Assembly (NCBI RefSeq): GCF_036013975.1
Contig: NZ_CP107904.1
Span: forward strand, 6,605,001-6,669,000
Source of the DNA: Kitasatospora sp. NBC_00458
Lineage (GTDB): Bacteria > Actinomycetota > Actinomycetes > Streptomycetales > Streptomycetaceae
Length of the DNA: 64,000 nucleotides
Direction of reading: 5' to 3'
Shown here: positions 1 to 64,000 of the stretch, piece by piece
Numbering within the stretch: position 1 is the first letter of the stretch
How the letters are laid out: each line of letters starts with the position of its first letter
The notes under the pieces: model-generated
Database searches by the model: none
Told to the model about the DNA's origin: nothing
Seen by the model: the letters and a program-made list of their open reading frames with translations, nothing else
Made by a program: the position numbers and the translations under genes

Positions 1-2465
<2,465 letters not shown>

Positions 2466-2572
2466 AGACGCTCGCGTTCACTGTGTGGTTCCCGGGTAGC
2501 GAACAGCTATCGCCGGCGAACACAAGAAACACTTATCAACTAAAAAGTGTGTTTCGCTGAATACCCGATAGG

Positions 2573-2691
2573 GTTTCGGTGGTCATAGCATGAGGGAAAC
2601 GCCCGGTTACATTCCGAACCCGGAAGCTAAGCCTCATAGCGCCGATGGTACTGCAGGGGGGACCCTGTGGGAGAGTAGGACGCCGCCGAAC
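2573..2691 (+). rRNA. rrf: 5S ribosomal RNA
   Basis: A sequence of about 119 nt in the expected position after 23S. It shows the 5S core CCGAACCCGGAAGCTAAG (around 2613-2630) and the conserved GGGAGAGTAGGACGCCGCC block near the 3' end. The 5' GTTTCGGTGGTC and 3' GCCGCCGAAC ends can pair as the terminal helix. It is the last gene of the rRNA operon. Confidence 0.97.
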
Positions 2692-2700
2692 AATTATTCA

Positions 2701-2741
2701 AAGCCGCGGCCCCAGCGATTCGCTGGGGCCGCGGCTTTTTT
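2701..2741 (+). terminator. Intrinsic terminator of the rRNA operon
   Basis: A perfect hairpin of about 18 bp (arms AAGCCGCGGCCCCAGCGA and its complement, TT loop) followed by a run of T, 10 nt after the 5S gene. It closes the rRNA operon. Confidence 0.95.
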
Positions 2742-2917
2742 GTGTTGTAGGTACGTATGTACGGCCGGCAGGTAGGGACTTCCGCCCAGGCGCGGGGTGT
2801 CCCGATATGTCGGACAATGGAGTAGGTGCGCGGCCAGGAGGCCGGCGCCGAGCCGCGTGAGGGCAGTGGTGTCGCCCGGTCCGCGGTGTAGCTGAAGCAG
2901 CAGAAGGAGTCACCACG

Positions 2918-5308
2918 ATGTCGAACCAGCCCCAGGACCGTCCCGAGCGTCGATCGGACGACGGCCGCGGCTACGAGCCCCGGTCTCGCGGGGGCTGGTC
3001 CAACGACCGTGGTCCTCGCCGCGACGACCGTGGTGGCGACGGCCCGCGCCGCGACGACCGCCCCTCCGGCGGTGGCGGTGGCTACCGTGGCCGTGATGAC
3101 CGTCCGTCCGGCGGTGGCTTCAACCGTGACCGTGACGACCGTGGTGGCGACCGCGGTGGTTTCCGTCGTGACGACCGTCCGTCCGGCGGTGGCGGTGGCT
3201 ACCGTGGCCGCGATGACCGTCCGTCCGGCGGCGGTGGCGGCGGCGGTTACCGTGGCCGCGATGACCGTCCGTCCGGCGGTGGCGGTGGCTACCGCGGGCG
3301 TGATGACCGTCCGTCCGGTGGTGGCTTCAACCGCGACCGTGACGACCGTGGTGGCGACCGCGGTGGTTTCCGTCGTGACGACCGCCCCTCCGGTGGCGGC
3401 TTCCGTCGTGACGACCGTCCGTCCGGCGGTGGCGGTGGCTACCGCGGGCGTGATGACCGTCCGTCCGGTGGTGGCTTCAACCGTGACCGTGACGACCGTG
3501 GTGGCGACCGCGGTGGTTTCCGTCGTGACGACCGCCCCTCCGGTGGCGGCTTCCGTCGTGACGACCGTCCGTCCGGCGGTGGCGGTGGCTACCGCGGGCG
3601 TGATGACCGTCCGTCCGGTGGTGGCTTCAACCGTGACCGTGACGACCGTGGTGGCGACCGCGGTGGTTTCCGTCGTGACGACCGCCCCTCCGGCGGCGGC
3701 TTCCGTCGTGACGACCGTCCGTCCGGTGGCGGCTTCAACCGTGACCGTGACGACCGTGGTGGCGACCGCGGCGGCTTCCGTCGCGACGACCGCCCCTCCG
3801 GCGGCGGCTTCCGTCGTGACGACCGTCCGTCCGGTGGCGGCTTCAACCGTGACCGTGACGACCGTGGTGGCGACCGCGGCGGCTTCCGTCGCGACGACCG
3901 CCCCTCCGGCGGCGGCTTCAACCGTGACGACCGCCCCTCCGGTGGCGGTGGTTTCCGTCGCGATGACCGCCCCTCGGGTGGCGGTTTCCGTCGTGACGAC
4001 CGTCCGTCCGGCGGTGGCTTCAACCGTGACCGTGACGACCGTCCGTCCGGTGGCGGTTTCCGTCGCGATGACCGCCCCTCCGGTGGCGGCTTCAACCGTG
4101 ACGACCGCCCCTCCGGTGGCGGCTTCCGTCGCGACGACCGCCCGTCCGGCTTCCGCCGTGACGACCGGGATGACCGTCCGCGTCGCGACGACCGTCCGTC
4201 CGGCGGTGGGTTCAGCCGTGACCGCGACGACCGTGGTGGCTTCCGCGGCCGTGACGACCGTGGTGGGGACCGTGGTGGCTTCCGCGGCCGCGATGACCGT
4301 GGTGGGGACCGCGGTGGCTTCCGTGGCCGTGACGACCGTGGTGGGGACCGTGGCGGCTTCCGCGGCCGTGACGACCGTTCCTCCGGCGGCTACGGCCGTG
4401 ACCAGGACGACCGCCGTGGCAACTACGAGCCCGTCAAGCGTCTGCCGATCCCGGAGGACGTCACCGGCTTCGAGCTGGACGCGGACGTCCGCCAGGAGCT
4501 CAAGAGCCTGCCGAAGACGCTCGCCGACGATGTCGCCCGCAACCTGGTGATGGTGGCCCGCCTGCTCGACGGCGAGCCGGAGGAGGCCTACCAGTACTCG
4601 CGCGTCGCGCTGCGGCTCGCCTCCCGCGTCGCCGCCGTCCGTGAGGCGGCCGGCTTCGCCTCGTACATGACTCAGCGTTACTCGGAGGCGCTGACCGAGT
4701 TCCGCGCCGCCCGCCGGATGACCGGCCGTGCCGACCTGTGGCCGGTGATGGCGGACTGCGAGCGCGGTCTGGGCCGCCCGGAGCGTGCGCTGGCGATGGC
4801 CGGCGAGCCCGAGGTCAAGCAGCTGGACAAGGCCGGCCAGGTCGAGATGCGCCTGGTCTCGGCCGGTGCCCGCAGCGACATGGAGCAGTTCGACGCCGCC
4901 GTCGTCACCCTGCAGAGCCCGGAGCTGGCCTCCAGCGCCGTGCACCCGTGGACCGCGCGACTGCGGTACGCGTACGCCGACGCCCTGATCGCGGCCGGCC
5001 GTGCCGACGAGGCCCGTGACTGGTTCGTCAAGGCGACCGAGGCGGACACCGACGGTTCGACCAACGCCGCCGAGCGCCTGGCCGAGATCGACGGCCTGGA
5101 GTTCGTCGACGCGCTCGACCCGGAGCTCGCGGACGAGGACGACGTGTCCGACGAGCCGGTGTCGAAGCCCAAGGGCGGCGGCCCGGCTGACGAGCGGGAG
5201 ATCTTCGAGGACGAGGAGGACGTCGAGGAGTACTACGACGACGACGACCTTGAGATCGACGAGGACTTCGACGGCGTGGCTCCCGAGCGGGCCGGCGACG
5301 CCAAGTAG
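2918..5308 (+). CDS. RGG/RDD-repeat disordered protein with C-terminal TPR-like helical domain
   Basis: 796 aa; molecular function unknown. Residues 1 to about 505 are almost wholly R, D, G, S, P and F in repeats such as RRDDRPSGGG, FNRDRDD and RGGDRGGFRG, so this half should be disordered and RNA-binding-like. Residues about 510-745 form an alpha-helical domain resembling degenerate TPRs, beginning near VKRLPIPEDVTGFELD. The last 50 residues are acidic (EDEEDVEEYYDDDD). The ATG follows AGAAGGAG at 7-8 nt. The same C-terminal domain with a variable arginine/glycine-rich head is, as I recall, common in streptomycetes. Repeat composition keeps other frames open, giving long shadow frames on both strands. 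Next to an rRNA operon, an RNA-related or condensate role is a guess. Confidence 0.9.
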   Translation: MSNQPQDRPERRSDDGRGYEPRSRGGWSNDRGPRRDDRGGDGPRRDDRPSGGGGGYRGRDDRPSGGGFNRDRDDRGGDRGGFRRDDRPSGGGGGYRGRDDRPSGGGGGGGYRGRDDRPSGGGGGYRGRDDRPSGGGFNRDRDDRGGDRGGFRRDDRPSGGGFRRDDRPSGGGGGYRGRDDRPSGGGFNRDRDDRGGDRGGFRRDDRPSGGGFRRDDRPSGGGGGYRGRDDRPSGGGFNRDRDDRGGDRGGFRRDDRPSGGGFRRDDRPSGGGFNRDRDDRGGDRGGFRRDDRPSGGGFRRDDRPSGGGFNRDRDDRGGDRGGFRRDDRPSGGGFNRDDRPSGGGGFRRDDRPSGGGFRRDDRPSGGGFNRDRDDRPSGGGFRRDDRPSGGGFNRDDRPSGGGFRRDDRPSGFRRDDRDDRPRRDDRPSGGGFSRDRDDRGGFRGRDDRGGDRGGFRGRDDRGGDRGGFRGRDDRGGDRGGFRGRDDRSSGGYGRDQDDRRGNYEPVKRLPIPEDVTGFELDADVRQELKSLPKTLADDVARNLVMVARLLDGEPEEAYQYSRVALRLASRVAAVREAAGFASYMTQRYSEALTEFRAARRMTGRADLWPVMADCERGLGRPERALAMAGEPEVKQLDKAGQVEMRLVSAGARSDMEQFDAAVVTLQSPELASSAVHPWTARLRYAYADALIAAGRADEARDWFVKATEADTDGSTNAAERLAEIDGLEFVDALDPELADEDDVSDEPVSKPKGGGPADEREIFEDEEDVEEYYDDDDLEIDEDFDGVAPERAGDAK
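3019..4395 (+). repeat. Coding tandem repeats, including a 150-bp unit
   Basis: Degenerate 24-60 bp units encode R-D-D-R-P-S-G-G-G and R-D-D-R-G-G-D-R-G-G-F motifs. A higher-order 150-bp (50-codon) unit recurs almost unchanged from about 3271, 3421 and 3571, marked by TACCGCGGGCG ending at 3300, 3450 and 3600. All periods are multiples of three, so length changes keep the frame. The near identity implies recent duplication and makes this stretch a risk for assembly collapse. Confidence 0.95.
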
Positions 5309-5332
5309 CGGTCGGCGGATGCCGTAGGACCG

Positions 5333-5384
5333 AGTGAGGCCCTGCCGCACCCCGGGAAATCCCGGAGTGCGGCAGGGCCTCACT
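5333..5384. terminator. Bidirectional terminator between convergent genes
   Basis: A long inverted repeat: AGTGAGGCCCTGCCGCAC and its complement flank a smaller CCGGG-AAAT-CCCGG stem. It sits 24 nt after the repeat-protein stop and about 120 nt beyond the stop of the convergent DUF1015 gene. Confidence 0.9.
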
Positions 5385-5506
5385 GCGTTCGCCCGCCTGT
5401 TCGGCCATCGGGCCGTGCCACCGGGCCGGGCCTGGATCACCGGGCCGTTTCACCGGGCCGGGGCGGTCCCGGCCTCTGGGAGCCCGGTGCTCCGCGCCCT
5501 CCGTCC

Positions 5507-6877
5507 TCAGCCCAGTTCGAGGTTGCGCAGGACCAGCCCGGTGGCCGGCTTCGGGCCGAAGGACGTGGACTTGCGCGGCATCGTGACGCCCTGTTCGGCC
5601 AGCCGGCGGACCACGCTCTCGCGCACCGGGTGCAGCAGCACGGCGGTGCCGCCGCTGCGGGCGGCCTCGCGTTCCGCGGCGGTCGCCGTGTGCAGGTACC
5701 CGATGTCGTCGGGGCCGTCGGGGATCCGCCAGGTGTGGTCGAGCAGGGTGGAGTGCAGGACGGTGGCGTCCAGGTGGCGCCACTCCTCCGGGCGGTCGTG
5801 CGGCACGGTGGCGTCGAGGAGGGCCTCGTCGGGTTCGCCGACCAGCCAGAAGACACCGTCCCCGCCGGTGAGCAGGAAGCCGCTGCCGCCGTGCCGCTTC
5901 TGCTCGGCGAGCGCCTGCAGGGCGCTGTCGACCGGGCCGGGCACCTCCTTGACCTGCCAGTGGCCGCCGAGCCGCTCCAGCGCGTCGGCGACCGGCAGCC
6001 GGTACAGCACCCGGTGGATGGCCCGGACCCGTAGCGGGTAGCGGGCGGTGTCGACGAGCAGCACCAGACCGCGGTCCCAGGGGCTGCGCGGGAGGTGGCG
6101 GTGCTCGCGCTGGAGGCGCAGGTACATCTCCCAGCGGTGGTGGCCGTCGGCGATCAGTGCCCGGCAGGTGGCCAGGTCGCGGCTGATCTCGGCGATCTCG
6201 GCGGGGTCGGTGACGGCCCACAGCCGGTGGTGGGTGCCGTCGGAGGTGGTGGTGGTGAGCAGGGGGGTGTCCCGGACGGCGCGCTCGACCACGCCGGCCG
6301 CCCGTCCGTCGCCGCGGTAGGTCAGCAGCAGCGGTTCGAGGTTGGCCCGGGTGGTGCGCATCAGGCCGACCCGGTCGGCGACCGGCCGGGGCATCACGTC
6401 CTCGTGCGGGAGGACCACGCCGGCCTCGCTGCCGCTGACCGCGAGGGCGCCGATCAGGCCGCGTTGCAGCACCTCGGGGGTGCCGTCGCCGGCGGGCACG
6501 CGCTGCTCGTAGACGTAGAGCGCGGGCTCCGGGTCGGCGGCCAGGACCCCGTCGCGCTGCCACTCGCGCAGCAGCCGGGCGGCGTGCCGGTAGCGGGTGT
6601 CGCGGTCGGGGCGGTGGCCGGTGTCGTCCGGTTCGGGGCGCGGCAGGATCAGCCGGACCACGTTGTGCGGGTCGGCGGTCTCCAGGTCGAGCCGCCGGCC
6701 GGGGTCGACGACGTCGTACGGCGGTGAGGTGACGGCGGCCAGTGCGCCGACCCGGTCTGGGTCGTACCGCAGGCCGCGGAAGGGGGACAGGGACAGACCT
6801 GCGGTGGCGACGTGCCCGGGATCGCCGGGGCCGCCCTGCGGAGACTCCGCTCCGCTTTCTGCACTGGGTGTGCTCAT
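5507..6877 (-). CDS. DUF1015 family protein
   Basis: 456 aa, the usual size for DUF1015, a broadly distributed family without a settled activity. The family N-terminus is clear: LSPFRGLRYDP, then TSPPYDVVDP and NVVRLILPRPEP. Further on come ALYVYEQ, an IADGHHRWEMYL segment near the middle and MPRKSTSFGPKPATGLVLRNLEL at the end. The chosen ATG gives MSTPSAESG; another ATG three codons upstream (6886) is possible and neither has a strong Shine-Dalgarno sequence. It is divergent from the TPR gene at 6971, the two starts being about 94 bp apart, so the promoters probably share that gap. Confidence 0.93.
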   Translation of the reverse strand: MSTPSAESGAESPQGGPGDPGHVATAGLSLSPFRGLRYDPDRVGALAAVTSPPYDVVDPGRRLDLETADPHNVVRLILPRPEPDDTGHRPDRDTRYRHAARLLREWQRDGVLAADPEPALYVYEQRVPAGDGTPEVLQRGLIGALAVSGSEAGVVLPHEDVMPRPVADRVGLMRTTRANLEPLLLTYRGDGRAAGVVERAVRDTPLLTTTTSDGTHHRLWAVTDPAEIAEISRDLATCRALIADGHHRWEMYLRLQREHRHLPRSPWDRGLVLLVDTARYPLRVRAIHRVLYRLPVADALERLGGHWQVKEVPGPVDSALQALAEQKRHGGSGFLLTGGDGVFWLVGEPDEALLDATVPHDRPEEWRHLDATVLHSTLLDHTWRIPDGPDDIGYLHTATAAEREAARSGGTAVLLHPVRESVVRRLAEQGVTMPRKSTSFGPKPATGLVLRNLELG

Positions 6878-6970
6878 TCTGGGCATCGTAACCGGGTACG
6901 CGTTGTTCAGAGATCGGAACACCCGTGCTGGTCCGGTGGGCGGGTGTCGTGACCGAGGGCGAGGTACGGC

Positions 6971-7582
6971 GTGGACGAACGCAACGATCGGGTCGACGGG
7001 GTCGCCGGCGGCGGGGGTGTACCGGAGGAACTCGGGCGGCCGGGGGAGCCGGTGGGGGACGTCTACGAGTGGTTCCGCCGCGGCGCGAAGCTGCTCGCGC
7101 AGGGCAATCCGGCGGCGGCCGAGCAGCTGCTGGCCCGGGCGGCCGCCGCGGAGCCGGACTCCCGCAGCATCCGGGAGACGCTGGCGCGCGCGCAGTTCGA
7201 CGCGGGGTCCTACGCGGCGGCGCTGGAGAACTTCCGGGCCGTGGCGCTGGCCGACCCGTCGGACGACTACGCTCAGTTCGGGTGGGGCGTGGCGGCGGCT
7301 CGGCTCGGGGACTTCGAGACCTCCGCCGAACACCTGGCACTGGCCGTGGCGATGCGGCCGGACACCGACCACTACCGGGCCGCGCTGCGGCAGACCCGGG
7401 CGACCCTGGCCGCCAGGGCCGGGTCGTTCGGGCCGCTGCTGCCGGGGGCGCCGGGCTACCTGGAGCCGCCGCGCGGTGCCGGGGGCCCGCCGGACGAGGC
7501 CGAGGACCGGGAGTCCGTGCAGGAGCCGGGAACCACGGGGGCCCGGGAGCCGACCGATGAGCGGGACCGGCGTGCCGAGTGA
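6971..7582 (+). CDS. Tetratricopeptide repeat protein
   Basis: 203 aa, probable scaffold or adaptor of unknown partner. Residues about 30-150 hold three TPR-like helix pairs (WFRRGAKLLAQGNPAAAEQL, LARAQFDAGSYAAALENF, YAQFGWGVAAARLGDFETSA). Both ends are charged and low in complexity. The start is GTG with a GGGCGAGGTA purine stretch 6-10 nt upstream. It lies 61 nt before the HAD phosphatase gene on the same strand and is probably co-transcribed with it. No signal peptide or membrane segment is visible. Confidence 0.9.
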   Translation: MDERNDRVDGVAGGGGVPEELGRPGEPVGDVYEWFRRGAKLLAQGNPAAAEQLLARAAAAEPDSRSIRETLARAQFDAGSYAAALENFRAVALADPSDDYAQFGWGVAAARLGDFETSAEHLALAVAMRPDTDHYRAALRQTRATLAARAGSFGPLLPGAPGYLEPPRGAGGPPDEAEDRESVQEPGTTGAREPTDERDRRAE

Positions 7583-7643
7583 GTCCGCGGTGACGCGCCC
7601 GACCGACGAGTACGACCGACGCGATGAGTGAGGTAGAGCAGGC

Positions 7644-8687
7644 ATGACCGAAACGGCCACCACCGTGCGACGGACCGCCCCGGGCGGCAGCGAGCTGCCG
7701 CTGACCGAGGCGTACGACACGGCACTGCTGGACCTCGACGGCGTGGTGTACGCCGGACCGAATGCGATCGAGCACGCCGTGGACTCGCTCGCGGTCGCCC
7801 GTGACGCGGGGATGCGGCTGGCGTACGTGACCAACAACGCGTCCAGGCCGCCCCGGGTGGTGGCCGCGCACCTGACCGAGCTGGGCGTGCCGGCCGAGCC
7901 GGCGGACGTGATCAACTCCGCCCAGGCGGCCGCCCGGGTGCTCGCCGAGAAGCTGCCCGCCGGGGCGAAGGTCCTGGTGGTGGGCGGTCTGGGGCTGGAG
8001 GAGGCGCTCGCCGAGCGCGGCCTGCTGGCCGTCCGGACGCTGGCGGAGGAGCCGCTGGCGGTCGTCCAGGGCTTCGACGCCTCGGTGGGCTGGGCGCAGC
8101 TGGCGGAGGCCTCCTACGCGGTGCAGTCCGGGCTGCCGTGGGTGGCGTCGAACACCGACGTGACGGTGCCCACCGCGCGCGGGATCGCGCCGGGCAACGG
8201 GATGCTGGTCGCGGCGGTGCGCGCGGCGACCGGTGTGGAGCCGGAGGTGGCGGGCAAGCCGCTGCCGCCGATGCACCGGGAGACGGTGCTGCGGACGGGC
8301 GCGAAGCGGCCGCTGGTGGTCGGGGACCGGCTGGACACCGACATCGAGGGCGCGTTCAACGGCGGGGTGGACAGCCTGCTGGTCTTCACCGGCGTGACCA
8401 CGGCCGCGCAGCTGCTGGCGGCGCCGGTCGAGCACCGGCCGACGTACCTGGCGGAGGACCTGCGCGGTCTGCTGACCGCGCACGCGCCGGTGACCGCGGC
8501 GGACGGCGGCGGCTTCGGCTGCGGCGGCTGGGTCGCGGTGGCGCAGGACGGCGTGCTGCGGCTGGAGGGCGTCGGCGCGGACCGCTGGGACGGGCTGCGG
8601 GCGCTCTGCGCGGCGGCCTGGACGGCCCTGGACGCGGGCGGCGAGCCGGTGGACGGGCGGAAGGCGCTGGCCGAGCTGGGCTTCTGA
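7644..8687 (+). CDS. HAD-superfamily class IIA (NagD-like) phosphatase
   Basis: 347 aa. Likely a cytosolic Mg-dependent phosphatase acting on a small phosphorylated metabolite. HAD motif I is LDLDGVVYAG (about residues 28-37), motif II is YVTNNASRPP, and the late motif KRPLVVGDRLDTDIEGA (around 218-234) supplies the acidic Mg ligands. The class IIA cap lies between motifs II and III, as in NagD, AraL and phosphoglycolate phosphatases. The C-terminal 70 residues go beyond the core HAD fold. ATG follows GAGGTAGAG. Substrate cannot be told from sequence. Confidence 0.94.
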   Translation: MTETATTVRRTAPGGSELPLTEAYDTALLDLDGVVYAGPNAIEHAVDSLAVARDAGMRLAYVTNNASRPPRVVAAHLTELGVPAEPADVINSAQAAARVLAEKLPAGAKVLVVGGLGLEEALAERGLLAVRTLAEEPLAVVQGFDASVGWAQLAEASYAVQSGLPWVASNTDVTVPTARGIAPGNGMLVAAVRAATGVEPEVAGKPLPPMHRETVLRTGAKRPLVVGDRLDTDIEGAFNGGVDSLLVFTGVTTAAQLLAAPVEHRPTYLAEDLRGLLTAHAPVTAADGGGFGCGGWVAVAQDGVLRLEGVGADRWDGLRALCAAAWTALDAGGEPVDGRKALAELGF

Positions 8688-8688
8688 G

Positions 8689-8732
8689 CCCGCTGATCCG
8701 GTCCCGCTGATATCCGGTCCCGCTGATCCGGG
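8689..8732 (+). repeat. Three direct repeats just after the HAD stop codon
   Basis: The unit CCCGCTGATCCGGT occurs three times (8689-8702, 8703-8718 with two extra bases, 8719-8732), beginning one base after the TGA. See the finding on repeats seeded at stop codons. Confidence 0.85.
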
Positions 8733-8768
8733 CCGGCCGACCCGGCCGACCCGGTCGGCCCGGATCAG
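8723..8768. terminator. Hairpin terminator between convergent HAD and SCP2-like genes
   Basis: CTGATCCGGGCCG and CGGCCCGGATCAG form the outer arms of an inverted repeat, with GGCCGACC-type internal pairing. It is positioned to serve both convergent genes. Confidence 0.7.
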
Positions 8769-8829
8769 GCGGTCGGCCCCGGACCGGGGCCGACCCGGAC
8801 GGGGCGCTCGGCCCCGGTCGGGCGGTCGG

Positions 8830-9177
8830 TCAGAGCAGGGTGCGCAGCCGCAGCAGGTCGCGGAACCCGGCCTCCAGCTTCACCCGGCCGCCCGCCCAGG
8901 CGGAGGCGAAGGCGAGCCGGCCGCCGACCAGCGCGACCAGGTCGTCGCTCGACATGGTGAGTCGTATGTCGGCTTTTTCGGCGGGGCTCCCGGGAGCTTC
9001 CCTGAGGTCCTCGATGCTCCCGCCGCGCAGCCGCCCGGTGAAGGTCAGGTCGAGGTCGGTGATCCGGCAGCTCAGCGATCGGTCCAGCTCGGCGGCCTTG
9101 CGGACGTCGCCGGTGGAGCCTCCGATGTTCCGGCTGAGCTGTTCCAGCGCCTCGCGGCACTCCTCGGCGTTGGCCAT
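8830..9177 (-). CDS. SCP2 sterol-binding-like domain protein
   Basis: 115 aa. A small single-domain protein resembling the SCP2 lipid-carrier fold: a helical N-terminus (NAEECREALEQLSRNI), a strand with CRITDLDLTFTGRL, and the characteristic ADIRLTMSSDDLVALVGGRL followed by WAGGRVKLEAGFRDLLRLR. Bacterial SCP2-like proteins may bind hydrophobic ligands, but none is proven for this branch. ATG has AGGGGAGTGG 9-12 nt upstream, which favours it over earlier in-frame starts. It is divergent from the H1-like gene at 9344. Confidence 0.92.
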   Translation of the reverse strand: MANAEECREALEQLSRNIGGSTGDVRKAAELDRSLSCRITDLDLTFTGRLRGGSIEDLREAPGSPAEKADIRLTMSSDDLVALVGGRLAFASAWAGGRVKLEAGFRDLLRLRTLL

Positions 9178-9343
9178 GGCGGCGGGTCCACTCCCCTGTA
9201 CGGGCCTGCTACGGCGGCGGGCGACTGCCGGGCCACGGTACCGCAGACGGGTTTTGGCGGTAGCGTCGTCGGTGGGATGCCCGGATTCGCCCGGGCACCG
9301 ACGGCGACGACGCGATGGACGCAGGCGAATGGGAGGCACCCGG

Positions 9344-10285
9344 ATGCTGCCGAAGACGGTGCGAGAAGCGGTGGAGGCCGCCGCCGTACTGGTGGAGGAG
9401 GTCGGCAAGCGGGTCGTCGGGACGGCGGCCGGTCTGCTGGAGAAGGGCGGGATCGACGTCGCCGACGTCGAGCGCCGGCTCGGGGGCCCGTTCCCGCCGT
9501 CCGCGCGGTCGCTGCAGACGCTGGCGGGCGAGGCGGTGACGGCCGGTCGGGCCGGGGTGGACCTGGCGGTCGGCGTGGCGCGCGGCGAGGTGGAGAAGGT
9601 CTTCGAGAAGGTCGGCGACCAGGTGACGAAGGTCGGCGTGGTGCTGGCCTACCTGGAGGGCAAGCTGCGCGAGGTCGAGGAGGACGGCGCGCCCCGGCAG
9701 TCCGAGCCCGAGCCTGCACCCGCGCCCGCGCCGCGGGCCGGGGGGCTGTTCGAGAACGGCTGGGAGGACGAGGCGCCGTCGGCCGGTCCTGGGGCCGCGG
9801 GCGGCCCGGGGACGGCGTCCGGGGCAGCGGTGCCCGAGCGGATAGCGGTCGACGAGCCGGTGGAGGTGGACCCGCCGGTGCCGCCGAACGGGGCGCAGGT
9901 CGCGCGGAGGTCCACCGCGCCGAAGGCCGCCGCGCCCGCCCCGGGGAGCGCGGACGAGGCCGCCGGGACTCCCGGCGGGAAGGCCGCCGCGGGGAAGCCT
10001 GCGGAGGCGCCGGCGGGGAAGAAGGCGGCGAAGAAGGCGGCCGCCGGGAAGCCCGCCGCGAAGAAGACGGCGGCCGGCGAGGGGAAGCCCGCGGCGAAGA
10101 AGGCCGCCGCCAGGAAGACGGCGGTGAAGAAGACGGCGGTGAAGCGGACCGCGACCGCGAAGAAGGCGCAGCCGGGGGAGGCGAAGCAGCCCACCGGGCA
10201 GGAGCCGCCGGTCAAGCGGACCGCGACCAGGAAGACGACCGTCCGCCGGACCACGACCACGAAGAAGCCGGAGCCCGATGCCTGA
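9344..10285 (+). CDS. Helical protein with histone H1-like Lys/Ala C-terminal tail
   Basis: 313 aa. Residues 1-115 are amphipathic and helical (LPKTVREAVEAAAVLVEEVG, EVEKVFEKVGDQVTKVGVVL), predicted coiled-coil-like. Residues about 115-200 are a variable Pro/Ala linker. Residues about 205-313 are a basic tail of AAKKAAAGKPAAKK and VKKTAVKRTATAKK repeats resembling histone H1 and the HupB/HU2 tail of actinobacteria. The tail suggests DNA or RNA binding; the head has no assigned function. ATG is preceded by GGGAGG. The last 8 nt overlap the next gene, so translation is probably coupled. Confidence 0.9.
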   Translation: MLPKTVREAVEAAAVLVEEVGKRVVGTAAGLLEKGGIDVADVERRLGGPFPPSARSLQTLAGEAVTAGRAGVDLAVGVARGEVEKVFEKVGDQVTKVGVVLAYLEGKLREVEEDGAPRQSEPEPAPAPAPRAGGLFENGWEDEAPSAGPGAAGGPGTASGAAVPERIAVDEPVEVDPPVPPNGAQVARRSTAPKAAAPAPGSADEAAGTPGGKAAAGKPAEAPAGKKAAKKAAAGKPAAKKTAAGEGKPAAKKAAARKTAVKKTAVKRTATAKKAQPGEAKQPTGQEPPVKRTATRKTTVRRTTTTKKPEPDA

Positions 10286-10586
10286 GCCCGACACCGGCCC
10301 GGTCCCCGCGCCCGTCCCCGCTCCCGCGCCCGTCCCCGCTCCCGCGCCCGTCGGCGTCCCGCCGGCCGGGGGGACGGTCGCGGACGCCCCGCCCGCCGAC
10401 TTCGTGCCCGTCGACGAGGCGGCGCCGCTGGGCGTCGAGCCGACCCCCACCGGCCACCCGGCGGTGGACGCCGCCCTGGCCCGGCTGGAGGCGCTGGACG
10501 GGGTGCCGGCCGACGCGCACGTCCCGGTGTACGAAGATGTTCACCAGCGGCTCGTCGACACGCTGGCCGCGCTCGACCGGGACTGA
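10278..10586 (+). CDS. Small conserved hypothetical, Pro/Ala-rich N-terminus
   Basis: 102 aa. Overlaps the H1-like gene by 8 nt (GATGCCTGA). The first 55 residues are Pro/Ala/Val repeats (PAPVPAPAPVPAPAP). The last 45 form a short domain (HPAVDAALARLEALDGVPADAHVPVYEDVHQRLVDTLAAL) predicted to be two or three helices. I recall such a gene just upstream of tlyA in streptomycetes, but no function. It lies 56 nt before tlyA in the same orientation. A tandem GACTGACCGG duplication spans its stop codon. Confidence 0.85.
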   Translation: MPEPDTGPVPAPVPAPAPVPAPAPVGVPPAGGTVADAPPADFVPVDEAAPLGVEPTPTGHPAVDAALARLEALDGVPADAHVPVYEDVHQRLVDTLAALDRD

Positions 10587-10600
10587 CCGGGACTGACCGG
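10581..10600 (+). repeat. 10-bp tandem duplication across a stop codon
   Basis: GACTGACCGG occurs twice in tandem; the first copy contains the TGA stop at 10584-10586. Confidence 0.85.
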
Positions 10601-10642
10601 CATCAACCGGGCACCGAACCACCTGTAGGAGCTGAAACACCA

Positions 10643-11455
10643 GTGGCAGTGGCACGACGCCGACTCGACGCGGAGCTGGTCCGCCGCAACCTGGCCCGGT
10701 CCCGGGAGCACGCCTCCGAGCTGATCGCGGCCGGCCGGGTGACCGTCGGCGGCACCACCGCGACCAAGCCGGCCACCCAGGTGGAGACCTCGGCGGCGGT
10801 CGTGGTGGCCAAGGACGAGAACGACCCCGACTACGTCTCGCGCGGCGGGCACAAGCTGGCCGGGGCGTTCGTGGCGTTCGTGCCGCAGGGCCTGGTGGTA
10901 GAGGGACGGCGGGCGCTGGACGCGGGCGCGTCCACCGGCGGCTTCACCGACGTGCTGCTGCGCGCCGGGGCGGCGCACGTCCTGGCCGTGGACGTCGGCT
11001 ACGGGCAGCTGGCCTGGTCGCTGCAGAGCGACGAACGGGTCACCGTGATGGACCGCACCAACGTGCGCGAGCTGACGCCGGAGCTGATCGGCGGCACCCT
11101 GGCCGACCTGGTGGTCGGCGACCTCTCGTTCATCTCGCTGGGCCTGGTGCTGCCGGCGCTGGCCGGCTGCGCCGCCGAGGACGCGGACCTGGTGCTGATG
11201 GTCAAGCCGCAGTTCGAGATCGGCAAGGAGCGCCTCGGCAGCGGCGGGGTGGTGCGCAGCCCGCAGCTGCGCGCCGAGATGGTGCGCCAGGTGGCCGGGC
11301 AGGCGTGGGGGGTGGGGCTGGGCGTGCGGGCGGTCACCGCGAGCCCGCTGCCGGGCCCGTCCGGGAACGTCGAGTACTTCCTCTGGCTGCGGCGGGACGC
11401 ACCGCGGCTGGACCCGGCGGAGGCGGACCGGGCCGTCGCCGAAGGCCCCCGATAG
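10643..11455 (+). CDS. tlyA: TlyA family rRNA 2'-O-methyltransferase
   Basis: 270 aa, family length. TlyA methylates ribose of specific cytidines in 16S and/or 23S rRNA using S-adenosylmethionine; in mycobacteria this confers capreomycin sensitivity. An N-terminal S4 RNA-binding domain (RRLDAELVRRNLARSREHA to about residue 60) is followed by YVSRGGHKLAGAF and an FtsJ-like fold with motif I DAGASTGGFTDVLL (about residue 93). Then come DRTNVREL and VGDLSFISLGLVLP, and the tail VKPQFEIGKER. The start is GTG; the region 20 nt upstream has TAGGAGCTGAAACACC as ribosome binding site. It is 92 nt upstream of nadK in the same orientation. Confidence 0.96.
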   Translation: MAVARRRLDAELVRRNLARSREHASELIAAGRVTVGGTTATKPATQVETSAAVVVAKDENDPDYVSRGGHKLAGAFVAFVPQGLVVEGRRALDAGASTGGFTDVLLRAGAAHVLAVDVGYGQLAWSLQSDERVTVMDRTNVRELTPELIGGTLADLVVGDLSFISLGLVLPALAGCAAEDADLVLMVKPQFEIGKERLGSGGVVRSPQLRAEMVRQVAGQAWGVGLGVRAVTASPLPGPSGNVEYFLWLRRDAPRLDPAEADRAVAEGPR

Positions 11456-11547
11456 GCTGCTCTGCGGACGTCCGGTCCGTCATGCTGGGTGGCGCGGCCG
11501 TACCGGGCCGAGGACGACCCGGCCGGCGTAGGGAGAGGGCAGCGGGC

Positions 11548-12453
11548 ATGAGTGACGAACGTACGGTGTTCTTGATCGCGCACACGGGCCGCGAGGCGGC
11601 GCTGCGCAGTGTCGAGGGCCTGGTGCACGGTCTGCTGAAGGCGGGGATCCGGATCAGGCTGCTGGCAGCCGAGGCGGTGGATCTGGACCTGCCGGACGGC
11701 GTGGAGAGGGTGGCCGGGGGGCCGGGTGCGGCGGACGGCTGCGAGCTGATCCTCGTCGCGGGCGGGGACGGCACCCTGCTGCGCGGCGCGGAGCTGGCGC
11801 GCGAGCACGGTCTGCCGATGCTCGGCATCAACCTGGGCCGGGTGGGCTTCCTCGCGGAGGCCGAGCGGGACGACCTGGCGGTGGTGGTCGAGCGGGTGGT
11901 GGACGCCGACTACGAGGTCGAGGAGCGGATGACCCTCGACGTGATCGTCCGTACCAACGGCGATGTGGTGCACCACGACTGGGCGTTGAACGAGGCGTCG
12001 ATCGAGAAGGCGTCCCGGGAGCGGATGCTGGAGGTGGTGACCGAGGTGGACGGCCGTCCGGTCTCCAACTTCGGCTGTGACGGGGTGGTCTGCGCGACGC
12101 CGACCGGTTCGACCGCGTACGCGTTCTCCGGCGGCGGGCCGGTGGTCTGGCCGGAGGTCGAGGCGCTGTTGATGGTGCCGATCAGCGCGCACGCGCTGTT
12201 CGCCCGGCCGTTGGTGGCCTCGCCGGACTCGGTGCTGGCGGTGGAGGTGCAGCCCAAGACCCCGCACGGGGTGCTCTGGTGCGACGGGCGGCGCTCGGTG
12301 GAGCTGCCGGCCGGTGCCCGGGTGGAGGTGCGCCGGGGCCAGACGCCGGTGCGGCTGGCCAGGCTGCACCGGGCGCCGTTCACCGACCGGCTGGTGGCCA
12401 AGTTCGCCCTCCCGGTGACGGGTTGGCGCGGCCGGGCCGGGACGAACTGCTGA
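11548..12453 (+). CDS. nadK: NAD kinase
   Basis: 301 aa. Phosphorylates NAD to NADP using ATP or polyphosphate. The catalytic GGDGTLLR motif is at about residues 72-79, followed by LPMLGINLGRVGFLAE. The second conserved block WALNEASIEKAS and the glycine-rich CDGVVCATPTGSTAYAFSGGGP (from about 176) complete the NAD-binding half. ATG is chosen because GGGAGAGGG lies 9-15 nt upstream and the family begins close to the first strand (TVFLIAHTGRE). It sits between tlyA and recN as in other actinobacteria, but here a MocR/YczE pair separates it from recN. Confidence 0.96.
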   Translation: MSDERTVFLIAHTGREAALRSVEGLVHGLLKAGIRIRLLAAEAVDLDLPDGVERVAGGPGAADGCELILVAGGDGTLLRGAELAREHGLPMLGINLGRVGFLAEAERDDLAVVVERVVDADYEVEERMTLDVIVRTNGDVVHHDWALNEASIEKASRERMLEVVTEVDGRPVSNFGCDGVVCATPTGSTAYAFSGGGPVVWPEVEALLMVPISAHALFARPLVASPDSVLAVEVQPKTPHGVLWCDGRRSVELPAGARVEVRRGQTPVRLARLHRAPFTDRLVAKFALPVTGWRGRAGTNC

Positions 12454-12474
12454 TCCAGCGGAGTTGACGGGGCG

Positions 12475-14043
12475 TCATACCGCCAGCGGGTGGCTGTCGT
12501 CGGCGCCGTGCCAGCGGCCGCCGTCGGCGGCCCGGGCGGCGACGGCGGCGAGCCGTTCGACGGCGTCGGGCACGGCGGCGGCCGGCACCGAGAGCGGGAT
12601 CCGGATGTGGTGCTCGAAGGCGCCGTCGGAGCCGAACCGGTTGCCGGCCGCGATCCGGACCCCGAGGTGCTCTCCGGCCCGGGCCAGCGCCGCGCCGGAG
12701 AGCGTGCCGGTGGAGACCCAGAACGACAGGCCGCCGGGCGGGACGGTGAACCGCCACTGCGGCAGGTGCTCGCCCAGTGCGCCGGTGAGCGCCGCGGCGG
12801 TGTCCCGCAGCCGGGCCAGCTGGTGGGCGCGGACGGCCGGCAGCTGCCGCTCGTCCAGCAGTTCGGCGGCGATCAGCTGGTCCAGCACGGGGGCGCCGAC
12901 GTCGCTGTAGACGCGCTCGGTGGCCAGCCGGCGGACCAGCGCGGGTGCGGCCCGCACCCAGCCGATCCGCAGGCCGCCCCAGAGCAGCTTGCCGGCCGAG
13001 CCGACCGTGACCACCTGGGCCGAGCGGTCCAGTGCGGCGGTCGGGCGGGGCGGCGGGGCGTCCGCGGGGACGCCCCAGCCCAGTTCGGCGGTGGTCTCGT
13101 CGGCCAGGACCACCGTGCCGGCGGCCCGGGCGGCGGCCAGCAGCTCGCGCCGCTGCTCCTCGCGGACCAGCGCGCCGGTCGGGTTGTGGAAGTCCGGGAT
13201 CACGTACGCGACCCTGGGCGCGGCGCCGGTCAGCACCCGGCGCCACTCGGAGAGGTCCCACTCCGGCTGCGGCGACCCGCCCGCACCCCGTCGGGGGCCG
13301 GTGCCTGACCCGCTCCCGGGCACCGGGCGCGGCCCGCCCGGCCAGGCGTAGGGGACGGGCACCAGACGGGCCCCGCCGATCCGCAGCGACTGCAGGGTGT
13401 GCGCGTAGCTCGGGGCCTCCACGGCGACCCGGTCGCCCCGGCCGATCAGCGCCCGCTGCACCAGGTGCAGGGCGCCCATCGCGCCGATGGTGATCAGGAT
13501 CTGGTCGGGGGTGGTCGGCAGTCCGCGCTCGGTGTAGCGGCGGGCCACCGCCTCGCGCAGGACCGGGACGCCGGTGGGGTAGTGGCCGTGCCCGGCGGCG
13601 TACGCGGGCAGCTGCTCGACGGCGCGGGCGGCGGCCTCGGAGAGGAAGGGCTGGGGGGCGGGCAGTGCGGCCACGCCGAGGTCCAGGGTGCGGCCCTGCT
13701 CGTCCGGCGGGACGGGGTGCAGGGCGTCGCTGGGCGGCGCGGCGCCCTCGGGCAGGGCGGTCCAGCTGCCGGAGCCGCGCCGGCTGCGCAGGTAGCCCTC
13801 GGCGCGCAGGGCCTCGTACGCGGTGGCGACGGTGGTGCGGCTGAGCCGGAGGGCGAGGGCGAGCTCGCGTTCGGCGGGCAGCCGGGCGCCGACCGGGAGG
13901 CGGCCCTCGGAGACCAGCAACCTGACCTGGCCCGCGAGCGTCCGGTACGCGGGCCGGCGGGCGCCGGGCGGTTCGGGCAGCCGGGCGCCGGCGAGCAGGC
14001 GGGCGAGTGCCGCGGGGGTGACGGTGGTCTGCCAGTCGGCCAT
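12475..14043 (-). CDS. MocR/PdxR-type regulator (GntR HTH fused to PLP aminotransferase fold)
   Basis: 522 aa. Residues about 28-95 are a GntR winged helix (AYRTLAGQVRLLVSEGRLP, GARLPAERELALALRLSRTT, AYEALRAEGYLRSRRGSG). The rest is a fold-type I aminotransferase domain, with SAGKLLWGGLRIGWV near residue 351 giving the PLP lysine. MocR proteins sense PLP or an amino-acid adduct and usually control a divergent neighbour. Here the neighbour is a YczE-type membrane protein starting 135 bp away. A Gly/Ser-rich insertion (GSGSGTGPRRGAGG) interrupts the aminotransferase domain around residue 245. ATG at 14043 is the family-like start. Confidence 0.95.
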   Translation of the reverse strand: MADWQTTVTPAALARLLAGARLPEPPGARRPAYRTLAGQVRLLVSEGRLPVGARLPAERELALALRLSRTTVATAYEALRAEGYLRSRRGSGSWTALPEGAAPPSDALHPVPPDEQGRTLDLGVAALPAPQPFLSEAAARAVEQLPAYAAGHGHYPTGVPVLREAVARRYTERGLPTTPDQILITIGAMGALHLVQRALIGRGDRVAVEAPSYAHTLQSLRIGGARLVPVPYAWPGGPRPVPGSGSGTGPRRGAGGSPQPEWDLSEWRRVLTGAAPRVAYVIPDFHNPTGALVREEQRRELLAAARAAGTVVLADETTAELGWGVPADAPPPRPTAALDRSAQVVTVGSAGKLLWGGLRIGWVRAAPALVRRLATERVYSDVGAPVLDQLIAAELLDERQLPAVRAHQLARLRDTAAALTGALGEHLPQWRFTVPPGGLSFWVSTGTLSGAALARAGEHLGVRIAAGNRFGSDGAFEHHIRIPLSVPAAAVPDAVERLAAVAARAADGGRWHGADDSHPLAV

Positions 14044-14067
14044 GGCTCATCAGTCCACTTGCTCGTG

Positions 14068-14100
14068 ATTGGCCCTGGATGGGGCGCTATTGGCCTGGCC
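14068..14100. promoter_or_regulatory. Candidate MocR operator: two ATTGGCC-type direct repeats, 21 bp apart
   Basis: ATTGGCCCTGGA (14068) and ATTGGCCTGGCC (14089) lie in direct orientation, 21 bp start to start, i.e. two helical turns, between the divergent mocR and yczE-like genes. MocR regulators are known to bind direct repeats in such intergenic regions. Assignment rests on position and symmetry only. Confidence 0.55.
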
Positions 14101-14178
14101 ATCATGGCAGGGCGGCCGCCGAGTCCGCCACCGCCGGGGCAGTGTCCCGGACGTGCAGCACCACCCGCCGGAGATTCC

Positions 14179-14964
14179 ATGGCCACCACGACCACGCCCC
14201 CGACCGCACCCGCCGATCCGACCGCACCGGCCGCCCAGGCCGACCCCACCGGGCGGTCCGCCACCGCGACCTCCGCTCCGGCACGGCCGGGGCTCGCCGT
14301 CCGGGTGCTCGGCGACACCCACGCCCTCGGCCGCCGCCTGCCGCAGCTCCTCGTCGGCCTCGTCCTCTACGGCGCCAGCATGGCCCTGATGCTCCGCTCC
14401 GGCCTCGGTCTCGACCCGTGGGACGTCTTCCACCAGGGCCTGCAGCGCACCGTCGGGCTCTCGGTGGGCGCCTGGGTCACCATCTGCGGCGCCCTGGTGC
14501 TGCTGTTCTGGATCCCGCTGCGCCAGCTCCCCGGGGTCGGCACCGTCGCCAACGTGCTGGTGATCGGCGCCGCCATGGACCTCACCCTGCGCGTCGTCGA
14601 CGGCCCCGGCCCCGTCGCCGCCCGGGTCGCGCTGATGGTCGCCGCGATCACCCTCAACGGCGTCGCCACCGGCCTCTACATCGGTGCCCGGCTCGGCCCG
14701 GGCCCGCGCGACGGCCTGATGACCGGCCTGCACCGGCGCACCGGCCGCTCGCTGCGGCTGCTCCGTACCGGCATCGAGCTGGCCGTCCTGGCCGCGGGCC
14801 TCCTGCTCGGCGGCACCGCCGGCGTCGGCACCGTCGCGTACGCGCTGGCCATCGGCCCGCTCGCGCAGTTCTTCCTGCCGTGGTTCACCGTCCCGACCGC
14901 CGCCGCGTCCGCCGCGTCCGCCGCGCGCGTCACGTCGGAGAACGCCGCCCGAACCCCCGCGTGA
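14179..14964 (+). CDS. YczE/YitT-like integral membrane protein
   Basis: 261 aa. After a 40-residue Thr/Pro/Ala-rich head there are five or six hydrophobic segments (about LPQLLVGLVLYGASMALMLR, VGAWVTICGALVLLFWI, VANVLVIGAAMDLTL, ALMVAAITLNGVATGLYIGA, LLRTGIELAVLAAGLLLGG, TVAYALAIGPLAQFFL). LGLDPWDVFHQGL and GARLGPGPRDGLMTGL are typical of the YczE family, whose substrate is uncertain. ATG follows GGAG at 5 nt. Divergent from and presumably regulated by the MocR gene. The stop codon falls inside a perfect 23-bp tandem duplication. Confidence 0.92.
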   Translation: MATTTTPPTAPADPTAPAAQADPTGRSATATSAPARPGLAVRVLGDTHALGRRLPQLLVGLVLYGASMALMLRSGLGLDPWDVFHQGLQRTVGLSVGAWVTICGALVLLFWIPLRQLPGVGTVANVLVIGAAMDLTLRVVDGPGPVAARVALMVAAITLNGVATGLYIGARLGPGPRDGLMTGLHRRTGRSLRLLRTGIELAVLAAGLLLGGTAGVGTVAYALAIGPLAQFFLPWFTVPTAAASAASAARVTSENAARTPA

Positions 14965-14985
14965 ACGCCGCCCGAACCCCCGCGT
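14940..14985 (+). repeat. Perfect 23-bp tandem duplication spanning the yczE-like stop codon
   Basis: A 23-bp unit beginning GAACGCCGCCCGAACC occurs at 14940-14962 and again at 14963-14985 without mismatches. The TGA (14962-14964) lies at the junction, so the second copy is untranslated. Confidence 0.95.
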
Positions 14986-15081
14986 GAACGACCCGGAACG
15001 GATGAACTTCCGGGCACCGAGTTGCCGCGCGTCGTTGTCGCTCGTCGCGCGCCGGGGGCGGAACCTCGTAAGGTCGTCTCC

Positions 15082-16827
15082 GTGTTGGACGAGATGCGGA
15101 TACGGGATCTTGGGGTCATCGACGACGCGGTGGTCGAGCTCGCCCCCGGCTTCACCGCCGTGACCGGTGAGACCGGGGCCGGCAAGACCATGGTGGTGAC
15201 CAGCCTCGGACTGCTGCTCGGCGGCCGCGCCGACCCGGGCCTGGTGCGCAACGGCACCGGACGCGCGGTCGTCGAGGGCCGCCTCGAACTGCCGGAGGGT
15301 TCGCCGGCGGCCGCCCGCGCCCTGGAGGCCGGTGCCGAACTCGACGACGGCGCGCTGCTGATCAGCCGGACGGTCTCCGCCGAGGGGCGCTCCCGCGCCT
15401 ACGTCGGCGGCCGGGCCGTCCCGGTCGGGCTGCTCACCGAGCTCGGCGAGGACCTGATCGCCGTGCACGGCCAGACCGACCAGCAGCGGCTGCTCCGCCC
15501 GGCCCGCCAGCGCGGTGCCCTCGACCGGTACGCCGGCGCGGCCGTCGCCGAGCCGCTGGCCCGCTACCGCGAGGTCTACCGGCGGCTGCGCGAGGTCTCC
15601 GCGACCCTGGAGGAGCTGACCACCCGGGCCCGCGAGCGCGCCCAGGAGGCCGACCTGCTCCGCTTCGGCCTGGACGAGGTCGCCGCCGCCGAACCGGTCG
15701 CCGGTGAGGACGACGAACTGTTCGCCGAGGCCGAGCGGCTCGGCCACGCCGACGCGCTCTCCTCCGCCGCCACCCTCGCCCACGCCGCCCTGGCCGGCGA
15801 CCCGGCCGACCCGGAGGCGCTGGACGCCGGCACCCTGGTCGCCCAGGCCCGCCGGGCCCTGGACGCCGTCCGCCACCACGACGAGCGGCTCGCCGCCCTG
15901 GCCGACCGGCTCAACGAGGTCGGCTACCTGCTCGCCGACGTGGCCGGCGACCTGGCCGGCTACGCCGACGACCTGGACGCCGACCCGGTCCGGCTGGCGG
16001 GCGTCGAGGACCGCCGGGCCGTCCTGGCCCAGCTGCTGCGCAAGTACGGCGGCCCGGAGAACTCGCTGGCCGAGGTGCTCGCCTGGGCCGAGACGGGCGC
16101 CGCCAGGCTCGCCGAACTCGACGGCGACGACGACCGGATCGACGAGCTCGGCGCCCGGGAGACCGCACTGCGCGCCGAGCTGGCCGACCTCGCGGCCGAG
16201 GTCTCGGCCGCCCGGCAGGCCGCCGCCGGCCGCTTCGCCGAGGCCGTCTCCGCCGAACTCGCCGAGCTCGCCATGCCGCACGCCCGGGTCACCTTCGCGA
16301 TCGCCCAGGTCGACGACCTGTCCGGGATCGAGGTCGACGGCCGGACCGTCGCCTACGGTCCGCACGGCGTGGACGAGGTCGAGGTGCTGCTCGCCCCGCA
16401 CCCCGGCGCCCAGCCGCGTCCGATCGCCAAGGGGGCCTCCGGCGGTGAGCTCTCCCGGGTGATGCTCGCCGTCGAGGTGGTCTTCGCCGGGGCCGACCCC
16501 GTCCCCACCTACCTCTTCGACGAGGTGGACGCGGGCGTCGGCGGCAAGGCGGCGGTCGAGATCGGCCGCCGGCTCGCCAAGCTGGCGGAGAGCGCGCAGG
16601 TCGTCGTGGTCACCCACCTGCCGCAGGTGGCGGCTTTCGCCGACCGCCACCTGGTGGTCGAGAAGACCAACGACGGCACGGTGACCCGCAGCGGCGTCAA
16701 GGTGCTGAACGACGAGGAGCGGGTGCGCGAGCTCTCCCGGATGCTGGCCGGTCTGGAGGACTCCGAACTCGGCCGCGCGCACGCCGAGGAACTGCTCGCC
16801 GCCGCCCGCGCCCCCCGCCCCCGCTAG
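15082..16827 (+). CDS. recN: DNA repair protein RecN
   Basis: 581 aa, SMC-like ATPase of double-strand-break repair. The Walker A motif GETGAGKT is at residues 29-36. A long central helical region (about 150-400) forms the coiled-coil arms. The ABC signature ASGGELSRVMLAVE (near 452) and Walker B YLFDEVDAGVGG (near 477) precede VVVTHLPQVAAFAD. GTG giving MLDEMRIRDLG is preferred because RecN proteins begin at this strand and AAGG lies about 9 nt upstream. A downstream ATG at 15094 is a weaker alternative. It is normally directly downstream of nadK; here a 2.5-kb pair intervenes and recN needs its own promoter or read-through from the yczE-like gene. Confidence 0.96.
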   Translation: MLDEMRIRDLGVIDDAVVELAPGFTAVTGETGAGKTMVVTSLGLLLGGRADPGLVRNGTGRAVVEGRLELPEGSPAAARALEAGAELDDGALLISRTVSAEGRSRAYVGGRAVPVGLLTELGEDLIAVHGQTDQQRLLRPARQRGALDRYAGAAVAEPLARYREVYRRLREVSATLEELTTRARERAQEADLLRFGLDEVAAAEPVAGEDDELFAEAERLGHADALSSAATLAHAALAGDPADPEALDAGTLVAQARRALDAVRHHDERLAALADRLNEVGYLLADVAGDLAGYADDLDADPVRLAGVEDRRAVLAQLLRKYGGPENSLAEVLAWAETGAARLAELDGDDDRIDELGARETALRAELADLAAEVSAARQAAAGRFAEAVSAELAELAMPHARVTFAIAQVDDLSGIEVDGRTVAYGPHGVDEVEVLLAPHPGAQPRPIAKGASGGELSRVMLAVEVVFAGADPVPTYLFDEVDAGVGGKAAVEIGRRLAKLAESAQVVVVTHLPQVAAFADRHLVVEKTNDGTVTRSGVKVLNDEERVRELSRMLAGLEDSELGRAHAEELLAAARAPRPR

Positions 16828-17078
16828 AGCCCGTCCGCCGGCCGCCGTCCCACCACCCCGGGGACGGTCCGGCGGGGCGGCCGGGCCTCCCCGTGCGGGC
16901 CCGTCGGCCCGGTCGGCGGGGCGGCCCGCGCGGGCCCGCCACGACGCGCCCCACCGGGGGCGCCGACTGTCCAAGAGGGCCGCCGACCTGGCATGGTGGC
17001 GGCTGGACACTGGCCTTCCAGTCCCGAGCGCCGCAGGCGGGAAACCCTCGCCGCGGTGCGCGTACCTGATCGAGTCGG

Positions 17079-18260
17079 ATGCGAGACGACGTGGACCATT
17101 CCGCCGCCCGGGCCACCGCGGCCAGCCCCGAACGGGGGCAGCTGCAGGTGGTTCTCGTCCTGGCCGCCAGCACCGGCGGCATCGGTGCGCACGTGCGCTC
17201 CCTGGCACAGGGCCTGGTCGCGCACGGAGTGACCGTCACGGTGTGCGCCCCCGCCGGCACGGACGCGCTGTTCGGCTTCTCCCGAACCGGCGCCAGGTTC
17301 CACCTGGTCGACATCACCCCCACCGCGGGGGCCCGCAGCGACGCCACCGCGATCGGCGAACTGCGCCGCGCCTTCACCGGCGCCGACGTGGTGCACGCCC
17401 ACGGCCTGCGGGCGGCCCTCCTCTCCGACCTCGCACTGCGCACCGCCGGACGCTTCCCGGGCCTGCGCCCGGAGACCCCGCTGGTGGTCACCTCGCACCA
17501 CGCGATCCTGGCCACCGGCATGGAACGGCGGCTCCAGCGGCTGATGGAACGCCGGGTGGCGCGCGCCGCCGACCTCGTCCTCGGCGCCTCCTCCGACCTG
17601 GTGGCCCGGGCCCGTGAGCTGGGCGCCACCGACGCCCGGCTCGGCCCGGTCGCCGCCCCGCCGACGCCGGGGGTCCGGCTGGAGCGGCCCGCGGCCCGGG
17701 CGGCGCTGCTCGGCGACGGCCCGGACCGCCCGCTGGTCCTCGCGGTCGGCGGGCTCGTCCCGCAGAAGGCCTTCGGTCTGCTGCTGGACGCCACCCGCGA
17801 ACTCTCCGCGCTGGACCCGGAGCCGCTGGTGCTGCTCGCCGGTGACGGCCCGGAGGCCGCCGCGCTGCGCGAGCGGACGGCCGCCGAGAAGCTGCCGGTC
17901 CAGCTGCTCGGCTACCGCACCGACGTGCCCGACCTGCTGGCCGCCGCCGACCTGCTGGTGGTCTCCAGCCGGTGGGAGGCCCGTTCGCTGGTCGTGCAGG
18001 AGGCGATGCGGGCCGGCGTGCCGGTGGTCGCCACCGCCGTCGGCGGCATCCCCGAACTGGTCGGCGACGCCGCCGTGCTCGTCCCGCCCGGCGACCCGGT
18101 CGCGATCGGGCGGGCGGTCCGCGGGCTGCTGGCCGACCCGGCGGGCCGCGAGCGGCTGGCGGTGGCCGGCCGGCAGCAGGCGGAGACCTGGCCGGACGAG
18201 GCCGCCACCGTGGCGCAGGTGCTCAGCACCTACGACGAGCTGGTCCAGCGCGACCGCTGA
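17079..18260 (+). CDS. Family 4-like GT-B glycosyltransferase
   Basis: 393 aa. An N-terminal Rossmann domain opens with LQVVLVLAASTGGIGAHVRSLAQGL and contains VVHAHGLRAALL. The C-terminal donor-binding domain has RPLVLAVGGLVPQKAFGLLL, then VQLLGYRTDVPDLLAAADLLVVSSRWEA and the EAMRAGVPVVATAVGGIPEL block with the conserved glutamate of GT4 enzymes. Acceptor and sugar donor cannot be read from sequence; cell-envelope glycan or glycolipid is a reasonable guess. ATG at 17079 is the only good start near the first strand. No membrane helix is evident. The 250 bp upstream are GC-rich with no other gene. Confidence 0.93.
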   Translation: MRDDVDHSAARATAASPERGQLQVVLVLAASTGGIGAHVRSLAQGLVAHGVTVTVCAPAGTDALFGFSRTGARFHLVDITPTAGARSDATAIGELRRAFTGADVVHAHGLRAALLSDLALRTAGRFPGLRPETPLVVTSHHAILATGMERRLQRLMERRVARAADLVLGASSDLVARARELGATDARLGPVAAPPTPGVRLERPAARAALLGDGPDRPLVLAVGGLVPQKAFGLLLDATRELSALDPEPLVLLAGDGPEAAALRERTAAEKLPVQLLGYRTDVPDLLAAADLLVVSSRWEARSLVVQEAMRAGVPVVATAVGGIPELVGDAAVLVPPGDPVAIGRAVRGLLADPAGRERLAVAGRQQAETWPDEAATVAQVLSTYDELVQRDR

Positions 18261-18359
18261 CCCCGCCCGGCGCGTCCGCCCGGCGCGTCCGTCCGGCGGG
18301 GGCGCCCCGGCCGCCGGGCGCGCCCGCTCAGACGGAGGCCCGCCCGGACGGGGGCCCGC

Positions 18360-20372
18360 TCAGACGGCGGCCTGCTCGGCCGCCCGGTCGGCCGCCGAGC
18401 CGTCCGGCTGGGCCGACAGGTAGGCACCGCCGCAGGCGGTCAGCCGCAGCGCGGTGTCGATCAGCGGGACGTGGCTGAACGCCTGCGGGAAGTTGCCGAC
18501 CTGGCGCTTGAGCCGCGGGTCCCACTCCTCGGCGAGCAGCCCGAGGTCGTTGCGCAGCGAGAGCAGCCTGTCGAACAGCTCGCGTGCCTCCTGCACCCGG
18601 CCGATCATGGCGAGGTCGTCGGCCAGCCAGAACGAGCAGGCCAGGAAGGCGCCCTCGTGGCCGGAGAGGCCGTCGACGTTGTTGCCGTGGTCGTCGTGGG
18701 TCGGGTAGCGCAGCACGAAGCCGTCCTCGGTGGACAGCTCGCGCTGGATCGCCTCGATCGTCCCGATCACCCGCTTGTCGTCCGGGGGCAGGAAGCCGAC
18801 CTGCGGGATCAGCAGCAGCGAGGCGTCCAGCTCCTTGCCGCCGTAGTACTGGGTGAAGGTGTTGCGGCCCGGGTCGTAGCCCTTGTCGCAGACGTCCCGG
18901 TGGATGGTGTCGCGCAGCTCCCGCCAGCGCTCCAGGTGGCCGTCGGAGGGCGCGTCCTCGGGGTTCTGCTCCAGCAGCTTGATGGTGCGGTCCACCGCCA
19001 CCCAGGCCATCACCTTGGAGTGGACGAAGTGCCGGCGCGGGCCGCGGACCTCCCAGATGCCCTCGTCCGGCTCGGTCCAGTGGTCCTCCAGGTACTCGAT
19101 CAGGCGCAGCTGGAGGTGGTGGGCGTGGTCGTTGCGGACCAGCCCGGTCATGTGGGCCAGGTGCAGCGCCTCGACGACCTCGCCGTAGACGTCCAGCTGC
19201 AGCTGGCCGGCCGCGCCGTTGCCGACCCGGACGGGCTGGGAGCCCTCGTAGCCGGGCAGCCAGTCGAGGGAGGACTCGGTGAGCTCGCGCTCGCCGGCGA
19301 TGCCGTACATGATCTGCAGGTTCTCCGGGTCGCCGGCGACCGCGCGCAGCAGCCACTCGCGCCAGGCCTTGGCCTCGTCCCGGTACCCGGTGCGCAGCAG
19401 CGAGGAGAGGGTGATCGCGGCGTCCCGCAGCCAGGTGTAGCGGTAGTCCCAGTTCCGCTCGCCGCCGATGTCCTCGGGCAGCGAGGTGGTGGGGGCGGCC
19501 ACGATGCCGCCGGTCGGGGCGTAGGTGAGCCCCTTGAGGGTGATCAGCGAGCGGACCACGGCCTCCCGGTAGGGGCCCTGGTAGGTGCACTGGCCGGCCC
19601 AGTCGTGCCAGAAGTCGGCGGTGGCCTCCAGCAGCTCCTCGGCGGCGGGCGCGGTGGGCGGCTCCAGGTGGGAGGCCTGCCAGGTGAGGGCGAAGGCGAT
19701 CCGCTCGCCGGCCGCGACCGTGAAGTCGGCGTAGGTGGTGAGGTTGCGGCCGTAGGTGTCGGCCTCGCCGTCCAGCCAGACGGAGTCGGGACCGGCCACG
19801 GCGACCGTGCGGTGGCCGCCGTCGGGCTGCTCGACCCGGTGCACCCAGGGGACGACTCTGCCGTAGCTGAACCGCATCCGCACCGCCGAGCGCATCCGGA
19901 CGGTGCCGGCCACGCCCTCGACGATCCGGATCATCTGGGGGACGGCGTCCTTGCCGGCCAGTGGGCGCGGCGGCATGAAGTCGATCACCCTGACGGTGCC
20001 GCCCTGGGCGTCCCACTCCTGCTCCAGGATCAGCGAGTCGCCCCGGTAGCGGCGGCGGTCGGCGGGCACCGCCGGGGCGGCGGCGGTGGGCGGCGGCACG
20101 CGCAGGTCACTGCTGTCGGTGAACCTGGGCGGTGCGGGGGCCGGTGCGGGGGCCGGGGCCGGTGCGGCGGCCGGGGAGGGCAGTCCGGTGGCCACCGCCT
20201 CCGCGGGGCCGATCCGCCAGAAGCCGTGTTCGTCGGTGCCGAGCAGGCCGGCGAACACCGCCGGCGAGTCGAACCGGGGGAGACAGAGCCAGTCCACGGC
20301 TCCGTCCCTGCTGACCAGGGCGGCGGTCTGCATGTCCCCGATGAGTGCGTAGTCCTCGATACGGCCGGCCAC
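18360..20372 (-). CDS. Glycoside hydrolase family 15 protein (trehalase/glucoamylase-like)
   Basis: 670 aa. GH15 enzymes hydrolyse alpha-glucosidic bonds; many actinobacterial members are trehalases. The N-terminal beta-sandwich begins IEDYALIGDMQTAALVSRDG and has LCLPRFDSPAVFAGLLG. The (alpha/alpha)6 barrel includes GGERNWDYRYTWLRDA (about residue 310), where the catalytic acid region lies, and LLAEEWDPRLKRQVGNFPQAFSH (about 615) with the catalytic base glutamate. An unusual insertion of about 50 residues (around 68-115), rich in APAPAPA, interrupts the N-terminal domain. The GTG start is the family start. Cytoplasmic, as no signal peptide is seen. Convergent with the glycosyltransferase. 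Confidence 0.94.
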   Translation of the reverse strand: MAGRIEDYALIGDMQTAALVSRDGAVDWLCLPRFDSPAVFAGLLGTDEHGFWRIGPAEAVATGLPSPAAAPAPAPAPAPAPPRFTDSSDLRVPPPTAAAPAVPADRRRYRGDSLILEQEWDAQGGTVRVIDFMPPRPLAGKDAVPQMIRIVEGVAGTVRMRSAVRMRFSYGRVVPWVHRVEQPDGGHRTVAVAGPDSVWLDGEADTYGRNLTTYADFTVAAGERIAFALTWQASHLEPPTAPAAEELLEATADFWHDWAGQCTYQGPYREAVVRSLITLKGLTYAPTGGIVAAPTTSLPEDIGGERNWDYRYTWLRDAAITLSSLLRTGYRDEAKAWREWLLRAVAGDPENLQIMYGIAGERELTESSLDWLPGYEGSQPVRVGNGAAGQLQLDVYGEVVEALHLAHMTGLVRNDHAHHLQLRLIEYLEDHWTEPDEGIWEVRGPRRHFVHSKVMAWVAVDRTIKLLEQNPEDAPSDGHLERWRELRDTIHRDVCDKGYDPGRNTFTQYYGGKELDASLLLIPQVGFLPPDDKRVIGTIEAIQRELSTEDGFVLRYPTHDDHGNNVDGLSGHEGAFLACSFWLADDLAMIGRVQEARELFDRLLSLRNDLGLLAEEWDPRLKRQVGNFPQAFSHVPLIDTALRLTACGGAYLSAQPDGSAADRAAEQAAV

Positions 20373-22788
<2,416 letters not shown>

Positions 22789-22796
22789 GCACCCCG

Positions 22797-22873
22797 CGGC
22801 CGGGCACCCGGTCGTACCCGAGTGCCCGGCCGTGCGCCGGACGGCGGCCCCGCGATTCCCGCGGGGCCGCCGT
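22797..22873 (+). terminator. Two consecutive hairpins after pyrG
   Basis: First: CGGCCGGGCAC (22797-22807) pairs with GTGCCCGGCCG (22822-22832). Second: ACGGCGGCCCCGCG (22841-22854) pairs with CGCGGGGCCGCCGT (22860-22873), a 14-bp perfect stem. Neither has a U-tract, as is usual in streptomycetes. A TAGATT -10-like box for the next gene lies just after, at 22881. Confidence 0.8.
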
Positions 22874-22916
22874 TCGGCGTTAGATTGTGTCGTACTGACG
22901 AAAAGGGGAGACCGTG

Positions 22917-23555
22917 ATGGACGACCGCAGCATCGCCGACGTCGCCGAGGAGTGGGAGATCCGGGGGAGCACCACCCCGTTCCAGGGCCGCGTGACCGGG
23001 GTGCGCACCGAGGAGGTCCGGATGCCCGACGGCAGCTGGGCCCGCCGCGACTACCAGACCCACCCCGGCTCGGTCGCCGTCCTCGCCCTGGACGACCGGC
23101 AGCGGGTCCTCGTCCTGCGCCAGTACCGCCACCCCGTCCGCCAGCGCCTCTGGGAGCTGCCGGCCGGCCTGCTCGACGTACCCGGCGAGAACCCGCTGCA
23201 CGCCGCCCAGCGCGAGCTGTACGAGGAGGCGCACTGCAAGGCCGGCACCTGGCGGGTGCTGGTCGACTTCTACACCTCGCCCGGCGGGACCGACGAGGCG
23301 CTGCGCCTCTTCCTCGCCACCGACCTCGCCGAGGCCGACGGCGAGCGCTACGAGGCGCACGGCGAGGAGCTGGAGCTGGAGTCCGCCCGCGTCCCGGTCG
23401 ACGAACTGGTCGGACTGATCCACGCGGGCGAGCTGCACAACCCCACCCTGATCACCGGCACCCTGGCGCTCTCCGCGGCCCTGCACGGCCCGGGCGGGCT
23501 GGACGGCCTGCGCCCGGCCGACTCGCCCTGGCCGGCCCGGCCGTTCCGGGGCTGA
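22917..23555 (+). CDS. NUDIX hydrolase (ADP-ribose pyrophosphatase-like)
   Basis: 212 aa. Hydrolyses nucleoside diphosphates linked to another moiety, most likely ADP-ribose to AMP and ribose phosphate. The Nudix box runs GLLDVPGENPLHAAQRELYEEA (about residues 84-105), preceded by LVLRQYRHPVRQRLWELPAG, which is typical of the ADP-ribose pyrophosphatase branch; YTSPGGTDEALRLFLA follows. ATG (MDDRSIADVAEEW) is preferred to GTG 3 nt earlier because GGGGAG then lies at 6-7 nt spacing. It lies directly downstream of pyrG with terminators between. Confidence 0.94.
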   Translation: MDDRSIADVAEEWEIRGSTTPFQGRVTGVRTEEVRMPDGSWARRDYQTHPGSVAVLALDDRQRVLVLRQYRHPVRQRLWELPAGLLDVPGENPLHAAQRELYEEAHCKAGTWRVLVDFYTSPGGTDEALRLFLATDLAEADGERYEAHGEELELESARVPVDELVGLIHAGELHNPTLITGTLALSAALHGPGGLDGLRPADSPWPARPFRG

Positions 23556-23808
23556 GGGGCGGTCCGACCGAGGGGGACCGGTGGGCCGACCGGCCGACCG
23601 GGGCGACCTTCGAGGGGGCCGGTGGGGCGGCCTCCGGGCCCGGTCGGACCCGGCCCGGTACGACGGGTTGATCCGCGGGGGTGATTTACCGGTTCGTACG
23701 ACCGGATGTCACCTCGGTCGGGCCCGATCGTCGAACTACGCTTCGCAGACAGGGCGCCCGTCCCGGGCCTCCTCCGCTGAGCGCTGGGTGACGTCGGGAG
23801 TGGCACGG

Positions 23809-26136
23809 GTGGCGAGGAAGACGGCGACGATGGAGGCCGGGCCCGGCGCGCCCGCCGAACGCGTTCCCGGGCTGGACCGGCTGCCCGCCGGGCCCGCCCT
23901 GTTCGTCGGGCGGCGCGCCGAGCTGGCCGCGCTGCGGGCCGCGGCCGCCCGCCCGGCCGAGGGCCGCAGCCCCGTCCTGGTGGTGGCCGGCCGTCCGGGC
24001 TCCGGGCGGACCGCGCTGGCCGTCCGGTTCGCCGTCACCGTCGCCGCCGACTACCCCGACGGCGTGCTGTTCGCGCGCCTCTCCGCGCCCGACGGCGGCC
24101 GGGTGCCGCCCGCCCGGGCCGCCCGCCGTCTGCTGGAGCAGCTCGGTGCGGAGTCCGTCGGCGTTCCGCTGCCCGGGGCCGCCGAGGACGGCCGGGACGA
24201 GCCCGGCTGCGTCGCGCTGCGTGCGGCACTGGCCGGCCGGCGCGTCCTGCTGCTGCTCGACGACGTCCGGGACGCCGGCCAGCTCTGGCCGCTGCTCGCC
24301 GACGAACCCGGCTGCCTCGTGCTGGCCACCACCGCCGGGCCGCTCACCGGGATCGAGGACATCGACCCCGTGATCCTCGGCGGGCTCGACCGCTCGGCGG
24401 CCGGCGAGCTGCTGGGCGACCTGGTCGGCGGGACCAGGATCAGCTGCGACCCGGTCGGCGGGGCCGATCTGGCGGAGGCCTGCGGCTCGCGGCCGGCGGC
24501 GCTGCGGCTGATGGCCGGGTGGCTGCGGGGCAACCCGAAGCTGGCCGTGACGGACGCGGCGAAGGAGTTGGTGCGGGCGGTCGCGGAGGCGGACGCGCGG
24601 GAGACGGCGCCGGGGGAGGCGCGGGGCGAGAAGCGGGGAGAAGCGCGGGGAGAAGCGCGGGGGGAGACGAAGGCGGGGGCGGCGGGGCAGCCGGGGGGCA
24701 AGGGGGCCGCTGGGGTCGGTGGGGTCGGTGGGTCGGTGGGCGGGTCGGCGGGCGGGTCGGGCGCCGGGGTGACCGGTGGGTCGGACCCGAAGGCCGGGGT
24801 GAAGCAGCCCAAGGCGTCGAAGGGAGCCGGGCGGGCGGCGGGACCGGGCGGTGGCGGGGCGGAGAAGCAGGTAGGAGCAGGAGCAGGAGGTCGGGGAGGG
24901 GCCGGAGCCGGGCCCGCTGCCGCCGCTCCCGCAGCCGGACCAGCCGCCGGACCAGCCACCGGAGCGGAGGCCCCGGCGGACCCCGGGGCGGCGGCGGAGG
25001 GGACGGACCCGGCCCGGGATCCGGCGGCCTGGGTGAAGCCCGGGCCGGAGCCCGCCGAACCCGTCCCCGTGCCGGACAACGACCCGCTGATCGGCGCGTT
25101 CACCCTGACCTACGCGGCACTGCCCGCCGCCCAGGCCCGGATGCTGCGCGCGCTCACCCTGGCACCCGCCCAGTCCGCGGACCCGCGCACCGCCTCCGCC
25201 CTGGTCGGCTGCCCCGCACCGGACGCCGCGGCGACACTGGCCGCGCTCGCCGAGCGGGAGCTGCTGACCGAGGAGGCCCCGGCCGCCGACGGCACCGCCC
25301 GCTACCGGGTGCCCGGCCGGCTGTACCCGCGGCTGGTCCGGCTGCGGGAGCGGGAGGACCGTCCGGCCGAGGTCGAGCTCGCCCGCGCCCGGCTGCTGGA
25401 GCGGCTGGTCCGCCTCACCGACTCGGCCCGGGCGCTGCTCGACCCGACCGGGGGCACCGGCCCCGACCCGCTGCCCGGCCCGCTGCGGCTGAGGTCCGCC
25501 GCCCACGCCCGGCAGTGGCTGCTCGACGAGCGCGACCTGCTGCTCGGCGCCGTCGCCGACGCCATCGGCCAGGGTGACCTGGACGGTTCGGCGGGGCGGC
25601 TGGTCACCGCGCTGCTGCGGGCGCTCCCGCTCACCGGCGAGGCCGCCCCCGCCGACCTCCACCAGCTGCACGAGCTGGTGCTGACCGTGGCCGAGCGGCA
25701 CGGCCGCCCCCGCCGGGCCTCGGCCGCGCTGCTCAACCTGGGCGACCTCCAGGCCGCCGCCGGGCGCTGGGAGCAGGCCGCCGGGCACTACCGGGCCGCC
25801 CTGGAGCACGCCCGTACCGCCGACGACGAGGCGCTCTGTGCCCGGGCGCTGGAGGGCGCGGCCGGTTGTCACCGGGCGCTCGGGGACCCGGTGCGCGCCG
25901 CCGACTGGTACGGCCGCGCCCTGGGAGTCCGGCAGTCCATGGGGGACCAGGCCGCCGAGGCCAGGCTGCTCGCCAGGATGGCCGAGGCGCACACCGCCCA
26001 GCGGCGTTTCGACGAGGCCGACCGGGAGTACCGGGCCTCGCTCTCGGTGCTCCGCCGGCTCGGCGACGAGCAGGGCCGGGAAGCCGTCGGCACCGCCCTC
26101 GCGGAGCTGCGGGAACGACTCGTCGACGGGTGGTAG
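23809..26136 (+). CDS. AfsR/NB-ARC-like ATPase with C-terminal TPRs, no DNA-binding domain
   Basis: 775 aa. STAND-type signalling ATPase. FVGRRAELAALRAA precedes a P-loop (VVAGRPGSGRTALAV, about 58-72); the Walker B region is VLLLLDDVRDAGQLWPLL. Residues about 264-424 are a low-complexity linker of Gly, Ala, Pro, Lys and Glu. A winged-helix-like segment (FTLTYAALPAAQARMLRALT) follows, and residues about 600-770 carry TPRs (RASAALLNLGDLQAAAGRWE, EARLLARMAEAHTAQRRFDE). Unlike AfsR it has no SARP domain, so a partner protein is likely. GTG at 23809 follows GGGAG at 8 nt; GTG at 23788 is the alternative. The ald promoter lies just downstream. Confidence 0.88.
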   Translation: MARKTATMEAGPGAPAERVPGLDRLPAGPALFVGRRAELAALRAAAARPAEGRSPVLVVAGRPGSGRTALAVRFAVTVAADYPDGVLFARLSAPDGGRVPPARAARRLLEQLGAESVGVPLPGAAEDGRDEPGCVALRAALAGRRVLLLLDDVRDAGQLWPLLADEPGCLVLATTAGPLTGIEDIDPVILGGLDRSAAGELLGDLVGGTRISCDPVGGADLAEACGSRPAALRLMAGWLRGNPKLAVTDAAKELVRAVAEADARETAPGEARGEKRGEARGEARGETKAGAAGQPGGKGAAGVGGVGGSVGGSAGGSGAGVTGGSDPKAGVKQPKASKGAGRAAGPGGGGAEKQVGAGAGGRGGAGAGPAAAAPAAGPAAGPATGAEAPADPGAAAEGTDPARDPAAWVKPGPEPAEPVPVPDNDPLIGAFTLTYAALPAAQARMLRALTLAPAQSADPRTASALVGCPAPDAAATLAALAERELLTEEAPAADGTARYRVPGRLYPRLVRLREREDRPAEVELARARLLERLVRLTDSARALLDPTGGTGPDPLPGPLRLRSAAHARQWLLDERDLLLGAVADAIGQGDLDGSAGRLVTALLRALPLTGEAAPADLHQLHELVLTVAERHGRPRRASAALLNLGDLQAAAGRWEQAAGHYRAALEHARTADDEALCARALEGAAGCHRALGDPVRAADWYGRALGVRQSMGDQAAEARLLARMAEAHTAQRRFDEADREYRASLSVLRRLGDEQGREAVGTALAELRERLVDGW

Positions 26137-26252
26137 CGGGCGCTTCCGGAGTATTGTCGAAGATGCCTGGTTGGCGTGGCTTTGGCAGGAAGATCACCTG
26201 GGAAGCCTACGAACCTGCCAATGTGTCCGGCAGATTTATTCACTTTGGAAGG

Positions 26253-26281
26253 CTGACACGTCGCCTGGGCTTCATTACACT
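26253..26281 (+). promoter_or_regulatory. Probable sigma70-type promoter of ald
   Basis: CTGACA (26253-26258), 17-bp spacer, TACACT (26276-26281). It sits in an unusually AT-rich 260-bp spacer and predicts a leader of about 110 nt before the ald start codon. Confidence 0.6.
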
Positions 26282-26397
26282 CGAACCTAGTCGCGCAGAG
26301 ATCTGTGCCCCGGTGTCGTCCGGAGGCTTCCCCACGTGCGCGTCGCCCGCCGGTCTTCTCCGGTAGGGACCCCCATGGCAAGAGGACGTGTTTAGCC

Positions 26398-27513
26398 GTG
26401 AAGGTCGGCATCCCCCGCGAGGTCAAGAACCACGAGTACCGCGTGGCCATCACGCCCGCCGGCGTGCATGAGCTCGTCCGCAACGGACACGAGGTCTACA
26501 TCGAGGACAACGCCGGTCTCGGCTCCTCGATCCCGAACGAGGAGTACGTGGCCGCCGGCGCCACCATCCTCCCCACCGCCGACGAGGTGTGGGCCACCGC
26601 CGACCTGCTGCTGAAGGTCAAGGAGCCCATCGCGGAGGAGTACCACCGCCTGCGCAAGGGCCAGACGGTCTTCACCTACCTCCACCTCGCGGCCGACCGC
26701 GCCGGCACCGACGCGCTGGTCGCCTCCGGCACCACCGCCATCGCGTACGAGACCGTGCAGCTCGCCAACGGCGCCCTGCCGCTGCTCGCCCCGATGTCCG
26801 AGGTCGCGGGCCGGCTGGCCCCGCAGGTCGGCTCGTACCACCTGATGCGCCCGGCCGGCGGCCGCGGCACCCTCCCCGGCGGCGTCCCCGGCACCCACCC
26901 TGCCAAGGCCGTCGTCATCGGTGGCGGCGTCTCCGGCTGGCACGCGGCCACCATCGCCATCGGCATGGGCTACGAGGTGACCCTGCTCGACCGCGACATC
27001 AACAAGCTGCGCGAGGCGGACAAGGTCTTCGGCACGAAGATCAAGGCCATCATGTCCAACTCCTTCGAGCTGGAGAAGGCCGTGCTGGAGGCCGACCTGG
27101 TCATCGGCGCCGTGCTGATCCCGGGCGCCAAGGCCCCGAAGCTCGTCACCAACGAGCTGGTCTCCCGTATGAAGCCGGGCTCCGTGCTCGTCGACATCGC
27201 CATCGACCAGGGCGGCTGCTTCGAGGACTCGCACGCGACCACCCACGCCGAGCCGACCTTCCAGGTCCACGACTCGGTCTTCTACTGCGTGGCCAACATG
27301 CCGGGCGCCGTCCCGAACACCTCCACCTACGCGCTGACCAACGCGACGCTGCCGTACGTCGTCGAGCTGGCCAACCGCGGTTGGAAGGAGGCGCTGCGCC
27401 GCGACGCCGCGCTGGCCAAGGGCCTGAACGTGCACGAGGGCCAGATCACCTTCGGCGCCGTCGCCGAGGCCTTCGGCCTGGAGTCCGTCTCCCTGGAGTC
27501 CGTGCTCGCCTGA
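26398..27513 (+). CDS. ald: L-alanine dehydrogenase
   Basis: 371 aa, exactly the family length. Interconverts L-alanine and pyruvate plus ammonia with NAD. The N-terminal domain shows [21 protein letters not shown] with the substrate-binding Arg15, [12 protein letters not shown] (Lys about 75) and FTYLHLAAD (His about 96). The NAD-binding fold has [21 protein letters not shown], and the [17 protein letters not shown] block is present, as is the family tail [11 protein letters not shown]. The start is GTG; the AGAGGACGTGTTTA stretch upstream supplies the ribosome site. Followed by a hairpin terminator. In streptomycetes this enzyme is typically induced by alanine or nitrogen state; no operator was identified. 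Confidence 0.97.
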
Positions 27514-27536
27514 GGCCGAGCATCCGGCCTCTCTGA

Positions 27537-27564
27537 ACGGGCCGCCGCCCGCACGGCGGCCCGT
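27537..27564 (+). terminator. Terminator of ald
   Basis: ACGGGCCGCCG and CGGCGGCCCGT form an 11-bp perfect stem with a 6-nt loop, 24 nt after the stop codon. Confidence 0.85.
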
Positions 27565-27664
27565 CGGCCCCCGACCCGCTCCCCTCGGGCCGGGGGCTTC
27601 GCCGTGCCCGCGTACGGCCGGGGCCGCGAGGCCGGTGCGGGGCGGCTGTGGGGGCGAGTGCGGG

Positions 27665-27708
27665 GTGGGGCGGGCGTGGGGCGGGCGTGGGGCGGGCGTG
27701 GGGCCGGT
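27665..27708 (+). repeat. 11-bp G-rich tandem repeat
   Basis: GTGGGGCGGGC occurs three times perfectly (27665-27697), plus a fourth degenerate copy. Every unit has GGGG and GGG runs, so the + strand could form a G-quadruplex. The rest of the 639-bp spacer (27514-28152) has no supported gene; a TTGACA at 27995-28000 may be a -35 element of the parA promoter, but no convincing -10 follows. Confidence 0.85.
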
Positions 27709-28152
27709 GCGGGGGTGGCGTGCGGACGGCGTGTCGGCGGGGTGTCGGCCGCGTGCGGGCAGGGCGCCCGTCGGGGCCGTGGCGGGGACGCGGTCCGGCA
27801 CGGGGCGGGAGGGTGGACGGACGTCCGGCCGGGCGGGCCCGCGAGCCCGTCGGCGGGGCGTCGGCGGCCCCGTGAACGAGGGGTGAACCCGGTGGTGACG
27901 GAGGGGGTGGCGCGGGCGGGTCGCTCTGTCGTCAATTTCCATCGGTCGCGTCACCCGACCGCAGAAACGTTAGGGTCAAGGGCTCGCGCATCCCTTGACA
28001 GAGGGTCGCCTGATAGTCGACACATCCTGCCCACTACCGTGGATTGTGTTGCTGCGAACGCCTTGAACGGCCTAGAGTCGCAAACCGTCGGCATGCTGCC
28101 ACGCTGACGAATCGACATAGAGTCCTGGATGCCCAAGGAGGTAAGACGACTT

Positions 28153-29319
28153 GTGAATGAGTCGACATTTGCTCCCGGGGGTGGTCAGCCAGGACTGGCG
28201 GAGCACACCGCCGGCCAGCCGCGTGAGGAGTCCGGGGCCCGGCAGGCCACCGTGGGCTCGGCCGAGGTCGGCTCGGTCGCACTCCGTACCTTCGAAGCAC
28301 GCCAGAACACAGCACAGGTGACCACGGTGACCGACTACGACGCCGAACTGCCGGCCCACGGCCTGGCCTACGGCGAGTTCGCCTACGGCGCCTACGACGA
28401 CCCCGACGCCGAGTACGAGCCGGACCCGGAGTACGCGGCCACGCTGGCCCCCGACGCCGCGCGCCAGCGGCGCGAGCGGGTCGGCCCGACCGGGCGTCCG
28501 CTGCCGTACTTCCCGATCCCCGCCCCGGTGGCCGAGCACGGCCCCGCGCAGATCATCGCGATGTGCAACCAGAAGGGCGGCGTCGGCAAGACCACGTCGA
28601 CCATCAACCTGGGCGCGGCGCTCGCCGAGTACGGCCGCCGCGTGCTGCTCGTCGACTTCGACCCGCAGGGCGCCCTCTCGGTCGGCCTCGGCGTCAACCC
28701 GATGGAGCTCGACGTCACCGTCTACAACCTGCTCATGGAGCGGGGGCTGACGGCCGATGAGGTGCTGCTGAAGACCGCGGTGCCCGGCATGGACCTGCTG
28801 CCGTCCAACATCGACCTCTCCGCGGCCGAGGTGCAGCTCGTCAGCGAGGTGGCCCGGGAGTCCGCGCTGGCGCGCGCCCTGAAGCCGCTGCTGCCCGACT
28901 ACGACTACGTCATCATCGACTGCCAGCCCTCGCTGGGTCTGCTGACGGTCAATGCGTTGACGGCCGCTCACAGCGTGATCGTCCCGCTGGAGTGCGAGTT
29001 CTTCGCGCTGCGCGGTGTCGCGCTGCTCACCGAGACCATCGAGAAGGTCTGCGAGCGGCTCAACCCCGAGCTCCGTCTGGACGGCATCCTCGCCACCATG
29101 TACGACTCGCGCACCGTGCACAGCCGTGAGGTGCTGGCGCGCGTCGTCGAGGCGTTCGGCGAGCACGTCTTCCACACCGTCATCGGGCGGACCGTGCGCT
29201 TCCCGGAGACCACCGTCGCCGGCGAGCCGATCACGACGTACGCGACCAACTCGGTCGGTGCCGCCGCCTACCGCCAGCTCGCCAGGGAGGTGCTCGACCG
29301 GTGCCGCCCCGCCGAGTGA
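28153..29319 (+). CDS. ParA/Soj family chromosome-partitioning-like ATPase
   Basis: 388 aa. The first 130 residues are a variable acidic Tyr/Glu/Asp-rich extension (YGEFAYGAYDDPDAEYEPDP). The deviant Walker A CNQKGGVGKTT is near residues 137-147, then RVLLVDFDPQGALSVGLG, YVIIDCQPSLGLLTVNA and the late ITTYATNSVGAAAYRQLA. The architecture matches the orphan ParA encoded near scpAB in streptomycetes rather than the oriC-linked copy. GTG at 28153 is chosen because AAGGAGG lies 11 nt upstream (28135-28141) and the alternative ATG (28129) precedes that site. The next gene overlaps its end by 19 nt, implying a partner protein. Confidence 0.93.
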   Translation: MNESTFAPGGGQPGLAEHTAGQPREESGARQATVGSAEVGSVALRTFEARQNTAQVTTVTDYDAELPAHGLAYGEFAYGAYDDPDAEYEPDPEYAATLAPDAARQRRERVGPTGRPLPYFPIPAPVAEHGPAQIIAMCNQKGGVGKTTSTINLGAALAEYGRRVLLVDFDPQGALSVGLGVNPMELDVTVYNLLMERGLTADEVLLKTAVPGMDLLPSNIDLSAAEVQLVSEVARESALARALKPLLPDYDYVIIDCQPSLGLLTVNALTAAHSVIVPLECEFFALRGVALLTETIEKVCERLNPELRLDGILATMYDSRTVHSREVLARVVEAFGEHVFHTVIGRTVRFPETTVAGEPITTYATNSVGAAAYRQLAREVLDRCRPAE

Positions 29320-30071
29320 GTCTCCCGGGTGCCGACGAGCTGTTCCGGACCACGGGCGGGATGGCGCTGTCGCCGTCCCTCGCGTCGCGTTCGGCCGCCG
29401 AGGCGCCCCGACCGGAGACCGCCCGGGCGGTCAACGGCGCCGGTGACGCGGACGGTGCCGATGGTGCCGAGGGCGTCGGCGCCGCGGAGTACGCCGCGGA
29501 CGGTGCCGAGGCCGGCACCGCCGCGGGCGCCGGCACGGCCGGAGAGCCGGGCGACCACCGGCGGCAGGCCCGCCGGACGGCCGGTGCGGCGGGGACGGCG
29601 GCGGTGCCCGCGCCCGCGCAGCCGGGCGGGCAGGGCGGCGCCGGGCAGGGTGTCGGCGGCAACGCCGGTGCTTCCGGTGGCGTCGGTGGTGTCGGTGGTG
29701 TCGGTGCACAGGGTGTCGGTGGGGCGGGTGCCGGAGGCGCCGCCGGGCAGGGCGGCCGGGCCGCCGCGCCGGGGCCGCGCCAGCACGCCGGTGCGGTCGA
29801 GGAACAGACGGGCGCCGCCGGGCGGCCCCGTCCGCGAAGCCGTGCCCCGCGGCGCCCCAGCGGGCGCGAGCGGCACGACGAGAAGATCACCGTGTACGTG
29901 TCCGCCGAGGAGCTGATGGACCTGGAGCACACCAGGCTGGTGCTGCGGGGCGAGCACGGCCTGGCGGTGGACCGCGGCCGGATCGTCCGGGAGGCCATCG
30001 CGGTCGTGCTGGCGGACCTGGAGCAGCGGGGCGAGGCCAGCATCCTGGTGCGGCGGCTGCGCGGGCGCTGA
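29301..30071 (+). CDS. Gly/Ala-rich protein with C-terminal RHH-like DNA-binding domain, ParA partner candidate
   Basis: 256 aa. Starts at GTG inside the 3' end of the parA-like gene (19-nt overlap), with AGGGAGG 10 nt upstream. Residues about 45-180 are low complexity (VGGVGGVGAQGVGGAGAGGA). A basic stretch ([18 protein letters not shown]) leads into residues about 193-256, which read as a strand followed by two helices: KITVYVSAEELMDLEHTRL, then DRGRIVREAIAVVLADLEQ. That pattern resembles a ribbon-helix-helix domain. Small RHH or ParB-like proteins translated with ParA commonly act as adaptor or centromere-binding partners. The function here is inferred from gene overlap and the basic C-terminus. 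Confidence 0.82.
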   Translation: MPPRRVSLPGADELFRTTGGMALSPSLASRSAAEAPRPETARAVNGAGDADGADGAEGVGAAEYAADGAEAGTAAGAGTAGEPGDHRRQARRTAGAAGTAAVPAPAQPGGQGGAGQGVGGNAGASGGVGGVGGVGAQGVGGAGAGGAAGQGGRAAAPGPRQHAGAVEEQTGAAGRPRPRSRAPRRPSGRERHDEKITVYVSAEELMDLEHTRLVLRGEHGLAVDRGRIVREAIAVVLADLEQRGEASILVRRLRGR

Positions 30072-30700
30072 GGCCCGCCGGGGCGTGCCGGGGCCCGGGG
30101 GCCTTGGGCGCCTGCGCCTGCCGAGCCGCCGGGGCTGCCGAGGCTGCCGGGGCCCCGATGAGGCCCGCCGACGAGGTCCGCCGATGCCGATGAGGCCCCC
30201 GATGCGGGCCGGTCGCCGCTGGGGCCCGCCGATGCTTCGCCGATGTGCGGCCGTTCTCCGTGTGCTTCCGTTGTTTCCGTTGTTCCGTTGCCTCGGTCGT
30301 TCCGGTGTTTCCGGTGTTCCGGTTCTTCCGATCGCTCCCGGGTGTTCCCGTCGGTGGGACGGCCGGGTGCGATGTGCCGGGGAGGGGCGGGCTCCGGGTC
30401 GGTCGAGGGCCGGGTTCGAGGGCCGGTTCGAGGGCCGGTGACGGCTTTGACGGGTGTCGGAGGTCACTGAAGGTCACCTAGGGGTGCTGAGGCGCCTGCG
30501 GGCGGCGCGGCGGCCCCGGGGCGCCGGGCGGCACGCCGCGGGCCGTCTGGAGGGCCTGCCCGGGCTCGTGGGGCGTCCTCCGGGGCCGGCCCGGCCCCCG
30601 CGGCGCGGTCGTGGGGCCTGCGGTGCCGGTGGAGGCCCGCACGGCGTGTCGGCGGCCCCGGGACGGACCGGGCGGCGGCACCGGGTGAAGATGGATCGCC
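30072..30700. other. 629-bp intergenic region with simple-sequence repeats
   Basis: No supported gene. It contains (i) GATGAGGCCCGCCG-type imperfect repeats (30155-30200), (ii) a TTCCGTTGTTTCCG microsatellite-like tract of TTCCG and GTTTCC units (about 30255-30355) that lowers local GC, (iii) GGTTCGAGGGCC repeated about three times (30410-30439) and (iv) AGGTCACTGAAGGTCACC, a close direct repeat near 30461-30478. scpA transcription probably begins within it. Confidence 0.6.
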
Positions 30701-31759
30701 ATGCCGAGTACGCCCGAACCCCCTGCCGCCGCCGGGACCGCCCGATCGGTCGAGTCGGCCGCCCCGCCGGTCGCACGGCCGGACGCGCAGCCCGGCGCAC
30801 AGCCGGACGGCGGCGGCGACGGGCCCCGGGGCGGCTTCCGGGTCCGCCTGGACAACTTCGAGGGTCCGTTCGACCTGCTGCTGAGCCTGATCGCCAAGCA
30901 CAGGATGGACGTCACCGAGGTGGCGCTGGCGACGGTCACCGACGACTTCATGGCACACATCCGGGCCATGGGGCCGGACTGGGACCTGGACGCCGCGACG
31001 GAGTTCCTGGTGGTCGCCGCCACCCTGCTCGACCTCAAGGCGGCCCGGCTGCTCCCGGCGGCCGAGGTCGAGGACGAGGAGGACCTCGCCCTGCTGGAGG
31101 CCCGCGACCTGCTCTTCGCCCGGTTGCTGCAGTACCGGGCCTACAAGCGGGCGGCGGCGCTGTTCGGCGAGCGCTGGGCCGCGGAGCTGCTCCGCCGGCC
31201 CCGGAGCGTCGGCCTGGAACCGCGGTACGCGCAGCTGCTGCCCGAGGTCGTGATCGGCATCGGAACGGAGCGGTTCGCCCGGCTGGCGGCCCGGGCGATG
31301 GTCCCGAAGCCGAAGCCGGTGGTCTACGTCGACCACATCCACACGCCGCCGGTCAGCGTGCGCGAGCAGGCCGGGCTGGTCGTCGGGCTGCTGGCCGAAC
31401 TGGGCGAGGCGACGTTCCAGCGGCTGGTCGCCGATGCGCCGGACGACATGGTCGTCGTCGCGCGGTTCCTGGCGTTGCTGGAGCTGTACCGGGAGCGGGT
31501 GCTCGCGTTCGAGCAGCAGGAGGCGCTCGGGGAGCTGGTCGTGCGGTGGGTGGCCGAGGCGGACCGGGGGGTGGTCGAGGTGACGGACGAGTTCGACCGG
31601 CCGGCGGGCGACGAGCGGGTGGAAGGGGAGCGGGCGGGAGGGGAGCGGGCCGAGGGGGCGCCCGCGGACGGGGCGCGGGCGGGCGGCGCGCGGGCGGACG
31701 AGGGGCCCGGGGGCGGGCGGAGCGGACGGAGAGAGCGGCGAGAGGAGGGCCGGCGATGA
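30701..31759 (+). CDS. scpA: Segregation and condensation protein A
   Basis: 352 aa, kleisin subunit of the SMC-ScpAB condensin. After a 45-residue Ala/Pro extension comes the SMC-neck-binding helical domain FRVRLDNFEGPFDLLLSLIAKHRMDVTEV, then AATEFLVVAATLLDLKAARLLP. The C-terminal winged helix (VVARFLALLELYRERVLAFEQQEALGELVVRW) binds the SMC head. Residues about 300-352 are a charged Gly/Arg/Glu tail beyond the normal end. ATG at 30701 is supported by family comparison, the extension being variable. The stop overlaps the scpB start (ATGA), so the two are translationally coupled. Confidence 0.96.
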   Translation: MPSTPEPPAAAGTARSVESAAPPVARPDAQPGAQPDGGGDGPRGGFRVRLDNFEGPFDLLLSLIAKHRMDVTEVALATVTDDFMAHIRAMGPDWDLDAATEFLVVAATLLDLKAARLLPAAEVEDEEDLALLEARDLLFARLLQYRAYKRAAALFGERWAAELLRRPRSVGLEPRYAQLLPEVVIGIGTERFARLAARAMVPKPKPVVYVDHIHTPPVSVREQAGLVVGLLAELGEATFQRLVADAPDDMVVVARFLALLELYRERVLAFEQQEALGELVVRWVAEADRGVVEVTDEFDRPAGDERVEGERAGGERAEGAPADGARAGGARADEGPGGGRSGRRERREEGRR

Positions 31760-32781
31760 CGGTTGGGGCCGGCGGTGGACGGCGGGTGCCCCGGCGCCCG
31801 CTGGGTGTGCCGGGACAGCCGCGGGCCGAGGAGTGGCTGGAGCCCGCGCCCGGGGTGCTGGCGGAGCCTGCCGCCGGGGCGGCGTCCGGGATCGTGCCCG
31901 GAGCGGTCGTCGGGGCGCAGGCCGGGTCGGTGGACGGGGCGCAGGCCGGGTCGCCGGCCTGGTCGGTGGACGGCGGGGGTGACGCGGCGGGCGTGGGTTC
32001 GGTGGGCGTTGTGGGCGTTGTGGACGCCGAGCCCGTGGTCGTGCACCAGAAGTCGGCTCCGTCGACTTCCGGTGCGGCCGAGGACCCTGCGGCCGAGGCG
32101 TCGCTGCCGTCGCCGCTGTCGTCGTCGCCGTCGGGGCGGCCGGATCCGGACGGACCTGGCTTGCGGGCGGAGCTGGAGGCGATCCTGATGATCGTCGACG
32201 AACCCGTCGGCGAGGCCCACCTGGCGTCCGTGCTGGAACGGCCGAGGCCGGAGGTGGCGGCGGCGCTGCGCGAGCTGTCCGCCGAGTACACCGCGCAGGG
32301 GCGGGGCTTCGACCTGCGGCTGGTGGCCGGCGGCTGGCGGTTCTACAGCCGGGCCGTGTGCGCACCGGCCGTCGACCGCTTCGTCCTCGACGGCCAGCAG
32401 GCCCGGCTGACGCAGGCCGCGCTGGAGACGCTGGCGGTGGTCGCCTACCGGCAGCCGGTGTCCAGATCGAGGGTCTCAGCCGTCCGCGGTGTGAACTGTG
32501 ACGGCGTGATGCGTACCCTGGTACAGCGAGGACTGGTGGAAGAGGCCGGATCCGAGCCCGAAACAGGTGCGATCCTGTATCGGACGACGAACTACTTCCT
32601 GGAACGGATGGGGCTCCGCGGCCTGGACGAGCTGCCGGAGCTTGCTCCCTTCCTGCCCGAGGTCGACGACGTGGAAGCGGAGTCCCTGGAGGGCACGATG
32701 ATCGCGGAGGCGGTCGCCGCCGCTGCCGTGCAGGCCGCGGACGGCAGTGGCGAGGCCGGTCGGGCTGCGCCTGATCGGTAG
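31756..32781 (+). CDS. scpB: Segregation and condensation protein B
   Basis: 341 aa; a dimer of two winged helices per chain that bridges the ScpA kleisin. Residues 1 to about 130 are a Gly/Ala/Ser/Asp low-complexity extension absent from typical ScpB. The core runs LRAELEAILMIVDEPVGEAHLASVLE, GRGFDLRLVAGGWRFYSR, LTQAALETLAVVAYRQPVSRSRVSAVRGV and GVMRTLVQRGLVEEAG through TTNYFLERMGLRGLDELPEL. ATG overlaps the scpA stop by 4 nt. The longer upstream open frame belongs to another frame of scpA and is not coding. Confidence 0.96.
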   Translation: MTVGAGGGRRVPRRPLGVPGQPRAEEWLEPAPGVLAEPAAGAASGIVPGAVVGAQAGSVDGAQAGSPAWSVDGGGDAAGVGSVGVVGVVDAEPVVVHQKSAPSTSGAAEDPAAEASLPSPLSSSPSGRPDPDGPGLRAELEAILMIVDEPVGEAHLASVLERPRPEVAAALRELSAEYTAQGRGFDLRLVAGGWRFYSRAVCAPAVDRFVLDGQQARLTQAALETLAVVAYRQPVSRSRVSAVRGVNCDGVMRTLVQRGLVEEAGSEPETGAILYRTTNYFLERMGLRGLDELPELAPFLPEVDDVEAESLEGTMIAEAVAAAAVQAADGSGEAGRAAPDR

Positions 32782-32844
32782 GGGGCGGTGAGGTCGGCCG
32801 AAACGACCGCACATCCCAGACGGTAACGACGTACGGACACTTTG

Positions 32845-34323
32845 ATGCGTAGCAGTGGCAACGGCAGGAACAGCAGCGGCGGCGGCAGCGGTCGCGGCGG
32901 ACAGGGCGGGGGCCGGGGCGGCTCCTACGGGGGCGGCTCCGGCCGTAGCGGGTCCGACTCGCGCGGCGGCGGTTCGTACGGCGGCGGTGGCGGTTCGTAC
33001 GGCGGTGGCTCGGGCTCCTCGCGCGGTGGTTCGTACGGCGGCTCCGGTGGCGGCGCGGGCTCCTCTCGGGGTGGTTCGTACGGCGGCTCCGGCGGTGGCT
33101 CGGGTGCCCCGCGCGGCGGCGGTTCGTACGGCGGCGGCGCGGGCTCCTCGCGGGGCGGTTCGTACGGCGGCTCCGGCGGCGGCTCCGGTGCCCCGCGCGG
33201 CGGCGGCCCCTCGCGCGGTGGTGCGGGCTCCTCGCGCGGCGGTTCGTACGGCTCCGGCTCCGGCTCGTACGGGCGGGACGACCGCCGTGACGGCCGTCGG
33301 GACGACCGCAGGGACGACCGGCGTGACGACCGCCGCTTCCCCGACCGGCCGCTGCGGCCGGAGGAGCGGAAGTACGACCGCCCCGAGTTCGGCGGCGGCC
33401 CCAACGCGACCCCGGCCCGCGGCGGCTTCACCGGGCGCCGGCCGAACCCGGCCCCGCGTCCGCGTCGCGAGGGGCAGGGCGCCCCGGGTGACCCGCGCCG
33501 CCAGCCGCAGCGCTCGCGCGAGCTGCAGGCCCGGATCGAGGACGCGGTGCTCGCCCGGCACGACAAGCCGGCCGTCAAGCTGCCCAAGACCTTCGGCGAG
33601 CCCGAGGGCGAGCGGCTGCAGAAGGTGCTGGCCCGGGCCGGCATCGGCAGCCGGCGCGCCTGCGAGGAGCTGATCGAGCAGGGCCGGGTCGAGGTCAACG
33701 GCAAGCGGGTCACCGAGCAGGGCAAGCGGGTCGACGCGGAGAAGGACGAGATCAAGGTGGACGGCCTGACCGTCGCCACCCAGTCGTTCCTGTTCTTCGC
33801 GCTGAACAAGCCGGCCGGCGTGGTCTCCACCATGGAGGACCCGGACGGGCGGCAGTGCCTCGGCGACTACGTGACCAACCGGGAGACCCGGCTGTTCCAC
33901 GTCGGCCGCCTGGACACCGAGACCGAGGGCATCATCCTGCTCACCAACCACGGCGAGCTGGCCCACCGTCTCACCCACCCCCGGTACGGCGTGACCAAGA
34001 CCTACCTGGCCGCCATCCAGGGGCCGATCCCGCGCGACCTGGGCAAGAAGCTGGCGCAGGGCATCGAGCTGGAGGACGGGTTCGCCCGCGCCGACAGCTT
34101 CAAGGTGATCTCCAACGTCGGCAAGAACTACCTGGTCGAGGTGACCCTGCACGAGGGTCGCAAGCACATCGTCCGCCGGATGCTGTCGGAGGCCGGGTTC
34201 CCGGTCGAGAAGCTGGTCCGCACCCACTTCGGCCCGATCGCCCTGGGCGACCAGAAGTCCGGCTGGCTGCGTCGCCTGACCAACCCCGAGGTGGGTCAGC
34301 TGATGCGTGAGGTCGGTCTGTAG
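32845..34323 (+). CDS. RluB-type 23S rRNA pseudouridine synthase with long disordered N-terminus
   Basis: 492 aa. Isomerises a uridine of 23S rRNA, by homology the RluB/RsuA/RluE/F branch. Residues 1 to about 140 are Gly/Ser/Tyr/Arg repeats (GGSYGGSGGGSGAPRGGG); about 140-190 are Arg/Asp-rich (RRDDRRDDRRD). The S4 domain begins ERLQKVLARAGIGSRRACEE near 255. The catalytic domain has FFALNKPAGVVSTMEDPDG and the GRLDTETEGIILLTN motif with Asp near 357, then THPRYGVTKTYLA and EGRKHIVRRML. ATG at 32845 gives MRSSGNG; an in-frame TTG lies 3 nt earlier. The N-terminal half echoes the composition of the protein encoded at 2918. Confidence 0.94.
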   Translation: MRSSGNGRNSSGGGSGRGGQGGGRGGSYGGGSGRSGSDSRGGGSYGGGGGSYGGGSGSSRGGSYGGSGGGAGSSRGGSYGGSGGGSGAPRGGGSYGGGAGSSRGGSYGGSGGGSGAPRGGGPSRGGAGSSRGGSYGSGSGSYGRDDRRDGRRDDRRDDRRDDRRFPDRPLRPEERKYDRPEFGGGPNATPARGGFTGRRPNPAPRPRREGQGAPGDPRRQPQRSRELQARIEDAVLARHDKPAVKLPKTFGEPEGERLQKVLARAGIGSRRACEELIEQGRVEVNGKRVTEQGKRVDAEKDEIKVDGLTVATQSFLFFALNKPAGVVSTMEDPDGRQCLGDYVTNRETRLFHVGRLDTETEGIILLTNHGELAHRLTHPRYGVTKTYLAAIQGPIPRDLGKKLAQGIELEDGFARADSFKVISNVGKNYLVEVTLHEGRKHIVRRMLSEAGFPVEKLVRTHFGPIALGDQKSGWLRRLTNPEVGQLMREVGL

Positions 34324-34414
34324 ACCGGTCGGTATATTCGACGGACTTCCTGTAGACCGGTCTACATAATCGAGCGGATTCCATGGAGACCGGTCTGCAT
34401 ATTCGAGTGTTTCG
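34319..34414. repeat. Three 32-bp tandem repeats with AGACCGGTCT-type palindrome
   Basis: Units start at 34319 (TGTAGACCGGTCGGTATA), 34351 (TGTAGACCGGTCTACATA) and 34383 (ATGGAGACCGGTCTGCAT). The second contains a perfect 14-bp palindrome, GTAGACCGGTCTAC; the third keeps AGACCGGTCT. Each unit ends with an ATTCGA or AATCGA segment and a TTCC or TTCG tail. The first unit includes the TAG stop of the pseudouridine synthase gene. Palindromes of the TAGACCGGTCTA type are typical TetR-family operators. Confidence 0.9.
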
Positions 34415-34451
34415 TGAGGGCCTCCCCGCCGAGTGGCGGGGAGGCCCTCAC
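34414..34451. terminator. 17-bp perfect hairpin terminator
   Basis: GTGAGGGCCTCCCCGCC and its exact complement flank a 4-nt GAGT loop, immediately after the 32-bp repeats and 158 nt before the LuxR-type gene. Confidence 0.9.
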
Positions 34452-34609
34452 GCCGTTCGGCGGGTCCTGCTGTGAAGCGGGCCGCATAGCCGGGTGATCG
34501 CCTTGTCAGCGTCATGATCCGTGGCTGAAGATTGCCACCTGTCCACGACCCGCCGGGTGGCGGGACTGCGCCACCGGCGCGGGGTGAGAGGCGAACGGGG
34601 AGCGACGCC

Positions 34610-35593
34610 GTGTCCGATGCACCACTCAGCGCTCTGGGGCTGGCCGCGCCCGACGGACGGGTCTACGCGGCGCTGGTGGCCAATCCGCAGTCGACGGCGG
34701 AGGACCTCGCCGCCGTCTGCGACCTGAGCCTCCAGCAGAGCGTCCGCGCGCTCGACCGGCTGGCGCAGCAGGGCATGGCCACCCGGGCCCCGGTGGACCG
34801 GCACCGCTTCCTGCCGGTCGCCCCCGACGTCGCGATCGGCACCCTGATCGGCCACCGCGAATCCGAACTGCGCCACGCCCGGGCCGAGATGCACCGGCTG
34901 ATGGACGCCTTCCGGGAGGCCTCCAGGTACACCGACCCGGCCCACTCGGTCGAGGTGCTGACCGGCGGCGAGGCCATCGCGCAGCGGCTGGAGCACATCA
35001 CCGAGACCAGCCAGTACCAGGTCCGGGGGTTCGACTGCCCGCCGTACATCCAGGACCCGGTGGCCAACATCCCTCTGCAGCGGCAGCGGATGAAGGAGGG
35101 CCTGCGGTTCCGGACCATCTACGACCGGGAGGCCGTGGCCTGGCCCGGACGGTTGGAGAAGAACATCCTGGTCGGGGTCGCGGACGGCGAGGAGGCACGG
35201 GTCAGGCCGGTGCTGCCGATGAAGATGATCATGTCGGACGACCGGATGGCGATCATCCCGATCAGCGTGGGCGACAGCGTCCTCGACGCCGCCTACGTCA
35301 TCCACCCCTCGGCGCTGCTCCAGGCGCTGGACACGCTCTTCGAGGCGGAGTGGGAGCGGGCCGTCCAGTTGCAGGCGGCGATCGGCGCCACCGAGGAGAC
35401 ACCGGAGCCGGAGGCCGACCACCGCAAGCTGCTCGGGCTGCTGGCGGCCGGCCTCACCGACGAGTCCATCGCCCGGTCGCTCGGCTGGAGCGCCCGGACC
35501 ACCCAGCGCCGCCTGCAGAGCCTGATGCGCGAGCTGGGCGCCACCACCCGCTTCCAGGCCGGCATGGCGGCCCGGGAGCGGGGGTGGCTCTGA
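34610..35593 (+). CDS. TrmB-like / LuxR-type transcriptional regulator
   Basis: 327 aa. Residues 1-75 form an N-terminal winged helix of TrmB type (RVYAALVANPQSTAEDLAAV, LQQSVRALDRLAQQGMA). A central sensor-like domain (about 80-255) contains VEVLTGGEAIAQRLEHITETSQYQVRGFD. The C-terminal LuxR-type HTH is HRKLLGLLAAGLTDESIARSLGWSARTTQRRLQSLMREL. The arrangement is frequent in streptomycetes; ligand and targets are unknown. GTG at 34610 has GGGGAG at 8 nt. The 32-bp palindromic repeats lie about 200 bp upstream beyond a terminator. The stop codon lies within a 20-bp tandem repeat array. Confidence 0.9.
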   Translation: MSDAPLSALGLAAPDGRVYAALVANPQSTAEDLAAVCDLSLQQSVRALDRLAQQGMATRAPVDRHRFLPVAPDVAIGTLIGHRESELRHARAEMHRLMDAFREASRYTDPAHSVEVLTGGEAIAQRLEHITETSQYQVRGFDCPPYIQDPVANIPLQRQRMKEGLRFRTIYDREAVAWPGRLEKNILVGVADGEEARVRPVLPMKMIMSDDRMAIIPISVGDSVLDAAYVIHPSALLQALDTLFEAEWERAVQLQAAIGATEETPEPEADHRKLLGLLAAGLTDESIARSLGWSARTTQRRLQSLMRELGATTRFQAGMAARERGWL

Positions 35594-35666
35594 CCTGGCC
35601 GGACCCGCTCTGACCCGCCCGGACCCGCTCTGACCGGTCCGGGCCCGCTCTGACCGATCCGGGTCG
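35587..35666 (+). repeat. Four 20-bp tandem repeats starting at a stop codon
   Basis: GCTCTGACCTGGCCGGACCC-type units begin at 35587, 35607, 35627 and 35647. The first contains the TGA stop of the LuxR-type gene. GCTCTGACC is invariant and the following half varies. Confidence 0.9.
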
Positions 35667-35755
35667 GGCGGGGAGCCGCCGGGGAGCCGGCCGACGGCTC
35701 GGGGAAGCGGCTCAGGGCGGCTCGGGGAGGCGGCTCGTGGAGGCGGCGCCCGGCG

Positions 35756-36118
35756 TCAGCTCCAGGGGGTGAGGCCCGACCAGCGGCCGTCCGGACCGCG
35801 TTCGACCTTCTCCAGGCCGACCACCGCGGTCCGGTTCAGCCGGCCGTAGATGTGCGGGAACAGCACACCGGGGGTGGCTCCCTCCGGCGGTGTGCCGTTC
35901 GGGGCCTCCCACTTGACCATCGGTTCCACCAACGACTCCTCGATCAGCAGCACCATCAGCGGTTCGCGGGCGTCGGCGTAGAAGGTGTTGGCCACGGCGA
36001 GCACCGTCTGCTCGTCCGCCGAGCAGTGGATGAACCCGTCGGTGAGCAGCGAGGCGGTGGCGTACGGCCGGCCCGGGTCGGCCAGCCAGTCGTCCAGGGG
36101 AGCGAGGTGCAGGATCAT
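35756..36118 (-). CDS. DUF952 family protein
   Basis: 120 aa, the usual DUF952 length; function unknown. Recognised by MILHLAPLDDWLADP at the N-terminus, then LLTDGFIHCSADEQTVLAVANTFYAD, LMVLLIEESLVEPMVKWE, FPHIYGRLNRTAVVGLEKVER. The ATG is at the family start. It is the last gene of a leftward run after the two DUF4139 genes (112-bp gap) and convergent with the LuxR-type gene. Confidence 0.93.
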   Translation of the reverse strand: MILHLAPLDDWLADPGRPYATASLLTDGFIHCSADEQTVLAVANTFYADAREPLMVLLIEESLVEPMVKWEAPNGTPPEGATPGVLFPHIYGRLNRTAVVGLEKVERGPDGRWSGLTPWS

Positions 36119-36230
36119 GTTCCTGTTGTACCTGAGCGGACGTCACGACGGCGGTTCGCGCGGGGCGGCCGGGTCGTGCGCGGACGGGTGGTGGAAGCCG
36201 GGGGCGGGGCGGGGACGGCGGGCGGCGGTG

Positions 36231-37889
36231 TCACAGGCCGGCCACCTTCGCGGAGGCGGAGATCTCGTACACCAGCGTGACGGTCCGGCGCGCGCCCGGG
36301 CCGAGCGGGACGTCCCAGCGGACGATGCCCTCGGAGTCGAAGGCGTCGGGCGCCGGCGAGCACTCCTCCTTGCGCAGCCGCACCTCCACCGCCGACACCT
36401 CGGAGACCGGCACCCGTTCGCGCACCGCGACCAGCTGCTCGTCCCGCTCCTCGGGCCCGGAGAACCGGGAGAGGTACAGCCGGACCGTGCGGGTGGTGAC
36501 CGAGCGCTGGGCGAGGCCGGAGGTGGACTGGCGCTCCTCCGTCTCGCGGACCACCCGGTAGCCGTCCGTGCTGCCGAACGACAGCTCGGCGTCGGCCCCC
36601 GCCGCGGTGAACGGCAGCTCGCCGCGCCCGGTGAAGCCGCTGCCGCGGACCAGCTCGACCGGCCCCGCGAGCAGCACGTGCCCGGCCGCGTTGCGGAACC
36701 GGACCACCTGGGTGACCAGCGGTGACAGCTCCGGCGCGCACGCGTACTCACTGCGCGCCGGCCCGGTGAAGGTGCCCAGCGGGACCCGGTGCGCGCGGCC
36801 GTCGGACGGCACGGTGGCCGGCGCCGGAGCGGACAGTACGCGCACCTCGCCGCCGTCGTCGACGCCCGGAACCGCCTCGGACGGGCCGAGCACGGAGACC
36901 TCCTCCTCGCGCAGTTCGACCTCGACGGTGCGCCGCTCCTCGGTGGTGCGCTCGCGCAGCGCCAGCAGGTCCTCGCCGAGCGCGGGCGGTTCGGTGGCCA
37001 GCGCCGAGCGGGCGGTCGAGAAGGTGAGCCGGGCACCGGTCCAGTCCTCGCCGGTGCGCTGCCAGACCACCGCCTCCGACTCCAGCCGGAGCTCGCCGTC
37101 GGCCAGGGTGGCCCGGTAGGAGGGCCGCCAGAGTGCGCACGGCACCAGGTGGCTCACGGTCAGCCGGGCGGGCCCGGCGCTCACGGCCTCCACGGTGAGG
37201 TCGAGGTGGGCGACCAGCTCGGCCGGCTCCTCCTCGGACCGGTCGAGGGCGATGAGCGCCTGGGAGCGCTGCTCCTCCTGTTCGCGCAGCCGGGACCGGG
37301 CGGCCCGGAGCTCCTCGCCGTACCGCTCGCGTTCGGTGTCCACCCGGGTCAGTTCGCGGGCCCAGCGGGTGCGCTCGACCTCGCCGGCGCCGGCGCCCTC
37401 GCCGACCTCGCGCCGCAGGTCGGCGGAGAGCTGGGACAGCAGGGCCAGCCGCGCCCCCAGCCGTTCGAGCAGCCGCTGGTCCTCGCGGGTCCGCTCGTCC
37501 AGCCGGTGCAGGCGGTGGCGCAGCGCGGAGTCGCCCGGGCCGGGCGGCAGCGGTGCGCGCGGGGTCCAGGCGCGCACGATGCGGGCGTCCAGGACGCGGA
37601 CGCCCGGCGTGTCCGACTCGGCGCGCAGGGTGCGGTCGACGGCGAGGGCCGTGAGCGGGCCGAGGCGCAGTCGCCGGACGCCGGGGCCGAGGTCGAGCGT
37701 GACGGTGCGTTCGACCTGGCTGCGGTCCTCCAGGCAGGTGACGGCGGTGACGGGGAGCGGGTGGACGGTGTCGGCACCGGTACCGGCACTGGCACCGGTG
37801 TCGGTGCCGGTGGGGACGGTGGGGGTGCCGGGGGGAGTGAGGCCGCCGGGGTGGGGGGCGGGGGTGCTCGGGAGGGGGGTGTCGGTCAT
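36231..37889 (-). CDS. DUF4139/DUF4140 (mucoidy inhibitor A-like) protein
   Basis: 552 aa. N-terminal DUF4140-like region (DRSQVERTVTLDLGPGVRRLRLGPLTALAVD), central coiled coil (about 130-240, TRWARELTRVDTERERYGEE), then a C-terminal DUF4139 beta-rich domain (HLVPCALWRPSYRATL, GEDWTGARLTFSTAR, PVELVRGSGFTGRGELPFT). No signal peptide is visible and no enzymatic motif known; the family name comes from an Azotobacter mucoidy phenotype. ATG follows GGAGG at about 11 nt, only 5 nt after the stop of the longer DUF4139 gene, so the two are surely co-transcribed. Confidence 0.92.
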   Translation of the reverse strand: MTDTPLPSTPAPHPGGLTPPGTPTVPTGTDTGASAGTGADTVHPLPVTAVTCLEDRSQVERTVTLDLGPGVRRLRLGPLTALAVDRTLRAESDTPGVRVLDARIVRAWTPRAPLPPGPGDSALRHRLHRLDERTREDQRLLERLGARLALLSQLSADLRREVGEGAGAGEVERTRWARELTRVDTERERYGEELRAARSRLREQEEQRSQALIALDRSEEEPAELVAHLDLTVEAVSAGPARLTVSHLVPCALWRPSYRATLADGELRLESEAVVWQRTGEDWTGARLTFSTARSALATEPPALGEDLLALRERTTEERRTVEVELREEEVSVLGPSEAVPGVDDGGEVRVLSAPAPATVPSDGRAHRVPLGTFTGPARSEYACAPELSPLVTQVVRFRNAAGHVLLAGPVELVRGSGFTGRGELPFTAAGADAELSFGSTDGYRVVRETEERQSTSGLAQRSVTTRTVRLYLSRFSGPEERDEQLVAVRERVPVSEVSAVEVRLRKEECSPAPDAFDSEGIVRWDVPLGPGARRTVTLVYEISASAKVAGL

Positions 37890-37894
37890 CGCGT

Positions 37895-40267
37895 TCAGTT
37901 CCTCCGGTTTCCGCCGACGATGGCCTTTCCGGCCGGGATTCTGATCTGGTAGCCGCCGTCGAGCTCGGCCCGGCCGCCCGGGGGGAGCTCGACCCGCCAC
38001 AGCCGGCTGCTGGGCGGGCACTCCGGCGAGGGGACGGCCGGTGCGCGCCAGTCGGCGCGCTCCTCGATCCGGATCTCGGCGTCTGAGCTGACCGGCACCC
38101 GTTCGCGGACCTCGACGGTGACCGCGCGGCCCAGCCGGTTGGCCAGTTCGACGTGGACCCGGTGGTCGAGCACGGTGCTGTTGTTCAGCATGCCCGCGGT
38201 GGACTCGCGAAGCTCGGTGCGGCGCGTCACCTCGACGGACTCGGCCACACCGATACCGAGTCGGCGCACACCGCCGGGCGCGAGCGTGGGCAGGGCCGCG
38301 GTGAGCAGGAACTCGTCGTCGACGGTCACCTCGACCGGCCCGGCGAGCACCGCCCGATCGGTCGGGTTGGAGACGACCAGCGTGGCGTAGACCTTCTCCT
38401 CGACGGAGGGGACGGTCACGTACTCGGGCCGGACGGACACCGGGATCTCGTCGATCGTGACGGTGTGCCAGGTTGCGTCGGAGGGGATGTCGGCGGGCGC
38501 GGCGGCGTCGAAGCGGTGGTCGAAGGATCCGGCCGAGACGCGCGGCGGCACGGCGTGCAGGGGCAGCGGCAGCCGGTCGATGCCCGCGGCGCGGCCGACG
38601 AAGGCAGGCCGGCCGCCGGGGCGCTCGGCGGACCGCTGCAGGGTGCCGCGCTCCCCGGACGAGGAGTCCGGTCCGAGCAGGACGAGCATCGGGTAGTCCA
38701 GCAGCCGGGAGTCGGGGACCGGCGGCCCGGCGGGCCTGCCGGGGCCGTCGAAGCCGCCCTCGGCGCCCGCGCCGACGGCCGAGTCGAGCCGCACCTGGAC
38801 GTCGTCGCCGACCTCCAGGCCCTCCGGCGCGGCGGCCCGTCTGCGGGCCGCCCGGCCCGGCCGGGGGGCGGGGGCGGCACCGGGCGGCGGTCCGCCGTAG
38901 CCGGCGAAGCCGCGGGAGGACGCGGCGAGGCGCGGTTCGCCCTGGTCCGCGAGGAGGCCGCCGGCCTGGTACCCGCCGGGAGCGGCGGGCATGGGCGGCG
39001 GCAGGGGCGGGGCGATGCTCGGGCTGACCGGGGCGGCGAGGCTCGGCGGCGGTGCGGCGGCCTTGCCGGCGATCAGGGCGCCCGGCCGGTCCGGCACGGG
39101 GCGCGGGCCGGCCGCGTCGTAGCCGGTGAACAGGTCGGACAGCCCGGCCGGGGGCTCGCGCCAGCCGGAGGGCGGCGGGGCGGGCTGGCTGCGGCCGATC
39201 CGCAGCGAGCGCAGTTTGGGCAGGTCGGTGCGCCGGTCCAGGTCGGCGGTGGAGAGGGCGAGGCGGACGCCGGTCCAGTCCTCGCCCGTCAGCTGGGCGA
39301 CGGAGGCGCGCAGGACGAGCCGGCCGGTGTCGGCGCCCTGCGCGTACGACAGCCGGTAGGAGGGCACCCAGCGGGCGGTCCGGACGGTGTACTCCAGCTC
39401 GATGTCCAGCGTCGGGGTGGGGGTCGCGACGGGGCCGGGGCCGTCGCCGTCGCCGTCGCTGTTCGGGGTGTCGGAGGCCGGGGAGTGGGCGGCCGGGGTG
39501 TCGGAGGCCGGGGTGCCGGACGTGTCCGTGGGCGGAGCGGCGAGGGTGAGCAGGACGGTCGCGGAGGTCTCGACATGGCGGGACGGACCGGCGGTGGAGG
39601 CGCGGTCCAGCCGGTCGGCGAGCAACTGGGACTCGTGCTGGGCGAGTTCGAGGTCGCGGGTGAGCTCCTCGGCGCGCCGGTGGAGCCCGGTGAGGCGTTC
39701 GTCGACGAACTCGGCCAGCTCCAGCCAGGCCTCGGCGGGCGTCCGGCGGAGCGGCTCGCCGGGGTGCTGATTCGGCGGTACGGCACGCAGCGCGACGGTC
39801 TCGGCGATGGCGGCGAGGACCAGTCGGTGGCGCTCCACGAGGGACTGCTCGTGCTCCCGGGCCGCGTCCAACTTCTGCCGCAGCTCGGGGAGTTCGGTGG
39901 CCTCGCGAAGCTCGGCGACTGCTTCGAGACGCGCCTCGGTGACGGCGGTGCCGGCCGGTCCGGCGAGCACCCGGGCCCGCAGCGAGCGGCCTTCCAGGGC
40001 CATCGGCAGCCCGGTCAGCCGGAGCCGCCCACCCGGCGGCACGGCCACCCGGGCCCGGCGGCGGCAGACCGCGCCGACGGCGTGGACGACGACCGAATCC
40101 AGCACGGAGGGGACACCGGGGACGGAGGGGATGCCGGGGACTGCGGGGGAGGCCTCGGGCGGCACGGAGGTGTCGGCCGGGCCGGTGGTGGGGGCGGGGG
40201 GTTCCGGGCGTTCGCCGGGGCCCCCGTCGTTCGGTCGATGCTGGTCGCTGCTGTGCTGATCGTTCAC
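37895..40267 (-). CDS. Longer DUF4139 protein with proline-rich insertions
   Basis: 790 aa. Same architecture as its neighbour: DUF4140-like head (VCRRRARVAVPPGGRLRLTGLPMALEG), helical coiled coil (LPELRQKLDAAREHEQSLVE; AEELTRDLELAQHESQLLADRLD), and DUF4139 (VRTARWVPSYRLSYAQG, GEDWTGVRLALSTADLDRR, VSNPTDRAVLAGPVEVTVDD, IRIPAGKAIVGG). It has two low-complexity insertions, Thr/Pro/Ser/Asp around 245-290 and Pro/Ala around 375-500. GTG at 40267 (MNDQHSSDQ) has GAAGGG at about 9 nt. Upstream in-frame ATGs would add a GTSGT-repeat leader and are disfavoured. Probably an ancient duplicate of the 36231 gene. Confidence 0.88.
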   Translation of the reverse strand: MNDQHSSDQHRPNDGGPGERPEPPAPTTGPADTSVPPEASPAVPGIPSVPGVPSVLDSVVVHAVGAVCRRRARVAVPPGGRLRLTGLPMALEGRSLRARVLAGPAGTAVTEARLEAVAELREATELPELRQKLDAAREHEQSLVERHRLVLAAIAETVALRAVPPNQHPGEPLRRTPAEAWLELAEFVDERLTGLHRRAEELTRDLELAQHESQLLADRLDRASTAGPSRHVETSATVLLTLAAPPTDTSGTPASDTPAAHSPASDTPNSDGDGDGPGPVATPTPTLDIELEYTVRTARWVPSYRLSYAQGADTGRLVLRASVAQLTGEDWTGVRLALSTADLDRRTDLPKLRSLRIGRSQPAPPPSGWREPPAGLSDLFTGYDAAGPRPVPDRPGALIAGKAAAPPPSLAAPVSPSIAPPLPPPMPAAPGGYQAGGLLADQGEPRLAASSRGFAGYGGPPPGAAPAPRPGRAARRRAAAPEGLEVGDDVQVRLDSAVGAGAEGGFDGPGRPAGPPVPDSRLLDYPMLVLLGPDSSSGERGTLQRSAERPGGRPAFVGRAAGIDRLPLPLHAVPPRVSAGSFDHRFDAAAPADIPSDATWHTVTIDEIPVSVRPEYVTVPSVEEKVYATLVVSNPTDRAVLAGPVEVTVDDEFLLTAALPTLAPGGVRRLGIGVAESVEVTRRTELRESTAGMLNNSTVLDHRVHVELANRLGRAVTVEVRERVPVSSDAEIRIEERADWRAPAVPSPECPPSSRLWRVELPPGGRAELDGGYQIRIPAGKAIVGGNRRN

Positions 40268-40289
40268 CCGGCCAACCCTTCGTCTCGTC

Positions 40290-40370
40290 CCGCTCGTACC
40301 GCGCGTACCGCTCATGCTGCTCTTACGGTTCGTGCCGCTCGTGCCGCCCGTACGGCTCGTGCCGTTCGTG
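40290..40370. repeat. Imperfect CGGCACGAG-type short repeats in the DUF4139 leader
   Basis: On the minus strand GGCACGA and GGTACG(A/C)G units recur every 9 nt or so, and the frame through them reads as Gly-Thr-Ser repeats. Similar CGTACGG/CCGTGC elements recur at about 40637-40693 upstream of tyrA and can fold into hairpins. Confidence 0.6.
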
Positions 40371-40752
40371 TTGTCGGCGCCGATCGCGCCGAGCCGTCCC
40401 CGGGCGGCCCATCCTGCCGTGCGTCGGCGCCGCCGTCCCCGGATTTCGCCGCGTGCGGTGTGCGGGCGCCGTCGCGTGCGATCCATGGCGCGGGCCCGGG
40501 GACGGGCGCTTCCGCGTGAGTCGTGAGTGGGGACGGACGGGAGGGCCGCACGGTTGCGGTGCGGTGTCCACAGGGGCGGTGGGGATACGAGAGGATGGTG
40601 TGGACGTGTCCGACCGGTTCGGTTCCGGGCCGGCTGCACGGCCCGTACGGCCCGTGCGGCCGAACGGGCCGTGCAGCCGTACGGCCCCGTGCAGGTCCGC
40701 CGGTTCCGTTGTCCCGCTCGCCAGTTCGTTCCGTGAGGAGAGCCACCCCGCC

Positions 40753-41838
40753 ATGCGTACAGTCGCCGTCGTCGGTACCGGACTCATCGGCACCTCCGCC
40801 GCTCTCGCCCTCACCGGGCGGGGTCTGACCGTCCATCTGGAGGACGCCGACCCGGACGCCGCCCGCACCGCCGAATCGCTGGGCGCGGGCATCACCGAAC
40901 CGGCCGACGGCCCGGTCGACCTGGCGATCATCGCCGTCCCGCCCGCGCTGGTCGGCAAGGTGCTCGCCGACTGCCAGAGCCGGGGCCTGGCCCGCTGCTA
41001 CACCGACGTCGCGAGCGTCAAGGCCGGGCCGCGCGCCGACATCACCGCGCTCGGCTGCGACACCGTCCACTACATCGGCAGCCACCCGATGGCCGGGCGC
41101 GAACGGTCCGGGCCGCTGGCCGCCCGCGCCGACCTGTTCGAGGGCCGGCCGTGGGTCCTCACCCCCACCCCGGACACCGACACCGAGACGCTCAACGCCG
41201 TCCTCGAACTGGTCGCGCTCTGCGGGGCCATGCCGATCGTCATGGAAGCCGCGGCGCACGACCGCGCGGTCGCGCTGGTCTCGCACGCCCCCCAGCTGTT
41301 CTCCTCGCTGGTCGCCGCCCGGCTGGAGCACGCCGACGAGACGGCCATAAGGCTCTCCGGCCAGGGCGTCCGGGACGTCACCCGGATCGCCGCCTCCAAC
41401 CCCGGGATGTGGGTGGACATCCTCTCCGCCAACGCCGGCGCGGTCGCCGACGTGCTGGAGGAGCTGGCCACCGACCTCGGTGAGGCGGTCGGCGCGCTGC
41501 GCGCCCTCCAGGCCGTCGAGGAGCCCCGGCGGCGGGACGGCGCCGCCGGGATCGAGGCGGTCATGCGGCGCGGCAACACCGGCCAGGCCCGGATCCCCGG
41601 CAAGCACGGTGCGCCGCCCACCCGGTACGAGACGGTCGCCGTCGTCCTGGGCGACCAGCCGGGGGAGCTGGGCCGGCTCTTCGGCGAGGTCGGCGCGGCG
41701 GGCGTCAACATCGAGGACGTGGACATCGAGCACTCGACCGGCCAGCAGGTGGGCTTCGTCCAGCTGTCGGTGGCGCCGGGGGCGGTGCGGCCGCTGACGG
41801 CGGCGCTGCGGGCCAGCGGCTGGAGCGTGCGGGACTGA
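40753..41838 (+). CDS. tyrA: Prephenate dehydrogenase with ACT domain
   Basis: 361 aa. Oxidative decarboxylation of prephenate (NAD) in tyrosine synthesis. The Rossmann motif TVAVVGTGLIGTSAALALTG is at the start (residues 3-22). DVASVKAGPRADI and IGSHPMAGRERSGP (from about 108) carry the catalytic His region; DRAVALVSHAPQLFSSL is another conserved block. A C-terminal ACT domain (YETVAVVLGDQPGELGRLFGEVGAAGVNIEDVDIEHS, about 294 on) suggests feedback control by an aromatic amino acid. ATG has GAGGAGAGCC 9-12 nt upstream. The order tyrA-cmk-der is conserved, but a HEAT-repeat gene has entered between tyrA and cmk. Confidence 0.96.
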   Translation: MRTVAVVGTGLIGTSAALALTGRGLTVHLEDADPDAARTAESLGAGITEPADGPVDLAIIAVPPALVGKVLADCQSRGLARCYTDVASVKAGPRADITALGCDTVHYIGSHPMAGRERSGPLAARADLFEGRPWVLTPTPDTDTETLNAVLELVALCGAMPIVMEAAAHDRAVALVSHAPQLFSSLVAARLEHADETAIRLSGQGVRDVTRIAASNPGMWVDILSANAGAVADVLEELATDLGEAVGALRALQAVEEPRRRDGAAGIEAVMRRGNTGQARIPGKHGAPPTRYETVAVVLGDQPGELGRLFGEVGAAGVNIEDVDIEHSTGQQVGFVQLSVAPGAVRPLTAALRASGWSVRD

Positions 41839-42112
41839 GGCGGGTGCGGGTGCGGGGCTGAGGCAGGGGCCCGGGGCGGGCGCCGGTGGTGGGCCGTCCC
41901 GCCGCCGACACCGCCGGACGGTGCCGGGGCGCCGCTCCGGGTGGAGTGCACGGCTGCCCGGCGCGCGCTGCCCGAACCTTCCCGGCCGGGTCGGGGCGGC
42001 GGACGGGCGGCGGTTCCGGCGGACGGGCGAGCGGGTGGGCGGCCAGACGGGGGAGCGGGCGGTGGAGGCGTCGGCGGGGCACGGGCCGTACGGACGAACG
42101 GAGGGTGGTGCG

Positions 42113-44149
42113 ATGGGAACGGCGGGTGCGGTGGTCGTGGCCGGCGGGCCGACGTCCGCCTGGGCGCTGCGCCGGGCGGCCGCGCGGCTGCGCACCGACC
42201 TGCGGGCGTCCGGACGCGGTGGCGAGGCTCTGCCGGGCGCCGTACCGCTGTTGGTCGGCATGCTGCGGTCGTCCCGAGGGCGGACCCGCCGGGCGGCGCT
42301 GGGGATGCTCGCGGAACTCGCGGAGCATCCGGCCGCCTACTGGCAGCCGATCGATGAGCTGGGCGGACCGGCCGTCCTGGCGCCCGTGGTGCCCGAAGCC
42401 GTCCGGCTCGCCGGGGACGCGGACCGGCAGGTGCGGTCGTCGGTGCTGCCGGTGCTGAAGTGGCTCGGAGCCGGCGATGCGGCGGTGCTCGCCGCGTTGC
42501 GCACCCGGGCCGAGCGCGAACCGGACCCGGAGGTGCTGGCGGGGCAGCTGACGGTGCTGGTGGCGCTGATACCCGTGGCCGGGGTGGTGCCCGGCGGGGA
42601 GGCGTCCGGTGGGGAGGCGTCCGGCGGGGCCGGTGCCGACGGGGAGGACGAGGAGAACGGGAAGGACGGGAAGGACGGCTGGTACGCGTGGTTCGCGCGG
42701 TGGCTCGGCCACCCGCGACCCATGGTGCGACTTGCGGCGCTGGCCGGCCGGCTCAAGCTCCGGCCCGGGACGGACGCCGCGGGCCTGGGCGCCCTTGCGT
42801 CGGCGGCGCTCGCCGATACGGAGGACCTCGGCTGGCCGGCGGTCGGCCTGTTCCACGGCATGAACGCCGAAGCACTGGCCGGACGGCCGGACGAGAGCCG
42901 GGTCCTGGCGGACGCGCTGCTGCGGACGGGGGCGAGCGGACGCCAGTCGGCGGGGCAGCGGGCCGCCTGGGCCCTGGACCAGGCGGCCCGGGCGGTCGCC
43001 GACCGCCGGACCGACACCACCGACCTGTACGCGCTGGCCGCACGGCACCTCGACCACCCCGGCTGGCAGGTCCGCGAGCGCGCCGCGCGGCTGCTCACCG
43101 ATGCCGGTTCGGACGCGGCCCCGTACGCGGACCTGCTCGCGCACCGGCTGCTCGTGCTCCTCCCGACGTACCAGGGGAGAGCGGAGGCCGTCGCCCTGGA
43201 CCACCTCGGCGACCCGCGGGTGCTGACCTACCTGCGCCACCGCATCAGCGGCTCCGACTACGACGCGGTGCTCGGCCGCCTCGCCGGCTCCCACCCCGGC
43301 GAGGCCGCCACCCTGCTGCCCCGGATCAGCGCCGCGCTCAAGCAGGAGGGCGGCGCACGGGCGGGCGCCCTGGAGGCACTGGCCGCCTGGGGACCGCCCG
43401 CGGCACCCGTCGTGCCGGTACTCGTCGGGCTCCTGCGGAGCGGGGAGGCCCGCCGGGCCGCCGCAGCGCTCGGCGCGATCGGCCCCGCGGCGGAACGGGC
43501 CGCGCCGCGGCTGCGCGAGCTGGTCCACGCCGCCGGATCGCCCGGCGGCGGCGCGCAGACCCTCCACGGCCCGCGCACCCGGCCCTGGCACGGCACCCAG
43601 ACGGCCGCCTGGGCCCTTTGGCGGGTCACCGGCGACCACCGGACGGCGCTGGAGGTGCTCGGTGCCGCCGTCGAGGCGGGCCCCGGCCACCCGCACCTGC
43701 CGTACCTGGCCGACCTCGGCCCGTCGGCGGTCCGGCACGCCGACGCCGTCCGGGCCCTGCTGGACTCCCCCGGGGAGTGGACCCGGGTCGAGGCCGCGCA
43801 CGCCTGGTGGCGGCTGACCGGCGAGCCCGGCCCGGCCGTCGACGTGCTGGTCGGCGAGCTGACCGGCGAGCGGGCGGCGGCGCGGCGGGCGAGGGCGGAA
43901 CGGGCGGCGGCGCGGGTGGCAGGGGAGACGGGGATGGCGCCGGTGGCGTGGGAGCAGGGCGACGAGCTGTCGGCGGTGCTGCGCCACCTCACCGCGATCG
44001 GCCGCCCGGCCGGTGCCGCGGTGCCCGTGCTGGAGGCGTACCTGGGGGGTCACCGGCGGATGCTGGGCGGCGTCGAGCTGACACCCCGGCGGGACGAGCG
44101 GCTGACGGCGGCAGCGAAGGCGGCGCTGGTGGCCGTCAGGGGCGGCTGA
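42113..44149 (+). CDS. HEAT-repeat-like alpha-solenoid protein
   Basis: 678 aa, no catalytic motif recognised. Nearly the whole protein is helical hairpins of HEAT type, such as ALPGAVPLLVGMLRSSRGRTRRAALGMLAEL, PPAAPVVPVLVGLLRSGEARRAAAALGAIGPAAERAAPRL and HPGWQVRERAARLLTDAG. A Gly/Glu/Asp/Lys-rich stretch (about 165-185) interrupts it. ATG has GGAGG at 8 nt. Solenoids of this kind bind proteins or act in regulated scaffolds; neither partner nor localisation is visible. As I recall this gene is absent from the equivalent site in model streptomycetes, so it is probably a lineage-specific insertion. Confidence 0.87.
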   Translation: MGTAGAVVVAGGPTSAWALRRAAARLRTDLRASGRGGEALPGAVPLLVGMLRSSRGRTRRAALGMLAELAEHPAAYWQPIDELGGPAVLAPVVPEAVRLAGDADRQVRSSVLPVLKWLGAGDAAVLAALRTRAEREPDPEVLAGQLTVLVALIPVAGVVPGGEASGGEASGGAGADGEDEENGKDGKDGWYAWFARWLGHPRPMVRLAALAGRLKLRPGTDAAGLGALASAALADTEDLGWPAVGLFHGMNAEALAGRPDESRVLADALLRTGASGRQSAGQRAAWALDQAARAVADRRTDTTDLYALAARHLDHPGWQVRERAARLLTDAGSDAAPYADLLAHRLLVLLPTYQGRAEAVALDHLGDPRVLTYLRHRISGSDYDAVLGRLAGSHPGEAATLLPRISAALKQEGGARAGALEALAAWGPPAAPVVPVLVGLLRSGEARRAAAALGAIGPAAERAAPRLRELVHAAGSPGGGAQTLHGPRTRPWHGTQTAAWALWRVTGDHRTALEVLGAAVEAGPGHPHLPYLADLGPSAVRHADAVRALLDSPGEWTRVEAAHAWWRLTGEPGPAVDVLVGELTGERAAARRARAERAAARVAGETGMAPVAWEQGDELSAVLRHLTAIGRPAGAAVPVLEAYLGGHRRMLGGVELTPRRDERLTAAAKAALVAVRGG

Positions 44150-44472
44150 GGCTCCCGGCGGGGGCGGGTTCTGCGTGGGGCGGGGCGGGGCGAGGGCGGG
44201 TCGCGGGGAGGGGCGGGACGGGGACGGAGTGGCCGTGGGCCGGTGGGGACGGCGGGCCGTCCGGGGGTGGGCGGCGTGAGGCCGGGACGGCGGGGCGGCC
44301 GGTCGGGCGCCGTCCGGGGGCGGTGCGCGGGCGGGTCCGGCCCGTCCGGATACGGGGCCCGGTACCGACTGGGGCGGGGTCGGGCGGCGGTCCATTAACC
44401 TTGGTGGAGACACTCCCCCGGCTTCCCCTGGTTCGGGTCGCCATGCTCAGACATCAGAGAGAGGTTCGTGCC
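44150..44472. other. 323-bp GC-rich spacer upstream of cmk, no gene seen
   Basis: G-rich imperfect repeats (GGGGCGGGGCGGGGCGAGGGCGGG near 44178) and no credible coding frame. The TTAACCTTGG stretch near 44395 may be part of a promoter for cmk; assignment is weak. Confidence 0.5.
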
Positions 44473-45186
44473 GTGGATACTGCCGACCGAGCGCACGCCC
44501 CGGTCGTCGTCGCCATCGACGGACCCTCCGGCTCCGGCAAGTCGACCGTCTCCCGGGCGGTCGCCGCCCGACTGGGGCTGAGCTTCCTGGACACCGGTGC
44601 GATGTACCGGGCGATGACCTGGTGGATGCTGGCCAACGACGTCGACGTCGACGACCCCGAAGCGGTGGCCGTCGCCTGCGGCAAGCCGGTGATCGTCTCC
44701 GGTACGGACGCGGACGGCCCGACCATCACGGTCGACGGTCAGGACGTCGCCGGCCCGATCCGGGGCCCCGAGGTGACCGCGCACGTCAGCGCCGTCGCCG
44801 CCGTCCCGGCGGTGCGGACCCGGCTGGTCGAGCTGCAGCGCGGCTGCGCCGAGGTCGCCGAGCGCGGCATCGTCGCGGAGGGCCGGGACATGGGGAGCGT
44901 GGTCTTCCCCGACGCGACCGTCAAGGTCTTCCTGACCGCGTCGGAGACGGCCCGCTCCGAGCGCCGGGCGGCCGAGCTCCGCGCCAAGGGCGTGGACGAG
45001 GCGACCCTCACCGCGATGGCCGCCGACCTGGCCCGCCGGGACGCGGCCGACTCGTCGCGGGCGACCGCCCCGCTGACCCAGGCCGCGGACGCGGTGCTGG
45101 TGGACACCAGCGAGCTCACCCTGGAGCAGGTGATCGACACGATCGCCGTCCTGGTGGAGGAGCGGGCCGGGTTCTCGGCAGTCTGA
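44473..45186 (+). CDS. cmk: Cytidylate kinase
   Basis: 237 aa. Phosphorylates CMP/dCMP with ATP. The P-loop IDGPSGSGKSTVSRAVAARLG is near residues 15-35, followed by FLDTGAMYRAMTWW. The CMP-binding insert, with TVDGQDVAGPIRGPEVTAHVSAVAAVPAVR, precedes GIVAEGRDMGSVVFPDATVKVFLTAS. GTG at 44473 is preferred since AGAGAGG lies about 9 nt upstream; an ATG at 44442 precedes that site. The stop is followed directly by three tandem CCGGACTG units. Upstream of der, as in other actinobacteria. Confidence 0.96.
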   Translation: MDTADRAHAPVVVAIDGPSGSGKSTVSRAVAARLGLSFLDTGAMYRAMTWWMLANDVDVDDPEAVAVACGKPVIVSGTDADGPTITVDGQDVAGPIRGPEVTAHVSAVAAVPAVRTRLVELQRGCAEVAERGIVAEGRDMGSVVFPDATVKVFLTASETARSERRAAELRAKGVDEATLTAMAADLARRDAADSSRATAPLTQAADAVLVDTSELTLEQVIDTIAVLVEERAGFSAV

Positions 45187-45210
45187 CCGGACTGCCGGAC
45201 TGCCGGACTG
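45187..45210 (+). repeat. 8-bp tandem repeat directly after the cmk stop
   Basis: CCGGACTG three times without interruption, beginning at the base after TGA. Confidence 0.9.
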
Positions 45211-45294
45211 CGGGACCGGGGGCGGATCGCAGCCCGTCGGACGGCCGGAGCGGCCGTTCGACCCACCTGGTGGTCACCGGGTGACCACTCAAGA

Positions 45295-45342
45295 CGGGTG
45301 CCGACGTGGCACCCGGACGCACGGGTGCCGACGTGGCACCCG
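45295..45342. repeat. Two identical palindromes upstream of der
   Basis: CGGGTGCCGACGTGGCACCCG occurs at 45295-45315 and again at 45322-45342, 27 bp apart. Each is an inverted repeat, GGGTGCC-GACGT-GGCACCC. A further inverted repeat (GGTCACCGGGTGACC, about 45272-45286) precedes them. They lie 85-132 bp before the der start; they could be an operator pair or attenuator hairpins. Confidence 0.85.
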
Positions 45343-45426
45343 GAACCGATCGCGCTGCCCCGGTGGGGCAGGTACGCACGGCACGCCCCTGGGAAGGGTC
45401 GGGCCGGGAAACGGACGACACGAATC

Positions 45427-46881
45427 ATGACCGCAGAGCACTCCACCGCCGGGCACGGCGAGCTGGACGCCACCGACTACGCCGAGTTCATGGCACTGGC
45501 CGCCGAGGAGGGGTTCGAGGCCGAGGACTTCGACGGCCTCGGCGACGGCAGCCACGTCCCGCTGCCGGTGCTGGCCATCGTCGGCCGGCCGAACGTCGGC
45601 AAGTCGACCCTGGTCAACCGCATCATCGGCCGCCGCGAGGCCGTCGTCGAGGACAAGCCCGGCGTCACCCGCGACCGCGTCAGCTACGAGGCCAGCTGGA
45701 ACGGCCGCCGCTTCAAGGTCGTCGACACCGGCGGCTGGGAGATCGACGTCCTCGGCATCGACGCCCTGGTGGCGGCCCAGGCCGAGCTGGGCATCGAGAC
45801 CGCCGACGCGGTGCTGTTCGTCGTGGACGCCACCGTCGGCGCCACCGACACCGACGAAGCCCTGATCAAGCTCATCCGCCGGGCGGGCAAGCCGACCGTC
45901 CTGTGCGCCAACAAGGTCGACGGCCAGTCCACCGAGGCCGAGGCCTCCTACCTCTGGTCGCTCGGCCTCGGCGAGCCGTACCCCGTCTCCGCCCTGCACG
46001 GCCGCGGCTCCGGCGACCTGCTCGACGCCGTGATGGCCGCGCTGCCCGAGGCCCCGCCGCAGACCTTCGGCGACGCCGCCCCCGGCGGCCCGCGCCGGGT
46101 GGCGCTGATCGGCCGGCCCAACGTCGGCAAGTCCAGCCTGCTCAACAAGGTCGCCGGCGAGGAGCGGGTGGTCGTCAACGAGCTGGCCGGCACCACCCGT
46201 GACCCGGTCGACGAGATGATCGAACTCGGCGGCAAGACCTGGAAGTTCATCGACACCGCGGGTATCCGCCGCCGGGTCCACCTGACCGCCGGCGCCGACT
46301 TCTACGCCTCGCTGCGCACCTCCGCCGCCCTGGAGAAGGCCGAGGTCGCGGTCGTCCTGGTCGACGCCAGCGAGACCCTCACCGAGCAGGACACCCGGAT
46401 CATCTCGATGGCCGTCGAGGCCGGGCGCGCCGTCGTCGTCGCCTACAACAAGTGGGACCAGCTCGACGAGGAGCGCCGGTACTACCTGGAGCGCGAGATC
46501 GAGCGCGACCTCGTCCAGGTGCAGTGGGCGCCCCGGGTCAACGTCTCGGCGAAGACCGGCCGGCACATGGAGCGGCTCGTTCCGGCGATCGAGACCGCGC
46601 TGGAGGGCTGGGAGACCCGCATCACGACCGCCCGGCTGAACGCCTTCCTCGGCGAGCTGGTCGCGGCGCACCCGCACCCGATCCGCGGCGGCAAGCAGCC
46701 GCGCATCCTGTTCGGCACCCAGGCGGGCATCCGCCCGCCGCGCTTCGTGCTGTTCGCCTCGGGCTTCCTGGAGGCCGGGTACCGCCGGTTCGTCGAGCGC
46801 CGGCTGCGCGAGGAGTTCGGCTTCGCCGGCACGCCGATCTCGATCTCGGTGCGTGTGCGGGAGAAGCGCAAGCGTAAGTAG
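45427..46881 (+). CDS. der: Ribosome-assembly GTPase Der (EngA)
   Basis: 484 aa. Tandem GTPase needed for 50S assembly. The first GRPNVGKST is near residue 52, with [11 protein letters not shown] and DTGGWE; the second GRPNVGKSS is near 229, with [22 protein letters not shown] and [11 protein letters not shown]. The C-terminal KH-like domain has [22 protein letters not shown] and the tail VREKRKRK. The N-terminal extension of about 45 residues (acidic, [15 protein letters not shown]) is typical of actinobacteria. ATG at 45427 is used; in-frame upstream starts would translate the palindrome pair and are unlikely. Confidence 0.97.
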
Positions 46882-46962
46882 TCGGCGGGCTGCCGCCGTC
46901 GGGCGGGCCCCTGGTCGACGGGGGCCCGCCGGGCTGTCGGTTCGGCGGCCCGGTTGTTCGGC

Positions 46963-46994
46963 GGTTCGACGGCTTGATGGTTCGACGGCTTGAT
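46963..46994. repeat. Perfect 16-bp tandem duplication
   Basis: GGTTCGACGGCTTGAT occurs at 46963-46978 and 46979-46994 in the spacer between der and the convergent hypothetical gene. Confidence 0.9.
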
Positions 46995-47027
46995 GGTCGG
47001 CGGCCCGGTGGCCGTCGGCAGGCAGGT

Positions 47028-47080
47028 GCGCGGAGGCCCCGTCACCCGGTTCCCAGGACCGGATGACGGGGCCTCCGCGC
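47028..47080. terminator. Long bidirectional terminator hairpin
   Basis: A stem of about 23 bp with one mismatch: GCGCGGAGGCCCCGTCA pairs with TGACGGGGCCTCCGCGC, extended by CCGGT/ACCGG, with a 7-nt loop. It sits between convergent der and the 47106 gene. Confidence 0.92.
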
Positions 47081-47105
47081 GTGCGGGGCGGGGTGAGGGC
47101 GGTGG

Positions 47106-47924
47106 TCAGTGCTGGTCGCCGCTGCGGCCCGGGGGGAGGGAGAGCATGCTGCGGTGGCGGCCGCCGGCGGCCGGGCCCGGCGCGTGGCCGAAGCCCGCGC
47201 CCATGGCCGGCGCGGGGGCCGGGAGCGGCATCGGGTGCGGGACGGGGCCGAGGTAGCCGGCCGCGACCCAGCCCTGTCCGGTGCCGAACTGGGCGGCTGC
47301 CGCGGCTGCCGCGGCTGCCGTCGCGGTGGCGGGCTGGGTGGCTACGGGCACCGGTACGGCGGCGCCGTGGCTGAAGCCCTGGCCGGGGTTGTGGCCCGGG
47401 TGGTGGCCGCTTCCGTCGCCGGTGGGGGCGGCGGTGAGGCCGGCACCCGGATGGTTGGTGTGGCTGCCGGGACCGCCGTGGGTGTGGTGGCCGACCTGCC
47501 CCGTCTGTCCGGTGTGCCCCGTGTGTCCGGTGTGGGTGTGGTGACCGGTGGGGTCGTGCGGGGCGGACTGGCCGTGCTGTCCGGCGCCCCCCGACCCGCC
47601 CTGCTGGCTCGGCATGAACTGCGGGATGCCGATGGCCTGACCCGCGTACGTGTGGAAGGCCTGCTGCTGCGGCGGGTAGGGACGCGGCTCCGCGAGGACC
47701 GGATAGCCGTCACGGACGGCGAAGCCCGCGAACTTCAGGTTCTCCTCGCCGGAGCGGTCGCCCGGCAGCGCGCGGAAGAGGCGCCGGTACTCGGAGTACA
47801 GCTCGTCGTAGATCGGCGTCGTCGAGTGCGGGTGCTCTGCGTCGTACGACGGGCGCATGCCCGGGATCGCGCGGGAGGCGGTGGCGGACCGCCGGTGGGC
47901 TGCGGGGACGTCGTAGCTGTACAC
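47106..47924 (-). CDS. Conserved hypothetical, Gly/His/Ala-rich C-terminal half
   Basis: 272 aa. I do not recognise a functional family. Residues 1 to about 100 look like a genuine small domain (TTPIYDELYSEYRRLFRALPGDRSGEENLKFAGFAVRDGYP). The rest is low complexity: Gly/His/Thr repeats (TGHHTHTGHTGHTGQTGQVG), a poly-Ala run and Pro/Met-rich sequence. The His-rich part could bind metal, though that is speculation. The GTG start (MYSYDVPAAH) is the first in frame; no strong ribosome site is visible. Related short proteins with the YDELY...RALPGDR segment are, as I recall, common in streptomycetes. Confidence 0.8.
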   Translation of the reverse strand: MYSYDVPAAHRRSATASRAIPGMRPSYDAEHPHSTTPIYDELYSEYRRLFRALPGDRSGEENLKFAGFAVRDGYPVLAEPRPYPPQQQAFHTYAGQAIGIPQFMPSQQGGSGGAGQHGQSAPHDPTGHHTHTGHTGHTGQTGQVGHHTHGGPGSHTNHPGAGLTAAPTGDGSGHHPGHNPGQGFSHGAAVPVPVATQPATATAAAAAAAAAQFGTGQGWVAAGYLGPVPHPMPLPAPAPAMGAGFGHAPGPAAGGRHRSMLSLPPGRSGDQH

Positions 47925-48509
47925 GCAGGGCCCAACGAGCGAGGACGGCGGGGGATGCGGGGTCCGGCGGTGCGGCCGGAAGGTGTCCTATGCCGATCGG
48001 GAGGGCGCGAGCAGGCCCGGCGGGCGCGGGGCGCGGGGCCGGGCGCGGAGGCGGGCGCGGGGTGGTCCGGCGCCCTGTCGGAGCTCTGTCCGCGCTGGGC
48101 TGGACGGGTGCCGGACGGGTGTGGGGCGCGGGGTCGGCGTCAGGTGCGTGCCGCTGCGGGGTGGCGCGCAGGTAAGGCGTACGCGCCCGGCGGGCGTGGT
48201 GTGCTGCGCGCGGGTGCGGTGCGCGGCGGCGGGCCACGCCGCCGGGCGGTGGTGCCGTACGGGTCCTGGGTCCTGCATGGCGCCTGCGCGCCGTGCCCTG
48301 CCGGGGGGCGTGGGCGTGCACGTGGGCGTGGGAGTGGGCGCGGACGTGTCGCCGGGAGCCCGGGGGCGGTGAGGGGGTGGGCGGCGTGGGGGCGGGCGGG
48401 GACGGGGACCGGGGCTGGGCGGTTGGCCCGGGTGCTGCTCCCGCCCCCGTCCGTCCCTGCCCCTTCCTGCCCCTTCCTGTCCGGGCCTTGATCTCCCGTT
48501 CGTTCCGGA
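47925..48509. other. 585-bp GC-rich spacer, no supported gene
   Basis: Contains G-rich degenerate repeats (GGCGCGGGGCGCGGGG near 48026) and a GTGGGCGTG-unit array at about 48308-48346. The minus-strand frame through that array reads as His/Ala repeats but has no domain or ribosome site. Confidence 0.5.
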
Positions 48510-49370
48510 TCAGGTCCCGGCGAGGGGCAGGGAGGCGGCGACCACCTGGCCGAGGGAGACCGCGCGCTCCAGAGCCTGGCGCAGCAGGTCCTCGCGCGGC
48601 TGGCGTCCGACGGTCCCGGCGGGGACGGCGTACATGGTGACCTCGCCCAGCTGGTTGGCGGCGAACCGCCAGGCGTCGGTCACCTGGAGCGGCTGGTGGG
48701 CCTGCCACCAGCCGGTGCTCCCGCCGGTGGCGGAGGGTTGGAGGACGGCGTGCAGCTTGCCCATCGCGACCAGCACCGACCAGCCGGGCAGCTGGTCCGG
48801 CGTCTTGTCGAGGTCGGTGACCGGCTGGAATCCGGCGTCCTGGAGGAGGTCCAGGAACTCGTCCTCGCCGGTGACGTTGCCCGGCCGGCCGACCGGGCCG
48901 GTCGGCTCGACGACCAGCGAGGCGTGGCCGGCGTCGCCGTGCAGGACCAGTCCGCAGGTGATGCCGAGGATGGCGGCCTGGCCGGGGGCGGTCGGCTGTC
49001 CGGATGCCGCGGGCCGACCGGACTCGGGGGAGGGGGAGGGGGCCGGGACCGGCTGCTGGGGCCGGGAGGCGGTGCCGGGGGGCACGTCGCCCTGGGCCTG
49101 GCTGATGCTGCGGACGGCGCCGACCAGCTGCTCCTCGGAGACCGGGACCACCTGGGAGGGGATGCAGCGGGCGTGGGCGAAGGCGAGCACTGCGGTCTCC
49201 TCGCCGACGAACAGCACGGTGCTGGTGGGCTCCTGGAGCGTGTCGCCGGGCGTGCGGCAGGAGGTGCACTCGTAGCTGTCGGGCGCGTGGGCGCCGCCGA
49301 GCAGGCGGTCGGCCTCGTCGTCGCCGATCTCGGACCGGACCTCGTCGCTGACGTCGAGCATGCGCGGCAC
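48510..49370 (-). CDS. Conserved hypothetical with Cys-X2-Cys motif
   Basis: 286 aa; family not recognised. The N-terminal region has YECTSCRTPGDTL (about residues 34-46), a possible half zinc knuckle, and VLFVGEETAVLAFAHARCIPSQVV. A Pro/Ser/Gly linker (about 100-130) joins it to a second domain with GITCGLVLHGDAGHASLVVEPTG, FLDLLQDAGFQPV and WSVLVAMGKLHAVLQ. It looks cytoplasmic. GTG at 49370 (MPRMLDVSDEV) is preferred over ATG at 49361 because AAGGAGAACAA lies immediately upstream. The same combination next to the hypothetical gene at 47106 and der is, as I recall, seen in other streptomycetes. Confidence 0.88.
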   Translation of the reverse strand: MPRMLDVSDEVRSEIGDDEADRLLGGAHAPDSYECTSCRTPGDTLQEPTSTVLFVGEETAVLAFAHARCIPSQVVPVSEEQLVGAVRSISQAQGDVPPGTASRPQQPVPAPSPSPESGRPAASGQPTAPGQAAILGITCGLVLHGDAGHASLVVEPTGPVGRPGNVTGEDEFLDLLQDAGFQPVTDLDKTPDQLPGWSVLVAMGKLHAVLQPSATGGSTGWWQAHQPLQVTDAWRFAANQLGEVTMYAVPAGTVGRQPREDLLRQALERAVSLGQVVAASLPLAGT

Positions 49371-50958
<1,588 letters not shown>

Positions 50959-51046
50959 TCTGCCTGGTCCGTCCGGTGCGTCCGATCTGACGATCCGCTG
51001 GTCGGGTGACCGGTGATCCGTCGATCCGCCGGATCCCTGATCCGCC

Positions 51047-51085
51047 CCCGCACCGCGGGCCCCTCGCCGGGGCCCGCGGTGCGGG
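51047..51085 (+). terminator. Terminator after the rpf gene
   Basis: CCCGCACCGCGGGCCCC and GGGGCCCGCGGTGCGGG form a 17-bp perfect stem with a 5-nt loop. Confidence 0.9.
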
Positions 51086-51394
51086 ACCACAGGCCGCTTC
51101 CCCGCCCGCTGCGCGGGGGAGCGGCCGTCGGCGTTCCGCGGTGGCGCCGGTACTGGCGGTGGTGACGGTGGCGGCGACGGTGTGCTGCCGGTGGCGGAGT
51201 CAGCCCGTGGGGCGGGCACCCGGACGGCGGTACCGATCCGCCGCGCACCCCGGTCGTCGGCCTAGGGTCGGCTGTTGTGGCGTCAGATCCGTCGTGCCCT
51301 TGGCGGCCGTGACAGCCGTGGCGTCCGCGGTGTTCGCGGTGTTGGCGGGACACGTGGCCATCGAGGTGTTCGAGGCGTTCGCGGGGGTGATCGG

Positions 51395-51832
51395 GTGGCC
51401 GACAGGGAACGCGGACCGGCCGGGGCCGCCCCGCAGCCCGTCCGGCGAACCGCCGTCCGCGGTGCCGTCCTGGCCTCCACCGTCCTCTTCTCCGCCGCCG
51501 CCGCCGTCTGTCTGGCGGGCGCAGCGCCCGGGATGCCGACGGGCCGCGCCCGGGCCGCGGTCACGGTGGCGGACATGATCTGGGACGACCTCGCCGCCTG
51601 CGAGAGCGGGGGCGACTGGCAGGCCGACACCGGCAACGGGTACTTCGGCGGACTGCAGATCCGGCCGCCGACCTGGGAGGAGGCCGGCGGTCTGAGGTTC
51701 GCCGACCGGCCGGACCGCGCGACCCGGCGCCAGCAGACCACCGTCGGCGAGGAGATCCTGCGCCGGCAGGGCTGGGAGGCCTGGCCGGGCTGCGCGCGGG
51801 AGATCGGGATGATCGTCGACCCGGTGGAGTGA
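51395..51832 (+). CDS. Short second Rpf-domain secreted protein
   Basis: 145 aa. Signal sequence with basic start and hydrophobic core (RRTAVRGAVLASTVLFSAAAAVCLAG), then an Rpf domain WDDLAACESGGDWQADTGNGY followed by FGGLQIRPPTWEEAGG and EEILRRQGWEAWPGCA. No LysM or linker follows, unlike the gene 440 bp upstream. GTG (MADRERG) is chosen because GGGGGTGA is about 6 nt upstream; a longer frame to 51275 would add an Arg/Gly-repeat stretch and bury the signal peptide. The spacer 51086-51394 contains GTGTTCGCGGTGTTGGCG-type repeats and no other gene. Confidence 0.9.
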   Translation: MADRERGPAGAAPQPVRRTAVRGAVLASTVLFSAAAAVCLAGAAPGMPTGRARAAVTVADMIWDDLAACESGGDWQADTGNGYFGGLQIRPPTWEEAGGLRFADRPDRATRRQQTTVGEEILRRQGWEAWPGCAREIGMIVDPVE

Positions 51833-51887
51833 GCGGTCGCGGCGGCGTGCGGTGCCCGCTGTCGGAGGGGTGGGCGAGGATGGGGGA

Positions 51888-52574
51888 GTGACCCAGGGCG
51901 AGTTGTTCGGCGGCCTCTTCGACCCCTCCGCCGGGCGCGGGCGGTCCGAGCCGGCGCCCGGTGCCGTGCTGCTCCCCGGCTGGCTCGACGCGGAGGCGCA
52001 GCTGGGGCTGGTCGCCGACTGCCGCGACTGGTCCCGTCCGCCGGCCGGTCTGCACACCGTCCGGATGCCCAGCGGAGGGGTGATGTCCGTCCGGATGGTC
52101 GGCCTCGGCCTGCACTGGTACCCGTACGGCTACTCGCGGACCGCCGAGGACGGCACGCCCGTCAAGCCGTTCCCGTCCGACCTCGGCCGGCTGGCGCGCC
52201 GGGCGGTCGCCGACGCGTACGGCGACGCCGTCCCGGACATCCCCGGTGCGGCCGGGTACGAGCCGGACATCGCGATCGTCAACCACTACCCGCACGGTGC
52301 GCGGATGGGCCTGCACCAGGACCGCGACGAGCGGACGGACGCGCCGGTCGTCTCGCTCTCGCTGGGCGACACCTGCGTCTTCCGGCTCGGCAACACCGAG
52401 ACCCGGACCAAGCCGTGGACCGACCTGGAGCTGCACAGCGGCGACCTGCTGGTCTTCGGCGGACCGGCCCGGTTCGCGTACCACGGCGTGGTGCGGACGC
52501 TGCCGGGGACGGCGGACCCGGCGCTGGGCCTGACCGGGCGGCTGAACATCACCGTGCGGCAGTCGGGGCTGTAG
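51888..52574 (+). CDS. alkB: AlkB-type 2-oxoglutarate/Fe(II) dioxygenase
   Basis: 228 aa. Oxidative demethylation of alkylated nucleobases. The Fe ligands fit LHQDRDE (HxD, His near 142) and the distal His in FAYHGVVR (about 199). The 2-oxoglutarate-binding arginines fall in LTGRLNITVRQ near the end. NHYPHGARMG and PVVSLSLGDTCVFRLG are typical of the AlkB fold. GTG follows GAGGATGGGGG. It lies 55 nt after the short Rpf gene, same strand. Confidence 0.94.
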   Translation: MTQGELFGGLFDPSAGRGRSEPAPGAVLLPGWLDAEAQLGLVADCRDWSRPPAGLHTVRMPSGGVMSVRMVGLGLHWYPYGYSRTAEDGTPVKPFPSDLGRLARRAVADAYGDAVPDIPGAAGYEPDIAIVNHYPHGARMGLHQDRDERTDAPVVSLSLGDTCVFRLGNTETRTKPWTDLELHSGDLLVFGGPARFAYHGVVRTLPGTADPALGLTGRLNITVRQSGL

Positions 52575-52864
52575 CCGGTCGGGGTCCGGCGGGTCGGTCG
52601 GGCGGGTCGGTCGGGCGGGCGGGCGGCGGCTTGGGTCCTGCTCCTGGTCGGTGAACGGCTCCGGTCCTGGTCGGGGGTCCGACGGCCGTCAGCCGACCGA
52701 TACTGTTCGACCTCGTTCGAGTGAATCGACGAGGCCGGCCCTGGTGTGGGGAATGTCCCGGCTCGCTGAAGAATTCGATTGAGCTGGAGAATTCGAGAGA
52801 ACGGGTTCCGACAGCCGGGCGGAAGACCTCCGGCCGGGTCGGCGGCCCGGAGAGGACGTGTCCC

Positions 52865-53725
52865 ATGGGTACCCCCGTCGACGAACTCGTCGCGCTGCTG
52901 GATCTTGAGCAGATCGAGCTGAACATCTTCCGCGGGCGCAGCCCCGAGGAGGCGCTCCAGCGGACGTTCGGCGGCCAGGTCGCCGGGCAGGCGCTGGTCG
53001 CGGCGGGGCGCACCGTGGACGGCGACCGGCCGGTCCACTCGCTGCACGCGTACTTCCTGCGCCCCGGGGTGCCCGGGGTGCCGATCGTCTACCAGGTCGA
53101 CCGGCTCCGGGACGGCCGCTCGTTCACCACCCGACGGGTGCTCGCCATCCAGGGCGGCCGGTCGATCTTCGCGCTGACCGCGGACTTCCACACCCCGGAG
53201 CCGGAGAGCATCGAGCACCAGTACCCGATGCCCGCCGTCCCGGCCCCCGAGGACCTGCCCAGCGCGCTCGACGAGGTCGGCTCCCGGCTGGGCGAACTGC
53301 CCCCGTTCATCAGCCGCCGCCAGCCCTTCGACATCCGGTACGTCGACCGGCTCCGCTGGACGACCGAGGAGCTGGCCGGCGTCGAGGCCCGCAGCGGCGT
53401 CTGGCTGCGCACCAACGGCGCCCTGCCCGACGATCCGCTGATCCACGTCTGCGCGCTCACCTACGCCAGCGACATGACGCTGCTGGACGCGGTCCGCGCC
53501 CCCGTCGAGCCGCTGTGGGGCACCCGGCACTTCGACATGGCCTCGCTCGACCACGCGATGTGGTTCCACCGGCCGTTCCGGACCGACGACTGGCTGCTCT
53601 ACCAGCAGGAGTCCCCGATAGCCCACGGTGCCCGCGGACTCGCGCGCGGGCAGATCTACGACCGCAGCGGTCAGCTGGTGGTGTCGGTGGTCCAGGAGGG
53701 CCTGTTCCGGCGCATCAAGGACTGA
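52865..53725 (+). CDS. tesB: Acyl-CoA thioesterase II (TesB family)
   Basis: 286 aa, double hotdog fold. Hydrolyses medium or long acyl-CoA. N-terminal hotdog: LLDLEQIELNIFRGRSPEE, FGGQVAGQALVAAGRTV, VHSLHAYFLRPG. C-terminal hotdog: HVCALTYASDMTLLDAV, MASLDHAMWFHRPFRTDDWLLYQQESP, then RGLARGQIYDRSGQLVVSVVQEGL, which contains the catalytic Asp/Gln pattern. ATG follows GAGAGGACGTG. The 160-bp region upstream is locally AT-rich (52770-52805) with CCTCGT...ACGAGG inverted arms (about 52711-52734), likely regulatory. Confidence 0.95.
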   Translation: MGTPVDELVALLDLEQIELNIFRGRSPEEALQRTFGGQVAGQALVAAGRTVDGDRPVHSLHAYFLRPGVPGVPIVYQVDRLRDGRSFTTRRVLAIQGGRSIFALTADFHTPEPESIEHQYPMPAVPAPEDLPSALDEVGSRLGELPPFISRRQPFDIRYVDRLRWTTEELAGVEARSGVWLRTNGALPDDPLIHVCALTYASDMTLLDAVRAPVEPLWGTRHFDMASLDHAMWFHRPFRTDDWLLYQQESPIAHGARGLARGQIYDRSGQLVVSVVQEGLFRRIKD

Positions 53726-53949
53726 CTCGTCCCGGGACCGCCCCGTTCGGGACCGGCCCGGCAGGTGCCGGTGTGGCGGGGGACCGATACGGCCGGGACG
53801 GATGTGACGGGCGTGCGACGGGCACGCTACGGGCGTGCCAAGCCCTCCGGCAGCGGGAATGATCCACCCGGGTGCCGGATGTTGAGGGGGGTAACGGAGA
53901 ACGGACGGCCCGCCCGGCGGGCCCTGGACCGGAGTGGGAGGGCGCGCCG

Positions 53950-54741
53950 ATGACGGCGACAGCCGCGGAGGACTGGAAGCACTGGAGCGATCGGCGGGCT
54001 GCGTCCGTGAGCGCACCGCACGGGCAGCTGGCGCTCACCGGAACGCACTGGCTTGAACGGGAGCCCGCGGGGATCCCCGGCCTGCCGGGACTCTGGTGGA
54101 CGGACGCCGAGGGCATCCGGGTCCGGGCGGCGGCGGCCGACGGCATCACCGTCGCGGGCGCCGCGACCCCCGTCGACGGGGAGGCACTGCTCCGCCCGGA
54201 CACCGATCCGGCGGCGGACACCGCCACCCTGGGTGACCTGCTCCTGGTGCCGATCGAGCGCGAGGGCGAGCTGGCGCTGCGGGTCTTCGACCCCGCCGCA
54301 CCGCGGCGGACGGCCTTCGCCGGCATCTCCGCGTACTCCTACGCGCCGGAGTGGGCCGTCCCGGCGGTCTTCACCGCGTTCGAGGAGGACGCCGCGCAGG
54401 CGGTGCTGGTCCCGAACGCCGACGGCAAGGAGCGCCCGCTGGCCGTGACGGGCCGGATCGAGTTCACCGTCGCGGGCGAGCACCGCACGCTGACGGTGAG
54501 CCGGTCGGGCAACGGGCTGAGCGGCGTCATCGCCGACGCGACCAGTGGCCGGGACACCTACCGGTTCCGGTTCATCACCCTCCCCGAGCCCGACGCGGAC
54601 GGTCACACGGTGCTGGACCTGAACCGCGCCTACCTGCCGCCGTGCGCCTTCGCGGACCACTTCATCTGCCCCTTCCCGCCGCCCGGCAACCGCCTGGACT
54701 TCGCGGTCGAGGCCGGGGAGAAGCAGGTCCTCACCCGGTAG
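53950..54741 (+). CDS. DUF1684 family protein
   Basis: 263 aa, function unknown. Typical DUF1684 features: WKHWSDRRAASVSAPHGQLALTGTHWLE at the start, then ISAYSYAPEWAVPAVF, and the conserved C-terminal block YRFRFITLPEPDADG, VLDLNRAYLPPCAFADHFICPFPPPGNRLDFAVEAGEK. ATG with GGAGGGCG upstream. Independent of tesB (224-bp gap, no hairpin found). Confidence 0.93.
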   Translation: MTATAAEDWKHWSDRRAASVSAPHGQLALTGTHWLEREPAGIPGLPGLWWTDAEGIRVRAAAADGITVAGAATPVDGEALLRPDTDPAADTATLGDLLLVPIEREGELALRVFDPAAPRRTAFAGISAYSYAPEWAVPAVFTAFEEDAAQAVLVPNADGKERPLAVTGRIEFTVAGEHRTLTVSRSGNGLSGVIADATSGRDTYRFRFITLPEPDADGHTVLDLNRAYLPPCAFADHFICPFPPPGNRLDFAVEAGEKQVLTR

Positions 54742-54888
54742 TCGCAGCCGGCCGCGCCTTCCCGCGCTCCCCGCCCCCGTTCCCGTCCGGCCTCCACGTC
54801 GGTCGGGGGCGGGGGCGGTCGGGTTTCGGGAGCGGTCGGGTCGGGGGCGGCCAGGCGGGTCGGGGGCGTGGGACCGTGGGGGAACTCG

Positions 54889-54939
54889 TTGACAGCCCCG
54901 GGGGTGCGTGCCACTCTCATCATTAGATAGCAACCTATC
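54889..54939 (+). promoter_or_regulatory. Promoter with overlapping GATAG/CTATC inverted repeat
   Basis: TTGACA at 54889-54894 with a weak CACTCT 17 bp downstream (54912-54917), followed by TTAGATAGCAACCTATCGAT in which GATAG (54926) and CTATC (54935) are inverted around CAAC. The A/T-rich palindrome just after a promoter is the classic place for a MarR or TetR repressor; a MarR gene lies at 55699. Confidence 0.5.
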
Positions 54940-54963
54940 GATTTCTGAGGAGGCAGCACCACC

Positions 54964-55422
54964 ATGTCCACGTCCACTGCCGCCCGCTCCCGGGTCTCCG
55001 CGTTCCAGAGGCTCGGCAACCGGACCATGCGGCTCTTCCACGGGCTCGGCATGCCCGTCGGCCCGATGCACCTGCTGAAGGTCAGGGGCCGGAAGTCCGG
55101 CCGCGAGTACACCAACCCGGTCGCCCCGGTACGGATCGACGGCGTGATGTACCTGCTCCAGGCCTTCCCGGGCTCCGACTGGACGAAGAACGTCCGGGCG
55201 GCGGGCGAGGCGGTCCTGGTCCGCGGGCGCCGGGCACGGCGCGTCCGACTGGTCGAGGTCCCGCCGGAGGAGCGCGGCCCGGTCGTCCGGGAGTTCCCCG
55301 GCCAGGTGCCCATGGGGGCGGGCATCTTCGTCAAGAACGGCGTGGTGCCCGACAAGCGGCCGGAGAGCTTCGAACGGGCCGCGCAGGGGATCCCGGTGTT
55401 CCGGGTCGTGCCACTCGACTGA
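54964..55422 (+). CDS. Deazaflavin (F420)-dependent nitroreductase family protein
   Basis: 152 aa, Ddn/DUF385 family. Members bind F420 and reduce quinones or nitro compounds. Visible family blocks: LLKVRGRKSGREYTNPVAPVRIDG, MYLLQAFPGSDWTKNVRAAGEAVLVRGRRARRVRL and PESFERAAQGIPVFRVVPL. ATG with GAGGAGG about 12 nt upstream. The short gene is preceded by a promoter with a palindromic operator and followed by a 276-bp spacer with CCGCCGGGT repeats (about 55452-55475). Confidence 0.9.
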   Translation: MSTSTAARSRVSAFQRLGNRTMRLFHGLGMPVGPMHLLKVRGRKSGREYTNPVAPVRIDGVMYLLQAFPGSDWTKNVRAAGEAVLVRGRRARRVRLVEVPPEERGPVVREFPGQVPMGAGIFVKNGVVPDKRPESFERAAQGIPVFRVVPLD

Positions 55423-55698
55423 CCCCGGCCCCGTGGGGTTCCGCGCTTCCGCGCCCGCCGGGTCCGCCGGGTCCGCCGGGTCTCGCTTGGTCCCGTGCCC
55501 TGCGGTGGCCCCGGCCCGGCCCCCCGGTCCAGTCCCCCGGTCCAGTCCCCCGAGTCCGGCCTCCCGCGGACCGGCCTCCCGCAGGCCGTCTCGCCCGGCC
55601 CCGCTTCCCGCAGGCGGCACCCCCAGGCCGGGGACCTGCGGCGTCGGGCGTCGGCGCTAGGCTGCGCGGGGTGATGTCGCGATCGGCGGGAGGCCCGA

Positions 55699-56268
55699 AT
55701 GCCCAGGCGGGAGAGCGTGGACGAGGACCCGGCCGTCGAGGGGCCGCCCGTCGAGGGGCCGTCCACGGAGGTCGCGGCCATGGAGGTCGCGGCTACCGGG
55801 CTGCCGGCTGAGCCGGCGTCCGCGGCGGTGGATCCCGGTCCGACGTGGCTGCGCACCAGCGTTGCGCCGAAGCTGCACCTGACCGCGAAGTCCTGCCGCG
55901 CGTTCTTCGAGGGGCGCCTCGCCGAGGAGGGCGCGACCTTCGCCGCCTGGACGGTACTGGCGGCCCTGAAGCTGGAAGGCCCGATGATCCAGCGCGCCCT
56001 CGCGCGCTACCTGGGCATCGAGGGGCCGACCCTGTCCCGGCAGCTGGAACAGATGGAACGCCGGGGGCTCGTGGTGCGCCGCCGCACCGACACCGACCGC
56101 CGCGCCGCCACCGTCGAACTGGCACCCGACGGGGAGGCGATGTACGCGCGGATCTCGGCCGTCGCGGTGCGCAGCCAGCAGGAGATGCTGCAGGGCCTCA
56201 GTGACGGCGACGTCGCCCAGCTCGCCGTCCTGCTGGACCGGATCCTCGGCAACGTCGGAGCAGGCTGA
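55699..56268 (+). CDS. MarR-family transcriptional regulator
   Basis: 189 aa. A 45-residue acidic variable head precedes the MarR winged helix: TFAAWTVLAALKLEGPMIQRALARYLGIEGPTLSRQLEQMERRGLVVRRRTDTDRRAATVEL, ending in the dimerisation helix AQLAVLLDRILGNV. The wing DTDRRAATVELAPDG is canonical. ATG at 55699 follows GGGAGG at about 6 nt. The MFS gene starts 46 nt downstream, a common drug-responsive MarR/exporter arrangement. It may also bind the palindrome at 54924-54943. Confidence 0.94.
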   Translation: MPRRESVDEDPAVEGPPVEGPSTEVAAMEVAATGLPAEPASAAVDPGPTWLRTSVAPKLHLTAKSCRAFFEGRLAEEGATFAAWTVLAALKLEGPMIQRALARYLGIEGPTLSRQLEQMERRGLVVRRRTDTDRRAATVELAPDGEAMYARISAVAVRSQQEMLQGLSDGDVAQLAVLLDRILGNVGAG

Positions 56269-56313
56269 CCCCGGTCGTCGGTGCCCGAAGTGCGGGGCGG
56301 AACATGGGTTCCC

Positions 56314-57735
56314 GTGTCGACCAATCATCCTGCCAATCAGCCCCCCGCCGACGCCGCCCCGCCCTCCTCCCCGCCGGCCTCCTCCCCGCCGGCCTCGGCC
56401 CCGGCCCCTTCGGCGCCCGCCACCCCTGTGCCCGCCGCCACCCGGCCGGTCGTCACCCCGCTCGCCGTCGCCCCGCCCGCCGTCACCCCGCCCTGGTACC
56501 GGCGAGCCGCGCGCGGAGCCTTCGCGGACCTCAGCCCGCTGCGCGACAACGCCGACTACCGGCGGGTCTGGTTCGGCCAGGTCGTCTCCTCGATCGGCCA
56601 GCAGATGACGGCCGTCGCCGTCTCCGTCGAGGTCTACGATCTGACCGGCTCCAGCTTCGCGACCGGCCTGGTCGGCCTCTTCTCCCTCTTCCCCCTCATC
56701 GCCTTCGGCCTCTACGGCGGTGCGATCGCCGACAGCGTCGACCGCCGCCGCCTCGGCCTGATCGGCTCGGCCGGCCTGGCCGTCGTCTCCGCGGTCCTCG
56801 CCGCCCAGGCGCTGGCGGGCCTCGGCCTCGTAGCCGTCCTCTACGCCGCCGTCGCCGTCCAGGCGGGCTTCTTCGCGCTGGGCTCACCCGCCCGCTCGGC
56901 GATGATCCCGCGCCTGGTCCCCGCCGCCCAGCTCCCCGCGGCCAACGCCCTGAACACCGTCAGCATGAACCTCGGCCTCACCGTCGGCCCCATGCTCGGC
57001 GGCGTCCTCATCGGCGCCTACGGAGTCCAGTCCGCCTACCTCGTCGACACCGTCGCCTTCGCCGCCACCATCTACGCCATGTGGCGCCTGCCCGCCATGC
57101 GCCCGCTCGGCGAGGGCAAGGGCCGGGCCTCCGTCCTCGACGGCCTCCGCTTCCTGCGTGAGCAGCCCAACCTGCGCACCAGCTTCCTCGCCGACCTCGC
57201 CGCGATGATCTTCGGCATGCCGCGCGCCCTCTTCCCCGCCATCGCGGTGACCTTCTACGGCGGCGACGCCCGCACCGTCGGCCTCCTCGTCGCCGCCCCC
57301 GCCGTGGGCGCCCTCGTCGGAGCCGTCTTCTCCGGCTGGGTCGGCCGCGTCCGCCGCCAGGGCGCCGCCGTCCTCGCCGCCGTCGTCGCCTGGGGCCTCG
57401 CCATCGCGGCCTTCGGCCTCGTCCGCAACCTCTGGCTCGGCCTCCTCCTGCTTGCCGTCGCCGGCTGCGCCGACACCGTCAGCATGATCTTCCGCAACAC
57501 GATGATGCAGGTCGCCGCCCCCGACGAGATGCGCGGCCGACTCCAGGGCGTCTTCATCGTGATCGTCGCCGGCGGCCCCCGCCTCGGCGACTTCGAGTCC
57601 GGCGCGGTCGCCTCCCTCACCAGCCCCGCCGTCTCCGTCGTCACCGGCGGCCTCGCCTGCGTCGCCGCCATCGCCCTCCTCGCCGCCCGCCGCCCCGCCT
57701 TCCTCCGCTACGACGCCCGCCACCCCACCCCCTGA
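56314..57735 (+). CDS. MFS transporter, EntS-like drug or siderophore exporter family
   Basis: 473 aa. After a 60-residue Pro/Ala/Thr-rich head there are about 11-12 hydrophobic segments, starting RRVWFGQVVSSIGQQMTAVAVSVEVY and including LFPLIAFGLYGGAIADSVDRRRL, AVQAGFFALGSPARSAMIPRLVP and MNLGLTVGPMLGGVLIGAYG. These match the MFS_3 (enterobactin exporter-like) group. GTG at 56314 (MSTNHPANQ) is my choice; GTG at 56281 is in frame and neither has a strong ribosome site. Linked to the MarR gene. Confidence 0.92.
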   Translation: MSTNHPANQPPADAAPPSSPPASSPPASAPAPSAPATPVPAATRPVVTPLAVAPPAVTPPWYRRAARGAFADLSPLRDNADYRRVWFGQVVSSIGQQMTAVAVSVEVYDLTGSSFATGLVGLFSLFPLIAFGLYGGAIADSVDRRRLGLIGSAGLAVVSAVLAAQALAGLGLVAVLYAAVAVQAGFFALGSPARSAMIPRLVPAAQLPAANALNTVSMNLGLTVGPMLGGVLIGAYGVQSAYLVDTVAFAATIYAMWRLPAMRPLGEGKGRASVLDGLRFLREQPNLRTSFLADLAAMIFGMPRALFPAIAVTFYGGDARTVGLLVAAPAVGALVGAVFSGWVGRVRRQGAAVLAAVVAWGLAIAAFGLVRNLWLGLLLLAVAGCADTVSMIFRNTMMQVAAPDEMRGRLQGVFIVIVAGGPRLGDFESGAVASLTSPAVSVVTGGLACVAAIALLAARRPAFLRYDARHPTP

Positions 57736-57867
57736 CCCCACCACCCATACCTGGCAGCGAGCACCCCCCGACGTGCTGTATTGTTTTCCACGTCGCCGGG
57801 ACACCGGCCGACAAGGTCGAGAAACCCGAAGCAGAGCCCCCCAGGCTCCGCCAGGGCCACGAGACCA

Positions 57868-57941
<74 letters not shown>

Positions 57942-57958
57942 CTGTGAAGTCGGTTGTG

Positions 57959-57997
57959 AGAGCCGGTACTTGGGAAACCGAGTGCCGGCTCTTCTTG
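57959..57997 (+). terminator. Terminator after tRNA-Pro
   Basis: AGAGCCGGTACT and AGTGCCGGCTCT pair over 12 positions with one mismatch, loop TGGGAAACCG, then a T-rich tail (TCTTGTTG). Confidence 0.85.
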
Positions 57998-58005
57998 TTG
58001 TGGCG

Positions 58006-58680
58006 TCAGCCGGTGGTCGCACAGTGGTCGCCGGGCCAGATCGGCCAGGGCGTGGTCGGTTCGTCTGTTCGGGGCTGTTGGTGGGCGGGCAGTTGCCGGT
58101 GGGGGCGTGGGTTCTGGTGCCAGGGGCGCCGGCCGAGTGCGGCGCGGTCGGCGTTGTCGAGGATCCAGGCGACGGGGTCGACGGCCGCGCGGGCGGCGAG
58201 GAACGTCAGGTCGGTGTAGATGTTCGCGCTGGTGGACAGGGTGCGGTGCGCAGGGTCTTGGAGCTGACGGGCAGGGGGACGCCCGCGGCGGTGGCGAAGC
58301 TGGCGGTGAGGTGGCGCAGGTCGTGCAGGGCGATGCAGGGGACGCCTGCTTCGTCGCAGAGCAGGTGGAAGCGGTCGAGGACGTTCTTGGAGTGCAGGTG
58401 GCGTCCGTGGCGGTGGAAGACGTAGCCGCCGGCGGGGGTGATGCTGCCGAAGGCGCGGGTGCCGACGCGGTCGGACAGGGCGACCCAGGCCTTGCTGCTC
58501 CTGTCGATCACGGAGGGGGTGGCGCGGACGAAGAAGGCACGCTCGGGCAGGTGGACGTCGTCCCAGTGCAGGGCGAGGGCCTCGCCCTTGCGGATGCCGG
58601 TGCCGATCATGAGTTCGGCGAGGTCGGCGTAGAGGGGGTCGGTGACGTGGGTGAAGCGCAGGACGCTCTCGGCTTCTGCG
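58006..58680 (-). pseudogene. Tyrosine site-specific integrase, N-terminally truncated and frameshifted
   Basis: Encodes the catalytic half of a phage/ICE-type integrase: DAEAESVLRFTHVTDPLYAD, GTGIRKGEALALHWDDVHLPE (Arg of box I), then IALHDLRHLTASFATAAGVPLPVSSKTLR (box II H-L-R-H). Immediately afterwards, near 58253, one base appears missing. The frame then reads TAPCPPARTSTPT and stops at about 58206, whereas the next frame continues HRTLSTSANIYTDLTF with the catalytic tyrosine and runs to a stop at 58006. The N-terminal arm- and core-binding domains are absent: the sequence starts at a stop codon shared with the upstream pseudogene. It lies 65 nt from tRNA-Pro, the expected orientation for an element integrated there. 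Confidence 0.85.
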
Positions 58681-59408
58681 TCAGTAGGTGACGGTGATGC
58701 AGCCGCCACCGCCGGCGGCGTGGCCCAAGTCGGCGATTCCGTCGGCACCCTTGGCGCCGTTGCCGCCCTGGCCGATGGCAGGCTGACTACCGGTACAGGA
58801 GGACTGCTCCGGGCCGCCAGCTTCACTACCTGCGTCTCTATAACCTCCCGGGCTAGGGAAGGGCAATATCGGAGGTGTGACCGCCCTCTCCGCCGCTGGT
58901 GTAACTGCCGCCGAATGCGGAAGCCAGGCCGACCGAATTCCTGGCCACTCCGGAACCTCCGCCGGCCGTACCGGTGCCGCCATGATGGCCCTCGCGCCCA
59001 AAGTCGTCGGGAGCGCCGCCGGCACCCCCAGCGCCACCCAAGCCGACAGCGAGGGTGAGTGTCTCGCCCGGGGTGACGGTCAGCGTGCACGAAACACGGG
59101 CGCCACCTGACCCCGCACCTCCGCCGCCCCTCCCGCAGTGGCGAAGCCGGTAAGGCCGCCGCCGGCTCCTCCGCCCCCCGCCACCCGAACCGGCGCCGAG
59201 GAGGACGGTGGTGATGCCGGTGACACCGGGGGACCGGTGAACGTCCCGCCGGCGGTGAACGTCTGCGTGGTGGCCGCCGAGGCGGGGGTGGCCTGGACGG
59301 CGGGCACGACGAGGCCCCGGTCAGGCCTAGGACGCCCAAGGCGACCCGCATCCCCCGGGAGCCGGAGTCCGGCCGCCGCACGGCCGACTCGCTGCTGTGG
59401 CCACTCAT
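58681..59408 (-). pseudogene. Glycine-rich exported protein gene broken across several frames
   Basis: Reading leftwards, MRVALGVLGLTG begins a signal peptide in one frame, and GLVVPAVQATPASAATTQTFT continues it in another. Then RVSCTLTVTPGETLTLAVGL, GGAGGAPDDFGREGHHGGTG and SVGLASAFGGSYTSGG are readable in a further frame up to a stop near 58853. PSPGGYRDAGSEAGGPEQSSC and QPAIGQGGNGAKGADG, ending GGGGCITVTY, follow in the third. Put together it is one secreted Gly-rich protein of about 235 aa with at least three frame changes. Its end coincides with the beginning of the integrase remnant. Sequencing error cannot be excluded, but three independent errors are unlikely. Confidence 0.8.
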
Positions 59409-59614
59409 GCACGTACCGTGCGCGAAGCATGTCCGGACCGCCACACCAACAAGCCGTCCGAGCGTTCGGACACGGCAGGCGGCAGGCCCGCACCAACCCC
59501 GGCAACCCGCACGCGGGCAGACTCAACCAGCCGGACGCACGCCCCACCCTCGGCCAGCAACGGAGTGAAAACCTCAGTACCGGGTGCGGAGTCGCCGCTG
59601 GTGATTGAACGGGG

Positions 59615-59642
59615 CGGGCCCGGGTTGTGGTCCGGGCCCGCG
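59615..59642 (-). terminator. Terminator of the tectonin/jacalin protein gene
   Basis: GCGGGCCCGG and CCGGGCCCGC form a 10-bp stem with a TTGTGGT-type loop, just beyond the 59654 stop on the minus strand. The preceding spacer (59409-59610) has no gene and includes the palindrome GTCCGAGCGTTCGGAC (59456-59471). Confidence 0.8.
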
Positions 59643-59653
59643 TGGTGTGGTGG

Positions 59654-62629
59654 TCAGGCTTTCGTTGCGGCCTTGACGGCTTGGTTGATCTCGCCGCCGG
59701 TGACGGTCGGGTTGGCGGCGGCCCCGGCCGGTGTGGCCTTCTTGGTGGCCTGGATGACGAGTTCGGCCATCTTCTCCAGGTGCTGGGTGGCGGTCTTCAT
59801 GGCGTCCTGGGCGCGTTCGCCGGCGGCCTTGTCGCCGGCGGCGGCGGCTTCGATGCCCTTGGTGAGGACCTGGCCCATGGTGTTGAGGCCGCTCATGTCG
59901 CGGAACAGGTTCGCGGTGGTGATGGCCTGCGCGGCCTGGAGACCGGTCGGGTCGGGCATGGCCACCAGCGGCGTGAAGGACGCCGCGGTGGTACCCAGGC
60001 CGGCCACCGAGAGGTCGAGGTTCTGCGCGCGGGTGCCGGTGGCGACCGGTGCGATGTCGGGGGCGGTGATCTGGATGGGCGAGTCCTTCCAGTTCCAGAA
60101 CCGTGTGAGGTCGATCTTCTCGGCCGAGTTGGCCCGGCCGAGGACGGCCTCGGCGAACACGCCGTCGGTGGCGATGGCGATGGTGTTGGTCACCGACGCG
60201 CCGAGCGAGGTGTCGCTCTGGTGGCGGGCCTTGGCCCACGCCTCGCGTTCCTGTTCGGTGGGGAAGTTCCACCGGAAGCCGAGGTAGTTGCCGGTGGCGG
60301 CGACGGGCTTGGGGTCCAGCAGCATGCCGAGCGGGACCGCGGCGGCGGTCGAGCCGGCCGGGGTGTAGGAGTAGTTGGCGAGGATGCGGCTGAGGGTCAG
60401 CTCGTCGGCGTTGGCCCACACGGCCTGGCTGTAGTGGCGGCGGTTGTCGTTGAGGTGGTCCAGCACCGCTTGCGGCACGCTCCCGCCGCGCACGTGGAAG
60501 CCGAGCGAGGAGAGGTAGGTGCGGGTGCCGGACTTCACCGTCGCACCGAACAGCCCGCACAGGGCCGCTCCGCCGGCGTCCTCGCTCAGGTCGGGTGCCG
60601 CGGTGGTGGTCTCGGCGACGCCGAAGTTGGCCACGCCCGAGGTCATCGTCAGACGCAGTCCGGCGAGGCTGCCGCGGGCGGCGGTGCCGGCCCAGGCGTC
60701 GTAGGTGAGCAGCTTGTCGGTGGGGCCGAAGGTGTAGGAGGCGCGCTTGAGGACGCCGGAGCCGCCGCTGTCGCCGAAGCGGAGGGTCTGGCCGGGGAAG
60801 ACCACCTGGATGCTGCGGATGCCGGCCTCGTCGTACCAGACGTCGATCTTGGAGGCGTAGGAGGAGTCGGCCTTCGGCGGGGCGTCGAAGGCCAGCGGCG
60901 CTTCCCGTTGCGCCATCAGGATCCGCAGGAGGGAGCCGTCGGTGCGCAGGACCCAGTGGTCCCCGCTGGTGGACGAGACGATCTCGGCTATGCCGGTGAT
61001 CGTCGCGAAGGGGGGCTTGGGGGTGGTCCAGGCGATCGCGCCCGGTTCCACCACGAGGGCCTTGCCCTCGGCGGTGATGCCCCACAGCGTGCCGTCCGGA
61101 CCTGCGGACAGGCGCTGCACGTTCGGCACCGGGGTCCGCTCCAGCCAGCCGCCGCCGCTGCGCTCGAAGGTCCGCCCCTGCCGGCAGTACCAGACCCTGT
61201 CCCGGCCGACGGCGGTGATGTCGTCCGCCAGGACGTTCGTGTCATGCGACACGCCGTTCGGGTCGCGCTGGTGGATCGCGTTGCCCATGCCGATGAGGTG
61301 GAGCGCGCCGTCCGGACCGCAGGACAGAGAGCGCCCCGCCCAGCCCTGTACGTCGCGGCGCCAGGTGGTGCCGTCGAACTGGACGAGCAGGTTGTCGGTC
61401 CTGAGCGCCCAGAGGGTGTCCTTGCCCGGGGCGATGCGGATCAGGCCGCCGTCCAGTCCGGTGGTGGGCAGCGGGTTCCACTGCCGGGCCACCGGGTCGA
61501 AGCGCACCGGGCTGCCGTCGGACTTGCGCACCCCGTACACGCCCATGGCGGAGGCGGCGATGTCCGCCAGGTCCACCCCGTCGAAGACCGCCACCTGCGG
61601 TGCCTCCGGCGCCGTGCACGCGTCCAGCTTGCGCTCGGCGGTGTTGAACGGGTTCGCCTCCCGGATCTTCTTCGCCCACTCGGCGGGCGCCACCGAAGCC
61701 AGTACCTCCTTGTACCGCTGCAGGGTGGTGTTGGTGAAGGTGAGTTCCTGCAGCGGGATGAACAGGCAGCGTTCGAGCTTGGTCGGCTTGGTCGTCACGC
61801 TGTAGACCTGCACGACCTCGTAGTACTGCACTGACATCGCGTGCATGTGGTTGTAGTTGGTGACGACGCGGGTGAGGACCTTCTCCTTCTCCGACTGCGT
61901 CGTCTCCCGTACCACCGTCATGTTCCGGCTGCGGGCGGCGGTGGCCAACTGCTGGGTTCGCGCGCCGATGCGCTGCGCGGCCTCGGCGGCGACCGACTTC
62001 ACGCCGGTGGAGCGCGTCACCGCGGTCGTGAACCCCGAGTTGGACGAGTTGCTCCAGGACGCGCCGCCGCTGATGATGCCGAGCGAGGCACCGAAGGTGC
62101 CGCCCGAGCTCGCGGAGTTGCTCGCCTGGGACGCCTGGGATGTGCCGTACTGCTCCTCGCGGGCGATCGCGTTGGCGACCTCGCTGATCGAGCGGTTCTG
62201 GTCGGTGATACTGGACAGCGAGTCGTTCTCGGCGGTGCTCTCGGTGCCGGTGGCCTTGGTGCCGCGCTGCCAGTCGACGACCGCGACCCTGGTGCTCTCG
62301 CCGGGCGCGAGCGCCAGGCTGTGCAGCAGCCGGCCGAGCGTGACGCCCTCGGCCTTCCAGCTCTGCTCCGTGGTGACGATCATGCCCTCGGCCGGGCGGT
62401 CGTAGAACGGCAGGTTCTCCTCGCCGAGGTCGATGGCGCCGGTCAGCTTGCGCGCCGGCTTCGCCCCGGGGATGTCGGTGAGCACCACAGACCGGTAGCG
62501 GACGATCTCCGTGGGGTGGTTGCCGGTCGTCGGGAGCAGGTCCTTGGGCGTGTCGCCGTCCAGCCCGGCGGGGGCCGCCGGAGGCGTCGCCGGGGTGGTG
62601 GCAGGTGTTCCGGTGCTCGGGGTGGTCAT
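59654..62629 (-). CDS. 991-residue modular protein with tectonin-like and jacalin-like domains
   Basis: Function unknown. Residues 1 to about 330 form a conserved head: NHPTEIVRYRSVVLTDIPG, LALAPGESTRVAVVDWQRG, a Ser/Gly-rich stretch (FGASLGIISGGASWSNSSNS), then VLTRVVTNYNHMHAMSVQYY and RCLFIPLQELTF. About 345-580 are tectonin-like blades (GKDTLWALRTDNLLVQFDGT, LSAGPDGTLWGITAEGKALV). About 590-670 resemble a jacalin lectin (IRSIQVVFPGQTLRFGDSGG). About 720-900 are conserved again (LNDNRRHYSQAVWANADELT, FAEAVLGRANSAEKIDLTRF), and the end is a helical Ala/Lys tail. I recall the head and 720-900 block as a widespread uncharacterised family with variable inserts. ATG 62629 is chosen; an ATG at 62674 adds 15 residues, and neither has a strong ribosome site. 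No signal peptide. Confidence 0.88.
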   Translation of the reverse strand: MTTPSTGTPATTPATPPAAPAGLDGDTPKDLLPTTGNHPTEIVRYRSVVLTDIPGAKPARKLTGAIDLGEENLPFYDRPAEGMIVTTEQSWKAEGVTLGRLLHSLALAPGESTRVAVVDWQRGTKATGTESTAENDSLSSITDQNRSISEVANAIAREEQYGTSQASQASNSASSGGTFGASLGIISGGASWSNSSNSGFTTAVTRSTGVKSVAAEAAQRIGARTQQLATAARSRNMTVVRETTQSEKEKVLTRVVTNYNHMHAMSVQYYEVVQVYSVTTKPTKLERCLFIPLQELTFTNTTLQRYKEVLASVAPAEWAKKIREANPFNTAERKLDACTAPEAPQVAVFDGVDLADIAASAMGVYGVRKSDGSPVRFDPVARQWNPLPTTGLDGGLIRIAPGKDTLWALRTDNLLVQFDGTTWRRDVQGWAGRSLSCGPDGALHLIGMGNAIHQRDPNGVSHDTNVLADDITAVGRDRVWYCRQGRTFERSGGGWLERTPVPNVQRLSAGPDGTLWGITAEGKALVVEPGAIAWTTPKPPFATITGIAEIVSSTSGDHWVLRTDGSLLRILMAQREAPLAFDAPPKADSSYASKIDVWYDEAGIRSIQVVFPGQTLRFGDSGGSGVLKRASYTFGPTDKLLTYDAWAGTAARGSLAGLRLTMTSGVANFGVAETTTAAPDLSEDAGGAALCGLFGATVKSGTRTYLSSLGFHVRGGSVPQAVLDHLNDNRRHYSQAVWANADELTLSRILANYSYTPAGSTAAAVPLGMLLDPKPVAATGNYLGFRWNFPTEQEREAWAKARHQSDTSLGASVTNTIAIATDGVFAEAVLGRANSAEKIDLTRFWNWKDSPIQITAPDIAPVATGTRAQNLDLSVAGLGTTAASFTPLVAMPDPTGLQAAQAITTANLFRDMSGLNTMGQVLTKGIEAAAAGDKAAGERAQDAMKTATQHLEKMAELVIQATKKATPAGAAANPTVTGGEINQAVKAATKA

Positions 62630-63071
62630 CACAGTCCGATCTGCGGAAAAGGTGAAGGAGAAGCCGCCGGGCATCGGAGCGCCCCATGGGCGAACGACGC
62701 TTTCCGGATCGCTCGAAAACTATCCAGGACGATCACAACTTCGTTGCATTTCAGAGAACTTGGCCAGATCCGGTGCTTGCTGAAACGGCCCTCTTGCGGC
62801 GCCCGCCCCAGCAAGCCGGCCAGTCGGACCGGAGGGCACGGCGACGCCCCCGTGAACCGATTCGATTCGATCGTGGCAGGTCAGGAATTCGCTTTCCCGC
62901 TCAAGGTAAGACATGCAGTAGACCATCAAATGAGTGGTTAATGGCATCGGTTGAACTGGAGCGATGGCTTCCGGTCACTTCCCTCCGAAAGACGGAACCC
63001 ATGTCCTCGACCGACCGACCGACCGGACCGGACCGGACCGGACCGGTGAGGGGTCCCGTCCGCGGCCGCCG
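62630..63071. other. Intergenic region upstream of the modular protein gene
   Basis: 442 bp, no supported gene. 62700-62760 and 62860-62945 are AT-richer than the surroundings (AAAACTATCCAGGACGATCA; AGTAGACCATCAAATGAGTG) and are candidates for the promoter. ACCGGACCGG-type pentamer repeats occur near 63018-63042. Confidence 0.5.
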
Positions 63072-63320
63072 CTATGCGGCGAGCGGCAGGTCGTCGTCGC
63101 TACGGGGGACGGCTCGGAGCCGGTCCGGCTGGGCTTGGCCGAGTGCTCGGGCGAGGGCGTTGACGGCCTGTCGGCGGAGTCTTTGAAGAGGTGGCCGTAG
63201 AGGTTGATGGTGGTCGCGAGGGTGGTGTGGCGCAAGGTCTTGGAGACGATGGCGACGGGGATGCCTTCGGCGGTCACGAGGTCCCGCCCGAGCAGGGCCG
63301 CGGCATCGGCTGCGGACGCG
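63072..63320 (-). pseudogene. Second tyrosine integrase C-terminal remnant
   Basis: AEGIPVAIVSKTLRHTTLATTINLYGHLFKDSAD is the C-terminal catalytic segment of a tyrosine recombinase, with the RH motif in TLRHTT and catalytic Tyr in INLYGHL. After SADR a frame change is needed: the next frame reads QAVNALARALGQAQPDRLRA and stops at 63072. Upstream of about 63320 there is no recognisable integrase sequence on this strand, so all but the last 80 or so residues are missing. It is clearly distinct from the 58006 remnant (INLYGHL versus NIYTDLT). Confidence 0.8.
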
Positions 63321-63718
63321 GGAGCGGGACCAGTAATGAGCGCGGCCAGTAGCACGCGCCGACAGCGACCCTCATCAGGGTGATCCGACGGGGCGGTCGG
63401 CACACGGGCGGAGAGGGGGCTTCTACCTGGTCGTCCCGGCCGTACCAAATCGCGGTTCTCCCGGACCCTTCGTCCGGGCAGCCGCACGGACTCCTGGAGG
63501 GCTCTCCCGCCTGATCTGTACGCCGACCGGCCCACACCGTAGGTCACTGCCGCACGTGCCCTGCCTCCCCCCGGCGAACCGCCGGCAGACCTGCAGGATC
63601 GGCAGGGAGCGGCATTCCGATCGCGCGCCGTTTCCCTTTCAGGGAGCCTGCCGACCTCCCGATCGACGTGTGGGGTCATTCCCGGTGCGGGGCGGTCGTG
63701 TTCGGTGCCGGACTGGGC

Positions 63719-63761
63719 GGGGCGTTCGCGCGCCGGCGGGTTGCCGGTGCGCGAACGCCCC
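63719..63761. terminator. Hairpin terminator
   Basis: GGGGCGTTCGCGC and GCGCGAACGCCCC, extended by CCGGC/GCCGG with one mismatch, loop GGGTT. It would terminate the leftward gene ending at 63805. Confidence 0.9.
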
Positions 63762-63804
63762 TGTCCGGTGTTGCGGTGGGTGGTTCGTGTCGGTGTGCCG
63801 GGGG

Positions 63805-64000
63805 TCAGTACTGGGTGGTGACGGTGACGCCGTTGAACGCGGTCCTGCCGTAGAGGGTGATGTAGCGGTAGCCGGCGGTGGTGTTGGTGACGGTGATGCT
63901 CTGAGTGCCGGTGCTGTTGGTGGAGGAGGCGGTGTAGGCGGTGGTGGAGGCCCAGGTGTCGGCGCTGTAGTACAGGTAGGCCGTGCCGGTGCCGCCGGTG
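63805..64000 (-). CDS. C-terminal end of a secreted protein with PPC-like domain (partial)
   Basis: Only the last 64 residues lie in the window: TAYLYYSADTWASTTAYTAS, GTQSITVTNTTAGYRYITLY, GRTAFNGVTVTTQY then stop. The Thr/Ser/Tyr-rich beta-strand pattern with YYITLYG...F.GVT matches the bacterial pre-peptidase C-terminal (PPC) domain found at the end of secreted proteases and other exoenzymes. The catalytic part, if any, is beyond the right edge. Confidence 0.75.
   Translation of the reverse strand, partial: TGGTGTAYLYYSADTWASTTAYTASSTNSTGTQSITVTNTTAGYRYITLYGRTAFNGVTVTTQY

Follow-up and report, generated by a model that had tools for sequence, protein, structure and literature searches.

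The 3' end of a pseudouridine synthase gene in Kitasatospora sp. NBC_00458 carries three closely spaced palindromes resembling operators of TetR-family regulators, and the question this locus raises is what such sites might be doing at the end of a gene. We analysed them within a window of 64,000 nucleotides (positions 6,605,001 to 6,669,000 of contig NZ_CP107904.1), the whole stretch of DNA under study, and traced them through this genome, which we label G000, and its relatives. The coordinates of the array and its neighbors, including the gene that we take to encode an RluB-like pseudouridine synthase, are given in Table 1.

Table 1. The palindrome array and its surroundings, in window coordinates.
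Feature	Position	Strand	Basis or remark
Element A copy 1, operator-like	34313..34340	-	Covariance model, 28.8 bits; model built without copy 1
Element A copy 2, operator-like	34345..34372	-	Covariance model, 31.1 bits
Element A copy 3, operator-like	34378..34405	-	Covariance model, 22.0 bits
Hairpin terminator, perfect 18-bp arms (34413-34430 / 34435-34452)	34413..34452	.	Inverted-repeat search
Pseudouridine synthase gene (presumably RluB-like)	32845..34323	+	Start codon uncertain
Downstream neighbor, by eye a helix-turn-helix regulator gene	34610..35593	+	Begins 205 bp past array

The original prediction placed three repeat copies at the stop codon of the synthase gene, and they are there: the GACCGGTC cores occupy 34323-34330, 34355-34362 and 34388-34395, and the TAG stop codon (34321-34323) falls inside copy 1, the array overlapping the 3' end of the gene. 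The predicted period of 32 bp describes the first interval but not the second, which is 33 bp, and TRF reported a period of 33 with 2.8 copies and 83% matches; the copies are 70% and 82% identical to one another, indicating that the spacers are not repeated. The middle copy is a perfect palindrome, as had been predicted, but of 16 bp (34351-34366) instead of 14 bp, and the terminator said to end the array is present with arms one base longer than the 17 bp that had been given. Calling the outer copies decayed was inapt for copy 1, whose GACCGGTCGG form recurs at the same place in three other genomes (G017, G064 and G077). The array sits between the stop codon and the terminator that closes this 3' region, and is thus no promoter site; it does not include the second palindrome, B, described below, and we saw no sign of it serving as an operator of the downstream gene. 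From the stop codon of that downstream gene runs a 20-bp tandem repeat, GCTCTGACCGGTCCGGACCC (3.8 copies, 35587-35662), which holds one exact GACCGGTC; neither this repeat nor its GACCGGTC was seen downstream in 10 relatives, several of whose stretches perhaps end before the homologous spot.

A search of the 8.01-Mb genome for the 12-mer TAGACCGGTCTA with at most one mismatch, a check proposed with the original prediction, found 43 places compared with 2 for a reversed control, 9 of them exact and the matches grouped in intergenic arrays, which argues that the window copies are not there by chance. Aligned genomic matches define element A as an imperfect palindrome of about 26 bp, GAATATGTMGACCGGTCTACAKATTC, and at a threshold of 18 of 26 matching positions 16 stretches of this genome hold at least 54 copies (0 in a shuffled control), a count that takes in both halves of a long inverted duplicate described below. 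A covariance model trained on 49 genomic copies from outside the window recovered all three window copies on the minus strand. Sequence analysis of this genome thus describes A as dispersed intergenic palindromes in clusters, with about 17-20 arrays or single sites on the chromosome, and the window array is not unique but one member of this family. Among the matches listed, the highest A count belongs to this genome, the covariance-model counts being per strand and, for strongly amplified genomes, lower bounds. The idea that the window spacing sets the palindromes on one face of the DNA fits the 32 and 33 bp found there but does not extend to the family, in which spacings of 18, 22, 27, 43 and about 105 bp occur. 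Base pairing between the arms of A (68.7%) is lower than in shuffles (71.1%), indicating that what has been kept is the DNA sequence rather than an RNA hairpin, and we ruled out the RNA hairpin reading on these grounds. A 20-base pattern had no matches in viral contigs, where a phage origin was sought.

Several features of individual A sites were also recorded. From match positions, the sites look denser between positions 4961000 and 6640000 of the chromosome (G000:C1) than in the rest of it. Triple A arrays occur in frame and stop-free in two paralogous PKS genes (L036:1822-1907 and 10593-10678, near G000:C1 1215320 and 1224091), where they encode repeated VDRS units, seemingly in a dehydratase-domain loop as judged by eye. 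At another locus (L048:1556-4348), two IS5-type transposase genes lie between near-identical direct repeats, each of which contains an inverted A pair and part of a B.

The identity of A as a regulatory site emerged from its occurrences elsewhere. An exact-pattern scan of 84,980 species returned 25 stretches. Of these, 19 bear Kitasatospora or Streptomyces names, and the other six come from Nocardia (3), Nocardiopsis (2) and a myxobacterium (1). All six of these loci from outside the Streptomycetaceae adjoin the same type of TetR gene, and there is usually an extra A copy before the next gene, a member of the NAD-epimerase/SDR family. Footprinting across 31 orthologous loci (30 Kitasatospora, one from another family) put A immediately upstream of the TetR start codon in all but one of them, and between the TetR and epimerase genes wherever the epimerase gene is seen (27 of 27 loci). 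Outside the Streptomycetaceae and in most Kitasatospora, A occurs in one or two copies. In G000, A ends 4 bp before the start codon of the TetR gene, whose product (P0001) matches the LmrA/YxaF C-terminal domain of Pfam (PF21993) at 94.2 bits, against a cut-off of 27, and YxaF itself (PDB 1sgm) at 4.6e-29. Given its position just before the TetR start and before the neighboring epimerase gene, A is very probably the operator of this LmrA/YxaF-type TetR. Per-position information in 191 amplified copies and in 53 TetR-locus copies from non-amplified genomes correlated at r 0.86, a value inflated because one template was used to pick both sets.

G000 encodes P0001 twice, in identical form, and neither gene lies in the window. 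It had been said that no TetR gene is adjacent to the array, and this is correct, the cognate genes being at G000:C1:392668 and 7981640 and the window at 6605001-6669000. The two copies lie in a long inverted duplicate carrying the TetR gene with its A sites (L035 and L049; G000:C1:391600-398500 and 7977000-7984000), the halves of which are at unequal distances from the two chromosome ends. The call of a TetR-type palindrome is thus strongly supported, by 30 of 31 TetR loci and by all six outside matches, and the suggestion of an operator cluster or decoy array was apparently the right kind of answer. Placement in the promoter of a gene to be controlled is seen at the tetR and epimerase loci only, and not at the window array with its 3'-end position.

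That position is typical of the family. In the fetched loci there were 63 clusters of A, of which 24 were in tandem gaps, 21 in convergent gaps and 11 in divergent gaps, with 2 intragenic and 5 at stretch ends; for genomes other than G000 these came from best-ranking matches only, and genes were called with a simple codon-bias script, no standard gene finder being used. Convergent gaps were enriched (21 of 56 clusters, compared with 25 of 149 for the remaining gene pairs in these loci; p 0.0025), and 21 of the 24 clusters in tandem gaps were closer to the 3' end of the upstream gene. Arrays of A are found preferentially at the 3' ends of genes and in convergent gaps and not at promoters.

In many arrays a second palindrome, GCGCAGGAAGTCGGCNGGTCCGACTTCCTGCGC, lies between the A copies. 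This element, B, seen at L045:1265-1680 and at many other loci, is a 33-bp hairpin palindrome with the core AAGTCGG-N5-CCGACTT. Arrays in other genomes alternate A with B, often with an A-to-A distance near 104-108 bp, and tandemly duplicated A-B units can be made out in the arrays; B is also often solitary, and sometimes it forms arrays with a period of about 100 bp. It is abundant, with at least 45 matches (from 45 to at least 101), in 25 Kitasatospora genomes, 11 of which do not encode the TetR, and B is accordingly independent of that regulator. No other palindrome was found between the B elements of TetR-lacking genomes at five loci, and compensatory changes in the B hairpin showed no excess over shuffles. 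We infer that B is a separate, older hairpin repeat.

Amplified A is found together with the TetR gene. With the TetR called at E 1e-40, A at E 1e-3 and amplification defined as at least three A matches, the TetR is present in 32 of 70 genus genomes and A in 27; A is amplified in 12, all 12 of which encode the TetR, and 37 of the 38 TetR-lacking genomes have no A, the other one (G001) having a single match. Across the family, strong A matches occurred in 16 of 394 genomes, 15 of the 16 in this genus. A tree of 26 genomes, made from rluB, the next gene and one further gene (G068, with no rluB match, was left out), places TetR-lacking genomes at three positions among amplified ones: G012 beside G055 and G083 (support 96), the group G060, G007 and G082 (support 100), and a larger group with weak support (60). 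Parsimony on this tree gives three changes of the TetR. Among the 24 tips that bear B, A is amplified in 12 of 13 with the TetR and in none of 11 without it (Fisher p 9.6e-6, which ignores relatedness), and all 11 of the latter keep B. Losses of the TetR seem to number at least three, which is few, and each has left a lineage without amplified A.

Loci sampled by their best B matches, blind to A, gave a similar picture, with 29 A copies in 8 of 40 loci from TetR-encoding genomes and none in 40 loci from TetR-lacking ones. Two genomes, G006 and G068, encode the TetR and have many B, yet show 2 and 0 A matches at E 1e-3, which means that possession of the TetR does not suffice for amplification; G068 has at least 82 B matches, and a simpler letter match finds one A at its TetR locus. 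At the two loci inspected in TetR-lacking G012, the orthologous gaps are short and devoid of A, whole arrays being missing and not decayed, which suggests that loss may be by deletion. A search for decayed operators in the rluB spacer found a best match of 14 of 26 in G006 (shuffle p 0.015 among 65 genomes), a result that is suggestive only.

The original prediction counted a lack of palindrome conservation in relatives among what would refute it. All but one of the 70 genus genomes matched the C-terminal part of rluB, 65 of these 69 entered the comparison, and an array does occupy the window array's spot in 5 of the 65 genus members. The five arrays have 3, 3, 4, 5 and 6 copies and differ in their spacers, and overlap of the first copy with the stop codon is seen in four of them. 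Several other array positions are conserved between species, but positions are shared in part only. In the best-aligned orthologous arrays, from pairs among G055, G083 and G008 at a convergent 'agmatine' locus, cores were kept while spacers diverged: core identities were 1.00, 0.95 and 0.95, compared with spacer identities of 0.68, 0.52 and 0.55. At a second locus the core identities were 0.90, 1.00 and 1.00 and the spacer identities 0.69, 0.61 and 0.65. Summed over all pairs at six loci the contrast was weaker (core 0.84, B 0.75, spacer 0.66); it was reversed at the divergent locus of G017 and G018 (core 0.57, spacer 0.81), absent at the alr locus of G000 and G064 (0.64 for both), and at the rluB locus of G000 and G021 the values were 0.83 and 0.85. 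All of these alignments were anchored on the elements themselves.

The explanation we favor, and judge reasonably probable, is that the window array is a set of three binding sites for the cell's own LmrA/YxaF-type TetR, P0001, forming a selected platform away from promoters. A would have started out as the operator for autoregulation of the TetR gene and for control of the neighboring NAD-epimerase/SDR gene, and in one Kitasatospora clade it would have been amplified into non-promoter positions (3' ends, convergent gaps, and in frame inside PKS genes), often interleaved with B. Selection would maintain A sites only in lineages that still have the TetR, and TetR dimers on the arrays would act as a platform that holds the repressor, as a sponge, and/or blocks read-through at 3' ends, a role in keeping with where the arrays lie. 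That A sites are bound by the TetR is very likely, and we consider it fairly probable that the arrays are under selection, although no one function that we can propose for them would rate quite as an even chance. A sponge that tunes the epimerase gene makes little sense where that gene was not seen beside the TetR gene, as in G000, G064, G018 and G068, and in G000 the combination of two TetR copies, the largest A count and no adjacent epimerase gene argues against a sponge with this role only. On a more tentative reading, the arrays may, in this genome with no epimerase target beside the TetR gene, be the main job of the TetR, as a transcription barrier or in chromosome organization.

Other explanations draw on some of the same observations. 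A, together with B, could be a selfish palindrome of the REP or MITE type that the TetR tolerates or helps to spread and that has no host function, and the alternating A/B arrays at many sites, the tandemly duplicated A-B units and the in-frame copies in two PKS modules, where palindromic mobile elements can insert, speak for this. A search of G000 for the Y1/RAYT-type transposase PF01797, as a source of RAYT/REP mobility, found no match, however, whereas 5 of 14 control genomes were positive. The absence of this transposase, and of amplified A from all 11 TetR-lacking genomes of the clade that retain B, make a selfish repeat less likely; cores kept in best-aligned orthologous arrays with diverged spacers, and the one- or two-copy operator outside the clade, also count against it, and we regard it as unlikely. 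Simple slippage, a duplication that contains palindromes by chance, had been raised as a possibility and would account for three copies at a near-equal period. This was already contradicted by the genome-wide dispersal of A, and it is very hard to reconcile with unrepeated spacers, copy identities of 70% and 82%, and orthologous arrays that vary in copy number and spacers between species while keeping their cores; we give it almost no weight.

Two further readings accept A as an operator and differ over its use. The view that the arrays are ordinary promoter operators, each controlling the adjacent gene as in a classical TetR regulon, is favored by the sites at the tetR and epimerase starts, which are of this kind, and by the 11 of 56 clusters in divergent gaps, but 21 of 56 clusters are convergent, 21 of 24 tandem clusters hug an upstream 3' end, and the window array itself is bounded by a stop codon and a terminator, making this improbable. 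The TetR might alternatively be an architectural protein whose sites organize the chromosome or cell division. Dozens of palindromic non-promoter sites for a TetR-family protein, several of them in arrays at positions conserved across species, are consistent with this, and precedents are described in reports on SlmA (24-52 sites; PMC3573117) and RefZ (5 sites; PMC6657595), but since array positions are shared between species only in part we hold it to be rather unlikely as well.

Our preferred reading, a selected platform of TetR sites, has points in common with several known systems. LmrA/YxaF (QdoR) of Bacillus subtilis belongs to the same protein subfamily as P0001 by Pfam and PDB matches, and PMC8481877 describes a single operator upstream of qdoR and two upstream of qdoI, an autoregulated gene with an adjacent metabolic gene, as at the Kitasatospora TetR/epimerase loci; Kitasatospora differs in having dozens of extra sites outside promoters. 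SlmA of Escherichia coli is a TetR-family protein with tens of dispersed sites (SBS) and a role outside gene regulation, according to PMC3573117, whereas the Kitasatospora sites are in arrays with B hairpins and the TetR, which is not known to be linked to FtsZ, keeps its autoregulatory operator. RefZ of Bacillus, as presented in PMC6657595, is a TetR-family protein with conserved near-palindromic chromosomal motifs (RBM), five and fixed, compared with at least 54 sites in G000 and fast turnover between species. At the sequence level, the combination known from SlmA and RefZ, a TetR-family protein with many dispersed non-promoter sites, is found here; neither protein is named among the 15 PDB sequences listed for P0001.

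REP and BIME elements are short palindromes in intergenic arrays, with inverted pairs and mosaics of two palindrome types, and are associated with RAYT transposases. The Kitasatospora A/B arrays resemble them in being intergenic palindrome arrays with inverted pairs and a two-palindrome mosaic. They differ in that G000 has no Y1 transposase and A is a probable operator that tracks the presence of its regulator, and the compensatory changes that preserve hairpins were seen in neither element, A pairing being below shuffles and B showing no excess.

TetR proteins with dispersed non-regulatory sites and mosaic palindrome arrays are thus already known; what appears to be new is a local repressor's operator that has been amplified across a clade and is missing where the regulator is missing. 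The accessible portions of the literature that we searched gave no description of the A family; the letters AGACCGGTCT do occur in one actinomycete paper (PMC4595836).

It is possible, and we put it forward tentatively, that in this clade a local TetR repressor has turned into a chromosome-wide repeat-binding protein, with selected A-B arrays at gene ends that vanish when the TetR does. The genus offers a natural series of single operator, amplified operator, and regulator lost with its sites, with B as a built-in control, and so makes it possible to trace what becomes of binding sites once their protein disappears. The finding makes it testable whether non-promoter operator arrays are repressor sponges, read-through barriers or chromosome landmarks, and, if true, it would reveal a route from a local repressor to a genome-wide DNA-binding protein.
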